A stretch of 64,000 nt of DNA from Massariosphaeria phaeospora. Taxonomy: Eukaryota > Ascomycota > Dothideomycetes > Pleosporales. The DNA is taken from assembly GCA_011032825.1 (NCBI GenBank), contig JAADJZ010000024.1:186001-250000 (forward strand), given 5' to 3'. Positions 1 through 64,000 of this stretch are shown in pieces. Below the pieces are notes generated by a model. That model saw nothing but the letters and a program-made list of their open reading frames with translations. It searched no databases and was not told where the DNA came from. Position 1 is the stretch's first letter, and every line of letters starts with the position of its first letter. The position numbers were made by a program, and so were the translations under genes.

Positions 1-206
1 TAGCTCCAGGTGAGGCGGAAGGGCGAGGGAGAGCCTACCGAGGTAGATGTCACCAAAGCTGCCGCTACCGATCTTACGACCGATACGGTACTTGTTGCCG
101 ACGCGGAGATCCTGCAGAAGTCAGTACCAGCCTCACAACACGGTATACGCAGGTCTAGGGACGAGTCGAGACCGAGGAAGCGGGGTCGGCGTACCATTGT
201 CGTCAT
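1..206 (-). CDS. ckiA: Casein kinase I (Hrr25/CkiA type), 5' end only
   Basis: Partial gene running off the left edge. Exon 1 (206..195) encodes only MTTM. A GTACGC donor at 194 and a ctgcag acceptor lead to exon 2 (111..39), which encodes [20 protein letters not shown] followed by DIYLG; a second intron donor (GTAGGC) lies at 38. This is the start of fungal casein kinase I: a short N-terminus, then the glycine-rich ATP loop GSGSFG. The family (Hrr25/CkiA) phosphorylates Ser/Thr in vesicle traffic, ribosome maturation, DNA repair and polarity. The lysine, catalytic loop and C-terminal tail lie outside the window. The tiny first exon is recognised from the family's MTTMDLR start. Confidence in identity is high; the paralog is less certain. 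Confidence 0.88.
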
Positions 207-3041
207 GCTTGCGGCGAGGTCAACCTGGTGGAGGTTGGCCTAGTAGATGGAGTGGTGTTGTGTGTGGTCGATCGGCTGCTGGGCGCAGATTTTTGGTGTT
301 GGGGGTGAGGTTCAGCCTGTTCGGCACTACCGGTCAGTCTGAGGCTTTTGCCAACAAGGCGGTGTGTAAGCGCAGGAGGAATGGGCCCGCGAGCAGACGC
401 ACGTCGGAAGGTGGAGCGAGGGTGGAAGAGGAGAGGGGGGGGCGGTCGGAAGCGTGTTGTGGGAGCTATATAGGCAGAGGGGGTGCAGTGAAAGGCCGCG
501 AGGGTTGCAGCTGGGGCTGGACTTACAGGGCGTGAATGGCAGATGGGGCCCGACGGATAGCGGCACCGATGGACTGTGTACGAACGCAGAGGCGACAAAG
601 CGGTGACTGCACGGGCAGGAAATGCGAGGAGGCGGCTGCACGCTACAACGACAGCAAATGGCCCCGGAGCAAAGCACGCAGAGACGGGAGTGCGTGGTGG
701 AGGTGAGGTGAAGGAGGAGGTGAGTGAGGGCTTCGCAGGGCCCAAGCCTTGGAAGTGGCTTCGCCTGGAATCACGTGCGCGCTAGCGAATCGATCTAAAG
801 AAAGCTCGCTGCTCACTCTTTCTTTCACTTGGAAGCGGTCCGACTCCCCGCCAGCGCTCGATTGTTTGTTGCGGCGACGACGACGACGACGACGACGGTG
901 CTGCTGTCCACGTCCCCAACCCGCTGCGTGGGTTTCCGGAGCTCCCATCCAAATGCCTCATGTCGTTCGTTTCAGACGCGCCATCAACTGGCCATGTCAT
1001 GCCCATCGCCCTTCGTCCGTCACCTGCGCTCCTGCCCCTTTATGCGTGTCACTTACTCCGTCGGCATGTCATCCTCAGGCGTGGACTCTGCAATTCATGA
1101 TCACTCCAATGTAGAAGACGCAGCGGCTCGATGTTCAGCGAACCTGCTTGGGTACGGAGTACAGTTATTATCGCATCGACATGCCTCCACATCCATCCTT
1201 CCTCGGCTCAGCAACCAGCTGTGGTCTGGTGTGGCTTGCTCTGAAGATCAAGGTCTGGGTCGTCGGGCATTTTAGCAAGCGACACCAACACACCCATCTG
1301 CATTCGCGGTTCAGCGATACACTGATGACCTGACCCATATGATATCAGCGGCGTATCCAACAACTGACAGCAGTTCGACATCTGCAATCTGCACACGAAA
1401 AGCGATGGGCGCCGTATTCGTCCGACATGCTGGACCCGGTCCCGCAGGGCGTGCATTCATCTCGCAGACAACCGAGACCCCCACCGCACCCGGCCACAAC
1501 ACCGAGCACAACCGGTCCAAACAAGCTTGTACATGCAGCCACGCAGCCTTCTCGGTACCCCTCATCTGCTAATGTGTCACTACAGTAGCTGCTAGTGTTG
1601 TTCAGCGCTGGTGGAGTGGGCTGATCAGTTCTAGAAGGCCTGGACGTTGCTGGGCTAATCTATGCTACGGACATACACCCTTACACACGACTTCAGACAT
1701 ACACATCAGCACTGCATTCCGGTACATTATCGAAGTGTACATCTACTGACCCAGCATATCCTCCTTCCGGAAAAAGGCAACCCGTGACAGCAAACGCTCT
1801 AATTCTACCAATTACAGCGGGCCACGACCCATTCCAATATCGTATTCCGTCGCTCAGCAGTACGCCCTCTTGATGGCAACTTATTCCATCATTATCGCAC
1901 AATACGTCATATGGGTTGGTTCATGCATCAAACTGGAGTATTACTCAGACCGGTTCGAAACTTACCTTGGTCGGCCACGCCCTACAATATCATATCGCCT
2001 TCTCGGATCATAGGTATTAACATTTTTAACCAATCCAACGTAGCACAGCTCAATAAAGCTGTTCTCGCTGGTCTATATCATCCATATCATCTGGCCTACC
2101 CCTCCAGATCTCCAGATCTCCCGATCTTTGATCCGAATCCATACTTCTTCTACAAATACAATCTACTTCGTCTTAAATCTAAGTCAATTCCACATCATGC
2201 CGTTATCCTATCAACCTCAACTATCACATTCCCGCCTCAACATTCACCAACGACTCTGCCCGGAAGCCTAGTTTGGATATTCGACATAACTTGTGACGCT
2301 GATCCAGCTGGTACTACCTTCAAGCCTAGACTAGATATTACAGGGTAGGGTTGCAACCCTACCGGTGTTTCTATGTATTACCAGCTCAGCTACTCCAACT
2401 GAGCTGAGTTCCAAGAACCCAGTTTGCAAGCATATCACACATAAGAACCCCACGCAAGCACAGCTTGCCCCACTCGTGCAAGTGGTTCACATATGATGGT
2501 TGCATAGCGTAAATCCATCGGAACAGTGCCATTCCTTGACAACTTCCGCTTCGATGTTGATTCACGCCGTTTCCGGCGCAGTGTCGTAGTCTTGCAGCAC
2601 TATCAATAGCCAGCCCTTGGGGGTTTGGGCCAAGATGAACTGAACTTGTAGGAGGTATCGATAAATTGGGGTCGATGTTTATTGTACCTGGTAACTGGTT
2701 GGGAAGTGTGATGTGTGGGGGTCCCGTATTGATGCCTTCAATGGAGAGAGCCCAGATGCGATGAGATGTAGGCTCATCCGTAGCATCTTATAGGTAGTAG
2801 CTCTATTCGATCGGTCAATCGCTTGCCCAGAGGTTGTATGCAGCATCTCCATCCTACAGCGCATGCCATATCACCACAATTAGCCCTGTACGCCCCGTTT
2901 GGGAAGAGAAGATGGCATTTGTCCAGGACTCTATACACCCGTCTCGCCTCCCGCAGCACACATGCCCCCCGCACAGCTATTGTACACCGGCGTCCAGTGC
3001 GCCTTCATTCCACCTCGCTGACAGCTCCTCGTCCGGTCCGT
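207..3041. other. Intergenic region, no convincing gene
   Basis: About 2.8 kb between the ckiA start and the atp18 stop. The first 550 bp should hold the ckiA promoter and leader; a TATATA-containing stretch lies near 465-475. A short (GAC)n run occurs at about 880-897. The ORFs here overlap on both strands, lack family motifs and cannot be joined by credible introns. A tRNA-like hairpin pair at 2341-2412 is listed separately. Confidence 0.5.
2341..2412 (-). other. tRNA-like paired hairpins (possible tRNA relic)
   Basis: On the minus strand a D-arm-like stretch (GCTCAGTTGG, closed by GAGC) is followed about 35 bases later by a T-arm-like stem. The second stem is a perfect 20-bp palindrome, GGTAGGGTTGCAACCCTACC, at 2344-2363. 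I see no clear anticodon stem and no matching acceptor stem, and the T loop does not fit the TTC consensus. A decayed tRNA or a small foldback element are both possible. It is not called a functional tRNA. Confidence 0.25.
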
Positions 3042-3536
3042 CTAATGGCCCGGATTCGCCTTCGCGTGCTTGACCGCCGGGTTCCGCGGGTCGTCCTTGT
3101 ACTCGTCGGCTACACCAGTCAGATCAGATCAGTAAGTCTTCTGCAGAAAACCCAGCGCAAGCTAGCGAGGCCGCAAAGCGCAGAACAGAACAGAGTAGAA
3201 TAGACTAGGTTGGAAAGAAGGCCGAGGCAAAAACTCACACGCCGCCAACGCGTTCGCGAAGGAATTGACTCCGTAAAGGATAACGAGTCCTGCGTCCGTC
3301 TGTCAGCCAGCCAGCCCCATCCTCGCTCAAAGCCTCGCATCGTGCCCTCGCCATGCTGTATAGCTAGGCCTTCACTCTTATGTCATGCGACGTACCGGAG
3401 ATGTAAAAGGGCGCCATGGGCCGGGCTGCGCAGTAAAGTTCTCGTCAGCGGTGTTTTCTCTCTGCAAGCTAGTTGCGTTGGACGGGCCGAACTACGTACC
3501 GACGGGCGCGGGGAACTTCTTGCCGAGGAACGACAT
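3042..3536 (-). CDS. ATP18: Mitochondrial ATP synthase subunit J (Atp18), four exons
   Basis: A 61-residue protein built from four short exons: 3536..3500, 3425..3396, 3289..3239 and 3109..3042. It starts MSFLGKKFPAPVARPMAPFY, continues with the hydrophobic segment ISGLVILYGVNSFANALA (about residues 21-38) and ends with the charged tail SDEYKDDPRNPAVKHAKANP plus GH. This matches the fungal subunit J pattern: short matrix N-terminus, one membrane helix, then a conserved DE(Y/F)KDDPRNP tail. The protein is a peripheral-stalk/dimer-interface subunit of F1Fo ATP synthase in the inner mitochondrial membrane. The third donor is taken as GTGAGT at 3238 because only this choice gives ..ALAASDEY in frame. 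Introns are 70, 106 and 129 bp. Without splicing the gene is nearly invisible. Confidence 0.9.
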
Positions 3537-4292
3537 GTTTGGCGGGCGTGCGATTGAGGGGGTCGTTGGTGGATTGGGAGTCGTGGGGGTGGTGAGGGTG
3601 GATGGCGGCGGGAGGTGGTTGAGAGCTTTCGGGGACGGACGGTGGAAAATGCCAAGGCGGGAGGGCCGAAGAAACTCCATCTATGCACCTACCGCCTACC
3701 GCTTACCACCCACCTTTGTACAGCGTTTTATTATACTATATATATATCAATTTTTTGGCAAATATTTCAAGAACACCGAGCTGCGGACTAATGTTATTGG
3801 GTCAGATCATGACATAGTTTGGGCTATAAGGGTGTTCTTTTTTTTTGCAGAGCTTGAGTTCGAACAAGTGTCGAAAGTGTATTTTATTTTTTTGGTCTTC
3901 GCAGTTCTGTTAGTATTGCTGAGACAAGCATCGATATGGATTAGAGTAGATTAGAGGGGTTGACAATTGCGTTTCTTGTCTTAGTGCTGTATAGGTGATG
4001 TGTAGTTCCAAGGTTGTGCACCTTCCCAGAGATACATCTAGGCTTGATCTACATAGTCAACACTTTATTCATCCTATAAAAATTATAAATGACTGATAAG
4101 CCTTGTTGAAAATCCCAGTATACTAATATCTGTCATTACTTAACATGGCTTCAGTCTCAGCCTGGTCTACACAAAAGTCAAGAACGCCGAGTTCCAATAT
4201 CAATCCAACCCAACCCTTTATATGCACTCTTGTACTCCTGCAATTTTCCACTACTGTCCAGCGCCTATCTACACCCATCCCTGATACGTTTC
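3537..4292. other. Intergenic region
   Basis: Holds the atp18 promoter side (pyrimidine-rich minus-strand leader next to the start) and the 3' flank of the next minus-strand gene. From about 3720 to 4140 it is AT-rich with poly-T runs. No gene is supported. Confidence 0.4.
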
Positions 4293-4829
4293 TCACCACG
4301 GACCCTTCCCTTGATCCCCATGCTTCCTGCCGTTTCTCCCCCTCCCCCCCAATACTTCAAACGCCCAGAGCGCACACCACACTGCCCATGAAAACGCTCC
4401 AGCGACTACAAATATACCTGCCCACCAAGGGATGGTTTGGCGGGCGCGGATCGTGCGATTGGGCCCGTGGCCGTGGATGTGCGGAGGGAGGATGAGGCCG
4501 TGGGTGTGGTGAGGCGACTCGTTGGTGGAAGAGGTAGCAGAGGGGAAGGATGTATTAATCGTAGTAGGCGAGGTGGTATTGGATGTGGGCGATGCATTTG
4601 TGGTCGTAGGTGAGGCTGTGGGAGATGCGGACGAGGTGTTGATCTCGGTGGTGCTGTCTGTGGAGGAGAAGACGGAGTCGCGATGTAGTGGAGAGGGTTT
4701 AGCTTGCGAGGGGGAGAGCGGTCGGTACTATACGGTAGGCATATATTAGAATAATCCTAGCTCGTGCAAGATCGAACGGAAGGGACGGATAGATATGAAA
4801 ACAGGACGACTTACATCTTCTTCCGCCAT
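4293..4829 (-). CDS. Small Ser/Thr-rich single-pass membrane protein, unknown function
   Basis: Two-exon model. Exon 1 (4829..4815) encodes MAEED. A GTAAGT donor and a tatag acceptor preceded by a ttctaat branch site lead to exon 2 (4727..4293), giving 149 residues. The order is: YRPLSPSQAKPSP; a long Ser/Thr/Pro/Asn stretch (about residues 25-75) with several N-x-S/T sites; a His/Arg segment (HGLILPPHIHGHGPNRTIRA); one membrane helix (TIPWWAGIFVVAGAFSWAVW, about 100-125); and a short basic tail. I recognise no family. The shape suggests a small membrane protein with a glycosylatable domain, but orientation and role are unknown. The continuous frame across a canonical intron and strong amino-acid bias support it. 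Other starts are possible. Confidence 0.55.
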
Positions 4830-5581
4830 AACGATAACTCCGCATCGATCCGATCCGATGCCTCGAGCAACGCAGCACTCGACTCGTCAACGGTCTATGC
4901 TCTACACACCTCGTTCTCGTAGCTTTTGACGTTTTTGCTCAGCCTGATGGTCCAAGGCGTGTGACGGATCCTCTCTCACACACGGGGCACAAGGCATTGA
5001 CGCCGCAGTGACCAGTCATCCGTCAGCCTCATCTATGCGCCTCAAATCGTCTCGTTGGTCAACCCAGCCTGGAAAGGCCGCAGCCGCTTCTCGGTTCAAC
5101 GATTCTTGGGGTGGAGCGAGGTGTGGAGGGGCTGCACGCGCCCACAGTTCGATTAGGTAGATGATCGCCAATGGCGGGTTTCAGCACCTGAAAGTTGCAC
5201 ACAAGAGCGATAATTCTTGCATTTGAGGAAATGCAGAATGCTGAATATTGTACGGAGTAGGCGCAAATTTAAAAGGATATACAAATAACTTGAGCTATCA
5301 ATGTCCTTGGCGTTAGTCCTTCTGGGATCCTATGGCAAAAACTCTGGTAGGGCACGTGTCGAATTACAACTACATACGATAATCCTGCATTCAGACCGCT
5401 CAGATTGTCCGACGGCCCAGCAAGCGGGTATTGCCAACACTGCTCCCCACCGTCTGAACCTGAGGTGTCTGCGTGTTTGCGGCGTGAGCAGAATTGTGCC
5501 ACTTCGTTCATTCGCCCCTAGGTGTCTCCTTCCGAGGTTTTGATTGAAGTCACGGTCCATTGCCCTGTTATGGTTTGCCGC
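4830..5581. other. Intergenic region
   Basis: Promoter side of the small membrane-protein gene, then sequence without recognisable features. Overlapping ORFs of about 80 codons on both strands look like chance. Confidence 0.35.
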
Positions 5582-5992
5582 TTATAGGGCTCGTATGCCT
5601 GATCGGTCTTCATTACCCGAGCCCGTACCCAGCAACCGCACAGTGGCGACCATCGTGGTCCCTGAGTCGATGCGGATAATGCCGTATGTGATCCTTCCAG
5701 ACGAAGTGTTTACGGTAAGCGGGAGAAGGACGGCGGAACGTCCACACGGTGGAAAGCCGCCGATTGAGGGATCGGATGCGAATATAGCGCGAGCCAGACC
5801 CCAGATTAGATGGTCCCGGTGGACGCCATGGCCCACGGGCTCACCACTGCGAGTCGGCGGTGGTGCAACAATCAATGTCTCCATGCGAATCTCGCACGGA
5901 AAACTCGCGCCGTCGTCTCGCCCGCCGTTTACAGCAGTTGTACGCCGGTCGCTGTCCCCAATGCTAACCGGAAGGGTGCACTTTGCATGCAC
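5582..5992 (-). CDS. Orphan ORF, doubtful coding
   Basis: A 136-codon minus-strand ORF starting MHAKCTLPVSIGDSDRRT and ending GNEDRSGIRAL. The composition is protein-like, with Gly/Ile/Thr-rich stretches such as GRITYGIIRIDSGTT. However, a 150-codon ORF overlaps it on the opposite strand, and no domain, signal peptide or membrane helix is visible. It could be a fragment of a decayed gene or chance. The start is simply the first ATG. Confidence 0.2.
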   Translation of the reverse strand: MHAKCTLPVSIGDSDRRTTAVNGGRDDGASFPCEIRMETLIVAPPPTRSGEPVGHGVHRDHLIWGLARAIFASDPSIGGFPPCGRSAVLLPLTVNTSSGRITYGIIRIDSGTTMVATVRLLGTGSGNEDRSGIRAL

Positions 5993-6767
5993 GTAAGCGA
6001 CTTAGCGAACGGGAGACTTTAGTGCAATTCACCCACAGGCTCGCTCGTATCGACCCCCCCTTGCCTGCAGCAGATCCATCATCCATCGACGCTCGGTCCG
6101 CATTCGCTGCCACATACGACGTCAACATGTCCCCGCAGACGCACACTCAACAACCACCTATGCCTTACCAAACGCGCATGACGGAGCTCCGCACATTGTC
6201 TCGAAGCGGTATTCGCTTGAAGGCCCATCTGCAATTTGCGGCATGCGTGCGCATTATTACCCCAAATCAGCTCTCCTGCAGCGAGCGTCCCAGGCGCCCG
6301 ACCAAAGGCTGGATTGGTTGGTAGTCACACATGGCCAATAGTGCAGACGGGAAAAGATCTGATGATGCACTTCCGACTCACTGCCTTGCCGGGGCCCATG
6401 TAACTTGGCAAAGCGTCACAGACGCCGAGTGCAAAAAAGGCAACAGGCAACATTCGATACCATATATTCGCGCGCCGGGGCCTTGCGGCACAGCTTCAAT
6501 TTGGTCCCAGCATACGGGTACGGTCCCGGTCGTTTCGAGTTACACCAAAGGTGTTTGCTTTTCGTGACCGCCTCGATCCTCGCGTCTTCACATTCCTTGC
6601 GGGCGGCCTCGCATTGGGTTTTCTCTACGTTCTTTGAGCTTCAGATTCTGTCTGGAGGCACACTGCGCAGTCCACGTACCAAGCTCAGATACTCGTCTTC
6701 TAAATCAGCAGCAACGCCTCTACCACCCGCAACTCACCCAGATCGCCACGCCCGACTGGCTACCATC

Positions 6768-9684
6768 ATGTCTCTCAAACGTCCCCGAGGCTCCACAGAG
6801 ACGGCCGAAATGCCTCACTGCGCTCTCTTACGATACCAGGAAGCGCTGATGAAGATTGAGGCCAGTCCAGAGTCATCTTTACTGACGACTACCCCTCCAA
6901 GCGACGCCACCCCGAACATCAACCCCGCTACCGCGAGCATAACTGATCCCAAAGATCCAGAAAACTTTTTGCGAAGATGCTCCGGACACAACAAGAAGAC
7001 TAAAGTTCGCTGCAGCGCCATCATCGGTCGAAACTCAACCCATGCGAAAAATTACGACCCAACATTCTTGCCTACTTGCTATACGCATAGAGACCAACAA
7101 AGCTATGCCGGGTGGTGTCAGTTCAAAGCGACGGCGGCGGGGCGATGCGGTCGTCTATTTCGATGGACTCCGCCGTATCTAGCGCTCTGCTCAGACCATC
7201 GAGACCAACCCGACAATCCGTGCTACTTTATGAAACTTCCTCTGGAGCTAAGACTAGAAATTTTTAGTTATCTTCTACCCACGGAGCCAATAGGCTCTTC
7301 CACTTTTTCATCGCATCGAGATCCTGCACTACACCGATGCAATTTTGGCATGATGGCTGCTCCGATCCCCCCTCATCCTCCCTCTCTGAATGTGGGCAGC
7401 GTATTTCCGATGCCTCTCTTGGATTTGTTGCTCGTCAATCGCCAAGTGTATGCTGAAGCAAAGGATCTCTTTTACAGTATTGTTCCATTCCAAATCGATG
7501 TGCGCAAAGATGGCACTTTCATGTGCGGCAGACGTCTTTTGGAGCCGACAAGACCAGATGGGACACCTCACTATGTCTTTGACGATGCTCAAGAATTGAC
7601 AAGAAAGTTTATCCGCTCCTTCAAGTTTGAATTAGTTAAAAACTATAACGTCGACATACTTGTGGAGAACTGTAAGGATGTCAACCCAGGCATGCAGCCA
7701 AATAATATGATTAATTGGGACGAGGAGGTTGAGATTTATGATATTCGAGGTGAGTCGGACTTAGGCTGAACTTCAAAGACTGTGTTTGACAATTCTAGAC
7801 TACATCGGTGTTGTCATATCGGGAATTCTGATCAAAGCGCGAAATCTCTGTAAACTGCATGTTCGCTTGTGCTTCTCCAAGTTCACCTGGCCCGAGGAAA
7901 CGCTGCTTGCGAATATCAATCGCTTACTTGCTCCCTTTGAGGGACTACGGAACGTTCGGCAACCAAGGTTATGCGGAATCTATGAAGGTACCACCAATAG
8001 CATCATGATGAGTCTTCCTCAGCCTCCCCGCAGAGTCGATGACCAGCGAATACCATCGCTTGCAATCTGTTCTGTTCCATATTTCCCCATTCAGAGACTT
8101 CTCCTTGGTCCCGGCAACCCGAGTTACGACAAGTACAAGTCGAGATGGGAGCGATGGATGTCACAAAGCACACGAGCGCCTCCTATTAAGTCGCCGATTA
8201 GGATAATGTTCACTCACTTCAAGAAATATTACGCGAAGCTTTCCGGAATAGTTCCAGATGTCACAGTAAGATTCGGCAAACAAGCATTCCTACACCGAGC
8301 GAGGGTTGCACGCGAGAATGAAGATGTGGAGGCTTTTCGACACCTGCGTAATGAGCTAATCCACTACTGGCTGAAATATCTGGAACAAGAAGAACTCAAG
8401 AAGAAGGAGATGGATATAATGCTTTCAAAGATGTTAGACACTGATGTCTACCCTGCAGATGATGACGAGCAAGTCATCCGGCGACGGTCATCGAGCTCCC
8501 ATCCAGACTCACCCGTTGAATTAGACAAGGTCAAGATGGTGGCTGAGGGAATTCCCATGCAAGGCAATCCGTCGCAGAGGAATCCGTACGGAACCGCGAT
8601 GAGTCTGCAAGAATACCAGCAGCTAACCCACCAATCACAACAACAGCATGGTTATCGAGTTGCGCAAATGAATCAACCTGGATCGAGCGATCAGCATCTA
8701 CAGCATCAACAACAAGCGCAATCGAGAGCACAACAGACGATGCTACGACAACAGATGATGGCACAACAACAGGCTATTGCGCTTCAACACGCCCGGCAAT
8801 TCCAAGCTCCCACGTCGTCCTATACTGAAGCAGAACAGTGGTCTGTGAACACGCCATCGCAGCGTCCTTTCGTGCCGGCAAACTCCCAGTCGCAGAGCAA
8901 CACAATGCCGACCACGGGGATGCGAGGGACTAATGCTATGGAAAGCCAAGTGTGGTACACCTATCCACCAGGCCTTCCTTCGTCGTCATCGTCGTCGTCG
9001 TCATCGGCATCATCATCGCCTCAATCCGCGCTCCAGTCCCCTAGCACAGATGTGGACATGTCGGATAGACCGAACGCATGGAACGAATTTAAACCAGAAA
9101 CAGTCATCCCGGAAACGCGAGTGCACCAAGGCTTTCCGTCAGCTTCTCCGACCAGTCGTCCTTCGAGCGCATCCACATTCACAGATCAAGGCTTCGCCAC
9201 GGATAGTACTGCCGTCGGGTCTGTCACACCCCCGTGGAGCCACCCGCAGTGGCCGAATGTGGTTCAAATGCAACACCAACATGCGCCTCAGATGCAGCAC
9301 CCGACACAGATGCAGCAGCATCCCCCTCAGTCACAACACAATCCTCAAAACCAGCACCCCCATAACTCCACATACCAATCCACCCCCGCCGCCAATACGA
9401 TTTCCGCTCCTCAGCTCCAACCCCGACCACAACCAAGCTACACCACAACCAAAACCCACCCTAGAAAACGCGCACGCACGTCCCAGCCTCCCTGGACCCA
9501 GCACCACCCCAATTTTAATAATCCACCGTCCCCCCATCAAACCGGCATACAAATCCAAATCAACGAGAACGGCGACGAGATTATGGTTATTGACGACGAT
9601 AGTGATGGGTCGTGGGAATGCGGGCGTGGTGATGGGCGGGCGGGATATGTGGGGAAGGGGAAAGGCAGGGCGGGAGAGGGTTAG
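6768..9684 (+). CDS. F-box-like (2EXR-type) protein with Cys/His motif and Gln-rich tail
   Basis: Two exons, 6768..7749 and 7799..9684 (GTGAGT donor, tctag acceptor), 955 residues. The ATG at 6768 was chosen for its context and because the open frame upstream looks non-coding. Residues about 60-150 carry a Cys/His cluster (RRCSGHNKKTKVRCSAIIGR, CYTHR, CQF.., CSDH), seen in many fungal proteins of unknown role. Next is an F-box/2EXR-like motif, FMKLPLELRLEIFSYLLP, then LLVNRQVYAEAKDLFYS. From about residue 600 the chain is low-complexity: Gln-rich stretches, a run of 11 serines (TCG/TCA repeats near 8982-9004), and HPRKRAR, which could be a nuclear signal near the C-terminus. If the F-box works, it would recruit targets to an SCF ubiquitin ligase. 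The Gln-rich tail resembles transcription-regulator tails. Specific function unknown. Confidence 0.75.
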
Positions 9685-10600
9685 GTGGGATGAGTGGGGG
9701 AGAGGGAGGATATAATAGGGAATGGCGGGTGTGCGGATAGTGCAGGTTGATGTGGTTTGGGGTGGTTCGGTTGGCGCTGAGTTGATGTTGAGCCATGGAG
9801 ATTGGGCTGGCTGAGCTGAGTTGAGCCAACTAAGCTCTACTCCCTTGGTTTCACGCATTCGAATACCCGAAACGCCCGAGGATACCCGCTGCGCGACATC
9901 TCGTATCTACTTTTCTCATTTTAGCCCCATATCTTTTTTTTCTAGCGCCGCTTTCATCTACCAAAAAGTTACATAAGTCAACGATATCCACTTTCTACAT
10001 GAATATTTGTGCTCTCGTCACTTCCGGTTTGTCATTCATTGTGCATTCTGTTGAGCGTAACATGGGTTTCGAACGTAAGGTGTTGGGTGCTGCGGTGTTT
10101 GTATCGATCCGGGGTTTGAATTCTTGAGTAGTTTCGCGGCGGAAATGCGGAGAGAAAGAAACGGATTCAACGGAATTAAGTGGATGAGTGTGTTATCTGG
10201 TATTTGCAATCTATCTATCCATCTAATTTCATCCGCGAACAAACCCCAATCAGTTCAACTTTTAAGCGTTAAAAATGTAATCATCGCAACCGTAAAGTCA
10301 ATATTCCAATGTCGTGTGAAAAACAAGCCAAATCACCGGGAACCCCTGCGGACCGACCACCAATTACCGCCAGACAAGAACGATATATATGTAAAGATGA
10401 GGGGCTTTGCACTTCTGTTTGTGTTTTTGGCGCTTTTTAAAAAAACATAAATGGATGCGAAGATGCCAGAGATCTGTGCTTCGCGAGTACACAAGCTGAA
10501 AAACTTTTGTGGGAGCTATTTGGGGCGAGAAGGAAAGATATGGAGGCGTCAGATGGCCACGAGGTCATACTGAAATTGTTGTAGGGTGTTTAGAGGGGCG
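9685..10600. other. Intergenic region between convergent genes
   Basis: Contains the 3' flanks of the F-box-like gene (plus) and of the pseudogene on the minus strand. AT-rich tracts lie at 9910-10060 and 10360-10450. Nothing else is recognisable. Confidence 0.4.
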
Positions 10601-11922
10601 TCAGATCGTGCCCGGGTCGCTGTGAAGGATCAGTAGATTTTCGGGTGTATTTGCCGACAGCCCTGGTGAGATGGGCATGTGTTCGACGGCAGACGTCGTG
10701 GCAGACGTCGTGCAATGACAGAGAGCGATTCTAATTCCGGAAGCAGCATTTCGCGCCTCAGATCTAGCCACGGCGGCAACGGCGGCGCACACATGTAGTG
10801 TGTAGGAAAGTACGCTCTCGAGGCCCGGTCCCAGTCTTGTAGGTTCCATCCGCGATGCTCCTCGACCAGCTGCTGCACATCCCAGAAGTCGTCGATCGGG
10901 AAGTTGCAGCTGATGATGGAGGTCCCGGCGATGATGTCTCGGATCGCTTGGGGGAAGCCTTCGAATTTGTAGCAGCGGTGCTGGCGACGTTCAGACGGCG
11001 AGGGCGTGGGCAGAATGCCTTGGTTGTAGGATTCGTCTAGGGCTTCTTGCCAGGCAGCATCCTGGAGGACGGCGCGAGCTTCGCTGTGGGGTGGGACTTC
11101 CGTCGATCATCAGTTTGAAGGAGCCTTCCGGCATGCCGGCGGCCGCGAGTGCTAGGGCTTCGGCGATCCAATCTGCGACAGCGTTTGTGACCCTACACGC
11201 TTGGAACCCACCGTTACCATAATCCCTCCGCAAATCTGGAAATGTAGCCCTGCCGAGCGATTTTAGGCTGTGATCACCTCCGCTAAAGATGGTCCTCCAT
11301 AGTTTCACATGACGTTCGATACGTAGGCGAGGGTTCTGTTGGCAGTATGGAATCAGGCCACGATCATGAGTTTGTGGGAAGGCCAAAGCTTCTCGCTCTT
11401 CTCGTAGTTGTACGTTGCGTATTTGGTTGCGAGTTTGGTCGGGTATAGAATCGAGAAAACCGACGGCTGCGGCTACTGCTGAGAAGTGGTACATCTTGCG
11501 CTTGTAATAATCTAAAAAAGTGGATCTATAACTGAAGCCATTCTGGTAACTTCGTCATGCGTAGGGATGGTCCAATAACGTAAGCCACTTAGATGACTGA
11601 GAATGGTAAGTTGGTCCGCGCTCCTTCGAAAACCGCAACGATCTTGTACATGCTTCTTTACGATGGCGTGGAACAGGCCAGCCCGTGCGCGAGTTTCATC
11701 CGAGTATACTGGAAAGAACGAGATGGTACTTTGCCCAAGAGCAAGGTCATTCATCTCTTCTGCCACAGCTCTACATGTGTACATCAGGGCCAAGTTGATA
11801 GGCTTCTTTAGCTTCCCTGTGTCGAAGTCGTAATGATAGCCGCCTTTTTCAGCGAAGTAGTACTCGTATATAGAGTCCCGAAGCTCACGCGGAAGGCTAA
11901 GGAGGCGCGAATTCGAAGACAT
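10601..11922 (-). pseudogene. F-box/2EXR-type protein, broken by frameshifts
   Basis: Starts at 11922 with MSSNSRLLSLPRELRDSIYE, the classic N-terminus of fungal 2EXR/F-box-like proteins, followed by LMYTCRAVAEEMNDLAL. The frame stops at 11512 right after a T6 run (..VIDPLF stop). It resumes in another frame as FLDYYKRKMYHFSAVAAAV, so one extra T would restore it. Near 11100 the frame switches again, from ..FKLMIDG to VPPHSEARAVLQDAAWQEA. Later the best-looking frame appears to change once more before NTPENLLILHSDPGTI at 10601. No GT-AG intron explains the first two breaks. A perfect 12-bp tandem duplication (gcagacgtcgtg) lies at about 10690-10713. Most likely a recently decayed member of an expanded family; assembly error at the homopolymer is the alternative for the first break only. 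Confidence 0.55.
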
Positions 11923-12775
11923 GGTGTTGTCCTAAGGATTCGAGGTATGTCCCTAAAGTGAAGATGATGTCGGCCAGGAGGTATACAGGCTTGTGAGCTG
12001 AAGCAGAAAGTTTTTCTCAGGTAAATACCAGTTTTGGGTTATAATGATTGCCAACGAGACAGGAAAAGGACTTCCAGAGAAAGACTGATAAAATTGATCG
12101 CATACGGATTTTGAGTGATTGAGTATGAGGTGTTGTGTAGATTCTGGAAGGGAGTCGAGAAGACTTTTAAGGATGACATAGCACTCAAAGAGAAGGTTTC
12201 GCGCTCATTTGATTTCAGCGTAAGCTGAATGGGTGGTCGTTTTGTGGAGCGCACTGTCAGAACCATAATTCGTCAAGATACTCCTTACATTTCAAGAATA
12301 TCACAGTTCACAGTCAATACCTTCGCAATTAGCTTCAGCGTAATCTGATTACCCAGTAAGCAATAGCCACTTTTACCCGCAATAACTTGTAGCCAAAACA
12401 AAATATGTATTTGAATTTTCTTCTACCTAAGTGCTCTAGAAATAGCTCTTGTGTTATCCACCCTTTATCCACAGACCTCAGAGTTGTAGGTCTACCTCGG
12501 CCACGTGACTATAGAGAGCATAGGTACAGATCAAAGTCATGGAGAATTTAGTGTTTGCGAAGAGCCCTAGAGATCATCTAGTTTGGTTTTTCTATAGTCA
12601 AGGCTTGTTGTGCGGAGCTACCAAACGAATGGTCACCGATGACGGCTGACAAATTCAAAGCTTCAACCAAGTGTATATCTAGCCAACCTACTGTATCCTC
12701 GTGCTCAGCAAGTATCAATCGCGTCCAACATTCCATTTGATATCGCAACTCCGCCCGGCTTATTCGAATCTTGCA
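11923..12775. other. Intergenic region
   Basis: AT-rich stretch between a minus-strand pseudogene start and a plus-strand gene start, so it holds both promoters. A CACGTG E-box-type site lies at 12502-12507. A small palindromic ttcagcgtaagctgaa lies near 12214. No other gene is visible. Confidence 0.4.
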
Positions 12776-13324
12776 ATGGCGACCAAATCTTTCACACCAC
12801 TCAATGGTCGTTGTGCATGCAACACCATTACATACGAAGTCCTCGCCCCTTTTCTCTGCACGAATTGCTGCCACTGCACATGGTGCCAGCACGAAACCGG
12901 AACTGCATTCGCCCTCAACGCCATAATCGAAACTTCAAACTTTCGCATCACCTCCGCCACCAAGCCTGTCCTCATAAAGATTCCCTCGGCTTCTGGCAAC
13001 GGCCAAACGACCGCTCGATGTCCGGATTGCTACGTGGTACTTTACAGTGATTATGGCGGAGACGGGACGTGGAAGGTGTTTGTTAGGGTGGGCACGCTGG
13101 ATGACAAGACCATCAGGCCGGATGTGCACATCTTTACGTCGACTAAGCTGGATTGGCTGGATTTGACCAGCGAAAAGGAGAAGGGGGTTCCAGTTTTCGA
13201 GGGGTTCTATCAGCGGAGTCGGGTGTGGCGGAAGTTTGCGCTTGAGAGGTTTGATGTGTTGAAGCAGAAGATGGATGAGGTGCCCAAAGGGGAGGAAGAA
13301 GCTAAGAAGGGGGAGGATAAGTGA
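12776..13324 (+). CDS. GFA/CENP-V domain zinc protein
   Basis: Single-exon gene of 182 residues starting MATKSFTPLNGRCACNTITY. It shows the zinc-binding pattern of the glutathione-dependent formaldehyde-activating (GFA)/CENP-V fold: GxCxC near the N-terminus (GRCAC), CCHCTWCQ around residues 31-37, and CPDC near residue 85, i.e. two structural Zn sites. The tail (..VPKGEEEAKKGEDK) is charged and family-variable. Members are cytosolic and thought to handle glutathione adducts, but activity is unproven for most fungal copies. A longer in-frame start upstream (12701) exists; the ATG at 12776 places GxCxC at the usual distance from the start. Length fits the family. No neighbour suggests a pathway. 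Confidence 0.82.
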   Translation: MATKSFTPLNGRCACNTITYEVLAPFLCTNCCHCTWCQHETGTAFALNAIIETSNFRITSATKPVLIKIPSASGNGQTTARCPDCYVVLYSDYGGDGTWKVFVRVGTLDDKTIRPDVHIFTSTKLDWLDLTSEKEKGVPVFEGFYQRSRVWRKFALERFDVLKQKMDEVPKGEEEAKKGEDK

Positions 13325-13454
13325 AAGACTTAGATTAAAAGATCAGCGGTCGACTCGTGGGAAAGATGGGTTGATTCCGCAACTGCCACGTCACATTTGT
13401 GGGAATCTAGCAATTAGTGTCTACACTCGGAGATCATAATGTGCCGATATGTGC

Positions 13455-13711
13455 ACGCAGGCCAGAGACATCCCTCCTCGAGAGGACATCATGGAGAAAT
13501 ACTAGCAATTCTCTACTCACAATACCTGGAACCACAATGAAGAAACTTACGTGGTCAATCGGGAGTTTTGCCAAGCTGACTTCGTCGGAGCTTACCTAAC
13601 CTCCGAGATGCCAAGTACGTCATCGATCCCTCTGCCGAACCAGCCCCTGCCATCACCGAACCCATCTTCGGACCATCCGGCTCCGCTGCTGCAACACCGA
13701 CTGCGTCTTGA
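13455..13711 (+). pseudogene. Possible decayed coding fragment
   Basis: Reading +: fragments such as NEETYVVNREFCQADFVGAY and LTSEMP are followed, after a change of frame near 13610, by KYVIDPSAEPAPAITEPIFG and PSGSAAATPTAS stop (13711). An in-frame TAG lies near 13504 upstream. The residues look like a protein C-terminus, but no start, intron set or family is apparent. Probably a gene remnant; chance is possible. Confidence 0.25.
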
Positions 13712-14104
13712 CCGCTCTAACCCGCTCTAATAGAGAGGGCGAATGCGGCGCATCTTGCGAATCGCTCAAGCTTTGGGGCAGCGGGGCGATCGACACCGTT
13801 GGATGCCGTGGGCGATAATGGCCGACGTACCAATGAAAACGCTGTCTGGCGCGCGAACCGGAGTTTTCGTTCTGAGATCTGGGGCTTAAAGCCGTTGATG
13901 GCACTGCTGTCATCATGTCTAGCTAACCACCTATGTTCCTGGCAGGCAAATTCGCGCAGGTGGAGGGTGGCGTATATATTGAAGGTTGCCAACCTTCGTT
14001 CTCCGAATTCTAGTGTTGTCTGCAGAGTAGGTCTTCGGCAGAACTTGTTGTAGCCAAAGTACACTCGGATTTTGGACTTTTTACATTGCACAAAATCTTT
14101 CTTA

Positions 14105-16035
14105 ATGGCGGACGTCCAACGATCTCGTAGCACTACATCAACAAGAACCCGCTCGCGCTCACGACCAACTCGTCCGAACAGTCGACAGCTCCACCGCCTC
14201 TTCTCCGCCCAGTTTCCAGACGACCATTCAGTATACCATCACGAAGACGGAGAAGGCACACATGTCGACACAGACGCCCGCTCCCTACACAAAACCGAAA
14301 CTGAGCGGCGAAGAGGAGAAATCCCAGCCAGCGATTCCGACAGCACATCCGATGGCGCAGAAACTGGAGAGAAAGATGCCGATGGTGCGAGACAGGAAGG
14401 TGAGACAACTTTTGAAGAGATACGAAGTGGGATTCCAAATGAACGGGACGGGGAAGCGCAGCAGCAGCCGGATATAGAGAAGAAGAACTCTTTGCGATCT
14501 ATCCTAGATCCCAACTTGGTACGTCTACGCTCAATGAACGTGTGGTGAGAAAAGGCCGAGAAGACCGAGACGTGGCTAACGAGGTCTATGCAGGTGACAT
14601 GGGACTCCCCCGACGACCCCCAGAACCCCAAGAACTGGTCCATGAAACGGAAATGGGCAGCCACATTCATCGTCTCGGCGTTTACGCTCGTATCGCCTGT
14701 GTCGTCGTCCATGATTGCCCCGGCGTTGACGTCGATTAGTGAAGAGTTCCACATAACTCGAGAAGTAGAAGCGCAGCTCACTCTGTCCATATTCGTGCTG
14801 GCGTATGCCATTGGACCATTGTTCCTGGGGCCACTTTCCGAGATCTATGGACGCGTGATAGTACTGCAGCTGTCGAACCTGTTCTTCATGGCATGGAATC
14901 TTGGCTGCGGGTTTGCGCAGACGTCTGGCCAACTGATGGCATTCCGGTTCTTTAGTGGACTTGGTGGAAGCGCGCCGCTGGCTATCGGTGGTGTAAGCTC
15001 ACCCCCCTACTCTCCTTCCAATCTCTCACTAACAGGCTTCAGGGCCTTTTAAGTGACTGTTTCTTCCCCGAGCAACGCGGCCGCGCCATCTCCATCTACA
15101 GCCTCGCGCCCCTCCTCGGACCGGCCATCGGGCCCATCGCAGGCGGCTTTATCTCGCAAAACACAACATGGCGCTGGTGTTTCTATGCGACCACCATTTT
15201 CACCGCGCTCGTCCAGGTCTGCGGTTTCTTTTTCCTGCAAGAGACCTACGCGCCCAAACTGCTCTCCCGGAAGCGCGACCGCCTGCGCAAAGAAACCGGC
15301 AACACGGCCCTCCACACCGAATACGACAGCCCCGAAAAGACGCTCTCGGCAACGCTCAAAGTCGCGCTACAGCGCCCCTTCATCCTTCTCGGCACGCAGC
15401 CCATCGTCCAGGTCCTCGCCGCGTACATGGCCTACCTCTACGGCACCATGTACCTCATGCTCTCCACCTTCCCACTTCTCTGGTCCACGCGCTACCACCA
15501 AACCGTCGGCATGGGCTCTCTAAACTTCATCTCCATGGCCCTCGGCTTCTTCCTCGGCACGCAAATCACCGCGCCGCTCAACGACGCCCTGTACCGGCGC
15601 CTCAAGGCGCGCAACCACGGCACCGGCCGGCCCGAGTTCCGCGTCCCCATCATGGTGCCCGCGTCGCTGCTCGCGCCCATCGGCCTGCTCTGGTACGGCT
15701 GGAGCGCGCAGGCGCAGCTACACTGGATCATGCCGAATATCGGCGCCATGCTGTTCTGCGCTGGAACCATTGTCGGCTTCCAGTGCATCCAGACGTACTT
15801 GGTGGATTCGTATACGCGGTTTGCGGCGAGTGCGATTGCGGCGGCGACGGTGCTGCGGTCGTTGGCGGGGTTTACGTTTCCGCTGTTTGCGCCTGCTATG
15901 TTTCAGACGCTGGATTTTGGCTGGGGGAATAGTTTGTTGGGGATTGTGGCGCTGGTGTTGGGGGTGCCGGCGCCGTTTTTGCTGTGGAAGTATGGGGCCG
16001 CGTTGAGGGAGAGGAGTCAGTTCGCTGCTGGGTGA
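14105..16035 (+). CDS. MFS transporter, DHA1 (drug:H+ antiporter, 12-TMS) type
   Basis: Three exons: 14105..14518, 14594..14992 and 15043..16035, 601 residues. A hydrophilic, Arg/Ser/Glu-rich N-terminus of about 150 residues precedes the membrane domain, which begins after the DSPDDPQNPKNWS box typical of fungal DHA1 carriers. Visible family marks: motif-A-like LGPLSEIYGR between TM2 and TM3; GLGGSAPLAIGG|GLLSDCF spanning intron 2; motif C region LAPLLGPAIGPIAGGFI; then the WRWCFYATT signature; a central charged loop (PKLLSRKRDRLRKETG) and six more helices ending in LLWKYGAALRERSQ. Members sit in the plasma membrane and export drugs, toxins or metabolites by proton antiport; the substrate cannot be read from sequence. 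No biosynthetic cluster surrounds it. The intron 2 donor could be GTGTAA or GTAAGC; GTAAGC keeps the frame. Confidence 0.88.
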
Positions 16036-16399
16036 TGGGAAGACGACGATGGGATTCAGTTGGTTGTTTGCTGGGTCGTGGTATCAGGCGTTTTTAGGCT
16101 TCGGTTCAGCGAGCATGCGTCGAAGGCGTTGAGCGAGCGGATCGTGCGATTCGAGTATACCCAGCATAATCTCTATCTTGTATAAAGAAACCAAAGCTTC
16201 ACAAGTCTTCGCCGTTCTTTTAGAGCTTTCCAAACTCTGTCGTCTTCAAAAACCGTTCCCTCCCAGATAGATGTCCCAATCGGGTTAAACCCACCCGAAG
16301 CTCTGTCATCCGATCCGATCTCGAAAACTAAGAACCACACATCAACACATCCCCCGCGTCCCCACCACGCCCCGCCGCCCCAATCCCTCTACAATTGCC
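16036..16399. other. Short intergenic region
   Basis: Terminator side of the MFS gene and promoter of SCO1. The last 80 bp before the SCO1 start are C-rich/pyrimidine-rich, a usual fungal leader. Nothing else seen. Confidence 0.4.
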
Positions 16400-17727
16400 A
16401 TGGCCACACCATGTCATTGCCTCGCCGGCGCCGCGCGAAGCCTGCGAGCCGCCCCAGCGCTGCGCGGCTCGCCCCTCCGAACCTCCTCCGCCGCACGCCG
16501 AACCTTTGCCTCGCAACACAGCTCGAGCTCGGGGCTTCCGGTCCGGCCGAAGACGCAGCAGTCGCCATGTACTCTCAGGAAGCAGCAGCCAGGAGTACAA
16601 AGTCGGGGGTGGGCATGGGGAGAGGGCCAGAGCCGCGGGTTCTCGAAGACGGCGGCGCGGCACAAACTCAAGACGATTGAGGAGGTGCGCGCGCGGAACA
16701 AGGGCGGGGTATGTGCAGTCCACGTATCTCGTGGCGTGCTCGCATAATAGAATACTAGTTGGAATTACAGCTAACGCATACTTCTACCACAGCCGTTCAA
16801 CCTCACAGCCGCCGTCCTGTTCGTGAGCGCCGGCGGCGCTATGTATGCCTACTTCACCTACGAGAAAGAGCGCTTGGCGCGGAAGCGGATAGCTGAGCAG
16901 ACGAAAGGCATGGGGAAGCCGAAGGTGGGGGGCTGGTTTGACTTGATGGATCAGGATGGGAATAAGTTCTGCAGCGATGATATGGCGGGGCAGTATGCGC
17001 TGGTATGTAGAATTCTGGTCCTCGGTACAGATGTGCGAGGCGTTGCAGCGATTGAGGGGGATCCTTTTCACTAGACACAGCGTCTGTCATAAGCATGGAC
17101 TCGAGGACCTAGACGAGAGACTTGGCTGACGAAATTCCAGGTCTACTTCGGCTTCTCCCACTGCCCAGACATTTGCCCGGACGAACTCGACAAGATGGCT
17201 CTCATGTACGACAAGGTGGTCGAGAAATGCGGCAAGGTCCTCCTCCCTATAATGATCACCTGCGACCCCGCACGCGACACGCCTAAAGTCCTGAAGGATT
17301 ATCTGCAGGAGTTTCATCCGGAGATGATCGGCTTGACGGGCGACTACGAGGCCATCAAGCAGACGTGCAAGGCGTACCGCGTGTACTTTAGCACGCCACC
17401 CACGGTGAAGCCAGGGCAGGATTATCTGGTCGATCACAGCATTTACTTTTACCTGATGGGTAAGTCGGCTTGCTCCCACTCCCGTTGTTGCGCGACAAGT
17501 TGGACATTGTGTAGACGACTTTCATACTTTCGTCGCAATGCGGTGCAACGTTTCTTTGGAAGACATAAACGCAAGATGGAACAGATTGGCTAACGTCATG
17601 CGCAGACCCAGATGGCGATTTCGTCGAAGCTATCGGCCGCAATTTCACAGCCGATCAAGCTGCGAAAGTGATCACCGACCACATCAAAGATTGGCAGGGA
17701 CCGCTAAAGAAGAAGAAGGAGTGGTGA
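16400..17727 (+). CDS. SCO1: Sco1, mitochondrial copper chaperone for cytochrome c oxidase
   Basis: Four exons: 16400..16708, 16793..17002, 17141..17459 and 17606..17727, 319 residues. The N-terminus is rich in Arg/Ser/Ala with few acids, as expected of a mitochondrial presequence. One membrane helix follows (NLTAAVLFVSAGGAMYAYFT, about residues 105-124). The intermembrane-space thioredoxin-like domain contains the copper site: CPDIC (Cys181, Cys185) in YFGFSHCPDICPDELDK, and the ligand histidine in DYLVDHSIYFYL (His272). The protein delivers Cu(I) to the CuA site of Cox2 in complex IV. The C-terminus ends in a basic run (KKKKEW). Intron 3 splits the codon between YLM and DPDGDFVEAIG. Motifs, order and length are canonical. 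Confidence 0.95.
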
Positions 17728-18470
17728 AGTGCCGTCGTTGCTTGTTGAAACACTTGCTGGTTGATGGGAGGCGTTGATCGGTAAACGGGTAGAAACCGGT
17801 GTCGAGCTCCCCTCTCCCTCGTCGACTGGGCCCTTGTATATCGCCGTCCACCCTACTGGTGCGAATCGCACATGTATAGATAGGACAACTGTGTAGAATA
17901 TCAGTGTAGAAATGGTATGACCAAATAACGTTTCGCTGCCCGATGCTTTTTCTTTCGTCGACTTGTCTAGCGCAGTTAGTTTAGAAAGGTTGTCGTGGTT
18001 GACGGGCCACTGAACCCGGAAAAAGGCTGGCCCCGAGAGACCCAACGATCTCTCACACTAAGTTTTAGGCTAGCCGTGTAGATCTGGCGTTCACGGTTCA
18101 TGCGCGATGTGCGTCGAGTCAGTCCCGCCGCCCCATGGGGAGGGGGCGTGCGGACGGGGGATTGACGGTCGGCTGGCGAATGCTTATTTCTACTACGTAG
18201 CACGCCCGTTGGTTCCGGCCATCTACTCGTGCATCTGCGCCTGTGTACTCCGTAGTCCTAGTATAGTCGTTCGAAGTAGAAATTATTGAAAACCACGGGG
18301 TTATGGCCAAGAGTGGGCGGATGGGGACGAAACGGAAAATGGTCATGTGAGGCACAGTACACCTGGGCAAGTAGACCGCGGGGCTCCGAGGCGCCGGCGT
18401 CAACGCCACTCCGTACGATAGGTACATGCACAGGCGCTTAGAGGGTGCTAAGCAATGTCGCACAGTAGCT

Positions 18471-18747
18471 TGACCTTAGCTCCAGCTCTTGTTCTGCTTG
18501 TCGTACTTGGCGAGCGCCTTCGTGAACGGCACATAACCACATGCGGGCGGTCTTGCTGTTTCAGTGATAGCCGATGCAACACCTAATAAGAAGTGTCCAG
18601 TTGTGTTATTGCGGGTGTAGTAAGCAATCCCAGTTCTCCGGGTTTATAGTGGATCTCTTCCCGCACACAAGTTCCCAGATAACAGAATCGAGCTTGCGGA
18701 CTCGGGCTAGGCTAGCACTCAACAGGCTTGGATAACGAGAAATGCAT
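18471..18747 (-). CDS. Possible small gene, structure unresolved
   Basis: The minus strand around 18474-18550 reads RPPACGYVPFTKALAKYDKQ then NKSWS stop, preceded by a plausible acceptor (ctatcactgaaacag). This looks like a real last exon. An ATG in good context (accatgcatttctc) lies at 18747, about 80 bp downstream of the CRE site at 18828-18835, but I cannot join the two with a convincing set of introns. A stress-regulated small protein is one idea; a gene relic is another. The start given is tentative. Confidence 0.25.
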
Positions 18748-18827
18748 GGTTGTGGTGGTGGAGGAGTGGTGATGAGCGATCTGTCGTGCGAGACATCGAG
18801 TTCCTTCCCAATCTGGAGAGCTAGATG

Positions 18828-18835
18828 TGACGTCA
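18828..18835. promoter_or_regulatory. CRE/ATF-type palindrome TGACGTCA
   Basis: Perfect 8-bp consensus for CREB/ATF bZIP factors, which in fungi act in stress and sexual development. It sits upstream of the possible small minus-strand gene at 18747. Function inferred from motif only. Confidence 0.35.
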
Positions 18836-20063
18836 CCTCAACCGCATCAACCACACCTGCATCCCGCTCAGTAACACCACAGATACACACCACGATAGAG
18901 TGCCCCCTCGCCGCAGACTTCGCCACAGAGCATGAACGAGCACCCATCCACCTTCCTATCTGGATAAATGTGCCCGCACTCGTCTCCGAGCACAAGCATT
19001 CGATGGCGTACCTAACGCTCGCCGGTAGATGGCCTACCCGTCGCTAGGCTATCTACCCCGTTCGTTTACGATACCAGTTTCGATATCTGGTAAGAGAGAG
19101 ATCGCGATCGATTGGTCTGATGAACGCGCGGGGACAAGGATTTGTACGAAGTAGTGTCGAGTTGATAGATTAGACTCGAGAGCGATCGCGCCCAAGAACA
19201 CCATATCGACGATTGTCGCCACGGCCTGCGATCCCCCTTATCTTTGGCGATTGACTTTTACGTTAGACTCTGGAGTGAAAGCAGCTTAACTTTAGAGTGA
19301 ATCCGAAGTGCAAATTTACCGCAACCGGACAGAAGCGAGCTTTGTACCACCTATCTCGGGCTGATCGCGAACAGAGCAAAGATAAACTTGGAGTTGTAGA
19401 TACGGTTTGTTTCATTCATCAATTTGAGGAATGGAGATAACAGGCGCATCAGCGCATGCTGTCCTCCACGTCGGTGGCCAAGGACGCGCTCTGCCAGTCT
19501 CGCCACACCCGGACGCCAATAGTCTGGAGTAAACGTTCTGTTGGATGCGGCAAAAGCCTCGCCTAACCTTCTTTTACCCTGATTGATATGACGCATAGTC
19601 GTGCAGCACGAACGCCGCGGACTGGGTTGCACTTTGACCTATGCTTCCATTTGGGACACCAAGTCCGGGGTATGACCTAATAAACTATGGTGAATCCCGA
19701 CTTTCGCATGCCACGGATTCGGGCTCATGTCATTGACCGCCTCGCAGGCCAACGCAGTGCCGCCTCAATGGGCAGGAAGGGCATCTTCGACAGAAGCTTC
19801 GGCGCAATCAAAATCCACTGATTGGACGCCGCAGCAGATAGAAACGCTTGGTTCATGAGGCGCGGAGCAGGGGAGCTTGAATACTCCTGCTTGCTTGGCT
19901 GATAAGCATGGGGTCGTATCTAAAAGAACCGCGGCAAAGCGTTTGGTGAAAGAGATTATATTAGCTCGCATGACCCCTGCCGCTCGTAGGACCGACTCTT
20001 TATCGCGACTCGACTTGCTTCTCAACCCAAGCATCACAACGTAGGTACGGTCTGTAGGATAAG

Positions 20064-22519
20064 ATGTCAGCAAATCCAGAGGTTGTCGAGGTCAATGTCG
20101 CGCCCATGGGCCAGATCAATCCCAAGGTGTAAGTCTCCACTCCATGCCACATTCCCCACGTCTTCTGTGTTACCAGTCCCTGCGCTCCGGCTTGCCTGAT
20201 AATCTGCAGTCCACCGATGACCGAGACGCAAAACACTTTCAATACCCCGGCATTCACGAACGATGACAAGGAGCTCGACGTCGAACGCGTCAAGAGTCTC
20301 GACACCGAGCACCACGACGATTTCGCCCTCGACCCTTTCAAACCCTTCGACGGTCTACCGGAGGAGGGCAAAAAAATCCTCACTATCCGTGCTCTGTTCG
20401 TCGGTCTGTGCTGCGGTGCGCTCGTCAATGCCTCGAACGTTTATCTTGGTCTGAAGACGGGATGGACGTTCACTGCCAACTTGTTCGGCGTAAGTCTGTC
20501 CCTATATCTACGCGTCCCAGTGCAAGAACTAATGTCTGAAGGCTATTGCTGGTTTCGCAATTATCAAGTTCCTTTCCAAGGCCCTTCCCGCATCCTTCCC
20601 TATTCTAGGTGGCGACTTTGGTCCTCGTGAGAACAACATCTGTCAGACGGCCGCCATGGCTTCTGGTGGCCTTTCCAATGTCTTCGTCTCGGCCTTCCCA
20701 GCCATGTACCAGCTGAACTTACTCAGCACGCCCGCAGGCGATTACATGAAGATCGTCGCTCTCACTGCAGTGTCGGGGTATTTTGGCTTCTTCTTCGCAA
20801 CTCCGAGTAAGCTTTCAAGCTGATAAAACCGAGCCCGAACTGTACTGACATGATGCAGTGCGGAAGTTCTTCGTTATCTACGTGGCCCGTGAACTTCGAC
20901 TGATCTTTCCGACGGCCTCAGCCACAGCCATGACCATCCGCTCGATGCACCAAGCCGTCACCGGAGAAGCCATGGCGAAGATGAAAATGAAGGGTCTCTC
21001 GATAGCCTTCACCGCGGCGTTGGTCCTCCGCGTTGTCTCTCAGTACGCCGTCGGTATCCTCTGGGACTGGCACTTCTTCACATGGTTCTACATCTGGGGC
21101 AACTACAACAACGCAGCGCTGGCCGTCGAAAACTGGGGCTGGTATCTCGAATGGACACCCGCTTTCATCGGCTCCGGCATGTTGGTCGGCCTGAACGTTT
21201 CGGTGTCCTTCCTGGCCGGCTCCATAATCGCGTGGGGCATCATCGGCCCTGCCCTTGTCCACAACAACATGGCATGGGGCAAGAACCTCGGGGAAGGCGA
21301 CCCGAAATGGGACGGATACACGACTTTTGGCTCTCTCAGCTTGGCCGCCTGCAACAAAGACTACCCTAGCCCGCGCTACTGGTTGCTCTGGCCCGGTGTC
21401 CTACTCATGATTGCGGTTTCTTTTACCGAACTCGCGCTCCAGTGGAAGGTTCTCTGGTTTGCCTGCAAAGCTCTATACCGTGGCAGCGCCGCAGGTCTTT
21501 ATGCGCTCGGCCAGGCCATGGGCAAAGAGTTCTCAGTCTTCAAGCGCGTCGGCGCCCAAGCCGAAGAAGACCTCGTCGAGGACTCAGCCGCGCCCCACGA
21601 GCAAGTGAAGATGTGGATGTGGCTCCCCGGCCTCCTCCTCTCCATCATCAGCATCTGCATCGTGCTCGGCGTGGAATTCGACATGCCCGTCGGCATGTCG
21701 CTCCTCTCCGTCTTCCTCGCCTTCTTCTTCTCCTTCGTCGCCATCCAATGCACGGGCGTCACGGACATCACGCCCCTAACCGGTGTGTCCAAAGCCTCGC
21801 AGATCGTGCTCGGCGGCGCCACCAAAGGCGAGCACTGGGCCGTCCCCCACGCGCAGCGCCTCAACCTGCTCGGCGGCGCCATGTGCAACATGGGCGCCAG
21901 CCAGTCCACCGACCTGACGTGCGACTTCCGCACGGGCTTCCTGCTGCGCACGCCGCCCATTACGCAGTGGCTCGCCCAGGGCCTCGGCACCATCGTCGCC
22001 GTCTTCCTCGCGCCCGCCATGTTCCAGCTCTTCGCGACTGCCTACCCGTGCATCATCGACGCCAACGCCGACACGTGCGTCTTCGCCGTGCCGTCTGTCT
22101 CCGCCTGGCGCGCCACCGCCGTCGCCGTCACGGACCCTACGTTCCCCATCCCGCCCTCATCCGGCATCTTCGCCGTCGTCTTCGCGAGCGTGGGCTCCGC
22201 GCTGGTGGTGGTGCGCCACTATGTCTGGGTCGGCCGCCTCGAGTGGATGCGCGCGTACCACCCCAACATGATGTGCATTGGCCTGGCGTTCGTGCTCGCG
22301 CAGACGCAGTACGGCACTGCGATGACGATCGGCTCGGCGGCGGCGGCGTACTGGCAGAAGAAGAACCCGGCGCACTTTGACGTCTACGGGTATGCGGTTG
22401 CGGCGGGGCTGATTGCTGGCGAGGGGATTGGCGGGGTGATTAATGCGGTTTTTCAGGTGGCGGGGATTTCAGGGAGTGTGTATGGGACGAATGTGGCGTG
22501 TCCGTTGAGCTGCGAGTAG
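20064..22519 (+). CDS. OPT family oligopeptide/metal-chelate transporter
   Basis: Four exons: 20064..20128, 20210..20489, 20542..20806 and 20859..22519, 756 residues. Exon 1 is short (MSANPEVVEVNVAPMGQINP..). The protein then carries the start of the OPT core (TIRALFVGLCCGALVNASNV, YLGLKTGWTF), followed by about 14-16 hydrophobic segments. SMHQAVTGEAM and the stretch DITPLTGVSKASQIVLGG are typical of the OPT branch that includes yeast Ygl114w and plant YSL-like carriers. The acidic loop before TM helices at about residue 395 (AEEDLVEDSAAPHEQ) is cytosol-facing by expectation. These proton-coupled carriers move oligopeptides, glutathione or metal chelates; this substrate is unknown. An alternative start at 20217 would drop exon 1. 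The sequence is GC-rich, so long false ORFs occur in other frames. Confidence 0.9.
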
Positions 22520-23145
22520 AGTAGGAGACGGTGCGGTTCAGTGCGGATGTCGGGGATGCGGGATATATGATAGGACGACAGGACCAAGGGTATCTTGAGA
22601 TAGCTGGTGTAGCTGCCATAGCGGGGGGATGCATAATTTCAAGGCATCCTTTAAACAGTGTTCTCGGAATAAGGGAGGCTTGCTACAGCTTACGAATATA
22701 AGCAATTTGCAGAGAGGTGGAATGTTGAGGGTATGATTGGACTACAGCTCTCGCGCGTCGCTCAAGACTATGTACGCGACGTAGTTTTTAGCAGAGGTAT
22801 AGGCAAATATGTACCTAGGCACCATCTACAGCAGCGATTGGCCACCATGGGTTCTTTTGGGGTGTGCGTGTGCGTGTGTGCAGATGCTCATCAGTCTGCC
22901 TATACACACTCTGCAGACCGACTCGCGAAAGATATGCGTAGGGGCCAAGCAAAGCCACCGAGTAGACAACACGAGCATAAGGAAAACGCAAGGGACGTTG
23001 CCCGTTAAGCATACCTGTACATCGTGTCAAAGATATAATAAAAACACTTTTATATCTGTACCTTGCACTTATACATCTCGACCAAGAACCCGGTTCGGTT
23101 CGGTTCGCGGGAACGCATGCCGAGCTATCCCAGTGGATCTTGGAT
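22520..23145. other. Intergenic region between convergent genes
   Basis: 3' flanks of the OPT gene (plus) and the Gemin2-like gene (minus). A (TG)n-like run occurs near 22862-22880. No gene seen. Confidence 0.4.
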
Positions 23146-25415
23146 CTAAGGCGCCCAGCGACCCCTGCACTCGAGCAGATCGCGCTGGCCATAGCACTCA
23201 CCCACGACGGTCAGGATCATGTCGATCGTGAAACGTGTGTTGTACTCTGCTTCTCCAAACGTGGGCTTCGCGGCAGCGGTATCGTCAACGCTTACACTGG
23301 TCTGGGACTCGGATTTGACGTTGCGCGGTGAGTGCTCTTCCTCCTCGGGAGTGGGCGTGGGGCTCTCGAGGCCGATTTCTTGCGAGCGGTGCGCTTCGGC
23401 TTGGGTGCGGGTGTGGAAGACTTGTGGTGGGGGAGAAGCGACCTCCGTCTTGACTTCGGAGGAGGTCTGGAGCGGTTGGGGCGTTGGCTCCGGAGGAGCT
23501 TTTGCGTCCTCCGCGATACCTACATTCGGGCCAGACTCAGATTTTACGAGTTGCTGCTCGCGCATGTGCTGGCGCTGCCTCTCTGCTTCTTCGCGCGAAG
23601 GGAATGCTCGCTCGGCGGGTGGCGTGGAAGCAGTGCTTTCAAAGCTCGGGCCATGGGCTGCTCTGAGACCAGCTTTTTGGTGGGCTTTACGACGTGGTCC
23701 AGAGTACCCGCAGGAGGGTTTGGTGCATACTTTTCCATTGTGGCGGTGACGGCCGGGCTTGCGAGGAGATCGATGGTGAAATTGGGTTGAGGTAGAGGGT
23801 GCGTGGTGGCTCTGTGGCAATGAGTTAGCCTGTGGCTGTATGAGACGGTCTCCGAGTTGCGCGAGGAGACGGGCGCGTGCTTCCTGCAGAGCTGAGGGCT
23901 TGTCTTCTAACGGCTTGTCTTCTGATAACTCTCCTTCTGACAACTCGCCTGCTGATGGATTCTTTGCTAGCGGCTTCACCCCAGCCGGAATCTCCACAGC
24001 CAAAATCTCCTCCTTTTCCAACAGGTCTCCTTCTGACGGCTTGTCTTCTGACGGCTTGTCTTCTGGCAACTCTCCTTCTGACAACTCGCCTGCGGATGGA
24101 TTCTTTGCTAGCGGCTTCACCTCAGCCAAAATCGCCGCCTCTTGAACCTCTCCTTCGTCTGCTTCAGATATTGACATGTCCGCACTATTGTCAAAGTCGT
24201 CTCCGTTACTCGTCCTAGGTGGGGACTTGATGCTGCGCGGAGATGGAACCGAATCTTCTATGCCATTGCCGCAGTCGCTCTCGACACCAGAACCGACATC
24301 CCAGCCATCAATTTCCTCGACGCCAGGGCATGCTTTCACAGGATCGAAGGCACCACTGCGGATGCTAGAGCCAAGCCGACTTGCGTTGAAGCCTAGGTCC
24401 CTGATCCAGCCCACCTTCCAATGCTCCAAGGTCCCTATCTCGCGTGTCACAGCGAGCAGGGCCCAGATCCAGCATCCCATTCGCTTGGTGATGTATTCTT
24501 GGCGCTGCAACGAGCGGGCACAGTGCCCTAATCCGTGCCAGACCCCTCTCTCGTCAAGCTGGCAGAGCCGCGCTGGGGTGGGATATTCGTGGTTGAGAGC
24601 ATACTGCCATTGGGAGCTAGTCCTAGGTGCCTCGATGCTGTCGTCGCTTCTCTCGGCCAGTTCGCCTGGGTTCGCGTGGGCAAGAGTGCGGCGGAGGGAC
24701 ATGTAGCGCAAGAGCAGTTTCTTGTAGTACTGTTCCTGCGGATCCAAGTCGACAGAGTGGTCTGACCAGTCATCCAGAAAAGAGCCCGCAGCACGGTTAT
24801 CGAAAGCAATCCACGTGCCGTCCGTGTATACAACCGATGCCTCGCCACGGCCGTCGCTGGATAGGGAGCAGTCGGAGTCGTCTTCCTCGAGCGCAGGAGG
24901 TGGGGCGCAGAGCAGATTGGGTATTCCTGCAGCCTCAGATCTACATGGTCCATTAGCTTGAAGGTCTCTAAATGCGCCCATGTGGCAGGGGAAGGGCAAA
25001 GTAGGGCTCACCTGACACTGCGTAGATAGGCGAGCGCGTCCCTTGTAGCGTCGTCCGATGAATCCACATCATCGATACCTGGGAACATGGTCTGCATGCC
25101 GTATTCGTTGACCTGTCGGCCCTCCTTGTTCTGCCTGCCATTGCGGCGCGCGGATCGGCCCTGTGCGTGGTTCAGGCTGGCCGTGACCGTTTCTTCGTTC
25201 TTCGTGCGCTTGGCCTCGGGCTCTTCGCCGGAATCGCTCGCACTATCTCTCTCGTGGCTCCTTTTGGTAGACGGCGCAGTAGCAAGTGAGGCAGCAGGGA
25301 GGTCTTCCGGGGGAGACGCGTTGGACGCCGTTGCAGCATAATCGTCTGGCCGACGCAGCCTGTTATACAGCCCGCCGTCTGTCGTCACAGCCCGGTTGAC
25401 GCCTGAGCCCGACAT
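23146..25415 (-). CDS. Gemin2/SIP1 (Brr1)-like snRNP assembly factor with large insert
   Basis: Two exons: 25415..25012 and 24940..23146, 732 residues. The basic, acidic-patched N-terminus has a bipartite-like run (EPEAKRTKNEE). Core segments resemble the SMN-interacting protein Gemin2: NEYGMQTMFPGID, EQYYKKLLLRYMSLRRTLAH, YPTPARLCQLDERGVWHGLG, QEYITKRMGCWIWALLAVTR, VGWIRDLG, and the C-terminal IDMILTVVGECYGQRDLL. In the family this helical protein holds Sm proteins for loading onto U snRNA. Between the helical core and the C-terminal motif lies a roughly 300-residue disordered insert with an internal duplication (KPLAKNPSAGELSEGE occurs twice) and an Arg/His-rich stretch with KVCTKPSCGYSGPRRKAH. 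The insert makes the protein about twice the usual length. Assignment rests on remembered family pattern; moderate confidence. Confidence 0.6.
23890..24145 (-). repeat. In-gene tandem duplication (Glu/Ser/Lys-rich coding repeat)
   Basis: Two copies of about 150-160 bp, both encoding VKPLAKNPSAGELSEGEL followed by EDKPSEDKPS-like short repeats. They are separated by LLEKEEILAVEIPAG. The near-identical DNA suggests recent duplication by slippage or unequal crossover inside the Gemin2-like gene. Confidence 0.75.
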
Positions 25416-26504
25416 GGTGCCCGTACGAGGTGTTGTGTATCTTTCGCTGTGGAAAGCGTAGAGTTGCGAATTGCTGTCGATGTTGAGTCGTTAGCCACTC
25501 TCACCGCCTCGGCAGAAATAAATTAATTGCCGGGGTGCTAACACACTTCACAACGTCTCTCGACAGCAACACAGCGATCCAAAAGCAAATATTCACCCTC
25601 TACACACTCTCTCTACACACTCTCTCTACACACTCTCCAAACGCCGTCTACTTGCTCCGTCCAAAACCCGCTCCGAATCACCCCAAAGGTAAAGGGTCCG
25701 TGCCTGGGCAGAGAGGGCTGCTGCCCGGTGCGCCGGGCCCTGCGTGACGCCAAAATCCACGCTAAAACTGCTTCTCTACCGGTCCGATGGTCCGTGCGCA
25801 GCTAGCGTACCGGACTTTCAACGTCGGCCCGGTCGTTTCTCTCACCAGTTCACGACCCAACCTCTTCTCTGGCGCAACACGGCCTCAAAAATCATGTCTT
25901 GCTCAACCGAAAACCCTCATCCATAAGACTCAAGAAAATGCCACGGGCTCCAGGACAACGGCAATCTCATGCCAGCGTCCTGAGCAATGCCATTGCACAT
26001 TATCACTACGCATGTTAGGTGCGGAACCACTATTATTTCACTTGTTCTGTGGCATCTGTCATATCACCCTCGAGCACCTCAAGTATTCGCCGCCGGTCTG
26101 ATTCAACCTGGCCTACAATAGTAGAGCTAGTCCCGACATGGTATCTTCGATGCCAACCCCCTCGCTGCCGCCAGTAATATGACACGGAACGCAACACGGG
26201 CCTCTCGCTTTCTGCTCACGATGGCCCTGAATGGACGTCTGAATGCTAGCTATTATGCTCGCCTCAACAATCGGAGGAGCCAATCGTCGCAGCCACGACC
26301 AGCCCCCTCGACTATAAAGACCCCTCTCTCGCCCTCCTTCCGCCTTTTCTCTTTCTCTCTCATACAGTATTTTCGCCTGTACTCTTTTCGTGTGCTTCCA
26401 GATTTGTCCTTCTGTGTCCCCTTTGGATTCGATTCTTTGACGCCGGCGTCTCCATCTATTCACTTCTTACCCTTTACACCTCTCTTCTTTACGGTTGATC
26501 CGTC
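25416..26504. other. Divergent intergenic region
   Basis: Promoters for the Gemin2-like gene (minus) and the low-complexity protein (plus). A tandem of acacactctctct lies at about 25601-25637. A TATA box (CTATAAAG) at about 26311-26318 and the long C/T-rich leader up to 26504 suit the plus-strand gene. No other gene supported. Confidence 0.45.
26311..26318 (+). promoter_or_regulatory. TATA box of the gene at 26505
   Basis: CTATAAAG, about 190 bp before the ATG, followed by a pyrimidine-rich leader (ctctctcgccctccttccgc and onward). Good fit to a fungal core promoter; start site not known. Confidence 0.5.
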
Positions 26505-27950
26505 ATGGCTAGTCCGTCTAGCGCCTTCGGGGACGACTCTTGGGATTTCGTCAATCAGCCTGGTGCTGGTGCCGATCTCCAGTTCGATCCTAGTTCCGAC
26601 CTCCAATTCGATGATGGTTCCGATCTCCATGTCGATAGTGATTCCGCCTTCGACAGTGGTTCCGACCTTCAGTTCGATGCTGGACCTTCCAATTCCAACC
26701 TTCAGTTCGATGCCCTTCAATTCAACGCTGGTCCTTCCAACTCCGACCTTCAGTCCAACGCTGGTCCTTCCAATTCCGACCTTCAATCCAATGCTGCTCC
26801 TTCCGGTTCCGACCTTCAGTTCGACGCTACTGCCCCTGGCCCTGCTCTTCAAGCCCAATCCGGTGCTGCTGCTCCCTTGGACTCCGACCTCCAGTCCAAT
26901 GCTACCCTATCTGGCTCAGCTTCTCCTCAGTCCGGTCCTCCTGTTCCCACAGCTCAAGAAATTCTTCTGAAGGTCCTCGATGACCCTGTTTACCAGAAAA
27001 TCTTCGGCAACGTCGTCGAAGATTCAGACCTCACTGGTGATCCAAACATTCCTGTTGATCCAATCATCGCTGCTCCTGGAAACCTCACCGCTGTGACGGA
27101 CATGAACTTCCTCAGCCTAGGAATTGTTTATCCCGATGACCCAAGTCTCATTCCGCAACTCGCATGGAAGTCCGGTCTCATGATCCCATTGGCTCCTCAA
27201 CCCCCTTCCACTGCCGCCGATGGTCAGAAGCAACTTCCTGATTTCACCAACCTGGACTTCTCCGAATTTGACGTCAACAACTCGACCAGCAACTATCCCG
27301 CCTATACCGGAGCCTTCAAGAACGCCCGGGAGGCCCGGGAGTACCGCCAACGCGTCCGCCGCGGTCCCAAGCCCGCCGACGACGTCGAGCTCATCAAGAC
27401 GCAGCGCCAATTCTGGGTCAAGCGCCTCTACAACGCCATGATCAACACCGCCCAGATCATCGACGGCGCCGGTTCCAACCACCTCAAGCGCTTCACCGTC
27501 TACAAGCCAGAGGAGCTCGAGGCCCTCGATGTTGAGGCTGTTGCTCATGAGATCTTTGTAAGTTCTCTCACTTCCCCTTCACTCACCTTCACCTTTACTA
27601 ATCTATCTTACCAGGATGCCTGTGTGCACGTCCACGAAAAGGGCTGGACTTACCTGAAGCTTTACCACAAGGATTCGGTTCGCGGCTCTAAGGTCGACTC
27701 TAGCAAGAAATCCCTGCGGATGCGCCTAGAGCGCATTTGCCATGTGCTCAAGACGGTGAAGGCAACCTGTGATGATGCGCTACGCAGTGGCGTCACTCTA
27801 GCGTTACTTGCAGATAACCCGGATATCCGCATCGCTACTAAGAAAGCGAACAACACGGGTAATGCTAAGCGCAAGGCGCAGATCGAGCTAGCGAAGAAGG
27901 TGGAGAAGAAGGTGGCGGCTAAGGCCAAAGCGGCTAAGGCCAAAAAATGA
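26505..27950 (+). CDS. Low-complexity Asp/Ser/Gln repeat protein, unknown function
   Basis: Two exons: 26505..27557 and 27615..27950, 462 residues. The intron (57 bp, GTAAGT..ttaccag) is a multiple of three without a stop, so its retention would add 19 residues. Residues 20-145 are degenerate short repeats built on DLQFD and GPSNSDLQSNA. A middle region (AQEILLKVLDDPVYQKIFGN, about 148-170) leads into a basic, helical region: FKNAREAREYRQRVRRGPKP, TQRQFWVKRLYNAMINTAQI, and after the intron KGWTYLKLYHKDSVRGSKVD. The C-terminus is Lys/Ala-rich (KVEKKVAAKAKAAKAKK), like histone-H1-type or nucleolar tails. I recognise no named family. Nuclear location is likely from the basic tail; function unknown. 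Confidence 0.7.
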   Translation: MASPSSAFGDDSWDFVNQPGAGADLQFDPSSDLQFDDGSDLHVDSDSAFDSGSDLQFDAGPSNSNLQFDALQFNAGPSNSDLQSNAGPSNSDLQSNAAPSGSDLQFDATAPGPALQAQSGAAAPLDSDLQSNATLSGSASPQSGPPVPTAQEILLKVLDDPVYQKIFGNVVEDSDLTGDPNIPVDPIIAAPGNLTAVTDMNFLSLGIVYPDDPSLIPQLAWKSGLMIPLAPQPPSTAADGQKQLPDFTNLDFSEFDVNNSTSNYPAYTGAFKNAREAREYRQRVRRGPKPADDVELIKTQRQFWVKRLYNAMINTAQIIDGAGSNHLKRFTVYKPEELEALDVEAVAHEIFVSSLTSPSLTFTFTNLSYQDACVHVHEKGWTYLKLYHKDSVRGSKVDSSKKSLRMRLERICHVLKTVKATCDDALRSGVTLALLADNPDIRIATKKANNTGNAKRKAQIELAKKVEKKVAAKAKAAKAKK

Positions 27951-28270
27951 ATTTCCTTTACTATTTAGAACATTACCTCTGTTGGTTTGATGGACTTGGA
28001 GCTAGAGCCTAATTGGCTAGCTAGCATGTAGTTGTCATCTATCAATCAATCTACTTTACGACATATTAACTCTCTCGTGCCTTTGTTTGGTTTTGCTAGT
28101 GAGACTTTGAACTGGTTGACGTACTTGTAGATTCCGCTGAGATTCTTGAAGCTGCGGACTGTGCAAGTAATACTAGGAGTGCGAAGACGAGGAGCTGTAT
28201 CCATTTAGGGGAAAAATGTATAGGGGTTACAAGGGAGGCTGCGAGGGGCTAGGGAGTAAGCGATATATAG

Positions 28271-28760
28271 TGAGACGCTTCTGGATCCTGGATGGAAAAA
28301 CTGAAACGCTTGGGGTATTACACGCGCAGGTGCATCAGGACTATGTATGTAGGCACAGGCTGTCGCCGTGTTACCCCCTAGTGCTTAACAGGGCTGGGTT
28401 TGGAGCTACGAGGTGTTCTCTTGGTTTGCTCTCTGTATTTCGTGGTAGTGTAAAGGGATACAGCGTATCTATACGGATATAGAGCTATTCACACGTGCTG
28501 TTGCGTATCTCCTAGTAAGACCCTTCCGCACCCTGAATGAACAAACTAAAACGGTTATAGCATTACCCCTTTAAGTCCATTAGGACCAGGTATGTAGAGA
28601 TAGGCTGTCGTTGTAATAGCCCCTCGTGCTCAACAGGACCTAGTCTGTAGAAAAGGAGCATTCTCTTAATTCACTGCCTCTATATCGTAGCGGTCCAGAG
28701 GCATACGCCGTATCTATACGGATATAGAGCCATTCACGCATGCTGTAGCGTGCCTCCTTC
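28271..28760. repeat. Diverged 245-bp tandem duplication
   Basis: Two direct copies offset by 245 bp. The clearest shared block is GTATCTATACGGATATAGAG at 28465-28484 and again at 28710-28729, followed by CATTCAC-like sequence and TGCTGT(A/T)GCGT. Upstream blocks also match (GCTGTCG near 28346 and 28593, CCCCTAGTGCT versus CCCCTCGTGCT). Non-coding; probably an old transposon-derived repeat. Confidence 0.65.
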
Positions 28761-28833
28761 ATTCTAAGAGCTCTGTTAGTGAATAGCGCGTAGCTTTGCA
28801 TTGTCTGGTATTGCGGCTACGGTAGCTATCTCG
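28741..28833 (+). repeat. Direct repeat copy 1 (about 90 bp)
   Basis: TGCTGTAGC..CCTTCATTCTAAGAGCTCTGT..GGCTACGGTAGCTATC matches 31469-31558 in the same orientation, with several substitutions. The pair brackets the minisatellite and copia-relic region, so it may be the remains of terminal repeats or of a dispersed element. Confidence 0.5.
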
Positions 28834-29059
28834 AGATACAGTTGGTTCTGGGGTTCTGTTATTTATCCTACATTAATAAAATACCCTAGCTTCAGGCGGT
28901 GATAGCAGGAACAGTAGCAAGCCGCCGCCCAAGTGCTAGGTGCACCAAAAAGAAGGATCCTTGTGTGTATCTCGACGACCTCTTCAGTGCGTATCTGGGT
29001 CTCCGCCGCTCGGAGCTCCTGGCGCATCTAGCAGGACTATAGCGCTAACTCTAGTAATA

Positions 29060-29453
29060 AGCCTATTACTTAGAATTCAACTGTTAGAACGTACCCTCGC
29101 AAGGGAAAGAAAGCTGAGTTCAACAACGAGTTCCAGGTTCATCAGAAGAACTACGAGGCAGATTTCAACGCCGCCGTGGCCGCTCAGCGCCCGCCTGCCC
29201 CCCCTTTGTTCCCCCAGATGGGCTCCCGAACGCTCCCGCCGTCAATGCTTCCCAGAACCAGGTAGGTTTCTTGGCGCCTATGGCTATTGCTTGCGCGGTC
29301 GCTTTTGTTCGAGACGGGGACATTGTAGCTAGCGGGGCGTCGGCGGAGATCGCTGATTTTCCCGACGGGGGTGACGGAAATGAATGGAGCGGAGCGGAGC
29401 TATCCTCAGCTGCCAATCCACCTGTTGAGGAATCACGTCTACTGACTGTGTAG
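29060..29453 (+). pseudogene. Coding-like relic
   Basis: Reading +: RKGKKAEFNNEFQVHQKNYE then ADFNAAVAAQRPPAPP. After a C7 homopolymer near 29195-29205 the coherent frame changes to FVPPDGLPNAPAVNASQNQ, then VGFLAPMAIACAVAFVRDGD up to a stop at 29453. The frame change at a homopolymer and the lack of a start suggest a decayed gene piece. No family recognised. Confidence 0.25.
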
Positions 29454-29647
29454 AGTGCGTGATTCATCAAGTGTATGTATATCATAAGGTTTCGATGGAA
29501 CTCAGGCGCCAATAGGTCTTGCTCTTAGTGTTGCCGCTGTTGTTCAGGTATTTCGGGGTTGTTGGCGGGGAGATCCGGGGAGATTTTGTGACGTAGTTGG
29601 TCCACCAGGCACATAGCACATTTCCGCTCTGGATCCCCACCCACTCC

Positions 29648-29674
29648 CGCTGCTGCCGCTGCCGCTGCCGCTGC
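29648..29674. repeat. Hexanucleotide microsatellite (GCTGCC)n
   Basis: About four copies of CTGCCG/GCTGCC in non-coding sequence. Confidence 0.7.
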
Positions 29675-29764
29675 CGCGCTCTCGATTCCCTCAGCAACTT
29701 TGGCAACTGTGTGATGTCCGCCTCATCCCGATTGCCTTATCTGCCTTGTAAGCTCGATAAGAGT

Positions 29765-30205
29765 AATAGATTGATGCTAGATTGACGGCAGACTAATGAG
29801 ATTGAGGAGAGGCTGATGAGACTGAGAGACTGCGAGATCAATGGGATTGAGGAGATAAGGATAAAAGTTCGCGCGGATGCTCAAGGGGGCCATTTGTGGG
29901 GCCGCACTTTCAGAAGCATGGTTCGTTAAGATGGCTCCGATAAAGTCTTCGCTTCTCTCGACTTCCTCATCTCTTCACACACGCGGATTGAGGAGAGGTT
30001 GATGGGATCGAGAGATCGAGAGATTGAGAGACTGCGAGGTCAATGAGATTGATGACTGCGAGATTGAGAGACTGCGAGATCAATGAGATTGATGACGGCG
30101 AGAATAAGAGACTGCGAGATCAATGGGATTGTGAGATTAATGAGATTGATGACTGCGAGATGAAGAGACTGCGAGATCAATGAGATTGAGAGACTGCGTC
30201 ATACT
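29765..30205 (+). repeat. Minisatellite block 1 (GAGATTGA/GACTGCGA units)
   Basis: Degenerate tandem units combining gagattgatgactgc and gagactgcgagatcaatg, in clusters at about 29765-29850 and 29990-30205. The same unit set recurs at 31195-31290, beyond the copia relic. Non-coding. Confidence 0.8.
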
Positions 30206-30688
30206 TCTCCGCTATCATGGAGGAGAACTTCCGTCCATCCCAAGCTGATGGAAACCGAAACACCCAAAAAGACCTCTCCTACCCACTACCACTACCTCAA
30301 TCAAGTGGTGGGCGGGGGGACCAGTAATAGCAGATCCTTTTACCAAAGCTTCATGCAGCAAGGCATAGTTCATGACACGGTCCCACCCTACCACCATGAA
30401 CTCAATAGCATCCCTGAACGTTAGAATCGTGCCATCGTGCAAATGTCACGAACGATGATTCCAACCAACTCGCTCCTCTTCTTGTAGGCGAAGGCGGTCC
30501 AGACAGCAACCTTCGTGCACAACATCTCACCATCTTCGCATTTCAAGCTTCAGACGACACCACGTAAAGCGATTTTTGATTCAAAGCTTAGGATCTTACA
30601 GCTCCACGCTTTCAGCCAGACCTGTTATGTGCACATTCCAAAGGAGACACAGAAACCGGGCACCAAACTCCACTTCGCTTAACAGGTT

Positions 30689-31041
30689 ATGAGCCCTGCT
30701 GTCTGGCTTTTGGATACTGGAGCTTCACGTCATATGTCTGGTTCGGTTGACGAATTCATCGAATTGAGTTGTCTCCTTAGAAAGGCACTATTACGGTCGC
30801 TGGCGGAATCAAATTGCCCATCAAAGGAAGAAGGGGAACTATTCGTATCCGTTGTGGCCTCCCTGACGGATCGACTCAAGACTTAGAAATATCGAACGCC
30901 CTTTACAGTAGCCAACTTCAGCTCACGCGGCTTTGCTCCCGGGCTCATAGCCTGTTGAACGAAGTGGAGTGGAAAAGTGATGGATTGAAGTTGAGCGAGA
31001 AGATCCTTTCAAACAAACGAAGCTCTCCGCAGCAAGTTTGA
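30689..31041 (+). pseudogene. Ty1/copia retrotransposon relic (protease region)
   Basis: Translates to VWLLDTGASRHMSGSVDEF, the copia aspartic-protease/pre-integrase signature (D-T-G-A-S-x-H-M). A frameshift near 30790 switches to ITVAGGIKLPIKGRRGTIRI, then DGSTQDLEISNALYSSQLQL as usually follows in Pol. The frame ends at a stop at 31041. No gag, integrase, reverse transcriptase or LTRs are visible around it. A dead fragment. Confidence 0.75.
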
Positions 31042-31168
31042 GCTTTGCGAAAACCTTTTATCCCTTCATACAGGCGGTGCTAGCCCGCTAGCACGCCTTG
31101 GCGTAAACAGAGTCCGCCCCGGATGCTTTCCATGATAGAGATAGAGAAAGTTTTCGCAAAGCTCAAAC
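31036..31168. repeat. Perfect 19-bp inverted repeat (95-bp spacer)
   Basis: GTTTGAGCTTTGCGAAAAC at 31036-31054 and its exact reverse complement at 31150-31168. It lies between the copia relic and minisatellite block 2. It could be a foldback left by an insertion/inversion, or ends of a tiny element. Confidence 0.75.
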
Positions 31169-31194
31169 ATGATAGAGATAGCTACTGCCAACAG

Positions 31195-31290
31195 AGATCA
31201 ATGAGATTGAGAGACTGCGAGATCGATGACTACAAGATTGATGACTGCGAGATTGATGACTGCGAGATTGATGACTGCGAGATTAAGAGA
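31195..31290 (+). repeat. Minisatellite block 2
   Basis: Four to five copies of gactgcgagattgat with variants, same family as the block at 29765-30205. Together they flank the copia relic. Confidence 0.8.
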
Positions 31291-31468
31291 GGAAGAGAGA
31301 GAGAGATAGCGAAAATCTCGAAGTCCTCTGCCAAAAGTGCTTACTAAAAGAGGCTTCGTAGCGTATACTACGGATTCCATTTTTGCGCTGGGCAAGGCAG
31401 CCGAGCAGGCGGCCAAGAAGTGATTCCCATACACCCCGCCTCTAGCTGTAAAAACACCAACATACACT

Positions 31469-31558
31469 TGCTGCAGCTAAGCACCTTCATTCTGAGAACT
31501 CTGTGTAGAGGCTAATACTACCCTATACATTACCCGCTATCGTAGCTACAGTAGCTAT
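31469..31558 (+). repeat. Direct repeat copy 2 (about 90 bp)
   Basis: TGCTGCAGC..CCTTCATTCTGAGAACTCTGT..GTAGCTACAGTAGCTATT, matching 28741-28833 in the same orientation. It ends 70 bp before the stop of the ankyrin gene. Confidence 0.5.
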
Positions 31559-31626
31559 TCCCCGGACTTTCCGCTCCCAGCATCGCACCATGTATCCCGC
31601 ATTGCGAAAACCAAACCAGTCAGTCC

Positions 31627-34600
31627 CTACCACTCTTGTCCCCACATCTTATGCGAATAGTTGTATTCCCGCGCAAACAGCAATCGCTGCTGGTTGAAAC
31701 CTTCCAAGCCATAGAGCTGCTGTTGATAGTTGTGCAAGGCATGGGTCGGCATCCCCCGCCCATACGAAGCAGCGGTGTCGTACCACTGCGCCACCTCGTC
31801 CTTGGTACTCGCGCCCTCCTGGTTCTTCTCTTCGTCGTCGCCATCGTCGCCATTGTCACTTGCTGTCTCGTTCAGACGGCTACGGCGCTGGCTAGTCTTC
31901 CTCATGGCCAGCCGCTTCGCCACCTCGTTCGCGTCCAGCAAGCTGACCAGCTTCCTTTTGCCTGGATGCTCAGCCAATAACTGCTCGCAGATGCGCCAGA
32001 CGGGCTCTCGATCCTGGCGCAGCTTCCGTTCCACATATCCGTCAACGAACGCCTGGGGTGGCTGCGTAGTGATCGATTTCGCATTGTTGCCGGGGATGGA
32101 ATTCGTATTATGGCGGGGTACCGATAGTGTGGCGCTGGCGCATACGTTGATGTGCAGGTCTTGAGCGACTTCGTAGGGCGTCTGCCCGACTGCGTTCTCG
32201 CAGTAGAGCAGGTCGGGACGGTATTCGAGGATGAGGTTCAGCGAAGTCAGCTTTCGTGAGGTAACGATGCTGTGCAGAGGCGTTTGGCCGGAGCCGTCCA
32301 GTTGTTCGAGATGCTCATTGTTGATAACCGAGCCGAAATCAAGCAGGGATCGCAGTACGTCTGGGGCTCCATCAGTAGACTGGTACTGGCGCAGCCAGCG
32401 TGCTATGGGCGTCAGCGAGCCTGGCTGGCATGTGTTGCACTGGCCAAGCAGCGAGGCCTTCAACCGGGGGTCGATAAGATAGAGGAAATCCGTGAGCTGT
32501 TCGTTATCGTTACAGTATGTGCCGTTGTAGGAGCACAGGAGAAGGTGCAAGATGTTAGAGCCATCAGCAGCGCGCACAGTCTGGTCTGCTCCTGCGGTAA
32601 GAAGAAGTTTGGCCGCGTCGAGTCGGCGAAGAGAAAATGCAAGAGCGAGGGGTGTAAGGCCCGCTGAAGTCTTGAACTCAAGTGACTGGGGTATGGCCTT
32701 GAGAAGATATTCGATAATCTTGTTCGACTCCGTCGTAGGTTCGGCCATAATCGCAGAATGGAGAGCAAGCTCATCTATCGATGTCAGCAAATGGGGTCTT
32801 GGGAAGAGGAACATCAAACTTACGCCTAGCGCCGAGCCACTTCCGAAGGACTTTCTCAAAACCACCGGCAGCAGTGTTGAGATGTTTGATCAGCTTGTTG
32901 TGTTTGTATGCTTCGGCAAAGTCCAAGTAATGCCGCGTAGGTGCATCACTTAGGAACCATTCTACACTCGCAAGACTGCCTCCAAATGCGGCGTGCAGCA
33001 GAGGCGGAGTGACGTCTGTGACACTCCCAACATAAGTTCCGCGGGCGGCCGCCACCCAGTCAGTGCGCTTCCTACCGTGGACCTGTCCATAGTCAGCATT
33101 AGAATGAACATAAGCAAAGGTACACATTACGCTCAAGCCTTGATAGTACTTGGGCTTCTCCTGAATTTTGACACCGCTTTCCTTTACAAGCGATTCTAGA
33201 TCCATACCCGCGCCTGCGTGCTTGATCTGTTGAAACGGAGTCAGCAATATCCCTCAAACAAGACCGCCTGGATTCTTACCATGTCCGCGAGTATATCGAG
33301 GCGACCGTGTTTCACAGCAAGCTGAAAGTCAGATTCGGAGAACGACGGTATGCCAGACGAGCCGTCCACTTGGTTTGCAAGGCGATCAGTCCATTCGACA
33401 TCTAAGTCCAGAAGGAATGAGAATAGCTTCTTGTCGTTGGTGATGGTCGCCCATGCTGTCAGATCTACCAGACCTCTATTCTGGATTGCGCGATCGTCCA
33501 CCCCCGAGGTGAAGTTTACATCCTCCGTGACGTACTCTGCATAGCTCCAAGCAGAGTACGCCCACGACATGAAATTTAGTGGCGTTACTTTGCTTTTCAC
33601 TTTCGTGGAGACTTCGCCGACGTCAAAAGTGAACTTGGCATCAATGGTTTCTTTGCGGATGGGAATGTCGCTTGAATCGCTTTCGTCGTCGCTGTACCCG
33701 TCGTCCTTGTTGCCCATATAATATCGAGTCTTCGGCTGCTCCTCATCAGGATGGTATTGGACGTGAGAGATTTCGACCAGGGCTCGAGCCAAATCGAAAT
33801 GGCCACGCAGAACTGCGATACTGAACGGCGATTGATGAGACTCATCTTGTATGGCAACTTGTAACGGAGTTCTGTCTTTCAGCGGGCCCCAGGGTGCTAG
33901 AGTCAAGGATTGAATGGTTTGAAGATCACCATCCCATGCTGCTTGGAACCTACAGTAGTATTAGTATATTGACCTACTTGTTCGGAAGTCTAGACTTACA
34001 AATCGAGATACGCTTCGCGAGTCTCATCTGTCAAATCGAGGACAGAGAAGTCGAACAAGATGCTCAACGACTTGAAGGTATTTGGGGACCTCAAATAAAA
34101 CGCGTAGTTATCATCGTGGTCTGGTTTTTCAACATCAGGGTAGAGCTCCTTGAAAGTCTTTGCCCCCTTGTTGACGAGCTCGAGCTCGACTTCTTCGAAC
34201 TGTGCCGCCAGAGTGCTGATGGCTTCTTTCTTCTCCTCGACGCCTTTCCGCTCGTGATGTTCTTGCAGTCGTTTCTCATAATCTTGCTTATTCCTTTCAT
34301 CCACCGCACGCGCATCCCGAATTTGACGCCGCGCGACGAAGTACTTATAAGAACCGGGGGCAATGCCTTCAAGATAGGCGTCATCATCCTTTTTCGCAAT
34401 GATTCGAGGTGCGGTGGGCGCCTCGTCCTCGTACTCACGCAGTGTTTTCACGTTCTCGCGAACAAGATCAAGCAAAGAGCGCGTCGTGGATCGGTTATGC
34501 CAGTAATCATTAACCACGCCACTCTGAGTGGACTTATCCAGAGTGTCCGGGGAAGCCCCCTGAGCAAGAAGGCGAAGTGCGATCTTTGGCATCTCGGCCT

Positions 34601-37305
34601 GAACTGCGAGTACAATTGGCTGCTCTACTCCCATGAGATATCTGTTGTGGTTCTGCTTGTAGTCCCCGGTGATCTCCGCGCGATTTGCCATTGCTTTGGT
34701 CCAGTCGTTGAACTGGATAGTGTGCTCTGCTCCTGCATCCAAGAGTTTCGTAGCCGCAAGTGCATTACCTTCCGTAATGGCACTCATCAATGGACTCTCT
34801 ACAGGCGAGTAGCGAGTGGCCACAAAGTGATTGACTGCCCTCTTGGCAGCGGGTTCGTCTATCTCGAACAGGGTTTCAAGAAGTTCCGGTCGATGTATCG
34901 CGATGGAATGCAGTGCTGTGATCTGACCCATGTCCGCTTGGGCAGAAGAAGCGCCAAGGTCGAGCAAAACCCGAATCATGGCTTTGGATTGTTCTAGGGG
35001 CAGTCGAAGGGCGAGAACCATCGTCAAAATTGCCCCACGAGGAGACTTGTCGTGGTCATTCAAGAGCTTGATTGGTAGAAGAACATCAGCGCCGAATGTT
35101 TGAACAAGTTTTTTAACAACATCAACATGTCCAGCCAGTATTGCGAGATGGAGTGGGGAGCATTGAGAGTCCCACGCTAGAACGTTGATGTCGTAGACAT
35201 CAGGTTCATCCTCCTCGTCTGGAACTGAATCTTCGCCTATCTTCTTTGCTTGTTCCTTCACCTTTACATATGATCCAGTCGTTGTGGAATAGTTTTCGTC
35301 CTCGGACCCGTCCATGTCGACCATTTCCACGTCTTCTTCATCGGCAGTGCCCGACTGTTCCTTCCTATCAGTATCTCCAGGTTGACCTTCTTCCACGGCA
35401 GGATCAGTTTGCCTTCGACGCTCTTTCTTTTTCGCCTCCTCCTTTTTCGCTTCTTCCTCTTCGTTCTCTTCGCTCTTTTCCAACAACATCTTCAGTATCT
35501 CCACATTTCCGCGGATAGCGGCCATATGCAAAGCCGTCCTTCCATCTGCAACCCGAGCAACTAGACGGGCGCTGTGGTTGATGAGTGCTCGAACAACTGA
35601 GGCCGATGAGCACGTAACGGCAAGGTGCAACGGAGTCCGTCCAGTGTAATCACGACAATTTGGATCAGAGCCTTCTTGACTGAGCCAGTCTTCAACGTGT
35701 TCCACGTCTTGGTCGACAATCGCCTGACATAGGCGAGCTGTGTTGCCAACATAGCTCATCTCGGTCCAGTCGGTGTCAGTGATCGGATGGAAGGATCCTA
35801 TACTTTGACGCCCGGGATTGTCCCGAACGAATGTAATGCCCCCAGACACATATATCTTGGCCTCCTGCTCGGCGATCTCTTCTTCCTCTGGCGTGATGGG
35901 CTTTGGACAAAATCCACAGCAGTCATGAATGACATCCTCTGCATAGCCGAAGAATGCTGGATGTCGATGCAAGTTGACTTCACGATCGTCGCGCTTGTTC
36001 CATTCGGCGTTGAGCAATAGGTCTTTTGTGTACATGAGCTTCTCGATCTTCTTTGCATGATGCTTTGGACCGTAGGGAATGGTGAAGGTATGGTAGTCGC
36101 TGACGTCATCCTGCTCGACCCACTCAGCTACTTCGTCTTCATGCCCATCTTTGATGTTGCCATGAAGGGAGAAATTGCGATGTCGGTTGATCGCAGGCCG
36201 ATTCCTCTCACGCCTTCTTTCGTCCATGTAGGCTTCACGCTCGGTCTTTGACGGTAGACGTTCCAGAACGAGTAGTCTGGCTAGACCAACGGTCCTTGCA
36301 AAGTTTCTCTCGAAAATGGTGGGATCAATTCTTGAACGCTCCAACTGGGGCCAATACACTTCAAAACCCCTGTGCGAGTATTTCGACAGACGATTTTCAT
36401 ACGACGGAGAGCGTCGTGTAAGATCGATGGTATTGGTTTGAGTCATATAAGCACCCAATGCTCGAGGACTTGCCCATACCTGCTTACCATCATAAGCGGC
36501 ACAGGAACAGTCAACATCGAAACCTGTCAAAATCTCGGAGACAGATTTGTAGATGCGGAGCACGATCTGGATATGGCGTGTTGGGTATTGACTGACGATG
36601 GTGATGGCGTTTTTGGTGCGGATTGTCGTAGTCTCAGTTAGGATGCTGTCCTTGATGCGTTGCTCAATCTCGATGATCTTCTTCACTGCCTCTTCTTCGT
36701 TGACACCGTAGAGAAAAAGATCGACATCGGACGCTGGCGCCACAATCTCGTGGCTTAATGAGAGGTGCTACGTCAGTGTTGATTCAATAATAACGTCTGA
36801 AGGGAACTCACTAGTATTGACGGAGCGCTTTCTTAGACTTGCCATATTTGGGCGGCACAGGAAGAAGGCTGGTCACCACAGACGAACCCGCAGCAACCAC
36901 ATTAGTCCAGTCCAGATCCACTAGCGAGGATTCACAAAAGACGGCAAAGTTGTGCTGGAAATCTTTGATGCTGGGAACAATGGCGGGCGAGCCGTCAGCG
37001 TGTCTGTGGCTGGAATCGAGCGGCATGATGTAACGTTCCTTGTCTTCATCACTCTCTGTATCGAGGTTCCGGGCGCGAGTCTTGACATGCTGTTCATTGC
37101 CATCAAACACAGGCACGACATTGAGATGTTCGTCCGCGAGGATTGGGTGTTCGGGCTCCTGGGCAAAGATCTCTCGGAGTTTTGCATCGTATTGCTTGTA
37201 TGGCCCGATCAGCTCTCGAATAGGCCGATCCTGGTTGGAATGGACGAAAGAGATGAACTGGGCATGCGTGGCAGGCACGTCTGGCAGAGACGACTGATTC
37301 GCCAT
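31627..37305 (-). CDS. Giant ankyrin-repeat protein with nucleotidyltransferase-like N-terminal region
   Basis: Six exons: 37305..36812, 36753..34000, 33949..33280, 33226..33131, 33082..32824 and 32774..31627, 1806 residues; all introns are GT-AG and frames join exactly. Residues about 165-265 contain EIVAPASDVDLFLYG, then TIRTKNAITIVSQYPTRHIQ and LTGFDVDCSCAAYDGKQVWA. The spaced D-x-D after a Ser resembles nucleotidyltransferase-fold active sites; I infer this, it is not proven. Ankyrin repeats are clear at about 498-593 (DYTGRTPLHLAVTCSSASVV, DGRTALHMAAIRGNVEILKM) and recur later (CSPLHLAILAGHVDVVKKLV, SPFSIAVLRGHFDLARALVE, AGLTPLALAFSLRRLDAAKL, GSGQTPLHSIV). A Glu/Lys-rich spacer follows the first group. 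The N-terminal 160 residues are unique. Ankyrins bind partner proteins; a role is unknown. It lies beside the inverted-repeat unit with the NLR, its start only about 320 bp outside that unit. Confidence 0.8.
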
Positions 37306-37621
37306 AGTGCTAGCGTTGGTTGGAATTGAATGAAGTCTGAGTCGTGGTATGCTGTTCGATGAAGCAGCTGGGCTACTAGAAAGGCGGAATGGACTTACTT
37401 TATACCACTACATGGTCGAGGTGGGCGGGTCGCGGTTGCCCAGTTGAGAGAGGTAAAACTATGATCATGTGAGAACGTGGCCTAGCGCGATTCCTGCCTA
37501 TTTAGCTAGTTAGGCAGCGGCCACCCACGACGCGGGACGCATAGTTGCAGCCTTCGACGGCATGCCGCCTAAATAGCCTAGGCGGCTACCGTTAATGTAC
37601 CTAGTAAACCGGTTCATGCTG
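37306..37621. promoter_or_regulatory. Promoter of the ankyrin gene; two hairpins beside the repeat boundary
   Basis: 316 bp between the ankyrin ATG (minus) and the left inverted repeat. Two stem-loops lie in the distal half: CTGCCTA/TAGGCAG (37494-37517) and GCCGCCTA/TAGGCGGC (37564-37586). A similar CGCCTAA..GCCTAAGG motif occurs at 40141-40157, between the transposase relic and the NLR. Confidence 0.4.
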
Positions 37622-37623
37622 TA

Positions 37624-37889
37624 ACCTCCCTCCCTACGGGTAGAACATCCCACCGCGTAGAACCATGAAAACTCTTAAGCAACACCACTCTTCAACCCAC
37701 CGTCCTATAAAGCTCAAACAAGCACAGTGATATACCTCAGTAAAAGTACAATCTGTTTCTAAGATTGAACAGCAAAATTACAGCGGTTTTGCGCATACTT
37801 ACTGACATACTCTCGCCACTGCCGGAAGCCGCGACAACGATGCACCCCTGTTCACTTGTCAGAGCCCACGATGATCGCCACTTCGGAGG
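37624..37889 (+). repeat. Left inverted repeat of the 6.6-kb NLR unit
   Basis: Starts directly after TA (37622-37623) with ACCTCCCTCCCT, then TAGAACATCCCACCGCG, AGAACCA, and further inside ACGATGCACCCCTG and TCGCC.CTTCGGAG. The same blocks occur in the same order and at the same distances, within 1-2 bp, in reverse complement at 44001-44265. Homology stops abruptly at both outer ends. Identity is high in the outer 50 and inner 60 bp and weak between. This behaves like a terminal inverted repeat with a TA target-site duplication, as Tc1/mariner/pogo elements have. Confidence 0.75.
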
Positions 37890-38240
37890 CTCCAGAGTAC
37901 GACTCACTGTGTCAAAGTGTGGCTTGCAAAGTGCGAAGACCTGCAGCGACCGAGAACATCTGCTCCGGATTTATCCACGGAGACGTGCAGGCCTCTCCAC
38001 TTGAGCAAGGATTCTCCGCACGCTGAGAAAGCGCGTACTTTACTGGTACACTAAGCGGCCTGCATTGTACACCTGAGCTATGCCTAAGATGTCCTAGCTG
38101 TGGCGCCTGGTTCTTGAAGCTTCTATGCACGCGCGCTGCGCCTTCTTGCTATTCTTAGAAGTCAAGAATGGGCAAGGCGAAGGTGACGCCCTCGTCGGCT
38201 TCTTGCTCAAGCCCACCCTCCTCCCTCCACATACGCCGAC

Positions 38241-39867
38241 ATGGACCTAGCCAGCCGAGCGCTAGTGCAGAACTTGCCTGCAGGCGTGCCTGATACGTAT
38301 GCTGCTCGATCAGAACACAGCAATGTCCCTATCTCTACACTCATCCATCGCCGCAACGGACGACGCTCGCGCGAGGAGCAGGCTCAGCGCCAGCAGTACC
38401 TCAGTCGAGAGGAGGAGAAAGCTCTGATACAATTCTTGCTGCTAATGTCTAACCTTGGTCCTTGGCCACCTAGTGCGAATCAAGTTCATACGCTTCCTAG
38501 CTTGTAGTATAGCTCGTCAGCAGTCTACGAAGACGCAACCGACCAAGCCCCTAGGCAAGAATTGGCTGAAAGCCTTCGCGGAGCGTCACTCAGAGCTACA
38601 AGCGAGAAAAGTCAAGTCGATAGATTAGAAACGTCACGAGAACAATGTGTATAGCAAGATAGTCGAGTGGTTCGACGTAATCGGACAAGTGCTGCAGGAC
38701 CTAGCTGTCTTGCCAGAGAACGTGTACAACATGGACGAGACCGGCGTCATGCTAAGCATGCTTGGCTCAGTCAAGGTCCTAGAAAGTAAAGATGACCGGC
38801 GGAACTATAGAAGTGGGGGCGTAAAGCGGACGATGGTTACCGCGGTCGAATGCGTGAGTGCAGATGGTAGGGCGCTGCTGCCACTTATTATATAGCCCAC
38901 TTCGACTCATCGCAGCAACTGGACTACCTACAAGACTCCAAGATGGCATTATGCGCACTCTAAGAACGGCTACAATATCTCTAAGATTAGCTTAGAGTAG
39001 CTTACGCGTGTATTTGATTTTTAAACTAAAGCACAAGCTAACGGAAAGCTACGTGTGCTTATCTGCGATAGCTTTAAAAGTTATAAAACACTCAAAATCC
39101 TAGAGTTTTGTCTTACTAACAACATTATCCTGTGTCGTCTGCTCTCTTACACATTCTACAAGTTACAGCCTTGCAACGTCAGACCTTTCGCACTCTTAAA
39201 GACAGCATACTGTGATTAGGTCGAACGACTTAACTAGAGAGGCATAGATATAGTCGGCAAAGAGCACTTCACTTACCTGTACAGTCCTGCCAAGGACAGC
39301 GCGTTGACTAAAAGAAATATTAGAGCCGAGTAGGCTGCGACCGGCCTGTATCCTTTCAATCCGGACAGAGTACTAAAAGATATCCCGAAACCTCTAGCTA
39401 AAGTTGTTAATCTAGGAATTGCTATTGCGAACACAGGTACGCATAATGCAATACCTCAAAAACCTGACACGCTAGTGACACCGGTAACAGCGGAAGCGCT
39501 TACATCGTTGTATGATATAATCAAGCAAGATACCAACGTGCCTAACGAGACAAGGAGTTGTATACAGAAACTCGCTAATGCTGTTCAGATTTCGTTCGCC
39601 GAGCGAGCCCTCTTAAAGGACCGCAACCGATTTCTTTTCAAAATCAACAACGAAGCTAAGGCTCGTAGGTCGACCAGGTCCATCGTGCTAGGAAAGGCGA
39701 AGGTCATGAGTTTTGAGGAGGCGAAGGTGAGGCGGGCGGCAAAGGACAAGGCTGTAGCACAGAAGGGACAGCGTGGTCGCAAGCGCAAGGAACCGGCGTC
39801 AGAAGCTCCACCGCTATCGAGTAAAGTAGTGCGAACTGGCGAAGTGATAGCATCAGACAAAGTCTAG
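38241..39867 (+). pseudogene. Pogo/Fot1-type DDE transposase, decayed by RIP-like mutation
   Basis: Residue blocks of a pogo-superfamily (CENP-B-like) transposase can be read: MDLASRALVQNLPAGVP.., LSREEEKALIQFLLLMSNLG, a frameshift near 38465-38478, GKNWLKAFAERHSELQARKV, ENVYNMDETGVMLSMLGSVK (first catalytic Asp in MDE), RVLICDSFKSYKTLKILEFC (second Asp), TGLYPFNPDRVLKDIPKP, and a basic C-terminus. Seven in-frame stops (first at 38626-38628) sit where the family has Trp or Gln, so each fits TGG-to-TAG or CAG/CAA-to-TAG/TAA. Several residue changes nearby also fit C-to-T/G-to-A. This is the signature of repeat-induced point mutation, a defence of ascomycetes against repeated DNA. The last 131 codons (39475-39867) remain open. 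Not functional. Confidence 0.85.
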
Positions 39868-40264
39868 CGACCTCATAGAGAATCCCGGTTGCGAGGATGT
39901 ACTAGAACTTCACATGTTCAGACATAAGTCTACATAGCTCAGATCTGCTTTGTTGAATAAGTATGCCAGAAATCTTCTCGACATGCAAGACATGTCTTTG
40001 GAACTTTGCGATTGAACGAAGTACTCTGCAGCTCTTGATATTTCTAAGATAAGTTTACTATTTGTATAGATTTTCGTTAAGTCGCAACGATTATGCTTAA
40101 GTGTGTCCCTGGACCCGTCCCCGAAGCATAGTCTTTAAAGCGCCTAACCGCCTAAGGGATGTTGAAGCGATGAATGAAGCAAGATTGCTAAAAAATGCTT
40201 GAAATAGGAATGTTTTGAAAAAAAGAGGTTGAATTTAATCTTGATGCGAAGCTATATAGCATAA
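39868..40264. other. Spacer between transposase relic and NLR gene
   Basis: AT-rich, about 400 bp. No clear right-hand terminal repeat of a separate Fot1-type element could be matched to the sequence left of 38241. Contains the CGCCTAA..GCCTAAGG motif at 40141-40157 and the 3' flank of the NLR. Confidence 0.4.
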
Positions 40265-43200
40265 CTAGCCTGCCGGTTCCTGCCGATTAGGGTGAGTCTC
40301 TGCAAGCGTACTATCTCGCACCTTAACTACATGCTCTAGCAGCCTCACAGCGTCCTCAATCTGTCCATTCGCCTGGTAGAAAACACTAAGCTGATGCTGC
40401 GACGCTAGCCGATCAGGATGAGTCTCTGCGAGTGTATTGTCTTGCACCTTGACCACATGCTCTAGCAGCCTCACAGCGTCCTTGATCTGTCCATTCGCCC
40501 AGTAGGAAACACCAAGCTGATGCTGCGACGCTAGCCGATCAGGATGAGTCTCTGCGAGCGTATTGTCTCGCACCTTGACCACATGCTCTAGCAGCCTCAC
40601 AGCGTCCTCGATCTGTCCATTCGCCCAGTAGGAAACACCAAGCTGATGCTGCGACGCTAGCCGAGAAGGATGAGTCTCTGCGAGTGTATTGTCTTGCACC
40701 TTGACCACATGCTCTAGCAGCCTCACAGCGTCCTCGATCTGTCCATTCGCCCAGTAGGAAACACCAAGCTGATGCTGCGACGCTAGCCGAGAAGGGTGAG
40801 TCTCTGCGAGTGTATTGTCTCGCACCTTGACCACATGCTCTAGCAGCCTCACAGCGTCCTCGATCTGTCCATTCGCCTTGTAGAAAACACTAAGCTGATG
40901 CTGCGACGCTAGCCGATCAGGATGAGTCTCTGCGAGTGTATTGTCTCGCACCTTGACCACATGCTCTAGCAGCCTCACAGCGTCCTCGATCTGTCTATTC
41001 GCCCAGTAGCAAACACTAAGCGCATGCTGCGACGCTAGCCGATCAGGGTGAGTCTCTGCGAGTGTATTGTCTTGCACCTTGACCACATGCTCTAGCAGCC
41101 TCATAGCGTCCTCGATCTGTCTATTCGCCTGGTAGGAAACACCAAGCGCATGCTGCGACGCTAGCCGAGAAGGATGAGTCTCTGCGAGTGTATTGTCTCG
41201 CACCTTGACTACATGCTCTAGCAGCCTCATAGCGTCCTCGATCTGTCCATTCGCCTGGTAGCAAACACCAAGATGATGCTGCGCTACCAGTCGATCTGGA
41301 TCATCTTCATCCAGCACTTCTCTGCACCGCCAGCACTTCTCTAGCCATCTCACTGCTTCTGGGACTCTACCGTCAAAATTTAGGCATCGTCCCATCCAAA
41401 AACTCAGCTTGGCTCTGCTTTCAACATTAACAGATGTTTTTGTGTTAAGTAGTCGCAGTGCGTGCGGCATATATGCTCTCCATACGGCCTGATTGCCAAA
41501 ATCGTCGATCGGGAAGACCTCGGCAACATGCGCCATAGCTTGTTGGGTCACACCTGCAGCACTGCTATACTTGTCTACCCAGACTCTGGTAGCTAGGTGC
41601 ACAAGTCGATGCAAGTCGTACCATTCTTCTCCTCTATCGACTTTACTAGTGTTGTCATCTTCCCGCCTCGACACAAAAGAGTACCCGCAGAGCGTGCCAA
41701 TAGCTTCTTCTATCCGCTCTTTCGACTGCACCTTCGGAAGCAGCGACTGCGGTATTGCCTTCCACTCGATGCACGACATGAATGCTAGCAGATCTGATGC
41801 CACCACGTCGCGCTCTCGAAGCTGACTGAACGACACTACCCACGTCGAAGCCACTGCGTTCGCCGAGCCCTTGTAGCGTGTTTGGTCGCGGAATTCTTTG
41901 CTCATCAGACTAACGGTGTCTTGCTCTGTGTGTCTCAGCAGCCGCAGATACTTTGTGATAGTTGTTCTGTTCATGTTCAGGTACGCGGCAGCCTGGGCGA
42001 TAGCCAAAGGGAGGCACGCCAACTCGTCTAATAGCTCTTCTACCTTTCTGCTGTCCTCGGCGAGGTCTTTTTTTACCAAAGACTTCTCCAAGAAGTTCTT
42101 GGCATCTGGTTTGCTCATGGACCCTAGTTCTAGAACGTCGCCTCGTGTCAACGACACGGCTAGCTCTTGCACCCTTGTGGTGAACACGGTCATGCCCTTC
42201 TCGCTCTTCGGTAGGTAGTCGATGATTCCTGCAGCATGCTCGGTGCCATACAAGATATCGTGATCATCTGCATTATCGAGCACAAGTAGCCACGGTCCTG
42301 CCTGATTCGCACTTAGATGCTCTTTCACCAGCTCTTTTGCGTCATCTTCGCCTGTCTCCGCCTGACTAATGTGCAAAGCAGCTGCAACGGCTACACAGGC
42401 TTGCTTATAGCTCTCCATGCTGAGTGCAGGCATCCAGAAGATCGAGACGGCTGACATGGTCTCTCTAACTGTATATGCAAACCGCAAGGCTAGCTGTGTC
42501 TTTCCAGCCCCACCTAGTCCCACAATCGACATCTCTTGGCAGCCTGTACCCTCCAGCAGCGTCTGATTGAGTATCCCGAGCTCTTCTCTCCTTCCGACGA
42601 AGTATTGGTTCTTGGGGAACGGTATGTAGTAGGAGGGTTTGTGGGCGGCTACAGGGCAGCGCAAATGGATCAGACACACATAAAGCGAGCTATATGGCTG
42701 CCTTTGTACGTACCAGGTGTATAGGTGGTAAGACACCCTCCAAGACTCCCCACTGACGCCTGTGGCTGGGATGATTCCTGCGAGTCTTCCGCGATCGCTT
42801 TTCGTAGCCTTTTGAAAGCATTGATCTCACCTTCGCCATAGTTGAGGAACGTGAAGACGCCAAAGATACCCAGCAACGAGTACGCCCTGTCTTCTTCACG
42901 TGTAGTCTGACGCTCGTTCGACCAAGACAGGCGCTCCTCCACGCTGAATGCGTCCAACGGGGCTCCTGCAAGGGCAGGGCAGGGGATGTTTGTGATCTCG
43001 TGGATGAGTTGTTTCAGGTTGTATCGGTCGCCTAGATACGTCCTGTCTCGAGAATAGAAGCTTACAAGGCGTGGGGCAAGCAGTTCTTGGAGCGTCCAAC
43101 CTCGAGTAAACCACCGGCTTCGCCGAAACCCCCCTTCCCAAGCGGGCATGCCGGGTACACGATCAGTCGCTGGCTCGGCGCTGAGCACATCTGTCAGAAG

Positions 43201-43524
43201 AACATAGCATCCAGTCGCCTCCTGGTACCAGCGAAACATGGAGTTGATCGCATGCTGAAGCTCGACGGGATCTGCTTTGTTGATGCAACACGTATCCACC
43301 CAGAAGTACCGCAGGCCGTCCCGCTGAGCCTGTTGTGCGCAGAAGCGGATCTTGTCGAACCCAGCCTTGTCCCGTCCAAGACTTTTTTTGAACTCGTCGA
43401 AGGTGACCTCCTGACCAGGCAGCCAGGTGTGCGAGAGTATAGCGTAGGCGGGCACGTTGCTGGCGCCCATCAAGTCCTCTGTGAGTGTGATTGTGCCGTC
43501 ATGTTGTATCTCAAGCAGTCGCAT
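40265..43524 (-). CDS. HET-NB-ARC-TPR NLR (fungal STAND immune receptor-type protein)
   Basis: Two exons: 43524..42714 and 42648..40265 (GTACGT donor, ccctgtag acceptor), 1064 residues, intact. N-terminal HET domain (about 1-250): AYAILSHTWLPGQEVTFDEF, RYFWVDTCCINKADPVELQH, WFTRGWTLQELLAPRLVSFY. NB-ARC: VGRREEL, Walker A GLGGAGKT (314-321), Walker B region WLLVLDNADD, sensor-like VFTTR, GLPL-like ACLPLAIAQAAAYL. C-terminus: eight tandem 42-residue TPR-like units (724-1059) with core AxRLLEHVVKVRDNTLAETH. HET domains trigger cell death in heterokaryon incompatibility; NB-ARC is the ATP/ADP switch; repeats sense a ligand and aid oligomerisation. Ligand unknown. It lies inside a 265-bp inverted-repeat pair with a dead transposase. 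The last unit ends NRQEPAG stop, so the repeat number may have been cut short. Confidence 0.93.
40283..41290 (-). repeat. Eight 126-bp coding repeats (42-aa TPR-like units)
   Basis: Perfectly phased 126-bp direct repeats in the NLR C-terminus, each LASQHQLGVSYWANGQIEDA followed by VRLLEHVVKVRDNTLAETHP and SR or DR. Differences concentrate at unit positions 6 (H/A/Q), 8 (G/S), 10 (C/S/F), 12 (Q/W/K), 15 (G/R), 31 (R/Q) and 41 (S/D/N). The rest is nearly invariant, even in DNA. High identity implies recent amplification or gene conversion. Confidence 0.95.
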
Positions 43525-44000
43525 TTCGCGATGGAGGAGCTTCGGTCCTCGGTCGCATCAGGCCATGGAAGCGCGACAGCCTGTTAGGCTGTTGGATTGA
43601 TCGTTTGCGCTCTCGCGTACCGCCGTTAAAGTTGATGGGTGCGGGTATGTGCATGTACATACATTGAGAAGAGAGTAGACTGCCTCGCTTTGCTAAGCAT
43701 CAGGGTAGGCTATGATAGGTGTTGACCTGTGGGTGCGCCAGGAAGATGACTGTTGGGCAGGACATGACGTGACTAGAGATAGCCAGCATGCGGCACAGCT
43801 CAAGCCGTCTTGGCATAGCAGGGTGTATAATGCAGACCGCTAAGCGTGCAAAACCCCGCTATGTAAGCGCGTTAAGTCCTCTCGTCAAAACACAAGATCC
43901 TGCCTGTGAATGCGGACAAACTTGGAGTGTATGTAAATAGAGGCTGCACATCATCAAACTTCATCTAGTTCTATTTCATGTGATATGGTATCGTTAAAAC
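43525..44000. promoter_or_regulatory. Promoter region of the NLR gene
   Basis: About 475 bp between the NLR ATG (minus) and the inner edge of the right inverted repeat. No clear TATA box. The leader likely also extends into the inverted repeat. No other gene. Confidence 0.4.
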
Positions 44001-44265
44001 GCTCCGAAGGGGCGATGATCGTGCTTGTTAATGGTAGAGCAGGGGTGCATCGTCGTTGCAGCTTCTGAAGCTGAAGACGAAATGCTAGAAGCAAAGCCAG
44101 TATTTCTGTATTTTCTGTATCGAAGATCTACGGTAGGCGAAGACACGTCTGGAGTGTAGTTCCAGGCTAGCTAAGCTTTTATTAGATAGCGGGGTCGAGT
44201 TGATGGTGCTTGAACGATCTTCGTGGTTCTGCGCGGTGGGATGTTCTAACCCCAGGGAGGGAGGT
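44001..44265 (-). repeat. Right inverted repeat of the 6.6-kb NLR unit
   Basis: Reverse complement starts ACCTCCCTCCCT at 44265, just inside TA (44266-44267), and carries the same ordered blocks as 37624-37889: TAGAACATCCCACCGCG, AGAACCA, ACGATGCACCCCTG (ending at 44040, 225 bp from the edge versus 226 on the left) and CTTCGGAG. Outside the TA no similarity remains. It lies upstream of the NLR start, so it could also act as promoter. Confidence 0.75.
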
Positions 44266-44267
44266 TA

Positions 44268-44974
44268 ATGGAGTGGAGTAAGAGATGGGTTGATGAGGCG
44301 GGAGATCCTCTACTCGTACATGGAGATGGGGCTAGCGCTAGGGCGCCCGGGTAAACAGAGAGCCTTGATGCCATCTAAACTAGATAGCGATAGCTTACCT
44401 AACAACAAAGCACACATGCAGCGCTCTGTCATCTCCGCCCTCAAAGTGCAAAAATAGATTCAAGAAGGCATCTAATGCCCACATTCTCTCAAAGCGACGC
44501 CATCCATTAGACACAAAACATTTTCCCACGTTGATATCCAGGCAGCGACACCACATCCACACGATCCTATCCTATCCCACTCTACCCTATTCTAACGCCT
44601 CATACAAGTTTCAATACAAACCCCAAATCCACGCATCTCAAATGTACCGAGCAGGGGGTTAAATGAACAGCAAAAGGCGAGGACATAAGCCTCAAGTACC
44701 CACGGGATAAGAAACGTATAAGAAATGAAGAACATGGTATAGTACGGAGAAGTCATGACGCCACCTAGATAGCGGAAAGAAAAGAGATATCGACCAGGTC
44801 CGAGCAGGTCGTCCAGCACCATTGACGTCAGGGAGAAGCATGCCTAGTTCGTAGGATGGCATGATTGCATAGATGTTAGATGTACGCGACCAAACCGAAG
44901 CAGATCGCCAATAATGTCGCCTTGACACGGAATCAAGCTGGAATGCAACCACTCCTTCAAGCAAGATGTGTGGT
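44268..44974. other. Intergenic region
   Basis: Between the right inverted repeat and the tea1 stop codon (minus). It should hold the tea1 3' flank. ORFs of 76-90 codons on the minus strand lack any family mark. No gene supported. Confidence 0.4.
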
Positions 44975-47900
44975 TTAGATCATATAGCCACTAGGAGCTG
45001 AGGGAACTGTAGGTGAGGTCATCGAAGGATTGCTCTGGGCTGATGGCTCCTTTGATTCATCCCGAATATATTCGTTTTCGTCCTCGTCCTCCATATCCAT
45101 TCGGTTCCGCCACTGGCCCAGGGAATCACTGAGTTCGTTTTTGTCACTCGTAGGCGTTTGTTCGAAATCGAAACGGTCACTCAGGCGATATGCCCTGTTG
45201 GTTGTCTCCCAGTGGCTCCTAAGTTGGTCTAATTCTGACGCGAGATTGTCGAGCGCCATGGAGTTCCGGGTGGCTGCTGAGTTGGGCGCATTGGCAGCTT
45301 CAGGCGTGCTGGAGCCATCGTTAACGCTATACAAAGACTCGCCGGAGGCAATGCTGTCATGCGCACGATGATGCTTCGCCTCTCCGTTGACGCTGGTGAC
45401 CGGGATTTGCGACTGGCGACGTTGGTTGTCTATCGAAGTCTCAAACTTGTCAAGGAACATCTGCACACGGCTCTCGGCCTCGCGCGCGCGTTCTTCAACT
45501 ACTTTGTGTTCCCGTTGAAGGGCTTCGAGATCGTTCCGATACTGGTCGGCAGAGGCTTCAGCGTCCTTAGCATTGCGTACTGCAACTCCGGCTTCTTCCA
45601 GGACAGAACCCAGTTCTGACTGTACTTTGGTGAGTTCGTGCTCTAGTCGACTGACTGCGGACTTCATTTCTTCCTGCGCCGTGGATACTTCTGCACGAAG
45701 GGCTGCTCGCTCTGCTTCCCATTGGCTGCTCTGAGCTTTGGACGGACCCTGTTTAGCTTTGGAGAGGTCCTCCTCTAGCTCCTTGTTTGTGAGCTTGTAT
45801 CGCTCAAGCTCTTGCTTCATCTTGGAGAGCATCTTCTCAGTACCTCGGAGATATTTCACGGCGGCTTGATGGTCGTTGTGCAGCGTTTGCAGTTTGCCTT
45901 CCCACTCTTTACTGACGTCATGTTCTCGTTGCTCAAAAACAGAACGCAACTCATCATGAGCTTTATTCATGGAGTCGACCTGCTGTTCCAACTCCCGAAC
46001 GCGGTTAAGTTCGGGAGTGCCGAATCGAGAATTGGGGCTGTCCACGACTCTAGATCGACGCGTGTCCACCGGATTGACACCACGTTCCTCAAGAAGGTTC
46101 TTGAGTGTCTTTAACTGAACCTCAAACGCATTGCTCTCAAGTCTGAGGCGTTCGTGTTGCTGGCGAAGATCTGCCTTTTCTGCCTCGGAAGCCTGCATGT
46201 CCCGCATTGCCTGCTGTAGTTGTTTGCGAATAGACAAGCCTTCACGGCTGGATTGTTCCTGATAGGCCTCCAACCCAGCGATTCGTTCCTCTGCGCGTCT
46301 CAACTTTTCGGACGCTTGGTCGGCCGCGGATTGATTTTTGCGAACCATGGAGTTTGCCGCTTCTACCTGTTGTTGAAGGATGGTAACACGCTCGTCCATT
46401 GCCCCGTTGTCATCATCGCCACGATCAGTTATCTGTCCCAGACCTGACAGAACCGCGTCGCGGTGGAGGCGCGCCTCTTGTGAATATTTTTCAGCCAGTT
46501 CCTCGGTGTCTCGGAGCTTATGCGTTGCAGCTTCCAGCTCTGTCGTACGATCTTCATGCTCTGCACGAAGCTGGGTCAGCTTCTGGCGTAGGTTGTCACA
46601 CTGGTACCTTTCATCCTCGAGCTGCTTCTCTAGTAGGGCGCATTTTTCGGAAGATGCTGAGACAGCCTCACGAAGCGAATGGAGAACATTGGCGTTATTC
46701 TTCGATTCCTCCAACAGCTTTGCGTACTTGGCTTTCAGTTCGTTCTTGTCAACCGCTAGAAGGCGAGACGATGCCTCAGCTTCAGCCGCACTTGCCGATG
46801 CTTCTCTTACTTCCCGTTCTGACTCGTGTAGTTCTGCTCGCAAACTCTCACATTCTGCCGCGTTCTTTTGTCTCGAAGAGTTAAGCTCTTGTACACGCCT
46901 CTCAGCTGCGTCCGCGGTGTCCTCTGCCAGCTGCTTTGCCCTTCGTTCACCCTCGAGTTCATGCGCAAGCTTCTCGAGTTTGGCTGAAAGTTCACTTTGA
47001 CCAGCCAATGAAGCAGCTAGTCGTCGGCTGATGTCGTTCACGCGGTCCATATCAGGTGTAGCCGTACTTCGGGTGCCATCAGGTTGGGGGGTGCCACCCT
47101 GGCTTCCTCCACCATGTGCTACTAATTTAGCTTTCGCATATATCGCTTCGCTTATAGCAGCATCGCGTTGTCTCTCAACCTCCGCAATCCTCTTGGCAGC
47201 ATCATCGCCTTGAGATTTGATTGAACTTTGTACACGTTCTAGCTCACTCTTCATCTTAAGTAATGCTTCCAGTAGCGGGCGATCGTCGTCTCCAAATGCA
47301 TCTGGCGTTCGCTCGTCCAATACAGGACTCGTAGTTGACGAAGGATTATACCCCGCGCGACGAGCAAGGGCTAACTCAGATTCGTACCAGGCGATCTGAC
47401 TTTTTGCAGTTTCAAGTTCCCGTATCACGTGGTCGTTCTGTTGTAGGAGGGCCGGCGATGCTCCAACCCCACTATCCACAGGCCGAAGCTCGGGCTCACG
47501 ACTGGGAGCGCGCTGTTGTGTTTCAATTGAACGCCTCGAAGTGACTTGCTCAATACTGTCCAGTGACTGTTGTTGGCGATGAGACCTGGATGTATTCCTA
47601 GAAAGAAGGCTGCCTGATCGCGAGGTATCCAAAGACTCTTTTGGTTGTTGGCTAACGGCGTCGGACGCTTTCCTCAACATATTCGTTGGCTTCTCGGCGA
47701 AGTGTGCTTCGTTGGTGGACGGACTTCCCTTCGTACTTGGCGACAAGTTCTCTCTATCGAACGAAGCAGCCCGCGTGTCCACAGCAGGGCCGTACCCTCG
47801 CTCGTTTTTGGTTGGGGTTTTGCTTCGAGCGTTGTTGGTCAGCACAGGCGGAGGGCCATTTGGTCTTGGTTGTGGAGGTTGTTGAAGGGGCGGAGGGCCA

Positions 47901-49668
47901 GATGGCGCTTGTCCTGTCGCAGCTCGGGGTAGCCGAGACCCTGCAGCTCCGATACCATTCGCAATCGCGTCCTGTGCTCTCTGATGTTGTGGGGTTCCAG
48001 TCATGGCGCTTTCACGCATTGGCGATGAGCCCGGTTTTCCCGAGGGGATGTGGATTTTCTCGCTACTCATCTTTCTGGGAGCGTTTGTGGGCTGCTGTTG
48101 CTGTGTAGGCGCAGTCTCATTCGGGGGATACCTGATCTTAGATGTGTCCAGAATGTAGGAAAGACTCAGTTCGTTCTTGTCGCTAGCGGTCGAACTTGGC
48201 TCTCCAGCAAGTACAATGACGTGTTTGCCGAAGGCCGTCATGCTGTGGCCTGATCGTGGTGACGGGGATTGGCCCATATTCTGGAACATGTACCATCGAC
48301 GAGACGTTATCCGGAACGCAGCAAGATCCCCTAGGTCAACGCCTTCTTGTGTCCTGCCCCCAAAAATGTACATGGTGTCGTTAACAAGAGTGGCAGAATG
48401 GCCTTCGCGTGCAACCGGTATATACCCTATGCAATCCAATTCGGTCCAAGCGTTTGTTCGTGGTTCGTAAGTCCAAACGTCGTTGAACCATGTAAGACCG
48501 TCGGTACCACCAAAACTGTGATACCATCGTCAGTAGGGGTAAGGATGCCTGCGACCCACGCTAGACTTACAGATAGAGCTTATCGTTCCAGGTGACAACA
48601 GAATGGTTCGTTCGCGCCGGAGGTGACCGGCCCTGTGGAGAGGATAGAGCTCCATCTTTTGTATTGGGTTGCAGAACTTCCCACCGGCTGGCTGACGACT
48701 GAAGTGAATTCAAATCGAAGGCCACCAAGTCGTTGAAAAAGAAACCCTCAACCTGTCCACCAAATATATATATTTTAGAACCTAAAATGTTCAGTGTATG
48801 TCCATATCGTCCGGTCGGCCTTGGGCCTTGGGGTAAAGCCCGCGACCAATGTTTCGTTGCTGTACACAGTTAACAAGTGCACAGTCAAGAATAGTTGCAC
48901 AACCCACAAGTATTCAGCAGGTACAACGTGTCATCGAGATCATCATTGTCATCCAGTTTAGTGTCACCGCCGAAGACAATGAATGCATTGCCGACGAGCA
49001 GACTAGCGTGGCCAACTCGAGGCCCGGGACCGTCGCCGGTAGTCGAGATGGGGTAGCAACCCAAGCTGCCGTTGCCCATCTCGGTCAACCATAGATCGCC
49101 CTTGACGGTGCTACCGCCGACAAGACCACCCATAATATAGATGACACCATCTTTAGAAGCGGTCGCATTGATAGCTGCGCCGTAACGCGGGAATGGGTTT
49201 GCGCTTGTGGTGAAGTTCAAGCGCCGCGAGGACCAGGGATAGGGTGAGTTTTGAGGTTGCGGGTTCTGCGTGTTCCTAGGGTTCTGCGCTATACTGTCAG
49301 CATTCAGTAGTGGGCGACGTGGTCGTCGGGAATGGCGCATGTGCAAGAGGGAAGCGCACCTGAAAGTCCGATTCCGCCCTGTCCCTCAACGTCAACGACG
49401 TCTTTGGCTCGGGGCTTGTTGTGGTTCCCGGGTTTTGCAACGAGTTTAGTGAGTTGTTCACACTGGTTCCCGGTGTAGGGGTCTGCGACTGCGACTGCGA
49501 CTGCGGTTGCGAACCAGCAGCGCGGGCCTTCTCAGGCTCTCGTGCGCCTGCTCCATTGGCCGTGGGTATCTGCGAGCCCTGTCCATGCGACGACGAGATG
49601 TCCCTCGAGGCCGGTGGAAGCGCAGTGCTCGGCTGCTGCTTATTCTTCTTCCCGAAGAGAAACGACAT
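44975..49668 (-). CDS. tea1: Tea1-like kelch-repeat cell-end marker with long coiled coil
   Basis: Four exons: 49668..49360, 49283..48908, 48859..48571 and 48515..44975, 1504 residues. It starts MSFLFGKKNKQQPSTALPPA, then a disordered Ser/Gln/Pro stretch. Kelch repeats follow (about 110-400): FPRYGAAINATASKDGVIYI, GPGPRVGHASLLVGNAFIVF, RPTGRYGHTLNILGSKIYIF, PPARTNHSVVTWNDKLYLFG, REGHSATLVNDTMYIFGG, PRSGHSMTAF; the GG pairs and R..H patterns give a six-blade propeller. A Pro/Ser/Gln linker leads to about 800 residues of coiled coil (ARAAREVSTAQEEM-type heptads, many Glu/Gln/Lys/Arg). In fission yeast Tea1 (TeaA/KelA in moulds) rides microtubule plus ends and marks growth sites. The tail ends ..SAPSGYMI. 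Splices fall inside the propeller, as usual in the family. Confidence 0.88.
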
Positions 49669-51026
49669 GGTGGTGAGCGCGCCGGCTGCAGGCGAAGACG
49701 AGGTAACGGGTGCTGGTCAAGCACGCATTCGGTCGCCAATCGGTCGTGGAGAAGACTTGGGCGTATGCGGGCGTGGATGCGCAGGAGAGCGAGGGCGGGC
49801 CCGGGGGCTGGAGAATGGATGCGGCGGCTGGTCAAGGTGCAGGAGGAGGCTCAAGCGGGACAGCGATCGTCAAGCGGCATCAGCATGTCTCATGTGAGCC
49901 CGTCGAAGGTGGAGTCGTGGACGGGAGCGCGGGAGATGGCAGCGGGCTGCTGCTGGTACGACTAGAGGGAGGAGTCGTGATGGCTTGTGGAAAGTTTTGG
50001 GGTTGGAGAACGAGCGGAGTCCCTTGGCAACGAGGCGGCAAGGCGCGACTCAAAACGGGACGACGAGACACGGGTGACAAAACAGGCCGGCGGGGGAGGC
50101 GAGCGGAGATGTGCAGGACGGCGGAAGCGTTGCGGAAGCGCTTGCTGCTCGCCGGCGCTCAGGTGCTGCTGCTCTGCAATATTTGTCCACGATGCGCGTC
50201 CTGAGTCTTGATGCACCTGTCGTCGCTGTCGGATTCGACAACCCCTTCGCCTGGCCGCGCCTCACACCAACGACCAGCGACGAGCGCCCAGCGACGAGAG
50301 CGCCCCCTGAGCTTCGGCTGTAGATCAGCCGCTAGCATGCAACGCGCCGCAATTAAACTGGGCATCTCGTCCTGTTCCGTGTCCACTCGCGGTCATCGGA
50401 CATTATCCATCGACGGACTGCTTTATCAGATGTATATATCTCTCTATGTCCAGTTGCAATTTACACTGTAGTCGGGGCGAGAGGTACAGCTTGCAAGACG
50501 CTCTGATCGAACTTGTGCGCGTGGTCCCCTCTCCGTCAAAGCGTAGGCCACACGTACAAGTAGGTAGGTACATATATATATGTATGCAGTGCCCCGAGGC
50601 GAGCTGGTGTGCCCACGCGGAGGGTGTCGAGGACTGCAGCTACAGTCCACTTAGGCACTGCACTGAGCTACTGCGAACTCACAAGTCCCCCACACTATTA
50701 CGATTTTTGCCTGATGGAGCCACCGCTGGATTTCCCCAGATTAGCCAGTCACGTGTTTCTCTCTAGCCCCCGGGGCCGGCGCCCACCGCCTGTCGCATTG
50801 CATCGGCGCTACCTAGGGACCGACGTGCTAGGCAAAGTCGAGCGCGAACCTCACAAATAGAGTCACCGCGACGTGTGCTCTCACCCAGCCGTCGACCGCC
50901 CACACTGCCCTTCTCCTCGCACTCACCAGTGCCCTCAGCCCGCTAACCCCGCCAACGCGTTGACACCAAAAGCCTCGTCATGGGCGCGACCTCGAAGCTA
51001 CTCACGGCAGCTCGCGCCCGCGCAAC
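49669..51026. promoter_or_regulatory. Divergent promoter region of tea1 and kog1
   Basis: 1.36 kb, GC-rich, between two head-to-head genes. The first 500 bp on the tea1 side are strongly purine/pyrimidine-biased, which creates long overlapping ORFs without conserved content. An AT run (catatatatatgtatg) lies near 50571-50586. No separate gene supported. Confidence 0.45.
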
Positions 51027-54000
51027 ATGAAAACCGTCCACGAACTGCCTTTCGTCGGCGGCCACTCGCAACCACAACCACAATCACAACCACTGCAACA
51101 GCCACAATCGCAATCACACTCACAAGCCCCCGTTCCGCCTGCACCTACTTCAGCAACCATGGACGCCGTCGGGGAGGCGTCGTCAGCGCCGCACCAAGCT
51201 CACAATGCCCAAGAAACGCCGTCCTCGCGCCCGAGTACAGCCACCCACCCGGAGACCAGCCATACTGCTGCCCCCATGAATGGACATATGTCGCGCCCAG
51301 CTAGCGCTTCTGCTGGACGGCCTCTTCTACAACGGGCGAAGAGCGACTTTGGGCCGCGCCATCCCGAGCGTTCCTCAGAGACCGCCGAGGAAGTGAGCAG
51401 CGTTGAGGGCCATTTCAAGATCCGCCACGGCTGGGACGACCAGCTCAACTCGGAGGAGTACAACCATCTTCTAACCTCGACATTTTTCATGTACTACACC
51501 GACAAGCGGCACGAGACCGGCGGCATCCCAAAGGACGAGGACAGCGCATATCCTCTCCAGGAGTGGCGTATGCGCGACCGGCTCAAGACTGTATCTGCAG
51601 TCCTTGCGCTGTGTCTGAACATTGGTGTGGACCCTCCTGATGTTATCAAAACGAACCCATGTGCCAAGGAAGAATGCTGGATCGACCCGTCCATAACGTC
51701 ACAGACCCCCGGGCACACCCCGATGAACCAGATCGGCAAGGCTCTACAGACACAGTATGAACAGCTGAGTATGCGTACGCGGTATAAGCTACTACTTGAT
51801 CCTACCACCGACGAGTCGAGGAAATACACCACCACACTACGAAAGAATGCTCGCAATGAGCGAGTATTATTTCACTACAACGGTCACGGTGTCCCCAAGC
51901 CAACATCGTCTGGCGAAATCTGGGTCTTCAATCGGAATTACACTCAGTATATTCCCTTGTCTCTCTACGATCTCCAGACCTGGCTCGGGGCTCCCAGCCT
52001 TTTTGTGTATGACTGTTCGGATGCGGGCTTGATCATCAGCAACTTCAACAAGTTCGCCGAGAAGCATCAGAGTGAGTTTGAAGAGGCGCGCCGTCGAGAC
52101 TCTAATGTAGAGTATGTGGACTTTAGCGACTGCATTCATTTAGCCGCATGTCGGGAGAGAGAATCACTTCCTACAAACCCGGAGTTACCGGCAGACATCT
52201 TTACCTCATGTTTGACCGACCCGATCACAATGGCTGTCCGGTTCTTCATCCTCCAAAACCCTTTGCCTACCAACGTCAAGATCAGCGACGCACACAACAT
52301 ACCCGGAAAAGTCTCAGAGCGGCGGACACCCATCGGAGAGCTGAATTGGATATTCACCGCGATAACCGACACCATCGCCTGGAATTCATTATCCAAACCC
52401 TTGTTTAAGAAACTATTTCGCCAGGATCTGATGGTTGCGGCTCTATTTCGTAACTTCCTCCTGGCACAGCGAATCATGAGGGTCTACCACTGCCATCCAG
52501 TTTGCCACCCGGAAATTCCTCAGACTCATGACCATCCTCTTTGGCGTAGCTGGGATCTGGCGGTAGAGTTAATTCTGGCTCAACTACCCGATCTACAGGC
52601 CGAGGCGCGTGGAGAGAAAGAGTATGCCTACAAACACTCCGATTTTTTCTCGGAGCAATTGACCGCGTTCGAGGTATACTTGACACAGGGTGCCGTTGAG
52701 CAAAAGATTCCGGAGCAGCTTCCGATCGTACTCCAGGTTCTTCTTAGCCAGGTCCACCGGCTTCGGGCGCTCATTCTCCTGTCTCGATTTCTAGACCTCG
52801 GTCCCTGGGCAGTCAACCTAGCGCTCAGCATCGGCATATTTCCGTATGTTCTCAAGCTTTTGCAGTCGCAAGCAGGTGAACTGAAGCCTGTAATGGTTTT
52901 CATATGGGCTCGCATCCTAGCAGTCGATCAATCCTGCCAGGCTGATCTCTTGAAAGACAATGGTTACCAGTATTTTATCAACATACTCAACCCTAGTTCT
53001 GGTTCGTGCTCTAAATCCCATTTGCTAGTGACGCCTCCAACTTACATCATTCCAGGTATACCGATCCAAAACGCCAGTGAACATCGAGCGATGTGCGCAT
53101 TCATCGTTGCTATGTTCTGCAAAGACTACAATCAAGGACAGCGTGCTTCCTTGAGCTCAGAATTGGTCGACAGTTGCTTAGACCATCTTAAAGATATGCA
53201 GAATCCTCTGTTAAGACAATGGTCCTGTCTCTGTCTGAGTAAGCTGTGGATCAATTACGAGGAGGCAAAGTGGGTAGGTATCCGCTGCATGGCTCACGAG
53301 CGACTGTGTGAGTTGGTTTTTGACCCAGTTGCCGAAGTCAGAGCTGCCATGCTTTATGCTATCACAGCTTTCCTAGGCATTCGGGATGTAACAGCGCAGG
53401 TTGCAACAATTGAAGAATCAATTGCGTCTATGGTTCTTGTCATGACCACGGATGGGAATAGCATGGTCCGACGGGAGTTGCTTATATTCTTCTCGACGTT
53501 CGTTTTCCGGTACAAGACTCGATTCATCGTTGCCACATTCGAACATTTTTCAGAAGAAGCGAACAGCGATCTCTACTCCAAGTTAGAGGAGAGGAACGGC
53601 GATGGTCTGTATATGAAGGTACGATCTTCAGTGTCCGGAAATACCTCTCTACCCAACGCCTGTTCCCAGAATACCATCTACGCGGCTATATGGAAGGAGA
53701 TGTTGGTGATGTCAGTAGACCCTCATCCTGAAATAGCAAGGGATGCTGGAATCGTCGTCGATTATGTCCTCGTCGCGCTCCTGGAGTCTTCTCTTGGCAA
53801 ATTCGTCCAACCGCAAATCGATGAGGTTGTGAAGAAGAGTCCAGTTACCCGACCTAACCGTCGCACCGCGGAGACGAGACCGGCACCAGCACCTTCCACG
53901 CCCCCCACACCTTCGAAAGAGTCGAGTTATCTCTCTCTATTTGGTGGTCTCCGTCGGACAGGAAGCGTTGCGGCTTCGCTGAAGACATTGTGGGGTACTT

Positions 54001-55500
54001 CGGATTCACCAACCTCGCCACAGAAGAGTCCCGGACGGGCGAAAGTTGAAGACCTACATGCACCACCTGGCGACTCGCGGCCCCGCACACCTGAGAGGTA
54101 CCATGTTGAGGAAGAGCCGAAAACCAGAGGCTTCGTGGCTCGAGGTCTTGCGAAGGATCCCGAGCTGCCTCTCAGGAGTAGGTTCTACGAATGGTCTGTG
54201 GAATATTTCCGTGAGCCACAAATGAAACCCACGGAGGCGGATGAGCCTGGTAGCACGGACTACAATGGTAGACTCTGGAGACGGAACCGCAATGATAAAA
54301 TCATTGCTGAGACGCAGCCTTTGAAGGAAGTAGCCATGTCGAACCGGTGGGATGTGCCTCGTGGATACTTTGACAACCTCAGCCAGCCCATGAAAATGTG
54401 CTTCCACCAGTTCGAAGACCATCTCGTTGTAACGGACAATCGCGACACGGTCAATGTGATTGACTATTCCCGATCTGCAAACAGAATCAACTGTTTCTCG
54501 AACGGAAATCCAACGGACTCGAAAATAACCGAAGTGCGACTTATCAACGAAGACGACCAAGCTCTTCTTATGACGGGCTCCTCAGATGGAGTCATCAAGA
54601 TTTTCCGAAACTACGATACCAAAGGCAAGACGGAGCTCGTGACCGCTTTCCGTGCCCTGACAGATCTTGTTCCAAGTAATAGGAACGCAGGTCTCGTCTT
54701 TGATTGGCAGCAAGGTAGAGGCCTGGTGTTAGTCGCCGGAGACGTTAGACTTATCCGCGTGTGGAACGCAGGCACCGAGATCTGCACAAGTGTAAGCGGA
54801 GAAAGCGTGCATTACATGCGGCACTGCTGACATACAGCATAGGACATCCCCGCTAGATCAGGTTCTTGCATCACGTCATTGACGTCGGACCAAGTCGAAG
54901 GCGATGTGTTCGCTGCAGGGTTCGGTGATGGCGCCGTGCGTGTCTACGACCAACGCCAGAAACCTGCAACGGCCATGGTCAAGGTGTGGAAAGAGCATAC
55001 GCAATGGGTCACAAACGTACATCTGCAGCGAGGTGGTCAACGCGAGCTCGTGAGTGCGTGCCGAAGTGGCGAGGTCAAGTTGTGGGATATTCGTATGGAC
55101 AAGAGCGTGAAGACTATACAGGCTACCTCGGACACTCTGCGGACTCTGAGTGTCCACGAGCATGCTCCTGTCTTTGCGCTGTATGTATCTGCAGTCTATA
55201 CTGCTCTGTTCATGCTAACAGTACTATAGTGGTACTCAAAGACATCGTGTCAAGATCTTCAACATCAACAACGGCCAGGTGGTCTCACACTTCGAGCCTT
55301 ACTCGGGATTTCTACGCGATCGCTCAGCACCTATTGCGGCCACTGCGTTCCACCCGCATCGACTGATGGTCGCGGCTGCTGCCCTGCATGACAACCACGT
55401 CAACATATTTGGTTGCCATGAGCCGAAGAACGCAGCGGCCAGGACGGTCAAAGTCTGGGATGGCAACGCATCGGTCAACCGATCCTCTACTTTCACATAG
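51027..55500 (+). CDS. KOG1: Kog1/Raptor, TORC1 scaffold subunit
   Basis: Five exons: 51027..53001, 53056..53618, 53670..54791, 54843..55180 and 55230..55500, 1422 residues. A Gln/Ser/Pro-rich N-terminus precedes the Raptor N-terminal caspase-like region: WRMRDRLKTVSAVLALCLNI, DPPDVIKTNPCAKEECWIDP, RVLFHYNGHGVPKPTSSGEI and PSLFVYDCSDAGLI. HEAT repeats follow (LDLGPWAVNLALSIGIFPYV, NPSSGIPIQNASEHRAMCAF, PLLRQWSCLCLSKLWINYEE). A disordered loop (about 930-1040) leads to a C-terminal WD40 propeller (SSDGVIKIFRNYDTKGKTEL, SACRSGEVKLWDIRMDKSVK). Raptor brings substrates to TOR kinase in nutrient signalling. Introns 1 (54 bp) and 2 (51 bp) are in-frame and stop-free; splicing them restores the family's NPSSGIPIQNASEH and YMK|NTIYAAIWKEML. 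An ATG at 51160 has better context and is a possible alternative start. Confidence 0.95.
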
Positions 55501-56188
55501 CGGGCTTTTCATGAACGCCCCAGCACGAACGAGGAACCTATTATAGACGTATCCTCGGGGCACTTTCTTTACTGGCGGGGATAGTGGTGTTTTGGGAATT
55601 TGCTTTCGGCACTTGGCGGTGTTTTCGGATCTGGTGCTTGATGGGCTTTTCTACAGCATAGCGACTCGGGGCATTCTAAGACGGGCTTTGAGCTAGCTAT
55701 GCGAGCCCCCCTTTATGGAGTAGTGGACTGGGCATTCGGGATTTTAACTACTGTGGGCTGGCTGGCATGCTGGGGTGCTTGACACGGCGGAGGTCTCTCC
55801 TTTGCCGCTTCTGCGGAAGTGCCTTCCTCTATGAAGTGGAGGTCTAATGGTAATTCATGGGATGCAAACTTGCACGTAATTTGCCAGTTCACAGGACTCA
55901 CTTGATACCTATAATGCGCGGGTGCTCTTGGCTTAGCGGATACATGTTTGGCATGGGGGTGCACTGGACTGGTAGGGCTGTCGCCTGTGGCGTTGCGGGG
56001 TCGCTCGAACCCCACCATAAAATCTAAACACGACTCACACTTGCGCCGCAGCCAAACAGCACCGCGTCCAACATCCGTACATCCGTACACCGCACATCAC
56101 GAGTTAGGTTAGTATGTCCTCCTTTAGTTGCTAGGCTTCCGGCCTGATACTGACACTGTACCAAACAGCAAAACTCAATTCCTTCACC
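55501..56188. other. Intergenic region
   Basis: 3' flank of kog1 and promoter of the aspartyl-tRNA synthetase gene. Short C-rich leader before 56189. A T-arm-like GGGGTTCGAGCGACCCC on the minus strand near 55995-56015 has no tRNA around it. No gene. Confidence 0.45.
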
Positions 56189-57977
56189 ATGAGCGACCAA
56201 CCAGCAGCTGCGGACGCGCCCTCTAACCCCGGACCAGGCGAGTCATCACAGCCGGCCGAGCCATCTAAAAGCGCACTGAAGAAGGCACAGAAGGACAAGG
56301 AAAAGGCCGAGAAAAAAGCAGCCATCAAAGCCCGCGAGCTTGCCGAGCGTCAGAAGAAAGAGGCCGCCGATGCCGCCGACGTGTCCAAAGACTCCTACGG
56401 CGAGTTACCACTATGTGGCTCCAAGGACTTCAAGCCCACGGGCACCCCCCGCGCGAACCTCTCCGCATCCGACGCTGCCGACAACGAAGACAAGGAGATC
56501 ACCTTCAGGTGCTGGGTGGAGAATGCCCGCGTCCAGTCGGCGAAGCTCGCCTTCCTCAACCTGCGCCAGGGCTTGGACACAGTGCAGGCTGTCGTTGCGG
56601 CGAGCGAGAAGCTGAGCAAGCAGATGGTCAAGTTCAGCGGCAATGTCAGCACGGAAAGCACATTGGTTGTCACAGGCCTGGTCAAGCGCGTCAAGGAGCC
56701 GATCAAGAGCGCCAGCATCAAGGACTTCGAGATCCACATTACGAAGCTGTTCGTCGAGGTCGCTGCGGAGGTGCCGCTGCCGCTGCAGGTTGAAGATGCC
56801 GAGCGTCCGCTCCCGAGCGAAGGCGTGGGGGAAGAGGAGGAGAAGCAAGATGAGAGCAGCGGCCGACCCCTTGTGACGCTCAATACACGCCTGAACAACC
56901 GCACTATCGACCTACGTGCTAAAATCAACCATGCTATCTTCGTCATCAAGAGCGGCGTGTGCACCCTGTTTCAGGAGTTCCTCTCGCAGAAAGGCTTCCT
57001 GCTTGTTCAGACGCCTAAGATCCTTGGCGCTGCGAGCGAAGGCGGAGCAAACGTCTTCGAGCTCAAATACTTCGACCGACCCGCCTACTTAGCCCAGGTA
57101 AGTACCACCTGCTCGTCATGCCGCCTCCGCTAAGTCTTCTTGTCCCCGCAATTCTTCAAACAGATGTTAATCGCAGCGCGCTTCCAAAAAGTCATGGAGA
57201 TCGGCCCCGTCTTCCGCGCCGAGAACAGCAACACAGCGCGCCACCTGACCGAGTTCACAGGCCTGGATCTAGAAATGGAGTTCCAGGAGCACTACCACGA
57301 GGTCATGGCGGTGCTGGAAGACCTCATGCTGTTCATCTTCAAGGAGCTCAACGCGCGCTTCAAGAAGGAGACCGACCTCGTCCGCAGCGCCTACCACGTC
57401 GACGAGTTCAAGCTGCCAGAGTCCGGCAAGGTCCCGCGCATCCCGTTCAAAGAGGGCATCGCCATGCTGCGCGAAGCCGGTGAGGAACTCAATGACTATG
57501 ACGACCTCTCGTAAGTCCTCCATCTCACTCCCTCATCTTCCTCAACTAACACCTCCCCTCCCCAGCACCCCCCAAGAAAAGCACCTCGGCCGCCTCGTCC
57601 TCGCAAAACACGGCTCCGACTTCTACACTTTGGACCAATTCCCGCTCGCCATCCGCCCCGCCTACACCATGCCCTCGCCGTCGGACCCGCTCCTCTCAAA
57701 CTCGTACGACATGTTCATGCGCGGCCAGGAAATCTGCTCGGGCGCCCAGCGCATCCACAACGCCGCGCTGCTGGCCCAGCAGATGCGCACCCACGACCCG
57801 CCTATCAACCCGAATGGGCCCGGCACGAAAGATTATGTCGATAGTTTCCGGTATGGGTGTCCGCCGCATGCGGGGGGTGGGTTTGGGCTGGAGAGGATCG
57901 TCCAGTTTTGGTTGGGGTTGCCGAATATTAGAATGACGAGTTTGTTTCCGAGGGATCCGCAGAGGGTGGTGCCGTAG
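56189..57977 (+). CDS. DPS1: Cytosolic aspartyl-tRNA synthetase (Dps1)
   Basis: Three exons: 56189..57097, 57143..57510 and 57566..57977, 562 residues. Class IIb enzyme charging tRNA-Asp. A Lys/Ala-rich N-terminal extension ([20 protein letters not shown]) typical of eukaryotic cytosolic forms binds tRNA. The OB-fold anticodon domain follows ([20 protein letters not shown]). Catalytic domain: motif 1 region ([20 protein letters not shown]), [17 protein letters not shown], motif 2 [19 protein letters not shown], and motif 3 [20 protein letters not shown]. Intron 1 is odd: to encode the conserved SPQ (residues 304-306) it must end in TG (..gtcttcttg), not AG, and is only 45 bp. The nearest usable in-frame AG (57163) would delete SPQFFKQ. 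Either a GT-TG intron or a sequence error. All other features are canonical. Confidence 0.93.
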
Positions 57978-58804
57978 GTGGGGGAGGGGGGCGACTGACT
58001 GACTGACTGACTGACTGACTGGTGTGGGTAAGGGGCGTGGAAAGATGCAGGGGAAGAGGTGGCTTGAACGGGGGAAAGATTAGGGACGTGCTCGAGAAGG
58101 GAAAGAAAAGAGGGCGTGAGTATTTACCAGTACTACCTCGTGCGGGCTAGATGGGTCACCAAGCGCACAGCAACTCAGCTCCAGTCTCAGTCTCAGCTCA
58201 ACTCAGTCTCAGTCTCTGAATCAAGAGGGCGTCACAATATGTAGAATCAAAAGCACTTTCAGCAAGATCGATTGATTGCTATCACTGCATCTACATCAAA
58301 GTTTTTTCCCCTTAACTGCTCGCTTTACAGTGGGAAGATTCTCCCACTCCGTCCCATTGTCTACTTCACACCATGCATATCTTCTAGCAGATGTTGTGTC
58401 GTGGTGGTGGGCGGAAGGCCCCTTCCAATACCTCCTGAGGAAGGAGCCAGTCCTGATTGATGAACCGAGTGCATGTGTCTTTTGGCAGAATAGGCTCGGC
58501 GCCAGACTGCGTCTGAAAGGGGGGCGTTGTGCGGCTCTGGCTCATGCTCCAGCTGGACAAGCGTCACCGCCCTATCGTTGTCGTAGGTGATGCTGACTCT
58601 AGGTAGGTAGGTGATGCTGACCCGCTTTCCCTGGATGGATGTCGCCGGCATGTCGCATAAAGTACTCGGCGGCCAAAGGTGTGTGCGAAGACGCCTGCGA
58701 AGACGCCTTCGATATTGCATGGGAGGTCCAGAGCCTGGGCGCCCAAAGTGGTTCCTCTCACCTCTGTTTCGTTTCGGGAACAGCCAAACGGCACGTACAA
58801 GCGC
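57978..58804. other. Intergenic region between convergent genes
   Basis: 3' flanks of DPS1 and RRP40. Contains the (GACT)7 microsatellite and a CTCAGTCT-rich stretch at about 58176-58218. ORFs here have no recognisable content. Confidence 0.45.
57993..58020. repeat. Tetranucleotide microsatellite (GACT)7
   Basis: Seven perfect copies of GACT, 15 bp after the DPS1 stop codon, so inside its 3' untranslated region. Confidence 0.95.
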
Positions 58805-59635
58805 TCACAAGCTCCTCAACACCTTCTCCGCCAATTTCCTCTGCGCCTTCTCCCCCAGCGCCAACTCATCCACCTCCTGCACCGCCCTCCCCACCGCCAA
58901 CGTAACTTTCACGCTCCCCCCATCCACATGCAACACCCCGTTCCTCCCCACCGTGATCTCAAACCCGACCTTACCCCCCAGCACCTCCAGCACCGCGACG
59001 CCGCCCTTGCGCCCCGCGAGCAGCCGCCGCGCCATGCCCAGACTGACGGCGAACACCATGCCGCCCTTCAGCGGACCGAGGCCCTCGCTCTTGCCTGTCG
59101 AGGGGTCGACGCACGTGAGTTCGGGCGCGGAGTGCTTGCCCGCGTTGACGACGCGCGTGTAGACGAGCGAGTTTGGCGGGAGTTGCGGCCGCGTTTTGCG
59201 CGTCGCGCCTTCGAAGGAGAGGTGGGGGAGGGTGGCGGTGGCGGTGTTGGGCGTGAGGAGGCAGTTGAAGGCTTCGCCGGCGGAGGTGTGGACTGTGGCG
59301 ATGATGAGGTCGCCGGCGGCGGGGAGGTACTGTGGATGGAACAGTTAGTCTGGAGGTTCGTAGGCTACCTTTGAAGGTCGAGATTGTGCAGATATATGAG
59401 GTGAAGGTAGACGGATGGCAGTTGGACTTACCCTCCCGCTGTTGAAGTCAATCCATGCAGCGTTCTTTTTGTGGTCTGTTTCGAGGGACCCCGCAATGGT
59501 GCTGGTGATGGTCTCTGGTGGGGTGTGTCGCAGGCCCGGACCGAGAGTGAGAGGCTTCTTCTTGTGCGCAGGCTTTGGCAGAGAGCTTGCAGGTATCCTG
59601 TCGCCTGGCAGAACGACTGTTGTAGTCGTAGCCAT
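58805..59635 (-). CDS. RRP40: Exosome core subunit Rrp40
   Basis: Two exons: 59635..59432 and 59329..58805, 242 residues. The start MATTTTVVLPGDRIPASSLP is the usual [V/I]xPGD opening of Rrp4/Rrp40 cap subunits. Then LGPGLRHTPPETITSTIAGS (N-terminal domain), YLPAAGDLIIATVHTSAGEA (S1 domain), RPQLPPNSLVYTRVVNAGKH and ELTCVDPSTGKSEGLGPLKG (end of S1 and linker), GGMVFAVSLGMARRLLAG and a KH-like domain (GGKVGFEITVGRNGVLHVDG). It is one of three S1/KH subunits capping the nine-subunit RNA exosome that degrades and trims RNA in nucleus and cytoplasm. Length matches the family. It shares a 286-bp bidirectional promoter with SSZ1. Confidence 0.93.
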
Positions 59636-59921
59636 GTTGAGTCAGTAGTAACGAGGTGGAGTGGTAGTTGAAGTTCCTGCGTTAAGCTTTCCGTGAAGTT
59701 GAAGAATGCCAAGGCGCTAAAATTGCGTAGAAACGTTTTTGCTTCGGCGCGACATCGATTAAATTTCTTAGCTCGCGACTTTTGCAAAGGACGGCGGCGA
59801 CTGTTTCTCTCCACCCCGACCGTTCTCTCTTTGTGTCTGCTGCCCTCCGTGCTCCTCGAACACCGCACGCAGCATATTTTCACTTGGTCAAGGTAGTGAG
59901 AACGAGCAGATCGATCGCAGA
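59636..59921. promoter_or_regulatory. Bidirectional promoter of RRP40 and SSZ1
   Basis: 286 bp between two start codons in head-to-head orientation. Contains TTTTTG/AAATTT AT tracts at 59733-59768 and a C/T-rich leader before SSZ1. The two genes act in RNA turnover and nascent-chain folding, so joint growth-linked regulation is plausible. Confidence 0.5.
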
Positions 59922-61809
59922 ATGAGTGCAGAAAACAGCCCCGCCGAGCGGGTCGCAATCGGGATATCTTTCGGAAACTCGTACAGCTCAATTGCGTTCA
60001 CCACGGGTGTAAGTGCAGGACCGCCGCTTCTTTCGCCCGGGTTCGCTAATTCCTTGCTAGGACGGGAAAGCGGAGGTGATTGCGAACGAGGATGGAGGTA
60101 TGCCGCCAACCGCCCACTTGTACAGGATTCTGCCCTGACACCCTCTTCCAGATCGCCAGATTCCTTCGATACTGTCGTATGTAGAAGGAGAGGAGCTCCA
60201 TGGCGGACAGGCCAAGAGCCAGCTCGTCCGGAACGCACAGAACACTGTCGCATACTACAGGGACTTCCTCGGGCAAGAGTACGTCTCCAGTCACCCCGCG
60301 CCACTGGATTCGTCGCTAACGAGTTTGCACAGGTTCAAGTCGATAGACCCGTCACCCTGCCACCAGTCGGCGCATCCCGTGCAACACGAGTCCACCATCG
60401 CCTTCAAGATCCGCGACACCACAGAAGAGAAGGAGAACGCCGTCACCGTCTCGATAATCACCACACGGCACCTCCGGAGGTTACGCAACTCAGCCTCGGA
60501 CTACCTGGGCAAGAGCGTGAACGCTGCCGTTATTACAGTGCCCACCAACTTCGCCGACGCCCAAAAGGACGCACTGAACAAGGCTGCTAAGGAAGCCGGT
60601 ATCGAAGTCCTGCAGTTCATAAACGAGCCGGTCGCAGCAGTCCTGGCCTACGACGCCCAGCCCGAAGCCAAGCTCGCAGACAAGATTGTCGTCGTAGCAG
60701 ATCTCGGCGGAACCCGCTCAGATGTCGCTGTCGTCGCCTCCCGCGGCGGCATCTACACCATCCTGGCCACGATCCACGACTACGAAGTGAGCGGCTTCCA
60801 GCTCGACCAGGTGCTCATCGACTACTTCGCCAAGGAGTTCATCAAGAAGCACAAGTCTGGTGGCGACCCGCGGGAAAACGACCGCTCGCTGGCCAAGCTC
60901 AAGCTCGAGTGCGAAGCCGTCAAAAAGGCCCTGTCCATCGGCTCGACCGCCAATTTCTCCGTCGAGAGCCTCGCCAACGGCATCGACTTCACCAGCCCCA
61001 TCAACCGCACGCGCTTCGAGCTCCTCGGCAACAAGATCTTCGCCGCCTTTGCGCGCCTGGTCGCCCACGCCGTCGAGAAAGCCAACCTCGATCCCCTCGA
61101 CATCTCCGAGATCATCCTGGCCGGCGGCAACTCGCACACGCCCAAGACAGCCGCGGCCATAAAATCGGTGTTCCCGACCACCACCACCGTACTCGCGCCC
61201 TCGACGTCGCCCGCCGCCATCAACCCGTCGGAGCTGTCCGTCCGCGGCGCCGCCATCCAAGCCAGCCTGATCCAGGAATTCGACGTCGAGGACATCGAGC
61301 AGAGCACGCACCCCATGGTCACCGTCACGCCGCACCTTTCGCGCGCCGTTGGCGTACTATGCATCTCGCCCGACGCGGCGACGGGCAAATTCCACGCCAT
61401 CGTCGACGCCGAGACGCCGCTGCCCGTGCGCCGCACCGCCATCATCGCCACCCCGCGCGAGGGCGGCGACGTGCTCGTCAAGATCGCCGAGGCGGCCCGC
61501 CACATCAAGGTCACGAAGCCGCAGCCGAAGTCGAAGCCGGCGAAAGACGACGACGATAGCGAAGATGATAGCGACGATGAGAGCGAAGAGGAGGAGGACG
61601 AGGAGCTCCGCGAACAGACGTGGCAGGTCGGCGCCGTGCTGAGTGAGGCGGCCCTGCGTGGCCTCAAGAAGGGCGCTAAGGTCGAGGTCCAGATCAATAT
61701 CGCTGCTGACTTGAGCGTTAACGCTATTTACCGCGAGGTGGGCGGAAAGGGCGGCGTCAGGGGTATTCTGCAGGGTGGTGGCGCCAAGGCGCAGAATGGG
61801 AGTGCGTGA
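59922..61809 (+). CDS. SSZ1: Ssz1, Hsp70-like subunit of the ribosome-associated complex
   Basis: Four exons: 59922..60008, 60061..60097, 60152..60278 and 60333..61809, 575 residues. Exon 2 is only 37 bp. N-terminal ATPase domain: IGISFGNSYSSIAFTT (divergent phosphate loop lacking the usual DLGTT), GDRQIPSILSYVEGEELHGG, VNAAVITVPTNFADAQKDAL, EVLQFINEPVAAVLAYDAQP, VVVADLGGTRSDVAVVASRG, and ILAGGNSHTPKTAAAIKSVF. The divergent loop and the short C-terminal half are typical of Ssz1, which binds ATP without hydrolysing it and pairs with zuotin at the ribosome exit to stimulate Ssb. Residues about 489-508 form an acidic run. The C-terminus lacks the EEVD motif, as expected for this class. Identity is strong. 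Confidence 0.94.
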
Positions 61810-62305
61810 GATTGAGATGGGAATCCATCAATGCAATCAATGCAATCAGTCCACCAATGAATAAGTCGAGTTGAGTTGAGGTTGGTGAGATAAGAAAAGG
61901 AAAATAGCGTGAGATCGTTCGAACTTCATGCTCAGCTGGGGGGTTTTACGCAATGGAATGGGATGATGTGATGCTTGATTCAGATTGTCTTTTTTTCTTC
62001 TTTCTTGGGAGAAAGGGTATTAGATGGGTTTGGTATGTGCGTGCATGTGTAGTAGTTTGTTAGTTGGGCTATGTTGGACCATGGCACAAGTTAGTATAGA
62101 TCTCTCGAGGAACAAATGGGTCCATGGGAGTTTTCATCTCTCCTGCGCCTTTTTTAGCACATCGATAAAAAGGCGAGGTTGTGGAGTTTTGCCGTCAACG
62201 CACTCCGGCGATTATCCTAACCCATACGATATGCTGTTTATCGCAATTCAACGTTCAAGCAGTTCAACTCGCTGCCTAACACAACTCTTTCCCGCCCTTC
62301 CTCCC
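61810..62305. other. Intergenic region between convergent genes
   Basis: 3' flanks of SSZ1 and the F-box/LRR gene. A caatcaatgcaatcaatgcaatc-like repeat lies near 61828-61848. No gene. Confidence 0.45.
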
Positions 62306-63673
62306 TCAATCCACAACCCTCAACCGCGGCCTCATCCTCCTCCCCCTCTCCGTATCCTCCCACTCCTCATACACCATCCCCACCGGCACCCCCGCACCCA
62401 ACCCCTCATAATGCCACCTGCGGTTCCGCCAATTCTCCTCGTCCACCTCCCACAGCAGCATTTCCAGCGCGCCCAGCTCGGCGCCCTCGCCCGCCACGTG
62501 CCAGCCCGTGCTGCGCGCAATCTGCAGCCACCGCAGCCGGCCCAGGAACCGCTCGTCGATCAACGAGTACAGGTCTACGGCGGTGAAGGGGTACGCGGCT
62601 AGGTCGGCGTGGCCGGACGAGACGAGCGTGAGGGAGGTGAGGGGTTTGGCTTCGCGCCAGCGGGTGGGGTTGAAGTTGTCGGGGGGTTCGGCGAAGTTCT
62701 CGTCTGGGGGGAGGGGCGTGTTAGATGGAGGTTATGTGTAGGTAGAAAGGGAGATGAGTGTACGCACCGATGTAGTCCAGCGCAATCGTCAGCCGCTCCA
62801 GCCGCGGCAGCCACTCAAGTATTTCATTGAACCTTCCCTGCTTCACGGCCGGCAGATCCGTCAACTTGACCTCCGTCAGCGCCTGTCCCAAACCCTGCAG
62901 CAGCGGCCTTACGCCATGGTGGCTCAGCCCAGGACAATGCGACACGGCCAGCGACGTCAGGCCCGGCGGGAAGTTATCCGGCTGGCGCAGCATGTCGCCG
63001 AGGAACTTGCCATGAATCGACCCCGCGAGCGACAAATGGCGCAACCGCGGCGGCCAGCGGATCGTCACAGCCAGACGCGCAGCATCATACCTGGAGCTAC
63101 ACCTTGGCAAGTACAGCTCCGTCAGCGCGCCCAGCTGGCGCAGCGTCTGCGTCAGGCTCTGGTAGCTGACGCACTCGCTCACAAGCCCGAGATCCAGGCT
63201 GCGCAGCCGGCTGCACTTGCTCAGGCTGGCCCAGCAGTTGACGGCGAAGCTGGCCTGCGGCGCGATGAAGACCTCGAGGCTGCTCTTCATGCGGCCGAGC
63301 AGGCGCGCCGTCGTCGACTTGTTGCCCTGGTGCACGATGTGCGAGAGGTCGAGCACTTTGACGAGCCCGGCGAGTTGCGATTTCTTGATGTGCGCGTTGA
63401 CGGAGGGGCAGACGGTGCGGACGAAGAGGGCGTAGGCGCCGCCGGATAGGTAGGGCGAGGCGTAGAGAAGGGGGATGGAGACGTCGTACCATTGTCTGAG
63501 GGGAGGTTAGAAGAGGGGCTGTATTGGTGGATGAGGGTAGGGGGGTACCTGTTTACTAGACAGCAGTTTACGAGCGTCTTCTGCGTGTCGCATTCGTCTT
63601 TCAGGTAGTCTAGGATCTCGAGGAGGAGCTCGTCGGGGAGGTAACTTGTATGCAAAGGGATGCAATCCGCCAT
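62306..63673 (-). CDS. F-box protein with leucine-rich repeats
   Basis: Three exons: 63673..63549, 63495..62768 and 62703..62306, 416 residues. The start MADCIPLHTSYLPDELLLEI runs straight into the F-box (YLPDELLLEILDYL..LVNCCLVNRQWYDV), whose last helix crosses intron 1. Leu-rich segments follow: LVKVLDLSHIVHQGNKSTTA, KCSRLRSLDLGLVSECVSYQ, LGALTELYLPRC, PPRLRHLSLAGSIHGKFL, LTSLAVSHCPGLSHHGVRPL, EVKLTDLPA, LPRLERLTIALDYIG. This pattern fits F-box/LRR substrate receptors of SCF ubiquitin ligases. After intron 2 come PTRWREAKPLTSLTLVSSGH and a Trp-rich tail. An upstream in-frame ATG (63712) would add 13 residues; 63673 was preferred because the F-box then starts at the usual distance. Substrate unknown. 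Confidence 0.82.
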
Positions 63674-64000
63674 GATAAGTACTGTGGGTTGTGGCGTGTA
63701 TTCCCGAGCCAAGTAGGGAAAGTAGAGTACCGTAGGAAGTGAAGAGGCTGTGTAGGTGATGGTCGTGGTGGTGGCGGCAAGATGTGGGGTGACGCAGCTC
63801 CAACGATTGATGAGGCGAATCTAATCTGATCGATCGTTATATCCGCTTAATGCCGTTCAACTTCATCCCATCTCTCGCGTTTCACGAGGTGACAAAATTG
63901 AACCATGTTCTGCTTTTGGAACAAAGCCAAGTGCTATTTGAATCTCTATCGATGACTGCTCCTGTGTACGGCACAGAGAGCTGGGTTCGCCATCCCAGTA
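63674..64000. other. Right-edge intergenic sequence
   Basis: Promoter side of the F-box/LRR gene, about 330 bp. No other gene start or end is recognisable before the edge. Confidence 0.4.

Follow-up and report, generated by a model that had tools for sequence, protein, structure and literature searches.

The window analysed here is a stretch of 64,000 nucleotides from Massariosphaeria phaeospora (Pleosporales; contig JAADJZ010000024.1, 186,001–250,000). Its locus is referred to as C17, and all counts and comparisons of units below were made in this one genome. Positions 37622–44267 of the window form a 6.6 kb unit with inverted repeats at both ends and a TA outermost on each side, enclosing a transposase relic and an NLR gene (Table 1). 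The inward-facing repeats with flanking TA, as originally predicted, were clearly recovered. The outer arms (37622–37669 / 44220–44267) comprise 48 nt with 90% complementarity and the inner arms (37825–37853 / 44037–44065) 29 nt with 86%. The comparison of the left and right ends gave a score of 44.5, which lay 20.5 SD over 100 shuffles, indicating that their similarity is above chance. The presence of these terminal inverted repeats (TIRs) held, but the predicted length of ~265 bp is probably too short: because 38048–38106 pairs weakly with 43785–43847 (blastn, E 8e-4), they may be ~480 bases long and strongly decayed. In a genome search with the left flank alone, the 300 bases to the left of 37622 were single-copy.

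Table 1. Features of the unit in the window (strand;. = none assigned)
Feature	Position	Strand	Basis and remarks
Left TA of presumed target-site duplication	37622..37623	.	C33 homology starts there or one base outside; left flank single-copy
Left TIR	37624..38106	+	Outer ~48 bases strong; decayed blocks reaching ~480
pogo-type transposase relic (Tc5-type HTH + DDE_1)	38240..39867	+	Several stop codons; DNA 87–94% identical in C33 element
NLR, second part, NB-ARC + TPR repeats to stop	40265..42649	-	Upper boundary approximate; Pfam and tblastn of P0002
TPR region	40282..41337	-	126-base period
NLR, first part, HET domain	42682..43524	-	Short intron before NB-ARC part; boundary approximate; Pfam and tblastn of P0002
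Right TIR	43785..44265	-	Sequence self-comparison, blastn
Right TA of presumed target-site duplication	44266..44267	.	Sequence

The dead pogo transposase expected inside the unit was found as weak remnants. When five pieces out of 26 stop-to-stop frames of the relic were scanned for domains, one matched HTH_Tnp_Tc5 (E 8e-4) and another DDE_1 (E 4e-3), both below the curated cut-offs. The stretch aligned to a relative's transposase contained five TAG and one TAA codon. The combination of DDE_1 with a Tc5/CENP-B-type HTH, typical of pogo-type transposons, was seen in the window as matches under cut-off; in the homologue P0158, the HTH_Tnp_Tc5 match was over cut-off. A relative at C9 has an open transposase of 747 aa with a DDE_1 match of E 1e-32, in which the domain scan found no HTH match. 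Database relatives of the transposase were found in Curvularia, Pyrenophora, Bipolaris, Botrytis and Alternaria, and one in Rutstroemia is named tan1. The C9 transposase had no match in a sequence search of the PDB. Pattern searches of viral and prokaryote contig collections picked up 26 and 29 stretches, respectively, none of which was confirmed as a relative.

The receptor gene agreed with the prediction, with HET in the ORF 42670–43524 and NB-ARC and TPR in the ORF 40265–42736. Its reading frame is open, and the deposited protein (P0002) has 943 aa. The parts of a fungal NLR, i.e. effector domain, NB-ARC or NACHT, and repeats, are present as HET, NB-ARC and TPR. In the TPR region, six other 300-nt copies were 82–94% identical to the reference copy and one more was 63% identical. 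Residues 1–690 showed 87–88% identity with the best Alternaria, Pyrenophora and Macroventuria proteins and 83–85% with Bipolaris. The corresponding values of a flanking cell-polarity gene were 67% with Alternaria and 64% with Bipolaris and Pyrenophora. With this one flanking gene as the yardstick, the higher identity of the NLR only hints at horizontal movement.

A genome search for the repeat ends with an NLR or other cargo between them, suggested along with the prediction, was successful. With the left 311 bases as query, five pieces matched, and all of them fell within two inward-facing pairs, namely the window unit and C33:97812–105580, where the end match begins one base outside the TA. 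The C33 unit has the same ends as the window unit and a transposase half that is 87–94% identical at the DNA level, and its cargo is a NACHT-ankyrin NLR unrelated to that of the window. Homology between the two copies fades at the 3' end of the transposase, at ~39.8–39.9 kb of the window. Under the competing view, both repeats would be old copies of a promoter or repeat that came to face each other by chance, and a 13-base end motif indeed occurs 24 times in the genome. However, 15 of these sites belong to one unrelated repeat, four are the ends of the C17 and C33 units and five lie in other sequence. Past its first 13 bases, the end sequence had no matches outside the two inward pairs, so this view was rejected; the single-copy left flank also speaks against it, the second copy at C33 refutes it, and the probability left to it is negligible.

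The transposase halves of both copies bear a signature like that of repeat-induced point mutation (RIP), whereas their NLRs do not. The TpA/ApT ratio was 1.39 and 1.42 in the transposase halves of C17 and C33, and 0.84 and 0.87 in the NLRs of these units; in the open C9 transposase it was 0.84. The transposase halves differed by 192 transitions and 35 transversions. The sequence context of RIP was uneven: 48 differences were C/T before A, and G/A after T (22), the class for the opposite strand, was not above G/A after A (28).

The association with NLRs extends to the clade of this transposase. By Pfam, an NLR nucleotide-binding (NOD) domain was located within 5 kb of the transposase at 8 of 10 clade loci, including the starting locus C17, and at 4 of 160 other pogo loci; the random expectation, assuming evenly spread NLRs, was 1.7%. 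The 160 control loci, a de-duplicated union, outside the clade, of the best 150 of 823 and the best 128 of 972 candidates, were judged by Pfam alone. The tenth clade locus, C1:2379063, fell outside the best 128 of 972 and was added via DNA similarity and tblastn; without it the Pfam count is 7/9. A ninth clade locus with an NLR, C48:709152, was found by reading (patatin, weak AAA_16, TPR). For the clade locus C31, no NOD was found on its contig. At C48:522932 and C39:18444 the NLR lies upstream of the transposase, and no right end was located for C1:1335028, C2 or C1:2379063. The NOD counts are lower bounds, because the Pfam genome searches missed the NLR-like genes of the C48:701793 and C49:1398354 units.

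Further bounded units were detected with a 35-base pattern built from the ends of related elements, which had 22 matches in the genome and none in the reversed control. Five matches are ends used to build the pattern (three at C9, one at C2 and one at C1:2380349). Seventeen fall in inward groups at seven loci, one of which was a source of the pattern, and five lie outside such groups (C1:2380349, C2:257239, C2:933721, C9:832020 and C23:510453). Five of the seven inward-paired loci contain a NOD by Pfam. The sixth, C49:1398354–1405515, holds an NLR-like gene recognised by eye, in which TPRs occur together with DUF7779 and an NTPase-like part. At C5:81792–97868, judged solely by Pfam, no NOD was detected. 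Altogether, 8 of 70 NOD loci were within 96 kb of bounded units, where 0.16 would be expected for evenly spread NLRs. The NLRs of the C9, C17:270981, C49:1116383 and C48:521143 units are known solely as domain places from the genome search. Three or four ends crowd together at C9 and at C17:270981–285240, which makes the bounds of these units ambiguous and would allow for nesting.

At C20:473435–478592 (5.16 kb), a HET-NACHT-WD40 gene lies between TIRs of ~540 bases; no pogo match was among the matches listed there, and the NLR was the sole gene recognised in the interior. The unit C48:701793–710993 is also bounded by paired matching ends. A TIR search of the C48 stretch gave one weak pair, which is not the real end; the true right end was located farther out by a pattern search. 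A pattern for C48-type ends had six matches and yielded no new inward pair, and a TIR search in the C1:1335028 stretch found nothing. TA was present at both ends of the C17, C33, C48:701793 and C20 units, the duplication being presumed, and the right end of the C49:1116383 unit starts with CA instead. TIRs were ~480–540 bases where measured (C17, C33 and C20), and unit sizes were 5–16 kb.

It could be argued that short, ordinary pogo elements prefer sites beside NLRs or in NLR-rich regions, or that NLRs were duplicated nearby, the NLR being a neighbour instead of cargo. At C9 an inner end pair encloses the transposase alone with the NLR outside, and the C48:701793 unit has another pogo immediately inward of its right end, as would fit such a neighbourhood. 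On the other hand, paired ends enclose NLRs at C17, C33, C48 (two), C20 and C49 (two), the C20 TIRs enclose no other recognised gene, and other pogo lineages, among the listed candidates, rarely have a NOD nearby. We consider this explanation improbable.

The window unit is most probably a pogo-type DNA transposon of the Tc1/mariner superfamily with one NLR as cargo, and a member of a genome-wide set that mostly holds NLRs, about eight further units likewise enclosing receptor genes of several kinds (our estimate from the sequence is a probability of roughly 0.86). Of the predicted composite transposon moving an NLR, the TIR- and TA-bounded unit with its NLR stood, in view of the C33 copy and the further bounded units, and the composite structure did not. 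An internal end was sought in the C17, C33 and C48:701793 units (for C48:701793, in all but the rightmost 1.2 kb), and none exceeded about 2 SD over 15 shuffles. Two complete elements flanking the cargo were not seen in these units, and the window unit does not look composite because no internal end stood out.

From these observations we infer transposition, mobilization in trans, module exchange and a benefit to host or element, which might work as follows. The pogo transposase would bind the TIRs, excise the whole unit and insert it at a TA. Because the two copies have a common left half and unrelated cargo, the left half (TIR and transposase) and the right half (NLR and right TIR) would behave as exchangeable modules. 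RIP would kill the transposase of the multicopy left half while the sequence-unique NLR escapes, leaving an open NLR to move together with a dead transposase. A unit lacking transposase activity of its own would depend on the enzyme of a relative acting in trans, for which the 747-aa open copy at C9 is a candidate. A refinement, which does not exclude the cargo reading, holds that the NLR is itself the selfish core of the element, acting as a killer/rescue or post-fusion killing module that punishes loss or favours spread between strains. The recurrent link with allorecognition-type NLRs would suit it, HET-bearing NLRs being found in three read cases (the window, C1:1335028 and C20). However, the NLR architecture differs in each read unit of the set (HET-NB-ARC-TPR, NACHT-ankyrin, patatin-NTPase-TPR and HET-NACHT-WD40), unlike a fixed core gene, and we regard the refinement as rather unlikely.

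More broadly, the cargo reading would allow, at somewhat less than even odds, a widespread Pezizomycotina class of small pogo transposons with NLRs as regular cargo. Such a class would build, swap and horizontally spread the repertoire of allorecognition or immune receptors; with a different NLR in each copy, receptors could move despite RIP on the shared transposase half. In a 2025 Sordariales study, RIP is expected to conflict with receptor defence built on NLR duplication, and only weak correlations are reported (PMC12258605). Fungal NLR repertoires are highly variable. Small TIR elements that each bear their own NLR would add another route of dispersal to that of Starships, and may spread and reshuffle self/non-self recognition genes. 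Since the 35-base pattern detects units without annotation, it could be applied to strain panels to look for empty sites and exchanged cargo. A literature search gave no report of NLR cargo in a pogo or Tc1/mariner element; bioRxiv preprints were outside its coverage.

Usual pogo or Fot1/Tan1-like fungal elements are ~2 kb long and contain only a transposase. The window unit has in common with these Tc1/mariner elements the DDE_1 transposase, the Tc5-type HTH, the TIRs and the TA at the ends, but the units here reach 5–16 kb, mostly contain an NLR and have long TIRs. The HET-NACHT-WD40 order of the C20 cargo is that of Podospora HET-E/D/R, the HNWD family of NLRs, which to our knowledge are not known as cargo of TIR elements. 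Starships, whose carriage of NLRs was noted with the prediction, are described as fungal mobile elements with NLR and patatin accessory cargo (PMC12506042, PMC9594970, PMC9815663), a DUF3435 tyrosine recombinase (PMC12506042, PMC9594970) and a size far larger than the units here (PMC12134995). The likeness lies in a mobile element of fungi carrying NLR (and patatin) genes. The window unit is nevertheless unlike a Starship, being bounded by TIRs and only 6.6 kb long with one cargo gene, and a DUF3435 captain was absent among the matches listed for the scanned in-element ORFs (three ORFs, five relic pieces, three antisense ORFs and P0002). ToxTA (formerly ToxhAT) is described as a non-autonomous 14-kb element of Pleosporales with 74-bp TIRs and TA duplications, likely Tc1/mariner according to its authors, which carries a host gene, the ToxA effector gene (PMC12506042). 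ToxTA shares with the window unit the TIRs, the TA ends and host-gene cargo in Pleosporales, and differs in its short TIRs and in carrying ToxA and not an NLR.

In the M. phaeospora genome (G000, a 42-Mb assembly, Pleosporales), the facing repeats with outermost TA proposed for the window (G000:C17:186001-250000) were found, and so were the pogo relic and the receptor gene (NLR) between them. As to repeat length (~265 bp), the original prediction held in part. The two ends paired at 0.88 identity in the first 50-base step and at 0.34–0.66 afterwards, with an interior control of at most 0.50, so that the terminal inverted repeat is clear at its tip and mostly decayed behind it. The TPR units at 40282-41337 have a 126-base period and are very similar to one another, resembling the internal repeats of allorecognition NLRs, which are highly conserved. 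The deposited NLR protein (P0002) bears the database name 'kinesin light chain 1', and its model is without part of the TPR repeats present in the open frame.

Features of the window element, transposase clade loci and units bounded by paired ends
Feature	Location	Remark
Outer inverted arms	window 37622-44267 (outermost)	start with TA; 48 nt, 90%
Inner inverted arms		29 nt, 86%
Weak third inverted block	window 38048-38106 / 43785-43847	
Pogo transposase relic	window 38240-39867	between both ends
NLR	window 40265-43524	minus strand; HET, NB-ARC and TPR parts
Clade loci from transposase search	C1:1335028, C48:709152, C9:473314, C2:255337, C17 (window), C33, C48:522932, C39, C31	
Bounded unit	C5:81792-97868	TAASGTSSNTCCNNNNGTNNSGRGACRCNNNNTGT pair
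Bounded unit	C9:464317-476626	TAASGTSSNTCCNNNNGTNNSGRGACRCNNNNTGT; inner pair 469917-475172
Bounded unit	C17:270981-285240	TAASGTSSNTCCNNNNGTNNSGRGACRCNNNNTGT; further end at 276931
Bounded unit	C20:473435-478592	TAASGTSSNTCCNNNNGTNNSGRGACRCNNNNTGT pair
Bounded unit	C49:1116383-1124397	TAASGTSSNTCCNNNNGTNNSGRGACRCNNNNTGT pair
Bounded unit	C49:1398354-1405515	TAASGTSSNTCCNNNNGTNNSGRGACRCNNNNTGT pair
Bounded unit	C48:521143-530990	TAASGTSSNTCCNNNNGTNNSGRGACRCNNNNTGT pair

A search for the repeat ends with other cargo between them had been proposed, and a genome search with the window left end recovered such a copy at C33:97812-105580, with both ends, TA on both sides and a 985-aa NACHT(NPHP3_N)-ankyrin NLR unlike that of the window. 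Its left part aligned with the window element over ~2.1 kb (94% across the outer 0.7 kb, 87% across the remainder). In 100-base steps, identity was 0.73–0.98 until 39.72 kb, dropped to 0.64 and then 0.57 over two further steps, and was at most 0.44 beyond 39.92 kb: the common part stops with the transposase. When the four ends were compared in all six combinations, left-left scored best (129) and right-right worst (36), which suggests that the right halves have a different history from the left halves.

The transposase halves of the two copies differ by 192 transitions and 35 transversions, and 48 of the differences are C/T before A. The context of repeat-induced point mutation (RIP) was suggestive but not clean, since G/A differences after A (28) stood beside those after T (22). 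TpA/ApT was 1.39 and 1.42 in the transposase halves, versus 0.73 in the window, 0.84 and 0.87 in the NLRs and 0.84 in the open C9 transposase; (CpA+TpG)/(ApC+GpT) was 1.02 and 1.07 in the halves versus 1.30, 1.26 and 1.29. The simplest reading is that RIP hit the duplicated half and spared the unique NLR. A plausible consequence is that different receptors in different copies may be what keeps the receptors open.

A genome search with a related transposase gave nine loci at 51–100% identity, the rest of the matches being at most 36%; a tenth, C1:2379063, was added from other similarity searches. Nucleotide-binding domains (NODs) were taken as genome-wide Pfam places of NB-ARC and NPHP3_N (74 rows merged to 70 loci). 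A NOD lay within 5 kb of 8 of the 10 clade loci, versus 4/160 other pogo loci and 1.7% expected at random. At C48:709152, a patatin-NTPase-TPR gene missed by the genome Pfam searches was found by reading (its NTPase part is weak, AAA_16 under the cut-off), making a ninth locus with an NLR-like gene; such reading was applied to this clade locus, and the 160 comparison loci were counted by Pfam alone. The Pfam places include no NOD anywhere on the contig of the C31 locus. In two cases, C48:522932 and C39, the NLR lies upstream of the transposase. Near the C2 transposase, a 169-aa ORF (L048 131-640) resembles by eye the DNA-binding part of another transposon; it had no Pfam match.

In the upstream alignment of C9, C2 and C1:2379063, similarity begins at TAA[CG]GT, and C48 shows TAACGTCCCTCCC at the matching place. 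The pattern TAACSTCCNTCCC gave 48 genome matches, at least 15 of which belong to an unrelated repeat, versus 4 in a reversed control. It pairs C48:701793 with C48:710993 (9.2 kb), and both ends match each other (z 11.2). Fifteen of 24 TAACCTCCCTCCC matches are copies of a single unrelated repeat of high identity that follows AATCT[CT]ATACAAATC (contigs C1, C9, C12, C23, C33, C34, C45, C50 and C51). For the longer pattern TAASGTSSNTCCNNNNGTNNSGRGACRCNNNNTGT, the sources were C9, C2 and C1:2380349, which supplied five ends in all. With at most 2 mismatches allowed, it gave 22 matches versus 0 in the control, with inward groups at seven loci.

Five of these seven units contain a NOD by Pfam. In the C49:1398354 unit lies a TPR gene that also has DUF7779; its NTPase part was recognised by eye only. 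When the window, C33 and C48:701793 were included, 7 of ten bounded loci had a NOD by Pfam and 2 more by reading, C5 being Pfam-searched only. Spanning 96 kb, these ten contain 8/70 NOD loci, where 0.16 would be expected (binomial P 6e-12). In the seven loci that the pattern located, 6 were counted and 0.12 would be expected (P 3e-9). These figures assume evenly spread NLRs, the analysis set out from the window unit, and the C9 ends helped build the pattern, so that they denote a strong enrichment and not exact odds.

The cleanest case is the C20 unit, with ~540-base inverted repeats (outermost 98 nt at 87%) around a HET-NACHT gene with WD40 repeats, the domain order of Podospora HET-E. No pogo was among the matches listed there in the genome pogo searches; among the ORFs of 90 aa or more, the Pfam scan covered the two NLR frames. 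The 16-kb C5 unit has a transposase of another pogo lineage (C5:96062) near one end, and genome Pfam searches found no NB-ARC or NPHP3_N in its interior. Within 6 kb at C23:504926-510487 lie an other-clade pogo transposase, an NPHP3_N domain 2 kb downstream of it and, at 510453, a pogo-type end, possibly reflecting the NLR-cargo habit in a further pogo lineage.

The whole unit would transpose, units without a working transposase using the enzyme of another element. Right halves may have been exchanged by recombination, or by a left end pairing with the right end of another unit; at C9, two right ends lie near each other, which agrees with such pairing and also with nesting. Allorecognition or defence might bring a benefit to host or element.

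Close relatives of the open 747-aa C9 transposase, matched as proteins, occur in Pyrenophora tritici-repentis (72%), Bipolaris sorokiniana (71%), Curvularia clavata (70%), Botrytis cinerea (69%), Alternaria gaisen (62%) and others. Residues 1-690 of the window NLR are 87–88% identical to the best Alternaria, Pyrenophora and Macroventuria proteins and 83–85% to Bipolaris; for the flanking cell-polarity protein, identity is 67% with Alternaria and 64% with both Bipolaris and Pyrenophora. This higher similarity of the NLR across genera, judged against one flanking gene, fits horizontal movement.

By anatomy, the window unit is a pogo-type element. Literature searches, with preprints outside their scope, listed no report of NLR-bearing pogo elements. 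Usual pogo elements are smaller, and differ from the window unit in cargo. NLR carriage is shared with Starships, and in this the unit is like a miniature Starship, yet it is not one; the nearest structural precedent is ToxTA, from the same fungal order.
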